The notes under the pieces were generated by a model. That model made no database searches. It worked only from the letters and a program-made list of their open reading frames with translations, and was not told the DNA's origin. Below, one piece after another: positions 1 through 31,002 of a DNA stretch of 31,002 bases. Location: positions 1 through 31,002 of IMG/VR virus record IMGVR_UViG_3300011115_000670; one strand, written 5' to 3'. Source of the DNA: a virus. The position numbers and the translations under genes were made by a program. Within the stretch, counting starts at the first letter, position 1. Each line of letters starts with the position of its first letter.

Positions 1-102
1 GATCGACTGTAAATACGTCCGTTCCTGCGCCTAGTCCGCTCGTATTGACTGCGAATTTAGATGTGCCAGCGAGACCTACGCGCACCCATCCGGGCGCAGA
101 CG
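1..102. repeat. Terminal redundancy, left copy
   Basis: Identical base for base to 30901-31002. Ends overlap as in a circular assembly, so the unique genome is 30,900 bp. It lies inside the tail-fibre gene, which argues for an assembly overlap and not a functional terminal repeat. Confidence 0.97.
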
Positions 103-1540
103 CGTGCGAGCCACCATAAAGCACGACACCGCCACCCGCCGTCGAACCGCTAGCGTTTCCACCTTGAATAAAAAGACTGCCTGTGGATGCCGCAGTACCC
201 GGAGTGGTTATGTAGGTTCCTCCGTTAGCAGTTCCGAAAGTACTTGTCCCTCCGCTGACGGTGAGGTTGCCGCCAAACGTGCCAGCGCCCGAAAGATTGA
301 CCGAAGTGCCGGTCGCCGCGCCGATGTTAGGCGTAGTGAGCGTCGGCGTATTGGCGAATACGAGCGCGCCGGTGCCCGTCTCGTCGGTCACTGCCGATGC
401 CAGATTCGCGCTGCTCGGGGTTGCTAGGAACGTGGCGACGTTGGTGCCAAGACCAGAGACGCCAGTTGAGATCGGAAGTCCGGTGCAGCTTGAAAGCGTG
501 CCGCTCTGCGGCGTGCCCAGGATAGGCGTCGTGAGCGTCGGGCTAGTAGCGAAAACCAGGGCCCCAGATCCGGTCTCGTCCGAGATAACGCCAGCGAGCT
601 CGGCCGATGTGGTAGCCGCAAGCGCTGACAGCTTGTCAGTCGTCACCACCAGGGTCTTGCTGCTTGGAATCGTGGTGCCATTGATTGCGCTGGTAGCGCC
701 AAACGTCGCCCGGCTTACTCCGCCGGCCGAAATGCCCACCACATTGTCGGACGGTCGGAAAAGCCCAGTGTCGGTATCCGCGGTAAATTTGAGGCTAGGC
801 GCAGCGGCAGTTCCGTCGTCCAGAGTGATGTCGCCATCGGTCGCCGTTATCGTGATCGACCCGGAACCGTTAGTGATCGAGACGCCACTACCGGCCGTTA
901 GGGTAGCCTTGGTGAAGCCGGTGCCGTTGCCGATCAGCAGTTCGCCGTTGGCTGCCGTGCCCAGCGCCGAGGTTGGCACCGGGTTAGCAGCGTAGAACTG
1001 CGCCGCGGTCGGGGTCGTCAGGGTGTTTACGTTATTGACCGTAACGAAGCGGCCGCCGGTCGGGCTGGCGCTCTCGGTATTCTGCGTGTCGCTAATCGCC
1101 CGGTAGCGGACGGGTGTCCAGAACATCGCCCTGGTGACTTCGTTACCGCTGGGATCCGTGACGCGCAGCTGCTGCCAAAGGTTCTGCACCGGGTACGGCT
1201 GGCCGACGCGCTTAGTGTTGAGCAGGCCCACCAGGTCATACGCATTGAGCGGAAGAATGACGCTCCAGCCCCCAGTAATCGGCGTAGCATTGCCGGTCGT
1301 GGCCGCCGGCGAGAAATCGCCTGAGACCGCATCTGACAGCGCCCAGGTCACCGTGTAGGCCGCATTACCCGCCCAGCTGGGCCAGACGTTCGTATTGTCC
1401 GTAAAGTAAAAGTTAAACGTCGGCGTGTCACCCAGGACGAGCTCGGGCACGGTAGCCGCGGTCATGTCCTGCTGGCCGGTCACGACGGCATCTGCAGGTG
1501 ACAGTGCGTTGATGTTAAGATATACGTCGTTGCGGGCCAT
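1..1540 (-). CDS. Tail fibre protein, N-terminal part (gene continues across the circular join to 29915)
   Basis: The frame opens with ATG at 1540 and stays open to base 1, then continues at 30900 (same as base 30901 region) down to a stop at 29915. The joined gene is 2526 nt, 841 aa. Residues about 1-170 form a non-repetitive domain probably used for attachment to the tail tip. The middle carries imperfect Gly/Ser/Thr-rich repeats typical of environmental phage fibres, including two versions of DETGSGALVFA / DETGTGALVFA followed by a TLTTP segment. Such repeats form trimeric beta-structured shafts in known fibres. It begins 18 bp after the upstream tail gene ends. Function as the receptor-binding fibre is inferred from composition, size and place after the tail-tip genes. 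The plus-strand open frame of 244 aa here is antisense shadow. Confidence 0.85.
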   Translation of the reverse strand, partial: MARNDVYLNINALSPADAVVTGQQDMTAATVPELVLGDTPTFNFYFTDNTNVWPSWAGNAAYTVTWALSDAVSGDFSPAATTGNATPITGGWSVILPLNAYDLVGLLNTKRVGQPYPVQNLWQQLRVTDPSGNEVTRAMFWTPVRYRAISDTQNTESASPTGGRFVTVNNVNTLTTPTAAQFYAANPVPTSALGTAANGELLIGNGTGFTKATLTAGSGVSITNGSGSITITATDGDITLDDGTAAAPSLKFTADTDTGLFRPSDNVVGISAGGVSRATFGATSAINGTTIPSSKTLVVTTDKLSALAATTSAELAGVISDETGSGALVFATSPTLTTPILGTPQSGTLSSCTGLPISTGVSGLGTNVATFLATPSSANLASAVTDETGTGALVFANTPTLTTPNIGAATGTSVNLSGAGTFGGNLTVSGGTSTFGTANGGTYITTPGTAASTGSLFIQGGNASGSTAGGGVVLYGGSHASAPGWVRVGLAGTSKFAVNTSGLGAGTDVFTVD

Positions 1541-1558
1541 TTGTCAGAGGGTGTTTCG

Positions 1559-1906
1559 TCAAGTTCTCGGCAGGACGCCGGTTGTCTGGAGATCCGTGAT
1601 CAGCGCGGCCACTCGCTCGGCAAGTTCAGCCGTAGTCACGGTGCTGGTCGCGAAGGTAGTGCGCGTCAGCGTGCCAGTCGGCGCGCCGTAGCTATTGGGA
1701 CTTTTAATCGGTAGCGCTAGCGTGAACTGCTCAGGATTCTGCAGCAGCACTTGGTCGGTCGCATTCGTGCCCGGAGGCACCAGGCGCAGGTTCATCGCGT
1801 AGAGCCGATTAACGATCGAGACGAGCTCGTCGGCCGCCGCCGGGTAGCGCTGCCGCCAGCCCATAAGCGAATCACCAGGCAGCGGAACTGGAGCATTGCT
1901 CGCCAT
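1559..1906 (-). CDS. Small tail-tip-region protein, unknown function
   Basis: 115 aa, ATG at 1906 overlapping the stop of the upstream gene by one base (TAATG), so the two are probably translationally coupled. No known motif is visible. The sequence is soluble in character, with a short helical start (GWRQRYPAAADELVSIVNRL), a Thr-rich middle and a helical end. Its place between a large tail-tip-like protein and the tail fibre suggests a minor tip or fibre-attachment role, which is inference from order only. Confidence 0.7.
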   Translation of the reverse strand: MASNAPVPLPGDSLMGWRQRYPAAADELVSIVNRLYAMNLRLVPPGTNATDQVLLQNPEQFTLALPIKSPNSYGAPTGTLTRTTFATSTVTTAELAERVAALITDLQTTGVLPRT

Positions 1907-3060
1907 TATAGGTTATCCACGTTTATTTGAATTAGACGCTGGCGAAATAACGGGCTAGGCTCGCTCGGCCATGCTGTGACCGGCTCGGCGTCGTAATTCT
2001 GAAAGCCAGTGGCGGATCCGACGATCAGATTTAGCAGCTGGACATCGTTGATCGCTACATCTGGCACCGGAATGTCGGCTCCTGTCGTGATTCCTGGCGT
2101 AACGCCTGGGAGATAGAATTTGTCAGTTAGTTTAGTAAGTACGCGGTCGGTGCCCGGTGTGTATGTTCTAAGAATGTAACGGTAGCCTGTATAATTTTGC
2201 GATGTGCTGGTGTTCTGCAGAAAGGTAAAGTTGTTCGCATCAACTATGGAATTAACCGTGTAAAGACTTCCTCCGCCGCTGCTGCTTGTCATAACGCGCA
2301 CTGATGCGCTGTTGCTAAGTCCATGCGATGTTTTATTTATATTCGGCGACGTTCTGGCGCAGTTAAAGTCGAACGTGTTGGATGCAGTTGAAGTAGAGGT
2401 TGTCACGCCTGGCGTTATAGATCCGCTACCTATGCTCCAATTTCCCGCCACGAACGAATAGCTGCCGGTTGCCCGTGTGAATCTAAGTAGCCCAGATGCG
2501 GTTAGGCTGTTAGTCACCGAAACAGTAAAGCCGTCTGAAACGACTGATGCCAAAGCATTGATTGCGGTCGCAATCGTGGCAGCGGAATCCGTCGTGTTTA
2601 ATGCTGCTGTCGTGCTGCTCTTGAATGTGACCGTGAATGTTCCTCCTGTTGGATAAGAAGAAACGGTAGCGGTAATTACGTTGCTAAAGACATTAGCCGT
2701 CGCATTCGAAGCCGTAGAATCGACGTAAGCCCCATTATAATCGTTCGTCGGGAACGCCGGCTTGGTGATCACCAGCGACGAATAATCCACCTGATCAGTC
2801 GGCACCTTGCAGTAAGTGCGGCTGTAGCGGCCAAGTCCGCCTTCTACCGTTAGATCGCTCTCTTGCAGCAGATACTGGGTATTATCCGCAGGATCGGTGC
2901 TAAGAGCAGCGGCCGGCGTGTAGCTCGACGGCACAACGACGTAATTGCGCACCGTGCCCTTGGTGGTCGTGTCCTTGGTCGGCGCATTGATGAACGGGTA
3001 GAACACCCGCGCCGGGCCGTCTTGGATCGCGTTGGTGAAGTTGCCGTCTTGGTACGCCAT
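1906..3060 (-). CDS. Probable distal tail / tail-tip protein
   Basis: 384 aa, ATG at 3060, six bases after the tape-measure stop, with GGAAAG nine bases upstream as a possible ribosome site. It is rich in Ser, Thr, Asn and Gly, with long beta-type segments and no transmembrane stretch. The middle, about residues 110-300, is noticeably more A+T-rich than flanking genes. The N-terminus MAYQDGNF resembles the tail-tube protein start MPYQDGTF. It occupies the slot after the tape measure where tip/baseplate proteins usually lie, but no gpJ-, Dit- or Tal-like signature was recognised. Tail-tip role is therefore from order; it could also be a host-adhesion protein. Confidence 0.6.
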   Translation of the reverse strand: MAYQDGNFTNAIQDGPARVFYPFINAPTKDTTTKGTVRNYVVVPSSYTPAAALSTDPADNTQYLLQESDLTVEGGLGRYSRTYCKVPTDQVDYSSLVITKPAFPTNDYNGAYVDSTASNATANVFSNVITATVSSYPTGGTFTVTFKSSTTAALNTTDSAATIATAINALASVVSDGFTVSVTNSLTASGLLRFTRATGSYSFVAGNWSIGSGSITPGVTTSTSTASNTFDFNCARTSPNINKTSHGLSNSASVRVMTSSSGGGSLYTVNSIVDANNFTFLQNTSTSQNYTGYRYILRTYTPGTDRVLTKLTDKFYLPGVTPGITTGADIPVPDVAINDVQLLNLIVGSATGFQNYDAEPVTAWPSEPSPLFRQRLIQINVDNL

Positions 3061-3066
3061 GATGAT

Positions 3067-4497
3067 TTACTTTCCGAAGCCGGCCTTGAGGAGCCGCTGA
3101 TTGATGTCGGTGAGCTGCCGGCCGTTCTCGCGCTGGATCTCCTGCGTGGAGCGGGTGTCCTCGACGAAGCGCTGCACCATCGACTCAAATACGATCGGAT
3201 CGCCGCGGAAGGTCTGCCTGGCACCCTCGACGCCCATCAGCCGAACGTTACGGCGTAGCTCTTCGCGGGCGTCCAGAATGGCCTGCGCGTTCTGTGCCTC
3301 GAATCGCAGCCGCGATGCTTCGCCCAGGTTGAGAGACGCCACGAACTGCGGCTGGCCGATCATCTCGGCCTGCAGCCGGCTAGCTTGCTCCTGATTGCGG
3401 CGGATGATCTCGCGCAGCGTCTCGTCCGATTGCTCGTTAAACGTCGCGCCTCCGCGGAATGCCATCACGCGGTTTTTCTGCACCTCGGCCTGCACTCCAC
3501 GCTCGCCCTCGTCGGCTGTCTGCTTCGCGATGTCAGCGCGAACCTTGGCAAGCTGGTTCCCCTTCTCGAGCAGCTGGATCTCGACATCGGTTGTTTCCAG
3601 CCCATCGGCCTTTACTTGGCGGAATTCCTTTTCTAGCGCGGCCATCTCACGCGCCAGAATCACTTCCTGCTCGGCAGCGCTCAGAGCGTCAAACTTCAGC
3701 TTCTTGAGCTTGTCGCGTGCGGCCAGCGTCTCGTCGATCGCTTTAAACTCAGCGTCCAGCGCGGCCTCGTTTTCCTTCGCGAGCTTCTCCTGGTCTTTCC
3801 GATTCTCGGCGATGATCTCGGCGCGGGTCTTCTCGAGTTGGCCTTGGAGCTCGATGCCCTTGACCGTCTTTTCGCCGACGCGGGCGATCTCTTCCTTGAT
3901 CGCGAGCTCGCGCTGCATGAGCAGGAAGACTTTGCCGACCTCGTCGGCGTTTTTCATCGCGGCCTCGATGCGGGCGTCTGCCAGGCGTTTTTCTGCCTCG
4001 CGGATCTTGTCGGGGTTGTTCTCCTCGCGGGCCTTGGCGAGCCGCTTTTCGGCCTCCTCGGCGGCCTTGGCTGCGCGTTCAGCATAGACCTCCTGGGCCT
4101 CGGTGATTCCGCGGACGCGGTTAATCACTTTGCCGATCTCGTCGCCTATCATCGTGTACCCGGAGACGATGAATGTAGCGGCGTCGGCGCCAAACTGCTT
4201 GGCCTGGTCGAAAGCATCGCCCAGCTTGGCAACAGATGCCGTGGCGTAATCCAGCGGCCGGCCGAGTCGCTCTGACTCCTCGCGGAGCTTTTGCGCGTTC
4301 TCGGTCGCAAGCATGAAGCCGCGGATCAGCGTCGTGCCGATCCCTACAGCGGTCAGATTCTTCCAGACGCTCGATTCGCCAAAGGTGTCTCCCAGCGTCT
4401 TCTTTAGCTGCTTACCCTCTTCGCCAGCTTGGCGCAGACCGGCGGCGAGCTCGTCGGTCTTGGCAAAGAAACGGAATCCAACGCCAAATTCGGCCAC
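3067..4497 (-). CDS. Tape measure protein (short)
   Basis: 476 aa starting at GTG 4497; the start is supported by GGGAGG seven bases upstream. Residues about 1-70 contain a small hydrophobic patch (VGIGTTLIRGFML). Most of the rest is long charged alpha-helix/coiled coil rich in Ala, Glu, Lys and Arg (about residues 135-330), for example EAEKRLAKAREENN followed by EAEKRLADARIEAA. Tape measure proteins set tail length at roughly 1.5 A per residue, so 476 residues would correspond to a short tail near 70 nm. It sits between the chaperone-position gene and the tail-tip genes, the standard place. No lytic domain is visible. Confidence 0.75.
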   Translation of the reverse strand: MAEFGVGFRFFAKTDELAAGLRQAGEEGKQLKKTLGDTFGESSVWKNLTAVGIGTTLIRGFMLATENAQKLREESERLGRPLDYATASVAKLGDAFDQAKQFGADAATFIVSGYTMIGDEIGKVINRVRGITEAQEVYAERAAKAAEEAEKRLAKAREENNPDKIREAEKRLADARIEAAMKNADEVGKVFLLMQRELAIKEEIARVGEKTVKGIELQGQLEKTRAEIIAENRKDQEKLAKENEAALDAEFKAIDETLAARDKLKKLKFDALSAAEQEVILAREMAALEKEFRQVKADGLETTDVEIQLLEKGNQLAKVRADIAKQTADEGERGVQAEVQKNRVMAFRGGATFNEQSDETLREIIRRNQEQASRLQAEMIGQPQFVASLNLGEASRLRFEAQNAQAILDAREELRRNVRLMGVEGARQTFRGDPIVFESMVQRFVEDTRSTQEIQRENGRQLTDINQRLLKAGFGK

Positions 4498-4499
4498 GG

Positions 4500-5129
4500 T
4501 TAATTCCTCCCGGTTAGCCCGGCGAGATAGTCGCAGGCGATTTTGTCGCTCTCATTCGTAAGGTGCGTGCCGTAAACCCTGCGGCTCGCGAGACGTATCA
4601 GCTGCCAGAGACGGGCCAGCGGCATGTCCAGCATCTCGTCGGTCGTGATCTGAAAGCCACCGGCGGCGAGCGTGTCGGCCAGATAGGCAGGCATGCCGGC
4701 GACGGCTTGGCCCTGCGTCTCGCCTCCTTTGGGTGCGTCCATAAATGCGTCGCGGAGGTAGCGGTTGGTATCGGCTGCGAGTTGCTTGGGCTTGGTCGCT
4801 AGGTAGCGGATCAGAGCGCGCTGGCGGCCGGCGATCCACGGGTGAAACACGCTGCGAGAATAGAGCGGTGGCTTGGGCAGGTCCGACATCCACCAGACCA
4901 GCTGCGCGCAGTGCGACAGAAACTCCTCGTCAGAATCGAAGCGCCAAGGAGCGAAAAAGCCGTTCTGGAGCTCCTCGAGGATCACGACATCGCGCATCGT
5001 TAGGACGCGCACGCGGACCCCGGCGATCTCGGTGTGCGTGTGAGCCCATGCCTCCCGACGCACAGCGGCCTCGCGGCGCAGAGCGTCCGCGAAGCCTGGG
5101 ATCTGTTTAAATTCGAGGACTGCGGACAT
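4500..5129 (-). CDS. Tail assembly chaperone-position protein
   Basis: 209 aa from ATG 5129; a GTG one codon upstream at 5132 is also possible. The protein is alpha-helical, with a conserved-looking core LTMRDVVILEELQNGFFAP and a Trp-rich segment (LVWWMSDLP). Genes in this slot, between tail tube and tape measure, normally encode the tail assembly chaperone that binds the tape measure. I see no clear slippery site or second frame that would give the usual -1/+1 frameshifted long form; the 113-aa frame inside it looks like random Arg-rich shadow. Role is inferred from synteny. Confidence 0.6.
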   Translation of the reverse strand: MSAVLEFKQIPGFADALRREAAVRREAWAHTHTEIAGVRVRVLTMRDVVILEELQNGFFAPWRFDSDEEFLSHCAQLVWWMSDLPKPPLYSRSVFHPWIAGRQRALIRYLATKPKQLAADTNRYLRDAFMDAPKGGETQGQAVAGMPAYLADTLAAGGFQITTDEMLDMPLARLWQLIRLASRRVYGTHLTNESDKIACDYLAGLTGRN

Positions 5130-5154
5130 CACGCCAGCCGGCGCGTGCCGGTCC

Positions 5155-5517
5155 TCAATTAATCTTTTCCTGCCAGTTCAGCGTCGCCGTCCAGGGAGCA
5201 TCTTTCGGCTTAGAGATCGAGACGCTCGTAACAAAGCAGTTCACGTTAGCATTGTCGATCGTCGCGACGAATACGCCGGTAGTGCTGTTATAGGCAGCAG
5301 TGGTCGGCTCCGCGGTCGTGTTGGCGGCGAACTGAACCTCGGCCGTGCCGTTGCGCGGCTGCTTAAAGCTGATGGCGCCGGACGGATCGCCGTTCTGGTC
5401 CGTGATGTTCACGGTGTTCGCCGGCTTGGTAACTGTAAAGCTGTTCGCCTTGTAGGCGACGCTGTTAATCGTGATGGTGGGCGAGCCACTCGGGAATGTG
5501 CCGTCTTGGTAGGGCAT
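5155..5517 (-). CDS. Probable major tail (tube) protein
   Basis: 120 aa, ATG at 5517. It is almost entirely beta-strand in character, with alternating Thr/Val/Asn, and has a short N-terminal arm (MPYQDGTFPSGSPTITINS) and the ending APWTATLNWQEKIN, as in small tail-tube proteins that stack in hexameric rings. It lies directly before the chaperone and tape-measure genes. The leader before the ATG has no Shine-Dalgarno sequence and is CA-rich (GACTCTCACC). Shorter than lambda gpV because no Ig-like extra domain is present. Confidence 0.65.
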   Translation of the reverse strand: MPYQDGTFPSGSPTITINSVAYKANSFTVTKPANTVNITDQNGDPSGAISFKQPRNGTAEVQFAANTTAEPTTAAYNSTTGVFVATIDNANVNCFVTSVSISKPKDAPWTATLNWQEKIN

Positions 5518-5545
5518 GGTGAGAGTCTAGAATTTGCGCTGATCG

Positions 5546-6043
5546 TCAACTTGCCGGCCACTGGTCGGGCTTAATGTAGAACTCGAGGTTGTAGGTTATC
5601 TGCGTGCTGATCTCGTCGTTCTCGGCATCGGAAAGGGAAACGCAGGATCCCTCGCGCAGCGTAATCACCTGGTAGTAAGGCAGCGTGTTCACGTTCAGCG
5701 CCGCGGTGGCCTGCAGCATGGCCTGCCGGATGTTTCCGCGGACCGTGCCGAGAGATTGCCCAGTGCCGTCGCGCCGGACGGTGCCGATGGCCTGGACGGT
5801 TCCGAGCTTGTGCGAATCGTAATCCTGGCTAGTGTTCGCCCGGGTGGCGGTCTGGTTCGCATTCGTGCCCGTGATTCCGACGACCAGGGTAATGCGCGGC
5901 GTCGTCAGGATCGGCGCGGTCCCGATCAGCACACGCGGTGTCAGGATCTGCGTCGTCGGCAGCGTGTTCTGGAAGTGGGCCTTGAGCGCGTCCTCGATGT
6001 TCGTCTCGTAATCGAGCAGCGCTGCGATGGTAGCGGCTGGCAT
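5546..6043 (-). CDS. Probable tail terminator / tail completion protein
   Basis: 165 aa if the ATG at 6043 is used, next to the upstream stop at 6045; a TTG at 6064 would add seven residues but is less likely. The sequence begins with an amphipathic helix (LLDYETNIEDALKAHF) and continues with alternating beta strands (ITLVVGITGTN), ending in ITYNLEFYIKPDQWPAS. Neck and tail-terminator proteins of siphoviruses have this size and mixed alpha/beta look and are encoded just before the tail tube gene. Assignment is from order and fold impression. Confidence 0.55.
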   Translation of the reverse strand: MPAATIAALLDYETNIEDALKAHFQNTLPTTQILTPRVLIGTAPILTTPRITLVVGITGTNANQTATRANTSQDYDSHKLGTVQAIGTVRRDGTGQSLGTVRGNIRQAMLQATAALNVNTLPYYQVITLREGSCVSLSDAENDEISTQITYNLEFYIKPDQWPAS

Positions 6044-6044
6044 A

Positions 6045-6845
6045 TTAAAAGAACTGCTCGGCAATCGCTTGCTGCTGGGCTTGAAACGGCGTCAGCTTTC
6101 CCTCGGCTATCATCTTGCCGATCGTGTCGAAGTAAGACCGCATGGCGTTAGTGCGGCCCTTGATCGCGGCGTTCATGATGCGCTCGGCCTCGTCTGACTT
6201 CTTGCCCCAGCCGGTCTGATTGTAGGCCGCGACGAACGGATTTTCAGCCTTGCGGCCATCCTGGAAGACGCCCTTGCCGGGGTAATGCCGTTTTACCCAC
6301 TCAGGCGCCCGATCGCCGCCCAGTTCAGTGTACGCCCGCACCCAACCGGCCTTGGCGTGCCCGACGTTGGCCTGCGATGCCAGGATCATCTGTTTTAGCA
6401 CAGCCTGGTCTGGCTTCAGCGTAACCATCTTAGGCCGCGGGTTGCGATAAGCCCGGCCGCGCTTGTCGCGGTTAGCCCGGTGCAGCCGTTCGTTAGGAAT
6501 AATCGCTCTGGTCTGCGCCAATTCACCCTCGCGCAGTTTGCTCGAGAAGTTCTCCCACGCGATCGGATCGCCGACGCGGATCAGCTTTCGGATGCTCTCG
6601 CTGCGGAACTTGTTAGGATCCAGCGGCCGAAAGATCCGTTCTAGGTCGATGCGCACCCGGTCCTTGCCCTGGCTGATCGTCTTGGGCGGCGTAATCCGCA
6701 TAACGTGCTCGAGCAGGAGTTTGCCCTGCACGCTTAACGTACCCATTCCAGGATCCACCAAACCCTCTTTCGCGAGGTCTTGGATCCGCATGAGCCGGAA
6801 TGCCAGCTCGTTGTCTAGATTCTCGCGGTAATCAAACGAAATCAC
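6045..6845 (-). CDS. Neck / minor structural protein
   Basis: 266 aa beginning at GTG 6845, which overlaps the TGA of the preceding connector gene (GTGA). The protein is basic and helical, with Arg/Lys-rich segments (RLHRANRDKRGRAYRN). The N-terminal part contains GKLLLEHVMRITPPKTISQGK, a phrase typical of tail-completion (HK97 gp10-like) proteins, and the C-terminus is helical (KLTPFQAQQQAIAEQFF). It is longer than usual gp10 proteins (110-180 aa). Likely joins head and tail. Confidence is limited to position and this motif. Confidence 0.55.
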   Translation of the reverse strand: MISFDYRENLDNELAFRLMRIQDLAKEGLVDPGMGTLSVQGKLLLEHVMRITPPKTISQGKDRVRIDLERIFRPLDPNKFRSESIRKLIRVGDPIAWENFSSKLREGELAQTRAIIPNERLHRANRDKRGRAYRNPRPKMVTLKPDQAVLKQMILASQANVGHAKAGWVRAYTELGGDRAPEWVKRHYPGKGVFQDGRKAENPFVAAYNQTGWGKKSDEAERIMNAAIKGRTNAMRSYFDTIGKMIAEGKLTPFQAQQQAIAEQFF

Positions 6846-7177
6846 GAAAGCCGTTTCAGCCGTAGCGTGTACCAGGGATCACCGGCGGTGTCTGTCGCGT
6901 CGATCTTGTCGATGACGTAGCCGACCCCACCGTAAGTAATCGTGGCCCGATTCGCAGGAACCGTCGCGCCCCATTGCGTCTTGCTGGTGCAGCAGTCTAG
7001 CTCGACATTCCTGCGCTGGGAGTGATCCTCGAACAGATATGTGCTCTCGACCTGATTAAACACGCCTACCAGGCCAGCCGTTGTCACGCCGGCCAGAGAC
7101 GTATAGGAAAACGTCTCGCCCATCGTGTCCTCGGCGAATTCCGCGGCCCGCGTGTTCAGATCGTTAAAAGCACTCAT
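6842..7177 (-). CDS. Head-tail connector / head closure protein
   Basis: 111 aa, ATG at 7177, one base after the glycosyltransferase stop. Helical N-terminus (LNTRAAEFAEDTMGETFSY) followed by beta-strand segments and a C-terminus with DATDTAGDPWYTLRLKRLS. Size and the mixed beta content fit small head-closure proteins that sit between the connector ring and the tail. It heads the neck-tail set 7177-4500. No sequence signature beyond this is claimed. Confidence 0.5.
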   Translation of the reverse strand: MSAFNDLNTRAAEFAEDTMGETFSYTSLAGVTTAGLVGVFNQVESTYLFEDHSQRRNVELDCCTSKTQWGATVPANRATITYGGVGYVIDKIDATDTAGDPWYTLRLKRLS

Positions 7178-7178
7178 C

Positions 7179-8078
7179 CTAGACTAGCGTGCTAGGGCAA
7201 TCAGGATGCTTAATCCGGCGGAGTTCGCCGACTGCCGCGAAGATCTCCTTGGGATTCGCCGGATAGGTCAGATCGCCGATGTGACTCAGTGCCACTTTCG
7301 TGTCGGTGTGGATCTTGCCGCCGAGCTTTCGCCACTCGTGGCAGAGCATGTAATCCTCTGACAGCCAGATGGGATTGCCGGGCTGAACCTCGCGAACGCC
7401 AGATTTGAAGTAAGCCCGGGAGGTCTTGAGCGTGTGAACGTCGGGATCATTCGTTCCAAGATTGTACTCGGGCGCCAGGCCGGCCTCGCGGATCGCGTCG
7501 AATACGCTGCGATGGATCAGCATGAAGCCGGTGCCAGCGTGCACGACCTCGACCAGGCCGCGCTCGTCGATCTTGGCACCAGCCAGCCCATTGATCGCGA
7601 ACTGCGGCACGACGCCCTTGAGCGCGTAAGGTGCGGTAACGATCTTGTGCCCGACCATGCCATGCTGCCACAGGCGCGCCACCGCGGTGCCCGGGAAAAC
7701 AATGTCGGCGTCAATGTAGAGAAGCCAGTTGTACTTCGTCGCTAGAAACTTGCAGGCGATTTTGTTTCGCGCCCGGTCGATGTGACTTTCCTTGTCCAGA
7801 AACATGCTCTCGGCGACAAGAGGCTGGAGCTCAACTTCGCCCTGGTCGTTACGGACGCGAATGCGAACGTGCAGCAGCGTCTCATTGTATGAGGTCATAA
7901 ACCCCATTTTGACGTTACCGCCGTAGCACGGCGTACCGATGACGATCCTATCGGACTCGTCGAAGACCATAGGCGCGGGCGCCTCCTCGGTCTGGCTCGA
8001 GACCGCTGCGATCTCGGCAGCGTGGTCTGTTAGTGCGTTGCCGGCGTCAGCCGGCGCGTGTGCTTTTTTGTTGCTCAT
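7179..8078 (-). CDS. GT-A type glycosyltransferase
   Basis: 299 aa, ATG at 8078. After a disordered Ala-rich start (about 1-40) comes a GT-A fold: strand RIVIGTPCYGG (44-54), RARNKIACKF (102-111), the metal-binding DxD in YIDADIVF (Asp123, Asp125), and SEDYMLCHEWRKLGG with the likely base Glu241/Asp242. Known enzymes of this type move a sugar from a nucleotide sugar to an acceptor. The gene lies between coat protein and neck genes in the virion operon, so its acceptor may be a structural protein or a host surface glycan; that is inference. Two hairpins separate it from the coat gene, which could lower its expression. Confidence 0.75.
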   Translation of the reverse strand: MSNKKAHAPADAGNALTDHAAEIAAVSSQTEEAPAPMVFDESDRIVIGTPCYGGNVKMGFMTSYNETLLHVRIRVRNDQGEVELQPLVAESMFLDKESHIDRARNKIACKFLATKYNWLLYIDADIVFPGTAVARLWQHGMVGHKIVTAPYALKGVVPQFAINGLAGAKIDERGLVEVVHAGTGFMLIHRSVFDAIREAGLAPEYNLGTNDPDVHTLKTSRAYFKSGVREVQPGNPIWLSEDYMLCHEWRKLGGKIHTDTKVALSHIGDLTYPANPKEIFAAVGELRRIKHPDCPSTLV

Positions 8079-8082
8079 GCAA

Positions 8083-8149
8083 ATCGTGTGGTGCTCGCGA
8101 TTATGTGGCTAACCCAGCCCCCCTTTCGAGAGGCTGGGTAGCACACGAT
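8083..8149 (-). promoter_or_regulatory. Nested hairpin between coat and glycosyltransferase genes
   Basis: Two perfect 8-bp inverted repeats are nested: ATCGTGTG at 8083-8090 pairs with CACACGAT at 8142-8149, and ACCCAGCC at 8112-8119 pairs with GGCTGGGT at 8132-8139. In the transcript the outer stem ends only four bases before the glycosyltransferase ATG at 8078. There is no U-run, so this looks more like an RNA processing/stability or translation-limiting element than a terminator. Confidence 0.55.
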
Positions 8150-8175
8150 AAACCGGCCGCGAGCGGTGGCCGGGA
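8150..8175 (-). terminator. Possible weak terminator after the coat gene
   Basis: CCGGCC at 8153-8158 and GGCCGG at 8168-8173 form a G+C-rich 6-bp stem with a 9-base loop, seven bases after the coat-protein stop at 8181. On the minus strand the stem is followed by TTTATC, a short and imperfect U-run. It may act as a partial terminator that lets some transcription through to the tail genes. Confidence 0.4.
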
Positions 8176-8180
8176 GTTTG

Positions 8181-9038
8181 TTAGGCAGTCTTAACGTGCG
8201 CGCCGGCGGTGTTGTCACCGAGAGCAGCGCCGAACATAACATCCAGCGAGGCCCACGCGGAGCGGCTTGAGAGGGAGCCCCAGGTGTTGAGCTGGACGGA
8301 CAGACCGAGATCAGGCAGGGTGATGGTGCGGGAGCCAGCAAGCAGCGAAGCCACACCAGGATCGACCATCGGCAGACCGGCCGCGGCGGCGACCGCCTCG
8401 GGTCCGACCGCGAAGCCGTAGATGTTCGTGCCAGCGCCATCCCAACGGGTGTTGAGGATGACCGCATCGAAACCATACGAGCCCGGGCGGTAGGACGAAT
8501 TTTGAATCCCGAAGCCGAGCGTGTCGGTGGGCAGCAGCTGCGCGAAGGCAGTGCCGTCGAGGATCAGGTGGCGCATCGAGCTCTTAGCGACCGCACCCCA
8601 GAGGGTCTTGGCGTTCGCTGCGGAGAACGAAGCCTGTGCAACGGTGACGTTGCTCGGAAAGTTCGTCGCGGTGATCGGCGCCAGGGCGATGTCGATGATC
8701 TTGTTAGCCAAGACCTGCGCATTGATCGCGGCAAGCTGCTCGAGGCGGAAGCCCTGGTTGAGCTCTTGGCTCGAGAGATTGTAGCTCTTCGAGTAGTGCT
8801 TAACCTGGACGGCGACGTTGGTGACGTTCGTGTCACCCGTCTCGAAATTCGTCGGGTTGGTCTGGACCGAGCCGGCCGCGTTGGCCTTGCGGACTTGAAC
8901 CATCGCGTTCTGGTTCATCATGTCGGTCGTAAAGTCCGTGCTGAAAGCGCGGAGGGGAGCCAGGCGGTTGCCCAGCGTCGTCAGGGTGGCCTCGGCAAGC
9001 GTGTCGAGGACGAGGGAGGAGCTCAGGGAATTAGCCAT
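8181..9038 (-). CDS. Major capsid protein (HK97-like fold expected)
   Basis: 285 aa, ATG at 9038. It follows the protease/scaffold gene and precedes the neck genes, the standard slot. The N-terminal helix (LVLDTLAEATLTTLGNRLA) and the strand-rich region with VQVKHYSKSYNLSSQEL, then the A-domain-like middle (LILDGTAFAQLLPTDTLGF), and the end (AWASLDVMFGAALGDNTAGA) fit a small P22/HK97-type coat protein. The leader AATAACCACTAACC... has no Shine-Dalgarno sequence despite the high expression expected. It is followed by two hairpins. Confidence 0.8.
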   Translation of the reverse strand: MANSLSSSLVLDTLAEATLTTLGNRLAPLRAFSTDFTTDMMNQNAMVQVRKANAAGSVQTNPTNFETGDTNVTNVAVQVKHYSKSYNLSSQELNQGFRLEQLAAINAQVLANKIIDIALAPITATNFPSNVTVAQASFSAANAKTLWGAVAKSSMRHLILDGTAFAQLLPTDTLGFGIQNSSYRPGSYGFDAVILNTRWDGAGTNIYGFAVGPEAVAAAAGLPMVDPGVASLLAGSRTITLPDLGLSVQLNTWGSLSSRSAWASLDVMFGAALGDNTAGAHVKTA

Positions 9039-9060
9039 GAGAGTAGTAGGTTAGTGGTTA

Positions 9061-10095
9061 TTATTTACGGGCGGAAAAAGCGGCGAAAAGAGCCTCGCGG
9101 TTCATCTTGCGGAAGGCGCGCTTTTCGGATCCCTCGGGCATCGCCTCATATCCGGCGAGCATCTCCTCGGGCGTCTTGAAAGTGGCGCTCTTGCGGGCCA
9201 GCTGCGCGTGCGCGACCTTGACCGGCGCGACACCAAGCTGGCGGGCATCGAAGGCAGCGAGATCCTCGACCTTAACCTTGAGCTCGTCGCGCTCCTTGGA
9301 GAGCTCGGCAACGGCGGCCTCGGCCTTGGCCTTATCGGCGGTCAGCGTGGCGATCAGGGTGTCCTTTTCAGCCAGCGCGGCCTTGTGGGTTTCGGTGAGC
9401 TTGGAGAGCTCGGCAACTTGCTTCTCGGCCTCGGCCTTGAAGGTGGCGATTTCGGAATCCTTGGCAGCGAGAGCGGCGGCGTCAGGCGCGGCCACGACCT
9501 CGGGCTTGGTTTCAGTGGTCATAGAGGGAGTCTGTAAAGTTGCAGGCGCGTCAACAGCGGAGAGCAGGCCGTTAGGATTTGCAGCGGGTCGCTGCACCAG
9601 ATCGGCGGACATCACGTTTGCGATGCGCATGCTGGGCGCGGAGCGTAGCGCTCCGCTGGGCGCGGAGTCGCCAAGAGCGGCTGGGATCTCGCTGCCATCG
9701 GCCAGAACCCATACTGGCCGGTATTCGAGCACCAGCGAGACCCCAAATTGATCGGGCACTTTCTGCGCGAGCTCTACCAGCTTATCATAGGTGGCACCGG
9801 CCTCGCGCTTGAAAGACTCGAGGAATTCGAAGGACTTGGCCTTGATCTTGTTCCCCTCGCGATAAATGCCGCTGAAAAAGCCGATCTCCTGGCCGAGCCG
9901 ATCGGATCCTGCGCCGTCGTGTTTAAGATAAGCGCGAAGGCTCTTGCCGAGCAGAAGGCGCATCGCGTCGTCAATGCTCTTGTCGTCGATGTAGAGACCG
10001 TGGCCGGCGGCCTCGATCCCGCCGGTGATCAGCGAGACGTTGGCGAAGCCGCTGGCGTCAGCGGAGAACTCCTGGAGGCAAACGCGATGGCTCAT
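9061..10095 (-). CDS. Prohead protease fused to scaffold domain
   Basis: 344 aa from ATG 10095 (upstream extension to 10188 runs inside the portal gene and is unlikely). Residues about 1-130 resemble caudoviral prohead serine proteases: a probable catalytic His59 in YLKHDGAGSD and Ser120 in DQFGVSLVL, with the strand GFFSGIYREGNKI between them. Residues about 185-290 are an Ala/Glu/Lys coiled coil (for example AALAEKDTLIATLTADKAKA), as in scaffolding proteins, and the basic C-terminus ends REALFAAFSARK. Protease and scaffold in one chain, encoded between portal and coat protein, is a known arrangement. The catalytic assignment is inferred from pattern only. Confidence 0.65.
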   Translation of the reverse strand: MSHRVCLQEFSADASGFANVSLITGGIEAAGHGLYIDDKSIDDAMRLLLGKSLRAYLKHDGAGSDRLGQEIGFFSGIYREGNKIKAKSFEFLESFKREAGATYDKLVELAQKVPDQFGVSLVLEYRPVWVLADGSEIPAALGDSAPSGALRSAPSMRIANVMSADLVQRPAANPNGLLSAVDAPATLQTPSMTTETKPEVVAAPDAAALAAKDSEIATFKAEAEKQVAELSKLTETHKAALAEKDTLIATLTADKAKAEAAVAELSKERDELKVKVEDLAAFDARQLGVAPVKVAHAQLARKSATFKTPEEMLAGYEAMPEGSEKRAFRKMNREALFAAFSARK

Positions 10096-10112
10096 AATTG
10101 GTTCAGAATTCG

Positions 10113-11945
10113 TCAACTTTCGCGCTCGATCTCGAGCACCTTGCGCTCGGCCCAGGCATAGCCGGCGTCGCCACCCCAGAGCGCCCATGCAATGCGGCCG
10201 GCGGATGGGTAGCCTGGCTCGCCCGGGTTGAATCCTTCGCCCTGCTTATCCACCTCATGCCGGCGGAAAAACGATTTCATGCGAAAGATCGTTTCCGTCG
10301 ATAGGGCCCGGCCGTTTGAAATGTCGCGTGCACGAGCCACTCCGACGGCAGTGCCTCCGCGGTTGAACTCCTCGCGCCAGCGTAAGCCTCGGGCGGCCTC
10401 CTCGCGCATGGCGTCGGTCGGCTCGGTGTTCACCTGCAGCGCGGCCTGGGAGAGTGCGGCGGCGTCGCTTGGAATCTGCACCGGCACCGGGATCGGCTCG
10501 TTAGCCGTTGGCGACAGATCGCCGCGGAGGCCGGGCACCGGCAGGCCTGCGTCCTCGAGCGCTTGATTTTCAGCGGCGCGGCCGGCGATGTGGCTCTTAA
10601 GGTCAATGCCACGCTCGGCGCAGATGTCGCTAAGATTGATGATGCCCGACAGATAGTCCTCGCGCTGGGCGGCAGCGTCGCGGCCGAAATCCACGGTCAG
10701 CCGCGGCGGCATCGTGAATGACCATTTCCACCAGTCAGCATTCGCTGGCAGCCTGCCATTCTTAATCGCCTTCGCGATGGCGTACCCGACGGCGCGCCGA
10801 GCGAACGGCTTAAGCAGATCCTGGCGATCCTCGACGCTGCGCATGGCGGTTGAGATCACGAAGCGGGTGTTGGCTCCGCCGAGCGCGCTAATGTCCCAAG
10901 CTAATTCAAACGGCCAGTTGATGCCGGCCATCGCGTTACGCAGCAGCCGGTCCATGAATTTCTGCCAGGCATCGCCCGGGCGGTCATTCTTGAACGCCTC
11001 GAGCTTGGATCCGCTGCCGGCCTTAAAGTGCCGGACCATACCGCCGAAAAACTCCTTGGCGGCGACATCCTGGCCGACGTAGGGAGCGCCGGAAAGCGCG
11101 ACCGCTGGGTCGCTCGTGTCAGCCAGTCCGCTCTCGTTGTACTCGATTAGCCCAATGCTCGAGGCGAGCGCCGATGCCATCTTCTCGTACCCCTGCACCG
11201 TGCGCAGATCCTTTAGATCCAGGATGGCGTGCGCGAAGCCTGGAAGACCGCGGAACTGATTAATCCAGGCCGGCTCGGCCAGCAGCATCATGTCCCGAGC
11301 GGTAACGTATTCGCGAGCCTCAGGCATCTCCTCCTCGCTGCCGGGCAGCTGGGATTCCTCCTCGACGTAAAAGGCGACCGGCCGGCCCTGCGGGTTGATA
11401 ACGACGCCGTCAACGCAGCGGAGACCCTGATACGGTCCTGATGTCAGGAAGCCGTCGCGGTCGAGCTTGTCGCTGCTAGGGTTGTGGATCCCTTCACTCG
11501 GGATCAGCTGGATCGCCGGAAATGCGGTTTCGTATTCGGTCAGGATGGCGCCGACATCGCCGTCTCGGTCCACGGCAACGGATGCGAGGAAAAGGCTCGT
11601 CTGGAAATCGCGGCCGCTGATGTCAGCGATCGGATACCATTCATTGAGCAGCCACTCGCGTGCCCTTTCGCCCCAGACCTGATCGGCGCCCTCGTACTTT
11701 GGCAGCCAGGACCGGCCGACGGCGTACATCGCCTTGGCGTCGATCGCGCCCTTAGCCGGCCCTAAGTTGGCGTAAAGTTTGCGCGAATCGCTCAACAGCT
11801 GCGCCCGATCCGTTGAATTTACCTCGCTCGAGATGCTGCCGATGGTGCGGACCTCGAGCGGTCGCCGCACGATCTCCTTGCGGTTAGTAGCGTCGAACAG
11901 AGCGCCCAGCGCTGCGCGGAATCGTTGCGGGAGTGGCGTCGGCAT
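10113..11945 (-). CDS. Portal protein (lambda gpB type) with extra C-terminal domain
   Basis: 610 aa, ATG at 11945. Residues about 35-430 have the look of lambda-family portals: LYANLGPAKGAIDAKAMYAVG, YPIADISGRDFQTSLFLA, IQLIPSEGIHNPSS, GVVINPQGRPVAFYV and WPFELAWDISALGGANTRFV. The portal ring is the DNA entry/exit channel of the capsid. Residues about 525-608 form an added domain (RWREEFNRGGTAVGVARARD ... GYPSAGRIAWALWGGDAGYAW) that I have seen in other phage head proteins and near-portal proteins. It lies 17 bp before the protease gene and 2 bp after the gpW-position gene. Confidence 0.8.
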   Translation of the reverse strand: MPTPLPQRFRAALGALFDATNRKEIVRRPLEVRTIGSISSEVNSTDRAQLLSDSRKLYANLGPAKGAIDAKAMYAVGRSWLPKYEGADQVWGERAREWLLNEWYPIADISGRDFQTSLFLASVAVDRDGDVGAILTEYETAFPAIQLIPSEGIHNPSSDKLDRDGFLTSGPYQGLRCVDGVVINPQGRPVAFYVEEESQLPGSEEEMPEAREYVTARDMMLLAEPAWINQFRGLPGFAHAILDLKDLRTVQGYEKMASALASSIGLIEYNESGLADTSDPAVALSGAPYVGQDVAAKEFFGGMVRHFKAGSGSKLEAFKNDRPGDAWQKFMDRLLRNAMAGINWPFELAWDISALGGANTRFVISTAMRSVEDRQDLLKPFARRAVGYAIAKAIKNGRLPANADWWKWSFTMPPRLTVDFGRDAAAQREDYLSGIINLSDICAERGIDLKSHIAGRAAENQALEDAGLPVPGLRGDLSPTANEPIPVPVQIPSDAAALSQAALQVNTEPTDAMREEAARGLRWREEFNRGGTAVGVARARDISNGRALSTETIFRMKSFFRRHEVDKQGEGFNPGEPGYPSAGRIAWALWGGDAGYAWAERKVLEIERES

Positions 11946-11947
11946 AG

Positions 11948-12226
11948 TCAGCGAAGGAAAGCGGCGGTCTGCGACACGGGTGCAGTAAATCCTGCGTCAA
12001 TCGTCTGAATGGCGAGCTCGGTCGCCATGATCAGATCGGCAATCGTCGTCCCCGGGAGAGCTTGGACCGTGATGGACTTACCGTTTAGCGCCGTGCCGAC
12101 GATCTGGCCGTTCTGCGCGCTCATGTCGGTCCACTTGGAAGCCTGCAGGTCTTCGAGCCATTTCCGCGGGTTCGCCGCGTTGTTCCGCCTCGCTTGACGC
12201 AGCAGAATGGAGACGAGGATTTTCAT
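11948..12226 (-). CDS. gpW-position small head-tail joining protein
   Basis: 92 aa, ATG at 12226. A basic N-terminal helix (ILVSILLRQARRNNAANPRKWLEDL) is followed by TDMSAQNGQIVGTALNGKSI and a helix TTIADLIMATELAIQTIDAG. In lambda-type head modules gpW is encoded directly before the portal, as here, but the match to gpW is by order and size rather than a clear sequence motif. The enzyme island separates it from the terminase. Confidence 0.45.
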   Translation of the reverse strand: MKILVSILLRQARRNNAANPRKWLEDLQASKWTDMSAQNGQIVGTALNGKSITVQALPGTTIADLIMATELAIQTIDAGFTAPVSQTAAFLR

Positions 12227-12244
12227 CTGAAAACGCTCGGCGCG

Positions 12245-12946
12245 TCAACGTAGCCCGGCGTGAGCGATGTCTATTGCCGAGATCTCGGGCGGCCGCATCT
12301 CGCCAGTCTTGCGCAGCGTGGAGAACTCGACCCGCAGATTATCGCGCACGATGCAGTACGCTTGACGCAGCGAGCCTTTGACCAGGCTTTCCGGGTGTAT
12401 CGGACAGCCGGCCTCGCGCAGTTGCTCGAGCTTGCTAAAGGTCTGGAAGTACTCGGCCGCGGCCAGTCCGCCCATGATGGCGAAGCGGTCATTGATGCCA
12501 CCGAACCGGCCCCACCAGGGTGTTAGCGCCTCGTTAATGATCGGCGTGTAGGTCTGGTCGAATGAGTGGAAGAACAGATCCGGCCGCACGCGCACGAACA
12601 GATCAGCATCGCCCACCGGATGATCGCTGTAGAGTTTCCAGCCCTGCTCTAGTTGCCAGAGTTGCCGCAAGACAGCCTGCACCGGCACGCTGCGCGCATA
12701 CGGCTCGAAGCGGACCGGCTCCGCCGGCTCGGCTAGCTCGGGCTGGCTCGGCTCTACCTTGCTAATCAGGGTTTTCGGCCGGAACAGCTGCTGCGTGATT
12801 TTCCAGTCGTCGGCGTCTTCATCCTGCACCGTAGAAATGTAGAAGTGCAGAGGTTTCGGCAGATGCCTGGCGACATGCCAGTTGAACGTGTGCGCGCAGG
12901 TTTTCCATGTGCGCATGTGGCCGGCGATGATGATAACGGATCCCAT
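12245..12946 (-). CDS. Glycosyltransferase-like protein
   Basis: 233 aa, ATG at 12946. It starts with a strand and loop IIIAGHMRTWKTCAHTF, then strand LHFYISTVQDEDADDW, a segment DADLFVRVRPDLFFHSF (about 113-129) and NDRFAIMGGLAAAEYF (about 151-166). This order (GHMRT, RVRPDLFF, NDRFA) is one I recognise from glycosyltransferase-like proteins of phages and large viruses; the Asp residues of RVRPD probably take the role of the nucleotide-sugar site. It forms an apparent set with the methyltransferase and radical SAM genes upstream, 3 bp away from the former. Substrate unknown. Confidence 0.55.
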   Translation of the reverse strand: MGSVIIIAGHMRTWKTCAHTFNWHVARHLPKPLHFYISTVQDEDADDWKITQQLFRPKTLISKVEPSQPELAEPAEPVRFEPYARSVPVQAVLRQLWQLEQGWKLYSDHPVGDADLFVRVRPDLFFHSFDQTYTPIINEALTPWWGRFGGINDRFAIMGGLAAAEYFQTFSKLEQLREAGCPIHPESLVKGSLRQAYCIVRDNLRVEFSTLRKTGEMRPPEISAIDIAHAGLR

Positions 12947-12949
12947 AAA

Positions 12950-13486
12950 TTAGGAAGCGCGACTTAGCACGAGCAGACCCCACTGCGAATGATAATACTG
13001 GAGCACGCACCATTCGGGATTATCTGCGAGAAATTCGAAGATGGCCTTAACGATGCCTTCGCCGCTTTCTCCGTCCTGGGCGAACTTGTACGCATCATGC
13101 AGCGCGATATATCTGCGCACCATTGGAGCATGCTTTAGCTCGGCCTCGACCTGGGCGGCATTGTGCAGCGTGTCGATAAACAGCAGGTCCGTCGGCTCGA
13201 TCAGATCCAGCTTCGCCGTGTCGGCGCGGTGCCACTGCCATTTGACAGTCGCACTAGGTGGGAATTCAAATTGCGGATCATCGCGGTCATAGGATGTGAG
13301 CTCGCCGCCGCCGCCGGCTTCGAGTCCTGCTGCAATGGCAATCGTGCTCTGGCCCGTGCGGATCCCAAATTCCGTAGCCGTGCGGCAGCTTGCGGCCAGC
13401 TGCTTTAGCTGGTGCATGTGCGGCAGCATGTCCTTGTGCCCGTGGAATGCGGCGCGCTCCTCGAAGAGAGTCTGAAGCGGCGTCAT
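12950..13486 (-). CDS. Class I SAM-dependent methyltransferase
   Basis: 178 aa, ATG at 13486 overlapping the radical SAM stop (ATGA). A Rossmann motif I is seen at ATEFGIRTGQSTIAIA (about 37-52), motif II-like LTSYDRDD (63-70) and the acidic motif DLLFIDTLHNAAQVEAEL, followed by RRYIALHDAY. The pattern FIDTLH...AEL....RYIALHD matches Methyltransf_24 / cephalosporin-hydroxylase-like small methyltransferases. It would methylate a small molecule or sugar in the cytoplasm; the substrate cannot be told. Sits in the enzyme island between terminase and portal. Confidence 0.7.
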   Translation of the reverse strand: MTPLQTLFEERAAFHGHKDMLPHMHQLKQLAASCRTATEFGIRTGQSTIAIAAGLEAGGGGELTSYDRDDPQFEFPPSATVKWQWHRADTAKLDLIEPTDLLFIDTLHNAAQVEAELKHAPMVRRYIALHDAYKFAQDGESGEGIVKAIFEFLADNPEWCVLQYYHSQWGLLVLSRAS

Positions 13487-14826
13487 AACTTCATCTCTCG
13501 GAGCTTCGCCGCACCGTCTGGGTTCGCCACATAGGCTTCGTCGATTTTAGCGGCAGCGTATTTTTCAAGTGAGCCAGTTACCTTGAGGGTGTGCAGCGGT
13601 GTTCCTTCAATCTCAGCGGTTCCGCTCAGTTGATGCGTGTCTAATCCGCCGGTGTCGTAAAGGTCTTTTATGTAGGCGATTGTTTCCTGCTGCTGCTCCT
13701 TGGTTTCTCCAGGAAGTCCGACGGTAAAGGTACCGTGAACGGTCATCCCTAGCTTTTTCAGCATGCGCGCCGTGTCGGCTGCCTTCGCTAGATTCAGCCG
13801 CTTATTGATGATCTTATCAATTACGGTCTGCGATCCACTCTCGAAGCCGAGCTTAACGCCGCGGCAGCCGCATTCAATCATGAGCTTCCAGGTCTCTTCC
13901 TTGATCGTGTCGGCTCGGCACATTGCGAACCAAGGCAGGCGGAACTCTTCCATTACCCGGGAGATCAGCCGCGTGTGCTTCTCGGTTAGATTAAACGTGT
14001 CGTCGTCCAGATAGATGCTCTTGTAGCGCACGCCCTTCGTCCAGGCATCGTCGATCTGCGTTTTGATCGCTCCGCGGACCCACTCGGGCGAATGGCAGCG
14101 CACCGTGCGCGCTCTGGTGCCATCTGGATCGTTGCCAGTCATTACCGCCGGCCAGACGCAGAAAATGCACTTGTAAGGACAGCCGCGGCTCGTGATCAGC
14201 TGCAGCTGCGGCGCCTCCTGGCCTTTCGGGCATGCGTCCCAGTAATTACCGACTGCGACCTCATCGTGCAGCGGGTACGGTAGGCTGTCCATCTCCTGCA
14301 CTGTCAGCAGATCGTGCGCGATCACGCCACGCTGGCCGCGGATCACGCGCAGCACTTGCTTGTCGTATTCGCCCTGGACGATCGCCGCGATGTTACGGTG
14401 CCGGCCTAGGATCTCGTCGGCCTTGGTAATGTCGAGCGGCCCGCAAAGGATGATCTGCGCCTTCGTCTTCGAGGCGAACCAGTCGATCACTTTCTCGTCA
14501 TGCACCCAGGCTGCGGTCGCTGTCTCGAGCACGACCCAATCAGGCGGATCGGCAAGAACTGCGTCAAAAAACTGCTGGTAGGATTCGCCCCGGGCGATCG
14601 AGTCTCGGATCTCCACTGTCGCATCTGGCAGTGTCGCCCGGGTGCGGGCGGCGGCCGAAGCTAGGAAGAACGGAAACGGCAGATAGCCTCCGTGTCGGAA
14701 TTCGCCCGGCGCGTGCACCGAGTAGCGGGTGAACGGCCAGCGAGAGCCGGCGCGCACGCCGATCAGCAGCTGCTGCGTCTTCAAATCCACATCCCACCAG
14801 GGAGGGTTAGAGAATAGAACTTTCAT
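13483..14826 (-). CDS. Radical SAM enzyme with N-terminal B12-binding-like domain
   Basis: 447 aa, ATG at 14826. Residues about 1-165 form a Rossmann-like domain (MKVLFSNPPWWDVD, then DWVVLETATAAW) as in B12-binding radical SAM proteins, though no DxHxxG motif is present. The [4Fe-4S] motif is CPYKCIFC (Cys216, Cys220, Cys223). Further hallmarks are IYLDDDTFNL (271-280), KLGFESGS (325-332) and GTFTVGLPGET (365-375). Such enzymes carry out methylations and other radical chemistry. Its place between terminase and portal, coupled to a methyltransferase, is unusual and suggests a joint modification job, which is inference. Confidence 0.85.
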   Translation of the reverse strand: MKVLFSNPPWWDVDLKTQQLLIGVRAGSRWPFTRYSVHAPGEFRHGGYLPFPFFLASAAARTRATLPDATVEIRDSIARGESYQQFFDAVLADPPDWVVLETATAAWVHDEKVIDWFASKTKAQIILCGPLDITKADEILGRHRNIAAIVQGEYDKQVLRVIRGQRGVIAHDLLTVQEMDSLPYPLHDEVAVGNYWDACPKGQEAPQLQLITSRGCPYKCIFCVWPAVMTGNDPDGTRARTVRCHSPEWVRGAIKTQIDDAWTKGVRYKSIYLDDDTFNLTEKHTRLISRVMEEFRLPWFAMCRADTIKEETWKLMIECGCRGVKLGFESGSQTVIDKIINKRLNLAKAADTARMLKKLGMTVHGTFTVGLPGETKEQQQETIAYIKDLYDTGGLDTHQLSGTAEIEGTPLHTLKVTGSLEKYAAAKIDEAYVANPDGAAKLREMKL

Positions 14827-14863
14827 AACGTCTGATTTATGGGGTGTCGTCGCGTTTAGTGTC

Positions 14864-16663
14864 TTATGTATCGGATGCCGTGCTGGCGTCCATCTTCTCG
14901 GGTGATGGTAACAGCTGTAGCGCGAGCGCCACGGCCACTTGCATGGCCTCGCAGTCCCACATGTGATTGGCCCCGGTCTTCGTCCACCGCCACTCGCTGC
15001 GGCCCGTGCTCTTGCTGATTCGCTCGCGCTTCACCTCGCCGCGGAGATGGCGTGCGTACTCTTCGCCATGATCAGCGCCGCATTCCCAGGCGTGCGAGTT
15101 GCCGGCGACCAGTGCGGCCAGAACGTCCTTAACCGGGTCTGACGCCCAGAACATATAGCGAGCATAACCTCCGGGCACCTGCGTCTGCTTAATGCTGGAG
15201 TGGAATTTCTGAACTTTCTGGCCGTTTGGCCGGATGTGCACGAATGAGTCGTCGCCGCTGCCGTGGAGCGCGGTCCAGCCGAAGCGGATGCAGTCCTCGT
15301 ACACATGCGCGGTGCTGAACTGCGCGTCCTGGAAGCATAGCTGCGACTCGACCCCAAAGTGCTGCCGGATCCCCTCGGCCTGCTCGGTGGTACTGAGTTT
15401 GCCACGCCATAGCAGCTGAGAGCCTCCGTCGCTCTTCCAGGCGCGCACAACCGCCCAGAAATGATCACGCTGGCGGTCGATCGTCATCATGCGCCGCGCC
15501 TCGTTCTCGACCTTCTCGCGGCCCCTAGCGTGCATGTCCGCGAGCGTGTATGTTCCGCGGAGCTCGACAGTCGTGCGGTTCAGCTGCGCCTCTTCGTTAC
15601 GCCACGGCAGCGCCAGCCGTTGCATGTAGAAATCGCGCAGCGGGTTGATCTGTCCGCGCTTCTTGAATTCGCCGGCCTGCAGGAACTCGACCGCTAGCTG
15701 GCCCATGTCCTCGGCCAAAATCGCGTTCCAGTTAAACGATCGGTGCTTGCCATCGCGATCTGCTCGCGGCGCGGAGTAGCGGCCGGTGCTGTTCCAGCGT
15801 GCCCGGGTGGCTGCGCTGTTAGCGTGCTCGTGCGCGCAGTGCGGACAGATCCAGCGCGTCGAGTTGCGCACCAGTTGCTCGTCCCACATGCCGTTTTCCT
15901 TGCGAGCGCCCTCGTCCCAGACGACGCAGACGCGCTTGGCCGGATCGTCGGCAGCGCGGCCGAAGAATTCCAGCGGCACGAAGCGCTGGCAGCCGAAACA
16001 CTGCACCGACCAGATCTGCGCCGTCCCTTCATGCCAGAGTCGGTCGAAGTCGTCGTCCGCATGCGATCCCTGGCTCTCGTTTAGAATCTTGCTGATGCCG
16101 TCGCGAGCGTAGGCAGAGACACGCCGGCGAGCATGCGTCAGCAGTCCTTGCCTCCAGAGCCAGCACTCGCTGTTCAGCTTCCAGCGGATCGACTTGCTCT
16201 GGAGATTATTCAGATTCGCCCCGTTAATTATCAGGTAGAAATCGCCAAAGTAGATTTCGCAGGTAGCGGCGTCGTGCTTGTTTTTCGGCAGCAGCCTGGC
16301 GACCGGCTCGCAGTTGCGCAGTAGGTTGCGGTAGCGTCCCTTGACATGCTCCGCGGCGCTCTCGTCGTCCTGCTGGGTCCACATGATCGGCCCGGGCTCG
16401 TTCGCTATGGCCCATAGGCTGCAGATCTCGACGAAGAGCGTCTTAAGCGTCTGGATCGCGGCCCGGCATGTAACCTCGCGCACGCGCTCGTCGGCGACGG
16501 CCTCGAACGGCTCGAGCAGATGCCGGCAGGTGCGGATGTCGAATGCGCCCTGGCGTGCGTAACCTCCGCCCAGCTGCACGAAGTCACGCGCCCAGTCGTG
16601 GATCGGCCGGCGATCTGGAAGCGCCCAGCCGCGGCGCCAGCCCTGCAGGATCTCCAGGCTCAT
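14864..16663 (-). CDS. Terminase large subunit (GpA family)
   Basis: 599 aa, ATG at 16663 overlapping the small-subunit stop (ATGA). N-terminal ATPase: LGGGYARQGAFDIRTCRHLL (31-50), the site expected for Walker A reads CRAAIQTLKTLF (66-77) rather than GKS/T, and IMWTQQDDESAAEHVKGR (93-110). A zinc ribbon typical of the GpA family is formed by Cys222/Cys225 and Cys273/Cys276. The C-terminal nuclease half contains SWRW-type segments near residues 560-580 (EWRWTKTGANHMWDCEAM), as in GpA. It packages DNA into the prohead. The probable Walker B segment WKLNSECW lacks the usual Asp before Glu. Confidence 0.88.
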   Translation of the reverse strand: MSLEILQGWRRGWALPDRRPIHDWARDFVQLGGGYARQGAFDIRTCRHLLEPFEAVADERVREVTCRAAIQTLKTLFVEICSLWAIANEPGPIMWTQQDDESAAEHVKGRYRNLLRNCEPVARLLPKNKHDAATCEIYFGDFYLIINGANLNNLQSKSIRWKLNSECWLWRQGLLTHARRRVSAYARDGISKILNESQGSHADDDFDRLWHEGTAQIWSVQCFGCQRFVPLEFFGRAADDPAKRVCVVWDEGARKENGMWDEQLVRNSTRWICPHCAHEHANSAATRARWNSTGRYSAPRADRDGKHRSFNWNAILAEDMGQLAVEFLQAGEFKKRGQINPLRDFYMQRLALPWRNEEAQLNRTTVELRGTYTLADMHARGREKVENEARRMMTIDRQRDHFWAVVRAWKSDGGSQLLWRGKLSTTEQAEGIRQHFGVESQLCFQDAQFSTAHVYEDCIRFGWTALHGSGDDSFVHIRPNGQKVQKFHSSIKQTQVPGGYARYMFWASDPVKDVLAALVAGNSHAWECGADHGEEYARHLRGEVKRERISKSTGRSEWRWTKTGANHMWDCEAMQVAVALALQLLPSPEKMDASTASDT

Positions 16664-17163
16664 GCGCTCTTCGCCTCCTGGGCGGCGGCCTTACGCCGTG
16701 CGTTCTGCTCCGTCTTCCAGTCCTCGAGCGCGTTCTGCATCGAGACGCATACCAGATCGGCGTGCTCGCGGGCCAGCCGGCGGATGTCGCTGACATCGAG
16801 CCCGGCGACCTTGGGAGGTAGCTCGGTGGTAAAGCCCTGGTACATGGCTGATTTTACCCGGGCGGCGAGAAACAGCAGGTAGTTGTCCACATCCTCCGCC
16901 GGGATCAGCTTGGCCTCGGCCTGCGCGATCTTGATCTGGTTAAGCCGCACTTCGCTCGCGAGCTTCTCGACCAGCAGTTCCTCGCGCCGCCGGCTTTTGC
17001 GCGGGCCAGCCTGGCCGAGCCCGTGCCGGTCGATGAAATCGCGCCAGTCGGCCTCGATCCACGCTTTCGGCGCGTCGTCATATTCGCGTTGCCAGTTGCG
17101 GATGGCGGTTGCCGATACGTTCAGCGCTCGTGCAAGCGCCGTGTGCGTCTTGTGCTCGCTCAC
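16660..17163 (-). CDS. Terminase small subunit
   Basis: 167 aa starting at GTG 17163 in a GTGA overlap with the upstream stop. An N-terminal helix-turn-helix (ALARALNVSATAIRNWQREY, about 9-28) fits DNA recognition as in gpNu1-like subunits. A long charged helix follows (SRRREELLVEKLASEVRLNQIKIAQAEAKLI, about 57-87) and a C-terminal region ends in an Arg/Ala-rich tail. It binds the packaging site and recruits the large subunit encoded right after it. Confidence 0.75.
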   Translation of the reverse strand: MSEHKTHTALARALNVSATAIRNWQREYDDAPKAWIEADWRDFIDRHGLGQAGPRKSRRREELLVEKLASEVRLNQIKIAQAEAKLIPAEDVDNYLLFLAARVKSAMYQGFTTELPPKVAGLDVSDIRRLAREHADLVCVSMQNALEDWKTEQNARRKAAAQEAKSA

Positions 17164-17543
17164 TTAATCCGTTTTAGATCAATAAGCGCTTTTTCAACTT
17201 CTGGCAGATGCCGTGCGATAACAGTCATCGCTCGTTCCGTTTCCTGCTGCTCGGCCTGCTTCGTGCGAGTGCGTTTTTTGCCGAGCTCAGTGAATGACCT
17301 TGTCAATTCGCCGAGGTCTCCTGTGGACAATCGCAGATACAGCCACATCGCCTCCGTGCTCTCTTCATCGGTCCCCATGCGCCCAACTTGTAACATCCAA
17401 CGATGGACTTTTTTACGACCATCGAGCTCTGACCATTCAATCAAACGCTCGGCAATTTCACCGACTAGCTCGGCACGTTTTGAACGCTTTAGCTCCTGCC
17501 AGGGATGGCTGGTAAGATTCGGCGTAAGCGGAACGAAGTTCAC
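17160..17543 (-). CDS. Uncharacterised protein upstream of terminase
   Basis: 127 aa, GTG start at 17543 overlapping the preceding TGA. It is helical and charged, with a KKVHRWMLQVGRMGTDEEST centre, a segment YLRLSTGDLGELTRSFTELG and a basic/Gln stretch (KKRTRTKQAEQQETERAM). No known domain recognised. Coupled on both sides, it probably belongs to the packaging/late operon beginning at 17791. Confidence 0.65.
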   Translation of the reverse strand: MNFVPLTPNLTSHPWQELKRSKRAELVGEIAERLIEWSELDGRKKVHRWMLQVGRMGTDEESTEAMWLYLRLSTGDLGELTRSFTELGKKRTRTKQAEQQETERAMTVIARHLPEVEKALIDLKRIK

Positions 17544-17791
17544 TGGTACTTGGCGAGCGGACTTTGGAGCATGCGCTTTATCTCTGGCGTGAGAGTTGAT
17601 TCTAGGTCGAACAGCTCGAGCTGTTCTTTCGTTTGAATCGGAGAAAGCTTCAGATCTAAATTTTTGAGCGCTCTTAGATCTTCGTCGTACTCAGCGATGG
17701 CTTGTTTTCTGGCTGCTGCGATCGTGTGAAAAGCGTGCCTGGCGTGGTGCAGGATTTCGCTGATGCTCTTGTAATTTTGTATCGTGCTCAT
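17540..17791 (-). CDS. Small coiled-coil protein, first gene after the helicase
   Basis: 83 aa from ATG 17791; a GTG at 17803 would add four residues. Mostly helical with HARHAFHTIAAARKQAIAEYDEDLRALKNL and a C-terminal segment TLTPEIKRMLQSPLAKYQ. It is the first gene after a 51-bp gap that holds a 17-bp perfect palindrome, so it may open the late transcript. Function unknown. Confidence 0.65.
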   Translation of the reverse strand: MSTIQNYKSISEILHHARHAFHTIAAARKQAIAEYDEDLRALKNLDLKLSPIQTKEQLELFDLESTLTPEIKRMLQSPLAKYQ

Positions 17792-17803
17792 CTCAGGCAG
17801 CAC

Positions 17804-17820
17804 CGTGGAATAATTCCACG
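17804..17820. promoter_or_regulatory. 17-bp perfect palindrome (operator candidate)
   Basis: CGTGGAATAATTCCACG has two 8-bp arms around one central base. It lies in the only gap between the helicase and the packaging genes, 13 bp upstream of the ATG at 17791. As RNA it could also form a 6-bp stem with a 5-base loop, but no U-run follows. Symmetry of 8-1-8 is typical of dimeric HTH repressor sites. Confidence 0.55.
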
Positions 17821-17842
17821 CCGGCGCAAGCGAGGAAACGCG

Positions 17843-19219
17843 CTACCTAGTCACGGGAAAGAATGTAGCAGTTGAGCGCTTAAAATATAGCCCCACGGAT
17901 CCAGTGCCATCGTTGCGGCCTTTCGCCTGTATTGCCGAAATATAAAAACGCGGTAGCTCGTCGGCGTCAGCCGTAGGACTTTGCGGCGCCGATGTCAGAG
18001 GATCTTCAGCCGGGCGGTGCAACAGCACGATTTTGTCCGCGTCCTGCTCGATGTCGCCCGATTCGCGGAGGTCGTGAATCCGCGGCACGCGCTCGTCGCG
18101 CTCGGAATCGCGGTTCAACTGCGCAAGCACCATGACAACGCAATCATTGCGCAGCGCGAACTGCTTTAGCGCCCGCGATACGCGGCCCACACTTTGCGCC
18201 CTATTCTCGCCGCGGGCGGGTGTAGCGTCAGGCATCAGCCCGATGTAATCGACGACCACGAGCCGCGGCGGCGTCTGCCGAGCCCGCAAGACCTCGGCGC
18301 GTGCCTGCATAGTTGCCAGGCTGACATTGCCGGCGGCGACGACCTCGAGCGGAGCAGAGGAGATGCGCTGCGCTGCGTCGCGAATAGCCTGCACATCTTT
18401 CGGGTGCGTTTTCGGCGTGATTGCTCGCAGCGAGATGCCGGCGATCGTTTGCGCAAAGTTTAGCGCCAGCGTGCTGCCGATGACCTCGAGCGAAGCAAAC
18501 AGCACCTGCTGGTTCTGTTTCAGCGCGACATTCAGCGCGATTTGCCTGGCGAGCGAAGACTTGCCGACACTCGGGCGCGCCGCGACGACGACCATTTCGC
18601 CGCGCTGGATCAGGCCGAAGATCCTGTCCATGTCTTGAAAGCCCCAGGACAGCGCCCCCTCGCGCATGCCGTCGCGCTCACCGGAAATGCGCGCCGTGAT
18701 CTCGGCGTCAGCTTTCACGAGCGATTCCGCCCAGGATTCGTTACGCTGTTGCGCCTCGATCGCTAAGATCCTGGCACCCGCCTCGCGCACGAGATCCTCG
18801 GCCGGTTCAGATCCGGCTTCGCGGATGTTGGTCGTGATCGCGCCGGCCTCGCGCATTAGCTGCCGCAGGATCTCGCAGTGGCGCACCCGGGTAGCGAAGA
18901 ATTTTGCCCGCGCTGTCGTCGGGGTGTTGCGCGCTATCGCAAGCACGTTATCGTGCGTAACCTCGAGGATGGCCTGGGTCGCTTCGCGGTCGCCCTTGGC
19001 GGCCTTTAGCTTAACCCAGACGGTCGTTTCATCAACCGGCTCGCCGGCCAGGAGCATCTTGCTGATGATGCCCCAGATGGACTGCGCGATCGGATCGACG
19101 AATGATTCCTCGCGCAACTCGAAGCCCATAGCCATGCCGACGACGCCGGCAGGATCAATGAAGGCGCAGCCCACCAGTGCGCGCTCTGCGTCCTGGTCGA
19201 ATGTCGGATCTGGTTTCAT
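17843..19219 (-). CDS. DnaB-like replicative helicase
   Basis: 458 aa, ATG at 19219 overlapping the initiator stop. N-terminal DnaB-type helical domain (about 1-110, DQDAERALVGCAFIDPAGVV), linker and a RecA-like motor domain. Walker A ARPSVGKSS (214-222), Walker B LVVVDYIGLM (320-329), LAQLNRDSE (365-373), the DnaB H4-type DLRESGDIEQDAD (383-395) and the C-terminal KGRNDGTGSVGLYF arginine-finger region are all present. It unwinds the fork 5'-3'; no separate phage primase or polymerase was seen, so host enzymes are probably used. Directly follows the initiator that presumably loads it. Confidence 0.93.
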   Translation of the reverse strand: MKPDPTFDQDAERALVGCAFIDPAGVVGMAMGFELREESFVDPIAQSIWGIISKMLLAGEPVDETTVWVKLKAAKGDREATQAILEVTHDNVLAIARNTPTTARAKFFATRVRHCEILRQLMREAGAITTNIREAGSEPAEDLVREAGARILAIEAQQRNESWAESLVKADAEITARISGERDGMREGALSWGFQDMDRIFGLIQRGEMVVVAARPSVGKSSLARQIALNVALKQNQQVLFASLEVIGSTLALNFAQTIAGISLRAITPKTHPKDVQAIRDAAQRISSAPLEVVAAGNVSLATMQARAEVLRARQTPPRLVVVDYIGLMPDATPARGENRAQSVGRVSRALKQFALRNDCVVMVLAQLNRDSERDERVPRIHDLRESGDIEQDADKIVLLHRPAEDPLTSAPQSPTADADELPRFYISAIQAKGRNDGTGSVGLYFKRSTATFFPVTR

Positions 19220-20028
19220 GCGATCCCGAACTGGCGTTTCACATCTGGCAGATCGGCCAGGATGTCAGCCGGCTGCGATGGCTCGGCCTTTGTCGCATTC
19301 TTGATCTGCTGTCGCGTCCAGTCGTCCGCCGGCGGAGCCACGCATGCGGCCCAGTGCTTCGCCAGAGCAGGCGCGGTTAAGGCGGCGCTCGGGAACTTGC
19401 GGCCATAACGATGGGCGCGACGTTCGATCTCCGCGGGCGTTACCCCGGGCGAGGCTGCGCGGATGTCGCGAAGCGCTGCGTTCAGCGCGCCGCGGCCAGA
19501 TTTCGTCAGGCTACGGGCGTCGGTTCCGGTGGCTGAACATAGAGCCTCGAAGACCAGATCTTTTGGCCTTTCTTCCGCGACGGCGTCAGCCGGCGCAATA
19601 GTGTTCCCTTCCCCTTCCCTTCCCTTCCCTTCCTTAAGGCACGCGTGATGCACGCGATCGTCACGCGTGGTCAACGCGTCAAGGTCTTCAGCGTGAGGCA
19701 TTTGCGGTAACTCACTCGACCTCTCCTTATTATTGATGATCTGGTGCTTTTTCCATGTCGGAATCGCCCCAAACCACGCGTCTCTGACGCGATACTTAAC
19801 GAGAAATCCACGCGTGGTCAACGCGTCGAGCACGCGTGAAAAGTCGCATTCATCGTAAGGCAGAATTTGCGCTTTTAGCCTCCTCGGTTCCCAGCGGAAT
19901 CGACCCTCTCGATCTGCGGCGCACCATAGGCCGACGAATGCTATTCTGACCGGCAGCGCTGATTCCTTTTCTAAATCATGCAGACCATCGTGCATGAAAA
20001 ACTCCGGCTTAATTGTTCTGATTCTCAT
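19216..20028 (-). CDS. Replication initiator / replisome organiser
   Basis: 270 aa, ATG at 20028. The first 110 residues (MRIRTIKPEFFMHDGLHDLE..., FVGLWCAADREGRFRWEPRR, LKAQILPYDECDF, VLDALTTRGFLVKY) are the winged-helix N-terminal domain found in phage replisome organisers. A low-complexity KEGKGREGEGN linker (about 132-142) and a C-terminal helical domain (FEALCSATGTDARSLTKSGRG..., AHRYGRKFPSAALTAPALAKHW) follow. It should bind origin repeats and load the helicase encoded next. The coding sequence itself carries two arrays of 11-bp repeats, as in lambda O. A structured leader lies just upstream. Confidence 0.8.
   Translation of the reverse strand: MRIRTIKPEFFMHDGLHDLEKESALPVRIAFVGLWCAADREGRFRWEPRRLKAQILPYDECDFSRVLDALTTRGFLVKYRVRDAWFGAIPTWKKHQIINNKERSSELPQMPHAEDLDALTTRDDRVHHACLKEGKGREGEGNTIAPADAVAEERPKDLVFEALCSATGTDARSLTKSGRGALNAALRDIRAASPGVTPAEIERRAHRYGRKFPSAALTAPALAKHWAACVAPPADDWTRQQIKNATKAEPSQPADILADLPDVKRQFGIA
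19604..19635 (-). repeat. Homopurine tract with CCCTT/AAGGG repeats
   Basis: About five tandem CCCTT units on the plus strand give, on the coding minus strand, four or more GGG runs separated by AA. They encode the KEGKGREGEG linker between the two domains of the initiator. The tract could form a G-quadruplex in mRNA or single-stranded DNA, or triplex DNA, next to the iteron arrays. Confidence 0.6.
19604..19841. other. Candidate replication origin inside the initiator gene
   Basis: Array A: four 11-bp units start at 19640, 19651, 19662 and 19673 (CACGCGTGATG, CACGCGATCGT, CACGCGTGGTC, AACGCGTCAAG). Array B: units at 19775 and 19786, a degenerate one near 19798, then 19809, 19820 and 19831. 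The core is (C/A)ACGCG(T/A). Between the arrays lies an A+T stretch TTATTATTGATGAT (19727-19740), and next to array A a pure pyrimidine tract 19604-19635. An 11-bp period is not a codon multiple, so the repeats are kept at DNA level and lie on one helix face. Lambda ori, inside O, is the closest known design. Confidence 0.6.
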
Positions 20029-20176
20029 AATAAAAGACCCCGGCGCGCCTGCGGTGAAATTTGCTCTTTGCGCTACGCACGCAGAGCAGGCACAGACGCC
20101 CGGGGAGATAGGTTGTTAGTCATTACCGGCGAATTTCACCTCGCCGATCCGAACGAAAAATTTGATCAGGCTTTCG
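20029..20176 (-). ncRNA. Structured 5' leader of the initiator gene (candidate cis-regulatory RNA)
   Basis: The 148-bp gap between RusA and the initiator contains several matched stems. Hairpin 1: CGGCGA 20127-20132 with TCGCCG 20141-20146, 8-base loop 20133-20140. Hairpin 2: CCCCGG 20038-20043 with CCGGGG 20100-20105, inside it GCGCCTGC 20045-20052 with GCAGGCAC 20086-20093 (one GU), and an apical stem 20064-20072/20080-20086. The 8-base loop of hairpin 1 (GGTGAAAT in RNA) is exactly complementary to ATTTCACC at 20053-20060 inside hairpin 2, allowing a pseudoknot or switch. Hairpin 2 ends nine bases before the ATG and is followed by TCTTTTATT, so it could act as an attenuator or block translation. 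Confidence 0.5.
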
Positions 20177-20674
20177 TCAAGTTCCCCGACGAATAGTCAC
20201 GAGCACACCGCCGGCCTCGCCGGGCTGCGCCCACTCCTTGCCAATCGCGAGCATGTCCACCTGCGCGTCGTCGCCCCAGAATCGCCCGTTGCGCGTGATG
20301 CGGTCGAGGACCAGCTTGGCGAGGTTGTCTAGATCTGGCTTGCTCGTGTGCGGCGCGGGTGCGCTGTCCTTTACCATACCATTTGTGCGCAAGTGTGATT
20401 TCGGCCGCTCGAAGTAAAACTGGAGGATCACCGAGCATCGACCGGCAAAAGGTTCAAGCGAATGCGTCCTGGCGATCTCGACCAGCTGCGCATCCACGGC
20501 GGTTTTCCAAGCATCTGCGGCGTCGCTATCATACATGCGCGCCACGAACTTCGCGCCCATGCGCCGAGCGAATGCCCGCGGCCTCGGCTGGCCTTTTGGA
20601 TCCCCAGGAATCCAGAAACGCAACTCAGTGCTTGGATCCGGTGAGTGCACGGTAAACGCAAGATTCAGACGCAT
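20177..20674 (-). CDS. rusA: RusA-family Holliday junction resolvase
   Basis: 165 aa, ATG at 20674. The RusA signatures are clear: start of the fold FWIPGDPKGQPRPRAF (20-35), the catalytic KPDLDNLAK (112-120, with Asp114 and Asp116) and FWGDDAQVDML (132-142), then KEWAQPGE. RusA cuts four-way junctions and can help resolve recombination intermediates before packaging. It overlaps the upstream HTH gene by 50 bp, so a later start is possible. It fits with the exonuclease and annealing protein encoded further upstream. Confidence 0.9.
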   Translation of the reverse strand: MRLNLAFTVHSPDPSTELRFWIPGDPKGQPRPRAFARRMGAKFVARMYDSDAADAWKTAVDAQLVEIARTHSLEPFAGRCSVILQFYFERPKSHLRTNGMVKDSAPAPHTSKPDLDNLAKLVLDRITRNGRFWGDDAQVDMLAIGKEWAQPGEAGGVLVTIRRGT

Positions 20675-20879
20675 TCACTGCAGCCGCGATGTCGCGATAG
20701 GAGTAGCCGGCCACGCGCAGCCGGCGTGCCTCGGCCTTTTGTGAGGCACTTATGAAGCGCCGGCCTCGGTCCTTCGCGCAGGATCTGATCGCTCCGCCTA
20801 CATCGAACGGCGTGCTGTAGCGCGGCGCATGCTTATCGAATAGGAATTCGATCCTGCGCATCGTTTCGCTGATGCTCAT
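20625..20879 (-). CDS. Small helix-turn-helix protein (KHAP-type A)
   Basis: 84 aa, ATG at 20879 in an overlap with the upstream stop (ATGA). N-terminal MRRIEFLFDKHAPRY segment, then a resolvase-type HTH: QKAEARRLRVAGYSYRDIAAAVNAS (about 48-72) followed by ESCVYRAL. Probably binds DNA. It shares its layout (a KHAPxY motif near the start, then HTH) with the gene at 23862-24122, suggesting the two are related. Confidence 0.7.
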   Translation of the reverse strand: MSISETMRRIEFLFDKHAPRYSTPFDVGGAIRSCAKDRGRRFISASQKAEARRLRVAGYSYRDIAAAVNASESCVYRALTGSKH

Positions 20880-21091
20880 AGATTGATACCCTTTCTGGCC
20901 GCGATCAGCCGCGTCCGCTCAATCGGTGAAACGTACATCTTGCGCAGCTGCAGCCTGGTTATGTTTTTATAGACTTTAGCGAGTGATACGTTCTGCGCGT
21001 AGGCGACGAGCTTGGGATCGGTGCCATCCAGCACCATCTCGTTAATAGCGGCGTCGCTTGCGCGAAGGTTTCGTTTTTCCGTTTGTGTCAT
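20876..21091 (-). CDS. Small basic HTH-like protein
   Basis: 71 aa from ATG 21091; a TTG at 21145 would add 18 residues but overlaps the membrane-protein gene more deeply. Segment AAINEMVLDGTDPKLVAYAQNVSLAKVYKNITRL has the spacing of a helix-turn-helix, followed by a basic end (SPIERTRLIAARKGINL). Function unknown; a DNA-binding regulator is possible. It overlaps the upstream small membrane protein by 50 bp in another frame. Confidence 0.6.
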   Translation of the reverse strand: MTQTEKRNLRASDAAINEMVLDGTDPKLVAYAQNVSLAKVYKNITRLQLRKMYVSPIERTRLIAARKGINL

Positions 21092-21215
21092 TGCGTGTGA
21101 AGGTGGAGTTAAACCATTCGCGATCTCGGCCGATCTCGATGCCAAGGTGAATTCCTAAAAGCAGCGCCAGCAGACCGCCGCCGCCTAATAGGATCATAGC
21201 GCTGGAGATGCTCAT
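21042..21215 (-). CDS. Small single-span membrane protein
   Basis: 57 aa, ATG at 21215 overlapping the upstream TGA (ATGA). Residues about 6-24 (AMILLGGGGLLALLLGIHL) form one transmembrane helix rich in Gly and Leu; the remainder is charged and ends in the basic SRKRRRY. Located in the run of tiny genes between exonuclease and resolvase. A host-membrane-directed or superinfection role is conceivable, but nothing shows it. The stop was read at 21042-21044. Confidence 0.65.
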   Translation of the reverse strand: MSISSAMILLGGGGLLALLLGIHLGIEIGRDREWFNSTFTRNDTNGKTKPSRKRRRY

Positions 21216-21400
21216 CGGCCAGCCTCCGCGAGCTGCGCCTTGAGCTCGGCGATGTGGCGGTCAGCGACCGACGCGAGCCGCACCAGTTGGGCATTCGCTC
21301 TAGTCAGCCGGTCGTTCGCGATTCGCAGATCCAGATTCTCCTGCTTAAGCCGGTCGATCTCGGCCTGCAGGTCGTCGATCATGATGTGATGCGTTGGCAT
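21212..21400 (-). CDS. Small coiled-coil protein
   Basis: 62 aa, ATG at 21400, overlapping the upstream gene by 22 bp. It is one continuous amphipathic helix with heptads (IDDLQAEIDRLKQENLDLRI...), expected to dimerise. No other domain. Similar short leucine-zipper-like proteins are common in phage early regions, with unknown roles. Confidence 0.7.
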   Translation of the reverse strand: MPTHHIMIDDLQAEIDRLKQENLDLRIANDRLTRANAQLVRLASVADRHIAELKAQLAEAGR

Positions 21401-21585
21401 AGTTCGTTTATTTGTGAGCGGATTTCCTCCGCTAGTTGGTCTCGGGTGATTTCGCTGCCGTACTTAACGATACGGCGGAGCTCCTGGTCGATGTCGTCGA
21501 GCAACGCCCAGGCGTCAGCAGCGTGCACTGCGCGGATATGTTCGTCGCGTTCCTCGGGTAGCTGGAATTCGAGCGTGGCTTTCAT
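21379..21585 (-). CDS. Small acidic protein, unknown
   Basis: 68 aa, ATG at 21585 overlapping the preceding stop (ATGA). It begins MKATLEFQLPEERDEHIRAV, a phrase I recognise from phage early-region proteins with a short beta strand then helix, and continues with AWALLDDIDQELRRIVKYG. Function not known. Part of the coupled chain of small genes. Confidence 0.7.
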   Translation of the reverse strand: MKATLEFQLPEERDEHIRAVHAADAWALLDDIDQELRRIVKYGSEITRDQLAEEIRSQINELCQRITS

Positions 21586-21800
21586 GTGTTGCCGGCTGCC
21601 TTTCTCGCCTCGCGCAGCTGCTCAGGCGTGCAGAGCTCCTCGAGTGCTGCGACGTAGTTTTCCCAGCGTTGGATGTCTTCTTTCAGTTCTTTCACGCGCC
21701 GACGCGAGCCGTCGCAACTGTAGCACCAGCATTGCGCGACACCGTTAGCATCGTAAAAGCGCCCGCAATAGTTTTGGACATGGCACTTCTCGTCGATCAC
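21582..21800 (-). CDS. Small cysteine-rich protein (paralogue B)
   Basis: 72 aa. The GTG at 21800 is chosen because it follows AAAGGAGG by seven bases in the repeated junction sequence; the frame upstream of it is only shadow. Contains Cys pairs (CHVQNYC, then CWCYSC) that could bind zinc, and a helix ending WENYVAALEELCTPEQLREARKAA. The same C-terminal pattern occurs in the gene at 22721-23032, so these are paralogues from duplication. Function unknown. Confidence 0.75.
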   Translation of the reverse strand: MIDEKCHVQNYCGRFYDANGVAQCWCYSCDGSRRRVKELKEDIQRWENYVAALEELCTPEQLREARKAAGNT

Positions 21801-21815
21801 GGCTGCGCCTCCTTT
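21797..21815 (-). repeat. Coupling-junction repeat, copy 4
   Basis: AAAGGAGGCGCAGCCGTGA on the minus strand. It encodes the last residues KEAQP and the stop of one gene while giving the next gene its ribosome site (AAAGGAGG) and GTG start. Identical to copies at 22201, 22473 and 22721. Confidence 0.9.
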
Positions 21816-22204
21816 CGGGCTGCGTCGTGTAGCTTTGCCACTTCGTCCGCAGCCTTGGCGCACCCGTTTAGCCGCAACTCGGTCTGTGCAATGTTGAGCG
21901 CGTGGTTCAGCTCGGCGTTCTCGCGCTCTAGCTCTTGAATGGTCTCCAGAGATAGCGCCAGAGCGAGACGGTCAGCGTTTACATTCGGCTCTTTTGGCTC
22001 TTTGCGTTTCCAGAGCCCATGTTCGCGGTCTACGCAAATGTACTCATCGGTTTGTTTATTGTTGTTACTGACTAGAGAATTTAGCCGGTTACGCATAATT
22101 TCATTTTCTGTTTTAAGTTTGCCTAGCTCGGTCTGCATCCACTCGCACTCTTTGATGTACCAATCTAGGTCACGGTCATTTGGTTTTGTAGTTGGTAGAT
22201 TCAC
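21797..22204 (-). CDS. Coiled-coil early protein
   Basis: 135 aa, GTG at 22204 placed by the junction repeat. Two helical coiled-coil parts (ECEWMQTELGKLKTENEIM..., then LETIQELERENAELNHALN) flank a more A+T-rich centre with SLVSNNNKQTDEYICVDREH. The end HDAARKEAQP matches that of the neighbouring gene (IDAARKEAQP). The extension upstream of 22204 is shadow. No known function. Confidence 0.7.
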   Translation of the reverse strand: MNLPTTKPNDRDLDWYIKECEWMQTELGKLKTENEIMRNRLNSLVSNNNKQTDEYICVDREHGLWKRKEPKEPNVNADRLALALSLETIQELERENAELNHALNIAQTELRLNGCAKAADEVAKLHDAARKEAQP

Positions 22205-22219
22205 GGCTGCGCCTCCTTT
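22201..22219 (-). repeat. Coupling-junction repeat, copy 3
   Basis: Exact 19-bp copy of the stop/ribosome-site/start junction. Similarity to copy 4 extends further upstream, both encoding DAARKEAQP, about 30 bp in all with few changes. Confidence 0.9.
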
Positions 22220-22476
22220 CGTGCGGCGTCGATGGCGGCGCGGAGTGTGCGATTTGATTTCCACGTCACCACTATTGGACCCAGCCCATCTATTTTTTCT
22301 GGAGACATCCATGTCCACGGAATTGCGTTATGATCCAACCAATCCAGCCGCTCCTTGTCTGCACGTAGCGCGGCGTTCTCCTGCTTCAGTTTTTGGAGTT
22401 GGTCGGCTGCCTTTTCCAGCTCTGGCGGCCAGCCCAATTCTTTAGCCATCTGACGTAGTTTTGTAGGGCTGCTCAC
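22201..22476 (-). CDS. Small early protein of RLDWL/AAIDAA type
   Basis: 91 aa, GTG at 22476 placed by the junction repeat. A helical first half (MAKELGWPPELEKAADQLQKLKQENAALRADKERLDWLDH) is followed by a short strand-rich part (WTWMSPEKIDGLGPIVVTWK) and the end NRTLRAAIDAARK. This ERLDWL...LRAAIDAA arrangement is widespread among small phage early proteins, without known function. Confidence 0.75.
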   Translation of the reverse strand: MSSPTKLRQMAKELGWPPELEKAADQLQKLKQENAALRADKERLDWLDHNAIPWTWMSPEKIDGLGPIVVTWKSNRTLRAAIDAARKEAQP

Positions 22477-22491
22477 GGCTGCGCCTCCTTT
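22473..22491 (-). repeat. Coupling-junction repeat, copy 2
   Basis: Exact 19-bp copy. The bases after the GTG (GTGAGCA) are also shared with copy 1, so both downstream genes begin Met-Ser. Confidence 0.9.
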
Positions 22492-22724
22492 TGCTTCGCC
22501 CGCTCGGCGACTACCGTGGCACGTTCCGATTCGGCGATGCAGTAGAGCTGGAGGAACTCGTCCACCGCCGCCACGTCGCCCGCGTAGTACCGGCGTCCCA
22601 TCTCCTCAAGGTGCCGTGCCATTTCTCGGCGCATGAACGTGAATCCTGTCCCTTGTGCCTGCCGTAGATACCTAAAACAATTCACGCGCATCCCGCGATG
22701 GTCCGGTGCAAGAATTGTGCTCAC
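22473..22724 (-). CDS. Small early protein, unknown
   Basis: 83 aa, GTG at 22724 placed by the junction repeat. Contains VNCFRYLRQAQGTGFTFM and a helical region with REMARHLEEMGRRYYAGD, then an acidic helix and the KQKEAQP end. No motif recognised. Coupled to both neighbours. Confidence 0.7.
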   Translation of the reverse strand: MSTILAPDHRGMRVNCFRYLRQAQGTGFTFMRREMARHLEEMGRRYYAGDVAAVDEFLQLYCIAESERATVVAERAKQKEAQP

Positions 22725-22739
22725 GGCTGCGCCTCCTTT
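22721..22739 (-). repeat. Coupling-junction repeat, copy 1
   Basis: First of four exact copies, ending the cysteine-rich gene and starting the next one. Intervals between copies are 248, 272 and 404 bp. Confidence 0.9.
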
Positions 22740-23032
22740 CCTCGCTGTGTCATTTCGTTGATGTCACCGATATGATCGGCGCGACTTGTCTCCACCGATT
22801 TCCTCGCAGCACGCAGTTGCTCAGGTGTGCATTCGTCCTCGAGCGCGCCGACGTAGTTTTCGAACTGGACGAGGTTGGCGATCAACTCGGCAACTCGGTT
22901 GCGGCTCTCGGCTTCGTCTTGGCACCAGCATTTCGCTTTCCCCGGCCGCACGATGTGCAGCCCGCAGTCAGCGCCGAGCTTGCATCGCGACCATGAGTTT
23001 CCGCATCCATCGGAAATGTCATTCCCTTTCAC
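22721..23032 (-). CDS. Small cysteine-rich protein (paralogue A)
   Basis: 103 aa, GTG at 23032 in a GTGA overlap with the exonuclease stop; the upstream extension is shadow. Six Cys including CGNSWSRC, CKLGADC and CWC could form a zinc-binding knot. The helix FENYVGALEDECTPEQLRAARKS matches the gene at 21582-21800, and the two bracket the junction-repeat array. After this comes a separate tail (RADHIGDINEMTQRGKEAQP) that carries the first junction repeat, as if appended. Confidence 0.75.
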   Translation of the reverse strand: MKGNDISDGCGNSWSRCKLGADCGLHIVRPGKAKCWCQDEAESRNRVAELIANLVQFENYVGALEDECTPEQLRAARKSVETSRADHIGDINEMTQRGKEAQP

Positions 23033-23865
23033 TCCGCACCGCCTTTCACGTACCACGCCGGCACGCCGAGCTCGCGCACTACCGGGTCGATGTTGGGCCA
23101 GGTGTCGCTGTCTATGCACCGCTTGAGATCGCGCAGATCAGCCACGGTCTCATCTTGGCCGAGTGCCACCGCATCGTCGGTGAGCTTAAACACGGCGACG
23201 CCGAACGGCTCGCATTTCTCGACCACAATAAAAACAAAGTCGAAGACCGGCTTAGACCAGAGTTCGCTGATCAGCGGAAGATAAAATCCGGCCTGGCGAT
23301 GATAACCCCAGCGAAACACGGCGCGCTCGAAGTTGCTGAACGTCTCGTCGTCCAGGCTCTCGACCGTCTTGAGATCCGCGACATAAGGCCGGCCATCGGT
23401 AATCTCGCAGCCGTCTGGATTAAACCAGTCGGTGCGGCACTGCAGCGTCAGACTGCCGCCAGTCCGCCAGGTCGCCTCGGGCACGCCCCGGGCCAGCAGC
23501 TGCTCGGCCAAGGGATTTTGGCGTACAGCGTCTGTCAGCTTTAGCACCGTCGCGGCTTCGTCTTGGTCGATGATGATCTTTCCGGCGTGGAGATCCTCGA
23601 ACTGCGCCCACTTCTCCTTGCCCTCCTTCGTGCGCCGGTCGATTCCCTCGGGCTTAACCGCGTATCGCTTACCCCACTCGGCCGGCTCGAGCACCGAGCA
23701 GTGCGCCGCGGATCCGACGCGAAAGGCCGTGCTGGGCTCCTCCGCTTCGATCGTCTTGGCGATGTATCGCTTGTGGTATAGTGCCGGCCGCCGGCGGAAA
23801 CACTCGAGCTTTGAGTGGGAGATCGCCGGGTTAGCGTGGTACTCGGCCGATGATTCCTGGATCAT
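23029..23865 (-). CDS. PD-(D/E)XK exonuclease (RecE/DUF3799-like)
   Basis: 278 aa, ATG at 23865, after AGGAGG. N-terminal HANPAISHSKLECFRRRPALYH and GSAAHCSVLEP (51-61) are typical of this nuclease family. The catalytic set appears as Glu130 (VPEATW), Asp146 (CRTDWFNPD), Asp164-Leu-Lys166 in VADLKTVES, and the QAGFY motif (191-195). It should degrade one strand of a duplex end to give ssDNA for the RecT-like annealing protein encoded upstream. The two are separated by three small genes, not adjacent as in RecET. Confidence 0.85.
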   Translation of the reverse strand: MIQESSAEYHANPAISHSKLECFRRRPALYHKRYIAKTIEAEEPSTAFRVGSAAHCSVLEPAEWGKRYAVKPEGIDRRTKEGKEKWAQFEDLHAGKIIIDQDEAATVLKLTDAVRQNPLAEQLLARGVPEATWRTGGSLTLQCRTDWFNPDGCEITDGRPYVADLKTVESLDDETFSNFERAVFRWGYHRQAGFYLPLISELWSKPVFDFVFIVVEKCEPFGVAVFKLTDDAVALGQDETVADLRDLKRCIDSDTWPNIDPVVRELGVPAWYVKGGAE

Positions 23866-24122
23866 GTGGCTGCCTCCTGCTTAATGTTCGAATGCTTCCA
23901 GGCTGTTCGCCATGTGACCTTGCAGGCCCGGGCTATGTCCCCGATGGTCATCCCCTCGCGCCGCATCTGTTTCATCTGCGCACGAAGCGCTGCGCTAGTT
24001 GGCGGCCGATACGGCCCCGGCTTCCAGTCGCAGACGCGCTTGGGCTTCTCGGGTTCCTCCGCTTTCAAGTAAATCGGCGCATGCTTTCGGATCAGCGCCT
24101 CGATCGCGTCGAAGTCCATCAT
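23862..24122 (-). CDS. Small helix-turn-helix protein (KHAP-type B)
   Basis: 86 aa, ATG at 24122 (ATGA overlap with the upstream stop); a second ATG follows at 24119. FDAIEALIRKHAPIYLKAEE near the start, a Pro-rich linker, then an HTH in MRREGMTIGDIARACKVTWRTAWKHS (about 54-79). Probably binds DNA. Related in design to the gene at 20625-20879. Its last codons again carry an AGGAGG ribosome site for the exonuclease gene. Confidence 0.7.
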   Translation of the reverse strand: MMDFDAIEALIRKHAPIYLKAEEPEKPKRVCDWKPGPYRPPTSAALRAQMKQMRREGMTIGDIARACKVTWRTAWKHSNIKQEAAT

Positions 24123-24343
24123 GGCGCCTCCTCTCGCAGATCGAGCTCGTGTAGCTTGTACGCGATCTCGGACAGAATGAGCTCGGCTGCGCTAATCGTG
24201 CGGTAGCCTTCCCAGTAGCGGCGTACCGCGATCTGATCTGCGCCCTCTGAAATGCCAGTCAGCACTTGCTGCAGCTGCTGCATGATCACGGCGCGCTCGG
24301 AGATGTCCAAGGCATCGGCGATGCTGTTTTTCTTGGCGACCAT
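24119..24343 (-). CDS. Small helical early protein
   Basis: 74 aa, ATG at 24343, adjacent to the TAA at 24344. Entirely helical, with SIADALDISERAVIMQQLQQVL and LILSEIAYKLHELDLREEAP. No motif recognised. The end REEAP with GAGGAGGCGCC before the next ATG looks like a diverged form of the KEAQP junction seen downstream. Confidence 0.65.
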   Translation of the reverse strand: MVAKKNSIADALDISERAVIMQQLQQVLTGISEGADQIAVRRYWEGYRTISAAELILSEIAYKLHELDLREEAP

Positions 24344-24634
24344 TTATGAGCCCTCCTGCAGCGGCAGCTTCGTCTGCTCAAAGTCCACGATGTCATCGCT
24401 CTCGTCCTTGAACTTCGCGGACCAGGTGAGCCGCACGGCGACCTTAGTGCTCGGCGCCATCGCGTCCCACTCGATCAGCGCGTTCACCTTGCATGTCGGC
24501 TCGACCGCGTCGGTGTCGTCCTGGAAGGAGTCCGTTGCGGCCTTGAGAATCTGCGGGTAGCGTGTCTCGAGCAGGGAGCGGAACTGCTCAACGATCGAGG
24601 ACAGCACGCGCTCGCGGCGTTCGTCGGCGCTCAT
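24344..24634 (-). CDS. Small early protein between SSAP and exonuclease
   Basis: 96 aa, ATG at 24634 overlapping the RecT-like stop (ATGA). A helix (ERRERVLSSIVEQFRSLLE) leads into beta strands (CKVNALIEWDAMAPSTKVAVRLTWSAKFK) and an acidic end. I recognise the general shape of small phage proteins that accompany recombination genes, but no function is known. Confidence 0.65.
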   Translation of the reverse strand: MSADERRERVLSSIVEQFRSLLETRYPQILKAATDSFQDDTDAVEPTCKVNALIEWDAMAPSTKVAVRLTWSAKFKDESDDIVDFEQTKLPLQEGS

Positions 24635-25290
24635 GATGCACCTCCGATTTGGCTAGAGAGTCCGCCAGCCACCTTGGCCTCGAGCGGCGTCACATTGATC
24701 GGCTCGGCCGGAATGTCGCGGACCTCCTCGACGGTGCGCAAACCCTTCAGCACATCGCCGAAAAGATCGCGCAAGACGTAACCCCGGGCGCGGAAGCGGA
24801 GCATGCGTTTCGGGTAGTCAGTCCACGGGCCCGACTTTCCCCAGAGCTTCGCCCTCTTTGCGTCGCCAGTCGTAAACGTTTCAATCGCCGTCTGGTCGCC
24901 TTCGCGGACTGCAGTCACCTTGTAGCCGTGCCCATCGGTCCCAGGCTCGCCGATCTCCTCCTCCTTGTAAGAGACCAGCAGCCCGGATCCGCGGACGAGC
25001 GCCAGCGCCGCGTCGCCATAGATCGCCGGCCTGCCATTGATGACCGCAGTATTCTGCAGCGCAGCCATCGGCGAGAGCCCGATCTCGGCGCCCAGCTGAA
25101 TCGCCACCAGGACGGCCTCGGGCTTTTCCATCCCCCTCGGAGCGAATCCTGACGCGCAGATCGCGTTAGCGAATCGGTAAGCGTCCTCGAGGCTCGCCAG
25201 CTTAACGCCCGAATCCCCGAAGGTGATAGGCGATTTATTCGCAGTGGTCGCCTTGACCACCGCCGCGTCGTTTTCGTGTGTGTTGCTCAT
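24631..25290 (-). CDS. RecT-like single-strand annealing protein
   Basis: 219 aa from ATG 25290 (a TTG two codons earlier is less likely). Hallmarks I recognise from RecT-like phage recombinases: YRFANAICASGFAPRGMEKP, VLVAIQLGAEIGLSPMAALQ, NTAVINGRPAIYGDAALALV, then DAKRAKLWGKSGPWTDYPKR and MLRFRARGYVLRDLFGDVLKG. These proteins anneal complementary ssDNA in phage recombination. It works with the exonuclease at 23029-23865 and the RusA resolvase. No known active site residues are needed for annealing. Confidence 0.8.
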   Translation of the reverse strand: MSNTHENDAAVVKATTANKSPITFGDSGVKLASLEDAYRFANAICASGFAPRGMEKPEAVLVAIQLGAEIGLSPMAALQNTAVINGRPAIYGDAALALVRGSGLLVSYKEEEIGEPGTDGHGYKVTAVREGDQTAIETFTTGDAKRAKLWGKSGPWTDYPKRMLRFRARGYVLRDLFGDVLKGLRTVEEVRDIPAEPINVTPLEAKVAGGLSSQIGGAS

Positions 25291-25292
25291 GA

Positions 25293-25706
25293 TCAAAAGG
25301 GAACTTGCTCGGTTGCGTTGATGTCATCCTTGAGAACCAGCTTGCCGGCCGGCAGAGTGCCGCGGCCCTGGTGAACGATCGTGCGCGCCGCATTGCGGAG
25401 CAGCAAATCCTCGGCCCGTGGCGGGAATGGCGTGCCATCGGTGCGCAGCCGCGGCTCGGGCTCTTGCGCGTACCATTCGATCGACTTGGCTCCCAGATCC
25501 GCGAGCGGCCGGCCCTTGTTCTTACCAAAGTGCACGCAGACGGCGCCCGGGTTGTCGATGATCTCGCTCGGCGGCGGGATCACTGCCGGGCCAGATGCGG
25601 CCGGCTTAGAAGCAGCTGCGGGTGCAGCCGGCTTGGTTCCTTGCGTGAGAGCCGAGCGGATCGCCCGGATCTCGAGGATGAGCTCCTGGTATTGTTCAGT
25701 GGTCAT
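25293..25706 (-). CDS. DUF3820-like small protein
   Basis: 137 aa from ATG 25706, overlapping the upstream TGA; the longer frame to 25841 is Arg-rich shadow. Helical N-terminus (TEQYQELILEIRAIRSALTQ), an Ala/Pro/Lys-rich linker, then VCVHFGKNKGRPLADLGAKSIEWYA (about 78-102), which matches the FGK.KG..L..L....L.W pattern of DUF3820 and ExoX C-terminal domains. Such domains accompany nucleases and probably bind nucleic acid. Directly upstream of the RecT-like gene. Confidence 0.7.
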   Translation of the reverse strand: MTTEQYQELILEIRAIRSALTQGTKPAAPAAASKPAASGPAVIPPPSEIIDNPGAVCVHFGKNKGRPLADLGAKSIEWYAQEPEPRLRTDGTPFPPRAEDLLLRNAARTIVHQGRGTLPAGKLVLKDDINATEQVPF

Positions 25707-25900
25707 AGTGAAATCTGTTTCTTCTTTGGTCTTCCTCCTAGTTTTCCGTTGCGCCGGTTTGCCTCCGTCTTGCGCGCTGACTTCACCCGACCGCCGAGGC
25801 GACCTAGCGCGACGGCGGCGGGATTTTTCGGTGCATCGCACTCGAAGGAAACCTGCCGGATTGCCGGCAGGGTTTCGTATGTGTGGTCGTGGTCAGGCAT
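25703..25900 (-). CDS. Small basic GRLGG-type protein
   Basis: 65 aa, ATG at 25900. The core NPAAVALGRLGGRVKSARKT followed by ANRRNGKLGGRPKKKQ is a common small phage/bacterial motif, with two (L)GG-(K/R) elements and a basic end, probably nucleic-acid binding. Coupled to the DUF3820-like gene by an ATGA overlap. Function not established. Confidence 0.7.
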   Translation of the reverse strand: MPDHDHTYETLPAIRQVSFECDAPKNPAAVALGRLGGRVKSARKTEANRRNGKLGGRPKKKQISL

Positions 25901-25903
25901 AAG

Positions 25904-26317
25904 TCAGGCGGCGCGTCCGCACTTCGGGAAGGTCGAATAAGCCTCAAGCGCAAGACGGTTTGAGCGATTGTGCAGGCGGGTTGCCGCAGCGAAGTGCGGA
26001 GCAGCGAAGCGGCAGGACGATTGCTCGCGAACGCGGATTCCTTCGCGGAACTGGCTGCGAGCGCGAGCTTCGCACTTGGCGCTCTCCTTGAAGAGATCAA
26101 GCTGAACGCTGGTCACTTCGATGATCTGCGTGTTCTCGCCCCAGATCGACTTGATCGCGGCCTCGTGCGGCTCACCCTTGAAAACGATGGCAGCGGTTCC
26201 AGCGTCGGCCTCGACGCCTTCGCCATTCGAGAAGCGGCCGTAAGGGCATTCGGCCGAGAAGTTCGTGCCGTTGAAGAAGAAGCCAGTGAGTTTGTTGCGG
26301 AGGATGTATTTTTTCAT
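25904..26317 (-). CDS. Uncharacterised early protein
   Basis: 137 aa, ATG at 26317. First half is beta-type and acidic (MKKYILRNKLTGFFFNGTNF, then SNGEGVEADAGTAAIVFKGE), giving a small folded domain; the second half is rich in Arg, Ala, Ser and Cys and less protein-like, so a frameshift or low-constraint tail near residue 85 is possible. The leader is CA/A-rich (ACAACCAACAAAAACAACGACC) without a Shine-Dalgarno sequence. Confidence 0.6.
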   Translation of the reverse strand: MKKYILRNKLTGFFFNGTNFSAECPYGRFSNGEGVEADAGTAAIVFKGEPHEAAIKSIWGENTQIIEVTSVQLDLFKESAKCEARARSQFREGIRVREQSSCRFAAPHFAAATRLHNRSNRLALEAYSTFPKCGRAA

Positions 26318-26420
26318 GGTCGTTGTTTTTGTTGGTTGTCGTTGTTGACGGGACCAGAGAAACCCAACCGCTTAGGATAATCAACAAAAATCTTTTGAAA
26401 AAAGCTGGGATCTTTTCCAA
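26318..26420 (-). promoter_or_regulatory. A+T-rich intergenic, promoter candidate
   Basis: About 100 bp without a gene, clearly richer in A+T than its surroundings. On the minus strand it reads TTTTTC, 17 bases, TATCCT (around 26370-26400), which could act as -35/-10 boxes upstream of the gene starting at 26317. The match to a sigma-70 pattern is weak. A weak AAAAG/CTTTT hairpin follows the endolysin stop. Confidence 0.35.
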
Positions 26421-26804
26421 TCAGCGCATCGCCCGGCGGACCTTGGCCGCGTAAGCATCGGTAGCCGCGAGCTTGCGGCGCCAGCCCGGGCCTGCGTTGT
26501 GCAGCCGCGCCAGGATCTCGACGTTACCCTGTCGCCACGCCTCGGGCTCGTAGCGCTTCATATAGGCGGAGGCTACCTTGATCGCGGCCTCGAGCTCGAT
26601 CACTTGCTCGTAACTGCCGGCCACGCGGGAGTCCGCGAAGTAAGCCCGCGAGATCTGAAGCGGACCCAGCGAGCGCCCGCCGTCGCCTTCGACCGCGCCT
26701 AGCCGGCCGGATGTCTCGACCTGGTGAAGAGCGGCCCAGAACGACGCCGGCGGAGCCGCGTGAGCGGCAGCGGCCAAAGCGAGGAAGAGGAAGAGCCGTT
26801 TCAT
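26421..26804 (-). CDS. Secreted lysozyme/transglycosylase-like endolysin
   Basis: 127 aa, ATG at 26804 (ATGA overlap). Residues 1-16 are a Sec signal peptide (MKRLFLFLALAAAAHA, cleavage after AHA). The mature part contains WAALHQVETSGRLGAV with the likely catalytic Glu30, then GDGGRSLGPLQISRAYF and LARLHNAGPGWRR, the E...GPLQI...HNAG layout of SLT/lysozyme-like muramidases. It would cleave peptidoglycan after export. At 111 mature residues it is minimal and has no separate binding domain. It sits at the head of the early region, away from the holin. Confidence 0.8.
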   Translation of the reverse strand: MKRLFLFLALAAAAHAAPPASFWAALHQVETSGRLGAVEGDGGRSLGPLQISRAYFADSRVAGSYEQVIELEAAIKVASAYMKRYEPEAWRQGNVEILARLHNAGPGWRRKLAATDAYAAKVRRAMR

Positions 26805-27046
26805 GATGCGACCTCCGCCTGGACCGTCTGAAGGATCGCCTGCATCGCGGAGCTCTTGAAGTGAGCCAGCGCCGCGTCGAAGTTCTGGAACGCTTTCGAG
26901 CGCTTGGTGCGACGGCTTCCAGCGTTCATGCAGACCGCCGAGATGAACGAAGGATTAACGCTAACGAAGGCTTCGGTCTTGCCGCAAGTGGCAGTGAAAT
27001 AGACCGCGCCGTTGATCGCCTCTTTGCTCGTGATTTGGATTGTCAT
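26801..27046 (-). CDS. Small early protein, first gene after the non-coding block
   Basis: 81 aa from ATG 27046; the frame extending to 27142 is not convincing. MTIQITSKEAINGAVYFTATCGKTEAFVSV suggests a small beta domain, followed by a helix-rich end with KAFQNFDAALAHFKSSAMQAI. Leader CCAACACACACG has no Shine-Dalgarno sequence. Function unknown; coupled to the endolysin. Confidence 0.65.
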   Translation of the reverse strand: MTIQITSKEAINGAVYFTATCGKTEAFVSVNPSFISAVCMNAGSRRTKRSKAFQNFDAALAHFKSSAMQAILQTVQAEVAS

Positions 27047-27090
27047 CGTGTGTGTTGGTCTCGGGCTTGATTGCCTCCGACGCACATAAC

Positions 27091-27282
27091 TTAGCCGATC
27101 GCCATGGTGCGTGTGAAGAAAAATCTGACGATGCACGCGCAAGTTGCGCAGCGGCAGCAGCTTGGCGCGTAAGATAGTTTGACGGCGTGTCTGGCTGGTT
27201 TTGGTTTTGGAAGTTGGGTGATTTTACCCAAAACGTGCGTTTCACGCGGGTCGCCAAACCGGCGCACGGTAACTTGCTGCAA
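27091..27282 (-). CDS. Doubtful small ORF with a CxxC-like cluster
   Basis: 63 aa from a TTG at 27282 that follows AAGGA by six bases. MQQVTVRRFGDPRETHVLG looks protein-like, and SCCRCATCAC contains five Cys that could bind metal. It lies in otherwise non-coding DNA and starts with TTG, so it may be chance. Kept as a candidate only. Confidence 0.25.
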   Translation of the reverse strand: MQQVTVRRFGDPRETHVLGKITQLPKPKPARHAVKLSYAPSCCRCATCACIVRFFFTRTMAIG

Positions 27283-27325
27283 TAGATTCCTTTACATGCG
27301 CACCGGGGTCTGGGCCTCGCTCCAC

Positions 27326-27361
27326 TCTGACCTCGAGTCTGACCTTGAGTCTGACCAGCTG
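27326..27361. repeat. Three 12-bp tandem repeats
   Basis: Units TCTGACCTCGAG (27326-27337), TCTGACCTTGAG (27338-27349) and a weaker TCTGACCAGCTG (27350-27361), each with TCTGACC conserved. No gene covers them. They could be protein-binding sites. Confidence 0.7.
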
Positions 27362-27433
27362 CGGCTGCGTGCCGCGAGATCCTCCGTCCTTTCGCGTTTA
27401 GCGCGATCGCTCGAGCGGTGCGGCGCGTGAGTC

Positions 27434-27450
27434 GTCAAGGATTCCTTGAC
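27434..27450. promoter_or_regulatory. 17-bp perfect palindrome (operator candidate)
   Basis: GTCAAGGATTCCTTGAC: two perfect 8-bp arms around one base, the same 8-1-8 geometry as the site at 17804-17820 but a different sequence with a shared inner GGAAT/ATTCC-like core. It overlaps TTGACA on the plus strand. Suggests a dimeric regulator. Confidence 0.5.
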
Positions 27451-27654
27451 AGTTTAAACGCGATTTCTCGGCTGGTTTTCGCCGGCTTATCATGCGCGGC
27501 GTGCTTCCCGTTAGCCTGGTCAATGATAGGGTACGCCCCTCCCACGATTCAGCCGCACTCGCCCCACCAATCGAGCCCGGCACCACCCGGCTGCTTCGCG
27601 TCTCACTGGCTAACGGATCCGAGACAAAGGCCGGCGAAGAACTCGCCACTGAGA

Positions 27655-27750
27655 CATACCCCCCCCTCTTATTTTCGCGAAGCTCTGATGCCGTTAATAC
27701 CCCCACCCCTTATTTACGCGGACGCACATACCCCCCGGCTTTCTTTTTAC
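27655..27750 (-). repeat. Three imperfect G-rich repeats
   Basis: Plus-strand copies at 27655-27679, 27696-27720 and 27727-27750 share (C/A)ATACCCCC..., then a CTTATTT(T/A)CGCG-like end in the first two and CTTTCTTTTTAC in the third. The minus strand thus carries G-runs of 8, 4+5 and 6. The upstream-most copy encodes KKKAGGYV at the end of the HTH gene; the copy at 27655 would encode NKRGGYV in an otherwise dead frame. Confidence 0.6.
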
Positions 27751-28078
27751 CGACACCCCGGGCGATTTGATCTGACACCCCATCAAGCCACCAGTGTGCC
27801 TGGGGTCTGTTAATGTTTCGCCCCGCTTTAGGCCGGAACATCTTGAAGCGTGCGCAGCCATCCGCCTCCGCACGGCGCAGTAACTTGGCAGCGGTCCAGT
27901 GCATGCGGCCGATGCGTGCCGCCCATTCGTCGGTCGTCAGCCATCCTGGCGGCGGGTGATCGAGCTCGTGCTGGGCCTCGACGAAGCGAGCAGCCCAGTC
28001 AGTAGGTCTTGAACTCGACCGGCGCAACGAATCGGCCGTCGATCTTGCGGATCTGGTTGAGCGTGTATGTGCCGTCAT
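27710..28078 (-). CDS. Small winged-HTH-like DNA-binding protein
   Basis: 122 aa if ATG 28078 is used, but that overlaps the phosphoesterase gene by 80 bp and the first 20 residues are Arg/Ser-rich shadow-like; a TTG at 28027 (105 aa) is a good alternative. The core PPGWLTTDEWAARIGRMHWTAAKLLRRAE has a helix-turn-helix layout, followed by a strand-like ARFKMFRPKAG and a basic tail KKKAGGYVRPRK. Last gene of the late series; could be a regulator acting on the adjoining non-coding region. Confidence 0.55.
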   Translation of the reverse strand: MTAHTRSTRSARSTADSLRRSSSRPTDWAARFVEAQHELDHPPPGWLTTDEWAARIGRMHWTAAKLLRRAEADGCARFKMFRPKAGRNINRPQAHWWLDGVSDQIARGVGKKKAGGYVRPRK

Positions 28079-28742
28079 CGTGTAAGATCCCGCTGGCCCA
28101 GCCTTGGCCCCAGCGCAGTTTGCCTGTCTTCGCGTTTATGTAGTCCATGTCGCGCACGCAGAGACAGCCGATTGATCGCGCCTCGCATGGCTCGAGTGAG
28201 GGGATCGCCGTCGTCTCGATCGTGTGCGTGTGCCCAAAAATCACGTTGCGGTACACGTTCGCATGCGCCCTGGTAGCGCCGACGCCTGCGTGATAGCCGT
28301 GCACGACGCGGAGCTCGCCCAGGCGGAGCACACCAAGCGCAGCGTCATAAGGCAGCATCGTCGCCCGGCACTTGCGCATGAGGGCCTGGACGCGCTTAAT
28401 GCCGTCCTGGGCGTAATCTCGCAGCAGCCCCGTCGCAGATCCCGCGAAGTGCCAGAGTCGCTCGTCGTGATTACCCCTTAAAAAATGGTTTTCTTTTCCA
28501 CGTTCAAAGAAACGTGCTAAGAATTCTGACCCTTTGTCCCAGTCATCGACCAGGCTGGCAGCCTTCTCGTCATCGCTCGCACCTCGGCGCAGATTGCGGA
28601 AGTCCCAGGCATCGCCGGCATGCACGCGGATTTCTGGCTGCCAGTCCTCGAGGAAAGCGAAGAGAGCCTTCGCCACTTGCTCGTCGAGCATGTCGCCGTG
28701 CGAATCCGCGACGACGACGAACCGTTTAGATCTTGCCGCCAC
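27999..28742 (-). CDS. Calcineurin-like metallophosphoesterase
   Basis: 247 aa, GTG at 28742. All metal-binding motifs of the family are present: VVADSHGD (10-17, Asp13 and His15), HAGDAWDFRN (41-50), FLRGNHDERLWHF (87-99), VVHGYHAG (146-153) and IFGHTHTIET (168-177). Members are phosphodiesterases or phosphatases on nucleotides, RNA ends or DNA. In phages the substrate is mostly unknown. It overlaps the small membrane-protein gene upstream by 17 bp and lies among lysis genes. Confidence 0.88.
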   Translation of the reverse strand: MAARSKRFVVVADSHGDMLDEQVAKALFAFLEDWQPEIRVHAGDAWDFRNLRRGASDDEKAASLVDDWDKGSEFLARFFERGKENHFLRGNHDERLWHFAGSATGLLRDYAQDGIKRVQALMRKCRATMLPYDAALGVLRLGELRVVHGYHAGVGATRAHANVYRNVIFGHTHTIETTAIPSLEPCEARSIGCLCVRDMDYINAKTGKLRWGQGWASGILHDDGTYTLNQIRKIDGRFVAPVEFKTY

Positions 28743-28890
28743 GGGCTTCGCGCCGCCAGCGCCAGAGCAGATAGGCGATGCCCAGCAGCGAGCCGATCAT
28801 GCCGACGATCTGGTTAGCTTGTGCGACAAGAGTAGCCGAAACAGTCGGTGCGGCAGCTGCGATTATGTCGCTGGGCTTCAGATGGTTCAT
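28726..28890 (-). CDS. Small membrane protein next to holin
   Basis: 54 aa, ATG at 28890 overlapping the holin stop (ATGA). A single hydrophobic span of about 20 residues (IVGMIGSLLGIAYLLWRWRR, 28-47) ends in a Trp/Arg-rich positive patch that should stay in the cytoplasm. The first part is helical and Ala-rich. Size, position and charge suit a holin accessory or antiholin, or a spanin-like part, but there is no lipobox. Confidence 0.6.
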   Translation of the reverse strand: MNHLKPSDIIAAAAPTVSATLVAQANQIVGMIGSLLGIAYLLWRWRREARGGKI

Positions 28891-29294
28891 GATTTCTTCA
28901 TTCGCACGGCCATGCGATCACCAAACCACCAGCCGATCGCGTTAAATGCGGCGAACTGGATTTCGCTGATCATGCCGGCCTGTTCTGTCTGAGTCACTTG
29001 AAAGAAGACTACGGCGACAAGCAGCAGCAGTAGCAAAGTGATTGCCGGCCGGAATAGCGTGATCACCGCTGCAGCCCAGCCTGGTGTCGAGGACGGCGCC
29101 GCGGAAGCATTCTGCGATGCCGTGAAGGCGTCCCAGGCTGCCTTGTCTGCCGCGATGCCGGCCATAACCTTTGCCTCTTCCAGCTTGCGCGAGTGCTCGC
29201 GACCAGCGCGAAATTCCTCAAAGAATCCGTTGCCGATGCGCAGCAGCACGCCGGCAGCTCCTCCGCCTAAGGCACTCGTGAGCCACTCGAGCAT
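28887..29294 (-). CDS. Holin, 3TM type
   Basis: 135 aa from ATG 29294; an upstream TTG at 29345 reads through shadow sequence. Glycine-rich hydrophobic start (LTSALGGGAAGVLLRIGNGF, about 4-23), a charged helix (EEAKVMAGIAADKAAWDAFTAS), then two hydrophobic spans (LFRPAITLLLLLLVAVVFF; ISEIQFAAFNAIGWWFGDRM). The ending WWFGDRMAVRMKKS matches the 3TM holin family of gene-transfer-agent-like release genes. It would make the membrane permeable at lysis. Confidence 0.68.
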   Translation of the reverse strand: MLEWLTSALGGGAAGVLLRIGNGFFEEFRAGREHSRKLEEAKVMAGIAADKAAWDAFTASQNASAAPSSTPGWAAAVITLFRPAITLLLLLLVAVVFFQVTQTEQAGMISEIQFAAFNAIGWWFGDRMAVRMKKS

Positions 29295-29295
29295 G

Positions 29296-29391
29296 TCAGC
29301 GGAAGATCGCGAGCACCGCTGCGGCCGCGATGCACGCGCAAACAAAGCACGCGACGACTAAATCACGATCCCGATGCGGGTTTTGATTCAT
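29296..29391 (-). CDS. 31-aa single-span membrane peptide
   Basis: ATG at 29391, stop 29296, one base before the holin ATG (TGACATG). The peptide is MNQNPHRDRD followed by a Cys/Ala-rich hydrophobic span VVACFVCACIAAAAVLAIF. No known family. Sitting directly upstream of the holin it may be a holin partner or pinholin-like peptide. Its small size makes it uncertain, but the compact spacing argues that it is real. Confidence 0.55.
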   Translation of the reverse strand: MNQNPHRDRDLVVACFVCACIAAAAVLAIFR

Positions 29392-29521
29392 TCGTTTTAA
29401 TGCCTTCCTGCACGGCGCGGAATGCGCGCTCGAGCAGATCGTGATCGGCCCTGGTGCCGCGGAACTGCTGCAGTGCCTGGGCTAGTACTTCGAGACCTTG
29501 CTGTGGAGTTATCGTGTCCAT
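29363..29521 (-). CDS. 52-aa soluble protein
   Basis: ATG at 29521, stop at 29363, overlapping the membrane peptide gene by 29 bp. Sequence MDTITPQQGLEVLAQALQQF and the rest is helical and polar, ending KPASGS. Unrecognised. Fills the gap between the fibre-adjacent gene and the lysis genes. Confidence 0.6.
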   Translation of the reverse strand: MDTITPQQGLEVLAQALQQFRGTRADHDLLERAFRAVQEGIKTNESKPASGS

Positions 29522-29531
29522 GTCTAAACTC

Positions 29532-29900
29532 TTAGACCCGGGTGAGCCCGAGATTCAAGGCGATAGCGTCCAGCTGCACCTTGTCATCGTCTGCATCTGC
29601 CGGCCAGGCATTCCACTGATCCAGCGTCATGTCCACGTTGCCATTCTTGAGCATCGTGACCACCTGCTCCGTGTACGTCTCGGTGACGGTGCGCTCGCCC
29701 TGCGCGGAAACGTCGTTGCCGTCAGCATCCACGGAGGCAGGGACGTAGGCGGGATTGGCGACTTCGCGGGTCTTTTCCACGGTCTGCACATCCTGAAGCT
29801 CGTAGTAGTAGCTAGGCGGCGGGCCTAAACCGATGGAGCGCAGGTAGAGCGTGTTGGCGGTGGCAGGGTACACCTGCACGGGCGAGATGGCAGTTTGCAT
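29532..29900 (-). CDS. Fibre-adjacent protein
   Basis: 122 aa, ATG at 29900, 14 bp after the tail-fibre stop. Composition is beta-strand at the start (ATANTLYLRSIGLGPPPSYYY), with a helix/linker middle and the end NVDMTLDQWNAWPADADDD ... LNLGLTRV. I recognise this ending (DQWNAWP...NLGL) from small proteins that follow tail fibres in environmental phages. It may be a fibre chaperone or cap, inferred from place. Confidence 0.6.
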   Translation of the reverse strand: MQTAISPVQVYPATANTLYLRSIGLGPPPSYYYELQDVQTVEKTREVANPAYVPASVDADGNDVSAQGERTVTETYTEQVVTMLKNGNVDMTLDQWNAWPADADDDKVQLDAIALNLGLTRV

Positions 29901-29914
29901 GGGTGAAGATTAGG

Positions 29915-31002
29915 TTAGCGGACGCGACGAGCGCGGAGGAATCCGTAAGCGGCAACTGTTCCTGCGGAAAAATACGAGCGAGCAATCAAGTAAATCGTGG
30001 TGGTGGACGATATTGAGACACGCCATGTTGGAGCGTCTTGAAACCAGCTATTGCTGTCACTTGAAAGACTCATTGGATTCTTGGAATATGAACCAGTAGG
30101 ACCGGCTGTTCCAGAGGCGGTGGCAATGCCTTGCAAGAATTGAGTGACGGTTGCTCCGCTAGTACTGTAACCAACATTCCCATCAACATCCCAATCACCA
30201 GCAGTCAGACTTATGCTGGTGACATCGGATATTACTGTATTCGACAACGAAACTGCACTTCCGCTCTCAACTGTGCTGGTGATGATTTCACCTACATACC
30301 CAGCCGCCGCGCTGTCGTTGGTGGCCGTACCCTTGAACGTGCTGCCAGCACCGTTGGCCGTGATCTTCCCCGCAAACGTCGCGTTCTGGCTGCTGTCGAG
30401 CGTCAGGGCGGTGGTGGCTCCGTTTGTTCCAAGAAAAAGCGATCCAGATGAACTAGATGTAATCCGGGCGTATTCGGTTCCAGCTACGAAGAAACGATAA
30501 GCAGCGATTCCTCCAGTTGCAGCATTCAGTCCAATCACAGAGTTTGCGCTGCCATCTATCCTTAATTCGCCAATTCCACCACGATACAAGCTCGTATCCG
30601 TCCCAAACCCAATCCCGCCCGCGCTGGTGGTGTGGGTGGCGAGTTGGAGCATTCCATTGCCGGAATTCGTCGCAGTTCCGAGCAGGAAATTTCCGTCGAT
30701 GATGCCCAAATTTACGTTGTTACGTCGAAACTGTAATGTGCCTCCGGTTGGGACATTGAGGTAGAGCGTTGTACCGTCGCTCAACAACGAGTAATTGCCT
30801 ACTGCTGGAGAAGTCTGGTTAAGCCATAAGCCGGAATGGCTCGCTACGGTTGAATTGTAGTCAAGTCTGTTGCGTCCGCTGACGGTGAGGTTGCCGGCTT
30901 GATCGACTGTAAATACGTCCGTTCCTGCGCCTAGTCCGCTCGTATTGACTGCGAATTTAGATGTGCCAGCGAGACCTACGCGCACCCATCCGGGCGCAGA
31001 CG
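29915..31002 (-). CDS. Tail fibre protein, C-terminal part
   Basis: This is the 3' portion of the gene that starts at 1540; bases 30901-31002 duplicate 1-102. It encodes further Gly/Ser/Thr-rich shaft sequence, including stretches such as GIGFGTDTSLYRGG, followed by a compact last domain of about 140 residues beginning near GYVGEIITSTVESGSAV. That domain contains SLTAGDWDVDGNVGY and ends YGFLRARRVR, a C-terminus I recognise from many phage tail-fibre proteins, where it is the probable receptor-facing tip. An internal ATG at 30985 could be mistaken for the start if the contig is treated as linear. The frame is the same as that of the 1540 start, so this is one gene. Confidence 0.85.
   Translation of the reverse strand, partial: SAPGWVRVGLAGTSKFAVNTSGLGAGTDVFTVDQAGNLTVSGRNRLDYNSTVASHSGLWLNQTSPAVGNYSLLSDGTTLYLNVPTGGTLQFRRNNVNLGIIDGNFLLGTATNSGNGMLQLATHTTSAGGIGFGTDTSLYRGGIGELRIDGSANSVIGLNAATGGIAAYRFFVAGTEYARITSSSSGSLFLGTNGATTALTLDSSQNATFAGKITANGAGSTFKGTATNDSAAAGYVGEIITSTVESGSAVSLSNTVISDVTSISLTAGDWDVDGNVGYSTSGATVTQFLQGIATASGTAGPTGSYSKNPMSLSSDSNSWFQDAPTWRVSISSTTTIYLIARSYFSAGTVAAYGFLRARRVR
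30901..31002. repeat. Terminal redundancy, right copy
   Basis: Second copy of bases 1-102. See the left copy. Confidence 0.97.

Follow-up and report, generated by a model that had tools for sequence, protein, structure and literature searches.

Iteron-based origins located inside the gene of their own initiator have been described in a handful of model replicons. In phage lambda, four 18-bp iterons lie in tandem within the gene of an initiator that binds DNA with its N-terminal part, and the adjoining opening region is A+T-rich with the purines on one strand (PMC5043065). Gp38 of SPP1 binds direct repeats in its own gene (oriL) and hands over to the phage DnaB-type helicase (PMC6316719). The RepA_N initiators (pSK41, pTZ2162) have a winged-helix N-terminal domain of ~120 residues, an origin inside the rep gene that encodes the central linker and a swappable C-terminal domain (PMC5703833); their iterons are semi-palindromes around a poly-A tract (PMC7145576). 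R-loop origins, those of T4 and ColE1, are opened by a persistent transcript hybrid (PMC5043065; PMC3016281). For the initiator family described below, no description of the 11-bp arrays or of the purine tract was found in the literature, and an earlier mention is possible (review by Weigel and Seitz 2006).

The DNA analysed here (the window), a virus record, is 31,002 bases long and represents a fragment; the evidence consists of sequence comparison and structure prediction. A megablast of the whole window against named phages gave no match. The repeats located in it are, with a probability of about 86%, a theta-type phage origin inside the initiator gene, where the encoded protein would bind, an adjoining tract would open and a helicase would be loaded. 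This is the location given in the original prediction, and it is supported by the initiator family, the DnaB neighbour, the phasing of the repeats and the freezing of codons in relatives.

The initiator gene is located at 19216..20028 on the minus strand and encodes a replication-initiation protein of 270 aa. The profile phrog_16167 (phage replication-initiation protein) covers aa 1-112 with an E-value of 2.7e-42, the protein had no match in Pfam, and a search of solved structures with its sequence returned nothing convincing. The N-terminal domain (aa 1 to ~112) was modelled by AlphaFold2 (pLDDT 94) as a DNA-binding winged helix, in which helix 63-72 is predicted to occupy the place of the recognition helix. 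It is followed by a linker, encoded by the second repeat array and the purine tract, and by a variable C-terminal domain. Directly downstream lies the gene of a DnaB-type replicative helicase (17843..19219, minus strand; PF03796, E-value 7.8e-54), the start of which overlaps the initiator stop codon; this is likely the helicase loaded at the candidate origin. A RusA-like Holliday junction resolvase (20177..20674, minus strand) is encoded upstream of the initiator in the same early block, and RecT-like and exonuclease VIII-like proteins are encoded further on.

Nine strong 11-bp ACGCG units were found inside the initiator gene, split over two arrays. In the direction of the gene the order is array 1 (19841-19775), a spacer of 91 bp, array 2 (19683-19640) and a purine tract of 32 nt (19635-19604), all on the minus strand. 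Array 2 (19640..19683, gene nt 346-389) lies 3' of the conserved domain and consists of the four units CACGCGTGATG, CACGCGATCGT, CACGCGTGGTC and AACGCGTCAAG at exact 11-bp steps, as originally described. Array 1 (19775..19841, gene nt 188-254) overlaps the codons of the recognition helix and has cores at 19776, 19787, 19810, 19821 and 19832. The five to six units announced for it proved to be five strong ones and one degenerate ACGAG unit; what had been missed is a phase slip of 1 bp within the array, since the middle step spans 23 bp across the degenerate unit, one 12-bp step among 11-bp steps. The 19-bp stretch reported to occur in both arrays is present at 19662 and 19809, within a 22-mer of 21/22 identity. 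The window has eight ACGCGT sites, seven of them in 19641-19837. Six CGCG pairs were observed at exactly 11 bp, against a mean of 0.53 in synonymous-codon shuffles in which protein and codon composition were held, and six pairs were reached in 2 of 50,000 shuffles. The earlier claim that repetition of the protein does not explain the 11-bp repeats is thereby borne out.

Two further scans and three branch-specific scans for relatives yielded 378 usable genes, of which 175 remained after dereplication at 90%. Both arrays are kept in close relatives (L006-L009, 71% protein identity) and in more distant ones (L010-L012, 52-59%). Codon usage in the helix F-S-R-V-L-D-A-L-x-T-R-G was compared over 64 dereplicated relatives with a GC content of 39-63%. 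CGCG cores occur at the same three positions in 59/64 of them, by means of fixed synonymous codons: Ser is TCA in 62/62 (22% elsewhere in the same genes), Arg CGC in 61/64 (33%), Val GTG in 59/64 (31%), Ala GCG in 63/63 (32%), Thr ACG in 61/61 (37%) and Arg73 CGT in 63/64 (18%). The stretch that encodes the predicted recognition helix (aa 63-72; 19813..19842, minus strand) is thus spelled by the iteron sequence itself. Homologs that retain the protein and lose the DNA repeats had been named as a finding that would refute the origin, and the opposite was found, the repeats being kept by fixed synonymous codons.

In array 2, which lies outside the conserved domain, the 11-bp period persists even where the repeat sequence has changed. 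Autocorrelation was computed for 142 dereplicated homologs whose purine run measures 18 nt or more. Over the 80 nt that precede the tract it was 0.423, 0.374 and 0.345 at lags of 11, 22 and 33, against a mean of 0.268 over all lags; two control regions of the same homologs, downstream and at the gene start, had no peak at these lags. The region of array 1 peaked at lag 11 (0.336). Throughout the family 383 iteron spacings of 11 bp and 35 of 10 bp were counted, which places the iterons in phase with the DNA helix. In L057, L174 and their relatives the spacing alternates between 10 and 11 bp, with a mean near the helical repeat, and arrays of up to eleven units are present.

An A+T-rich patch between the arrays was part of the original prediction. 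It is present in the window, where the spacer (19684..19774, minus strand) contains 51.6% A+T against 41.3% in the gene and reaches 67% over 30 bp only, and it was dropped as the conserved partner of the arrays after no clear A+T peak was found across the family. That partner is the purine tract, which follows array 2 in the direction of the gene. The predicted homopyrimidine flank is indeed a run of 32 nt at 19604..19635, reading AAGGAAGGGAAGGGAAGGGAAGGGGAAGGGAA on the coding (minus) strand and homopyrimidine on the plus strand, and it is the proposed opening element of the origin. This tract is of the (GGGAA)n type, contains 44% A+T and is the longest pure purine or pyrimidine run of the window, the runner-up measuring 15. 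In the family it is repetitive, with units of 4-6 bp, and begins at a median of 8.5 nt after the last iteron core. In 154 of 175 loci of ~5 kb every other purine run, on either strand, was shorter, and the longest run outside the gene had a median of 12; a pure tract of at least 18 nt is absent in 33/175 homologs. The all-purine glycine codons GGA and GGG account for 575/607 glycine codons in the tract zone and for 1138/2478 elsewhere (p ~1e-125), and all-purine arginine codons are likewise enriched (p ~1e-89). Four G3 runs occur in the tract of the window and in that of only 69/175 homologs, and formation of a G-quadruplex was rejected as a shared property of the tract. A second G-quadruplex-like motif is located in the tail-fibre region of the window (30600-30630, minus strand).

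By the precedent of lambda, SPP1 and pSK41, the initiator would be expected to cover the iterons, deform the DNA and melt a nearby region in which the helicase is loaded. The winged-helix N-terminal domain would bind the 11-bp units with the ACGCG core, spaced at one per turn of the helix, and bound monomers or dimers would align on one face of the DNA, wrapping or bending it. The resulting complex would then open the adjoining G-rich polypurine tract, and the C-terminal domain would help to load the DnaB helicase encoded next door. Compared with lambda, the candidate has 11-bp units in two arrays and keeps the purines on one strand beside the iterons as a pure run of 32 nt, but this run is G-rich instead of A+T-rich. 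The replacement of the expected A+T-rich element by a G-rich purine tract raises a testable question on how such an origin is opened. SPP1 oriL, likened here by layout, differs in having an A+T-rich DUE and a separate helicase-loader gene.

One answer would be that the transcript made across the gene, G+A-rich at the tract, stays hybridised there to the C+T-rich template strand. With nearest-neighbour energies, the tract was the best RNA:DNA-hybrid site of the gene in 112/120 homologs, with a mean of -11.8 kcal/mol per 24 bp where the median over the gene was -1.6, and in the window it is the most hybrid-favoured site of the whole coding strand; this preference stems from base composition alone, and the A-rich tract of lambda does not have it. 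Because the tract hybridises so well with its RNA copy, opening by an R-loop, as in T4 and ColE1, is reasonable though unproven. ColE1 has no iterons, unlike the candidate. That an R-loop supplies the opening done by A+T-rich DNA in lambda is a less certain step, somewhat less likely than not. The main rival to this opening step, quite possible at somewhat less than an even chance, is that the tract works as a strand-asymmetric element for unwinding or single-strand capture, bound by the initiator or by a host primosome protein without an R-loop. The opening region of lambda is also almost entirely purine in one strand (PMC5043065), O proteins bind a single strand of that region (PMC7466680), and the repetitive tract units of 4-6 bp would suit an array of strand-binding sites. 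The tract is, however, common to initiators with unrelated N-terminal domains, so contact with the winged-helix domain cannot be its sole reason.

This last point emerged when 2.9 million viral contigs were scanned with nothing but the tract, (GGGAA)3GGG and the actinophage version (GGGGAACA)2GGGG serving as queries. Among the matches listed, 86 of 120 loci with the first query and 115 of 120 with the second fall in an ORF with the same winged-helix domain, always on the coding strand; dereplication reduced these to 75 and 69 among the matches listed. The other 34 GGGAA loci among the matches listed include replication genes of the DUF1376 type (PF07120, phrog_22470/3992) and proteins with a lambda-O-like C-terminal profile (phrog_678), several of which have repeats of their own, of 11, 12 or 21 bp, immediately before the tract. 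In locus L487, for instance, a 12-bp series of ctgtgacagagg, ctgtgacagaga and ctgttacag precedes GAAGGGAAGGGAAGGG. DUF1376 (PF07120)-type proteins with a GGGAA tract were noted in L403, L481, L487, L498, L426 and L436, in several cases after their own 11- or 12-bp repeats, and DUF1376 may be an iteron-binding initiator domain. The presence of the GGGAA tract in other initiator families suggests that it is tied to the origin and not to one initiator family.

The same arrangement, in which helix-phased repeats precede a stretch of G and A only, was found in replication genes of phages spread over many bacterial phyla, with the proviso that the taxonomic labels of the contigs may be wrong where they derive from metagenome bins, and also in replication genes that start with different DNA-binding domains. 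It is tentatively proposed that the (GGGAA)n or (GGGGAACA)n tract serves tailed phages in general as an origin element, placed on the coding strand just after the iterons whatever the initiator family and replacing the A+T-rich element through an R-loop or strand capture; this extension has a little less than even odds. If the layout marks origins, one simple DNA signature would predict them in hundreds of phages, cultured as well as uncultured, among them mycobacteriophages of the Butters and Schnauzer type. In other RepA-type mycobacteriophages no repeats were found and the origin was guessed to lie upstream of or inside repA (PMC7157519).

Actinophage initiators with GGGGAACA or close repeats are located in L391 (2501-3370, Butters), L390 (2495-3388, Schnauzer), L397 (2501-3403, LunaStella) and L398 (2501-3346, PFR1), and their tract genes predict, from sequence, the origins of these four cultured phages. 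Clear 11-bp iterons of the TCGCGA type in two arrays are present in Butters and PFR1; those of LunaStella are weaker. Repeats of CTGATTCC were seen in HK639, Bordetella phage IFTN1, Pseudomonas phage Fyn8 and Acinetobacter phage NL. Homologs that lack a long tract and carry CTGATTCC (GGAATCAG on the other strand) near the same place are L388 (2495-3358, HK639), L392 (2495-3325), L394 (2495-3403) and L399 (2492-3301). These repeats are possibly a strand-reversed version of the tract, for which the reciprocal search gave no support: the 7-bp pattern CTGATTCC, which doubled as negative control for the tract-first test, lay in an initiator ORF in 1/52 loci, and a third tract type is not claimed.

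The winged-helix domain was found with unrelated C-terminal domains, as 9,867 related domain pairs compare with 503 related C-terminal pairs. The domain with its iterons and tract, attached to mostly unrelated C-terminal domains, thus behaves as an exchangeable module. In the lambdoid phage HK639 the homolog stands where lambda has O, with cII on one side and a P-like/ren pair on the other. Downstream of other homologs, in several named phages, a DnaB helicase, a DnaC-like loader or a primase/helicase is encoded.

Iteron-bound initiators can act as repressors, and a protein bound within a gene is a possible roadblock. The arrays could thus be operators through which the protein blocks transcription of its own gene, with the origin elsewhere, but both lie more than 180 nt inside the gene, the adjoining tract is conserved and their position recalls the origins that lambda, SPP1 and pSK41 are known to carry inside genes, so this explanation is improbable. 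A partition or packaging site is more improbable still: phased direct repeats are also known in centromere-like sites and terminase genes lie within ~5 kb, but no partition genes were recognised among the scanned proteins, and in homologs the arrays track the initiator gene, next to which helicases or loaders are encoded in several named phages. Selection on the protein, through repeated LDALTTR motifs and a flexible K/E/G/R linker, is hardly credible as the source of the DNA pattern, for while the linker is of low complexity, K and E codons are always purine and LDALTTR occurs twice in the protein, it is contradicted by the codon shuffles, the frozen codons of array 1, the GGA/GGG bias of the tract zone and an 11-bp period that holds where repeat sequence and protein differ.

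For the preferred reading of an origin inside the initiator gene, GC skew was uninformative in a fragment of this length, and no clear change was seen at the arrays over the 31-kb window. In VvAW1 the detrended GC-skew minimum lies ~1 kb from the origin, a proximity confounded by gene orientation. The origin had been called lambda-O-like, which holds for the way it is expected to work and not for descent: profile comparison of O with the initiator by hhalign gave a probability of 0.3%, that is, no similarity. The plan of RepA_N initiators recurs in the protein: a predicted winged-helix N-terminal domain, a candidate origin inside the gene, a linker encoded by it and an exchangeable C-terminal domain. 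RepA_N structures (4pql, 4pt7, 5kbj) are among the structural neighbours of the model with Z-scores of 5.9-6.6, tied with unrelated winged helices, and 54 members of the initiator family had no match with PF06970 (RepA_N) or any other Pfam entry. The initiator resembles RepA_N initiators in plan and, weakly, in fold.

CGCG was present in array 2 of 73/74 genes with Arg at helix position 65 and of 4/17 without it. On the tree this link lost its significance, and since two supported independent pairs remain, the association is suggestive only. In the initiator family the recognition helix may be related to the iteron sequence by a natural code. Each branch has iterons of its own: CACGCGT with DFSRVLDAL helices, GCACATGC/CACGTG with related helices without Arg, GGGAAGCA with FDMAETL and CTCACTGA with DCEPLIQEL.

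Follow-up and report, generated by a model that had tools for sequence, protein, structure and literature searches.

A repeated 19-bp stop/start junction between small phage genes as a candidate homology block for cassette exchange

Results

Organization of the small-gene array

The window (the whole 31,002-nt stretch analysed here) is a viral record. Its terminase and portal match those of Verrucomicrobia phage P8625 (22 % and 31 % identity, respectively) and the portal also matches an Akkermansia phage, among others, making a Verrucomicrobiota host likely. A BLASTn match of the region to 185 Salinibacter phages is confined to a single 54-base stretch (query positions 250–303), which lies inside recT and away from the junctions described below.

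Five small genes, translated from the minus strand in the order A, B, C, D, E, occupy a slot between a conserved exonuclease gene and a small conserved gene whose product begins KATLEF (the KATLEF gene), with a gene for a RecT-like single-strand annealing protein further upstream (Table 1). The GC3 of the cassette genes (0.57–0.70) is below that of the exonuclease, RecT and portal genes (0.76–0.77). Genes A and E are paralogous (48 % identity over 64 aa, E value 9e-18). The products of C and D are both coiled-coil-like, their common part being essentially the tail alone, and B, C and D display no convincing kinship to A/E or to one another beyond this tail. The suggestion from the sequence-only reading that the joined genes are otherwise different therefore holds for B, C and D and fails for A and E. 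Elsewhere in the window, a putative radical SAM-like ORF and two adjoining ORFs with a transferase-like look form an unusual cargo among the structural genes.

Table 1. Positions of the junctions, cassette genes and other features of the window
Feature	Position	Strand	Remarks
RecT-like single-strand annealing protein	24631..25287	-	Upstream of array; PHROG 561, E=1.1e-39
Non-canonical coupled junction	24119..24140	-	REEAP, stop/ATG
Non-canonical coupled junction	23862..23885	-	QEAAT, stop/ATG
PDDEXK exonuclease (DUF3799), conserved	23029..23865	-	Left border of slot; last codons vary among relatives (VKGGAE / RKEAQP / RKEAI)
Cassette gene A, 103 aa, Cys-rich	22721..23032	-	CGNSWSRCK..CGLH..KCWC; paralogue of E; PHROG: no match
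Junction copy 1, gene A to gene B	22721..22739	-	AAAGGAGGCGCAGCCGTGA; KEAQP, stop/GTG frame
Cassette gene B, 83 aa	22473..22724	-	Family also found in many further phages that lack this junction
Junction copy 2, gene B to gene C	22473..22491	-	Exact 19-mer
Cassette gene C, 91 aa	22201..22476	-	Carries LKQENAALRADKERLDWL and AAIDAARKEAQP blocks
Junction copy 3, gene C to gene D	22201..22219	-	Exact 19-mer; homology to L148 falls from 95 % (upstream) to 21 % (downstream)
Cassette gene D, 135 aa, coiled-coil-like	21797..22204	-	Sole other copy found: near-identical contig of L008
Junction copy 4, gene D to gene E	21797..21815	-	Exact 19-mer
Cassette gene E, 72 aa, Cys-rich	21582..21800	-	C-terminal AAGNT, without junction
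KATLEF gene, conserved	21379..21585	-	Right border of slot; relative in L144 (same contig as L037) opens at GTG of 19-mer
447-aa ORF with CPYKCIFC	13483..14826	-	Radical SAM-like (by eye)
ORF, transferase-like look	12950..13486		Adjoins 447-aa ORF
ORF, transferase-like look	12245..12946		Adjoins 447-aa ORF

Anatomy of the junction

A sequence scan located four exact copies of the 19-mer, all on the minus strand; allowing up to three mismatches revealed no fifth site in the window, where dinucleotide shuffles predict 0.02. In the direction of translation the block reads AAAGGAGGCGCAGCC and comprises a Shine–Dalgarno (SD) sequence, AAAGGAGG, a 7-base spacer, CGCAGCC, and GTGA, in which GTG opens the next gene and TGA closes the previous one. 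At each of the four copies the preceding gene ends in KEAQP and the following gene opens with GTG. The four identical stop/ribosome-site/start junctions reported by the sequence-only reading are thus upheld by the scan, and their KEAQP ends and GTG starts by the translations. All four have the arrangement of a coupling overlap (AAAGGAGG-N7-GTGA), i.e. an RTGA stop/start on one strand with the SD in the upstream gene. The block itself lacks symmetry and is contained within coding sequence. Folding of the sequence around the four copies revealed no common structure and Rfam returned no match, on which grounds an RNA element was rejected. Two neighbouring junctions proposed to be diverged forms, with the tails QEAAT and REEAP, have the SD and the 4-base stop/start overlap in common with the block, but their spacers are not close copies of its spacer.

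Recurrence in other phages and in bacteria

The exact block is present in 33 IMG/VR stretches besides the window; one of them, L008, belongs to a near-identical phage that has these four copies as well. The block is flanked in all 33 by two open frames of one strand, in one constant register, with KEAQP upstream, GTG downstream and the same coupling overlap, allowing for an upstream frame of just 19 codons in L018 and a few downstream frames that are short or cut. Occurrence between unlike genes of other phage contigs, which the sequence-only reading had put forward as a check, was accordingly found in dozens of phages, and the repeat is not confined to this genome. When only CGAAAGGAGG-N7-GTGAGC was fixed and the spacer left free, CGCAGCC accounted for 17 of approximately 51 matches, as opposed to three for the runner-up, so the sharing extends beyond the SD. 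Codon coincidence is ruled out by this spacer control together with the constant frame.

In a bacterial genome collection, 45 matches to the G/A form were obtained (~10 GTG, ~35 ATG), almost all of them located at ordinary junctions between genes of unrelated bacteria, showing that the 19-mer can arise independently as a good coupling site. The proportions are reversed in viruses, with the GTG form in 33 stretches versus the ATG form in 13; the GTG form is thus relatively in excess there.

Conservation at the DNA level and junction dialects

All 93 distinct open frames ending in KEA(Q/K)P end in CCR-TGA and overlap an RTG start, including each of the 54 that were chosen by no search pattern (54/54). 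Since every tail (93/93) came with such an overlapping start, we ruled out a C-terminal peptide tag. AAG GAG is nearly invariant among these tails. Most spacers belong to one of two linked haplotypes, GCG-CAG (39, a class inflated by ascertainment bias in the search) and GCC-AAG (42), with mixed forms seen only five times and once. At unselected junctions, the non-SD spacer bases are more alike within contigs (0.571) than between them (0.468±0.019; 0/2000 permutations as high), a likeness to which kinship of sites inside a lineage can contribute.

Other contigs build longer arrays on a sister dialect, AAGGAGGCCAAGCC: L210 has seven junctions in a row and L177, L228 and L235 have comparable runs, while L222 repeats a third junction form, GCGCGAAGGAGGGGCAGCGATGA. 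The sister-dialect junctions AAGGAGGCCAAGCCGTGA and GAAGGAGGGGCAGCGATGA in these five contigs are present in more copies than the junction of the window. Considered together, the dialect arrays and the within-contig spacer likeness indicate that junction forms were homogenised, or passed down, separately in different phages.

Gene content and homology breakpoints

Where relatives of the exonuclease and KATLEF genes occur, the slot that they enclose holds one to seven different cassettes as called by a simple script: five in the window and in L135, one in L136, seven in L144 and two each in L145 and L055, with one unrelated gene in L140. The borders vary as well: the exonuclease ends in PAWYVKGGAE in the window, PAWYRKEAQP in L144 and PAWYRKEAI in L136, and the KATLEF gene is preceded by AAGNT(stop)ATGA in the window and by IDAARKEAQP(stop)GTGA in L144. 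Gains, losses and swaps between junctions had been anticipated, and relatives do differ in gene content; an unchanged gene order lacking the repeat was not found among them.

In contig pairs sharing one flanking gene, homology crosses the block and then ends at its edge (upstream/block/downstream: L022/L034, 0.97/1.00/0.21; L021/L034, 0.20/0.95/0.80; window/L148, 0.95/0.89/0.21), an end just outside the block being partly built in where both partners were chosen for carrying it. Common sequence is thereby present at the edges of the exchanged segments, as is the case in homology-directed phage mosaicism. Separately, a gene opening with VNVRLIALTTP (MNAKLIATTQP in L045), which we take to be probably ThyX, is preceded by differing genes in L021, L022, L034 and L045, the joints being block-type or related junctions.

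Across 131 loci, alignment ends are in excess both near block-type junctions (176 versus 45.8±6.5 expected) and near other SD-overlap junctions (519 versus 149.7±12.1 expected). An initial test with 55 loci detected no per-junction difference between the two classes (at least one end at 36/55 block and 117/179 other junctions); the difference emerges in the larger set as the fraction of nucleotide alignments that break at, rather than span, the junction. This fraction is 0.92 (0.89–0.95) for block-type and 0.62 (0.57–0.66) for other SD/overlap junctions, and 0.93 and 0.62, respectively, where both neighbouring genes are small, a comparison to be read in light of block junctions sitting in the variable region and of many loci having been retrieved via the block or the SDTPRTD start described below. 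At the protein level, the neighbour-swap fraction differs little (block, 0.94; other small-gene junctions, 0.91), which means that shuffling can proceed without the block. Small-gene shuffling is therefore general in these phages, with the block associated but not required. The earlier idea of the junction as a homology block for exchanging small genes is consequently sustained in part: the block is common to unlike genes, content varies and homology switches at its edges, whereas genes without it are swapped too, and a causal role of the block is one that we infer.

A second block within genes

Many cassettes open with SDTPRTD and contain the motif LERENAALR. The DNA encoding this motif is nearly invariant (first Ala GCC in 17/19, second Ala GCG in 16/19; pairwise identity 0.86), as opposed to identities of only 0.33 and 0.32 in the 30 bases on either side. 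One N-part is found paired with different C-parts and vice versa, and LERE(N/L) sites are enriched for alignment ends (80 versus 24.5±4.8). LERENAALR is thus a second shared block, in this case intragenic. The large set of small genes with the SDTPRTD start and an internal LERENAALR or LERELNAAN is spread over many IMG/VR loci (e.g. L177–L253), and gene C of the window carries a block related to this set. In addition, L015 and L028 are one 66-kb contig with a SDTPRTDAAVRD gene start near both ends, followed by differing C-parts, a layout that might reflect circularity or a duplication within the contig.

The SDTPRTD start is common, with at least 120 IMG/VR stretches carrying it, while one representative cassette protein had no match in cultured phages. 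In a search for host prophages, the start pattern was detected in 1/286 genomes of one class (around an Opitutaceae genome), with no cassette array at that site, and a terminase query against three genomes of this Opitutaceae-centred class returned no match.

Discussion

We propose that the 19-mer would act as a combined stop, SD and start that couples the translation of successive small genes, a role suggested by established knowledge of such overlaps. Since it closes one gene and opens the following one, genes bearing it could be joined in any pairing with frame and ribosome site kept, and it may therefore double as a portable homology block. When two phages recombine at it, whole small genes would be inserted, deleted or replaced in the slot behind the exonuclease, and the exchange may be carried out by an annealing protein of the phage, for instance RecT. 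This account, a coupling junction doubling as a homology block for cassette exchange, is the one we favour, if with modest confidence; in this reading the block itself would promote exchange. A link to this phage's own RecT and exonuclease is plausible; RecT (PHROG 561) was detected in only 13/37 junction-type contigs, many of which are fragments. Approximately 30 bp is quoted as the minimum for Red and RecA, and 19 bp falls short of this; RecET works on 5–13 bp, although only at about 1e-8 (PMC2327257). Rad52-like recombinases generate mosaics in temperate phages (PMC3945230), and the shared stretch reaches ~30 bp in some pairs (GACGCCGCACGAAAGGAGGCGCAGCCGTGA). Together, these considerations make a recombination mechanism plausible.

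The most serious competitor is selection alone, whereby the block is a particularly good coupling site, illegitimate recombination occurs anywhere but joints at gene ends alone survive, so that breaks fall at junctions, and the shared spacer reflects inheritance of the coupling site along with one partner gene. The SD and RTGA overlap core is indeed a known coupling architecture (PMC6728339), unrelated bacterial genes have reached the same 19-mer and ordinary junctions are break points as well. Nonetheless, the seven spacer bases should be unneeded for coupling and are still shared, they fall into two linked haplotypes (39 and 42 versus five and one, the first with ascertainment bias) with greater likeness within contigs, and block junctions have the higher nucleotide break fraction, and we consider selection alone unlikely, if still to be reckoned with.

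The remaining two explanations are much less probable. If the block bound a protein or RNA, or folded as RNA, to control the small-gene operon, as considered for the Start-Associated Sequences (SAS) of mycobacteriophages, its repetition in a single orientation, its linkage to starts and its lineage-specific, SAS-like dialects (PMC3203893) would be accounted for; however, the four copies have neither a common fold nor an Rfam match, and an asymmetric block within coding sequence fits poorly with such a site, which we regard as improbable. Still less credible is tandem duplication, with one gene and its junction copied repeatedly and only the junction kept as the genes diverged: the A/E paralogues (48 %) and the common tail and coiled-coil character of C and D are in its favour, but B comes from an unrelated phage-wide family and already spoke against this origin, D has no relative outside the near-identical contig, identical spacers are unexpected among genes diverged past recognition and relatives hold different genes rather than diverged copies.

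What is unusual about the block is that its non-SD bases are common to unlike genes and mark switches in gene content. We know of no ordinary coupled overlaps with a spacer sequence common to unlike genes. The SD with overlapping stop and start is the ordinary part, like coupled ATGA/GTGA overlaps with the SD in the upstream gene (PMC6728339). The closest known parallel is provided by the SAS of Cluster K mycobacteriophages, short asymmetric AGGAG-containing repeats just 5′ of the starts of unlike non-structural genes, mostly in a single orientation, lineage-specific and in some copies including the upstream stop (PMC3203893); start linkage, single orientation and unlike gene families are equally features of our block. 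SAS have their own consensus, GGGATAGGAGCCC, lie mostly before ATG and are accompanied by 17-bp inverted repeats in about half of cases (PMC3203893). The block does not match this consensus, AGGAG being the sole common part; it has GTG as the dominant start, no inverted repeat was seen and stop and start overlap in every copy. The SAS authors raised a possible target for homologous recombination (PMC3203893); in the present analysis, the block was examined for homology switches.

The PeSL of T4-type phages are likewise short elements repeated among small genes and proposed to mediate modular shuffling (Arbiol 2010 and Comeau 2014, as cited in PMC4503421). As summarised there, a PeSL consists of an early promoter and a stem-loop, whereas the block is a translation junction in coding sequence, where genes overlapping by 4 bases leave space for neither promoter nor terminator and no shared fold was found. 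Short conserved sequences also flank exchanged modules in lambdoid phages, a likeness by description alone, going by a mention in PMC2327257.

More broadly, it is possible, if doubtful, that several uncultured lineages keep arrays built on two interchangeable blocks (the junction and LERENAALR), with genes and gene halves recombined in frame by their own annealing recombinases. Whether phage mosaicism arises through short border homologies or through random joining followed by selection is debated (PMC3945230). The junction offers a natural case in which the border sequence is exactly known and different phage contigs have distinct dialects, and since the spacer can be changed with the ribosome site and overlap kept, the question becomes directly testable. 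If true, the proposed exchange at the junction would explain how a fast-changing pool of small genes is kept expressed in one operon.
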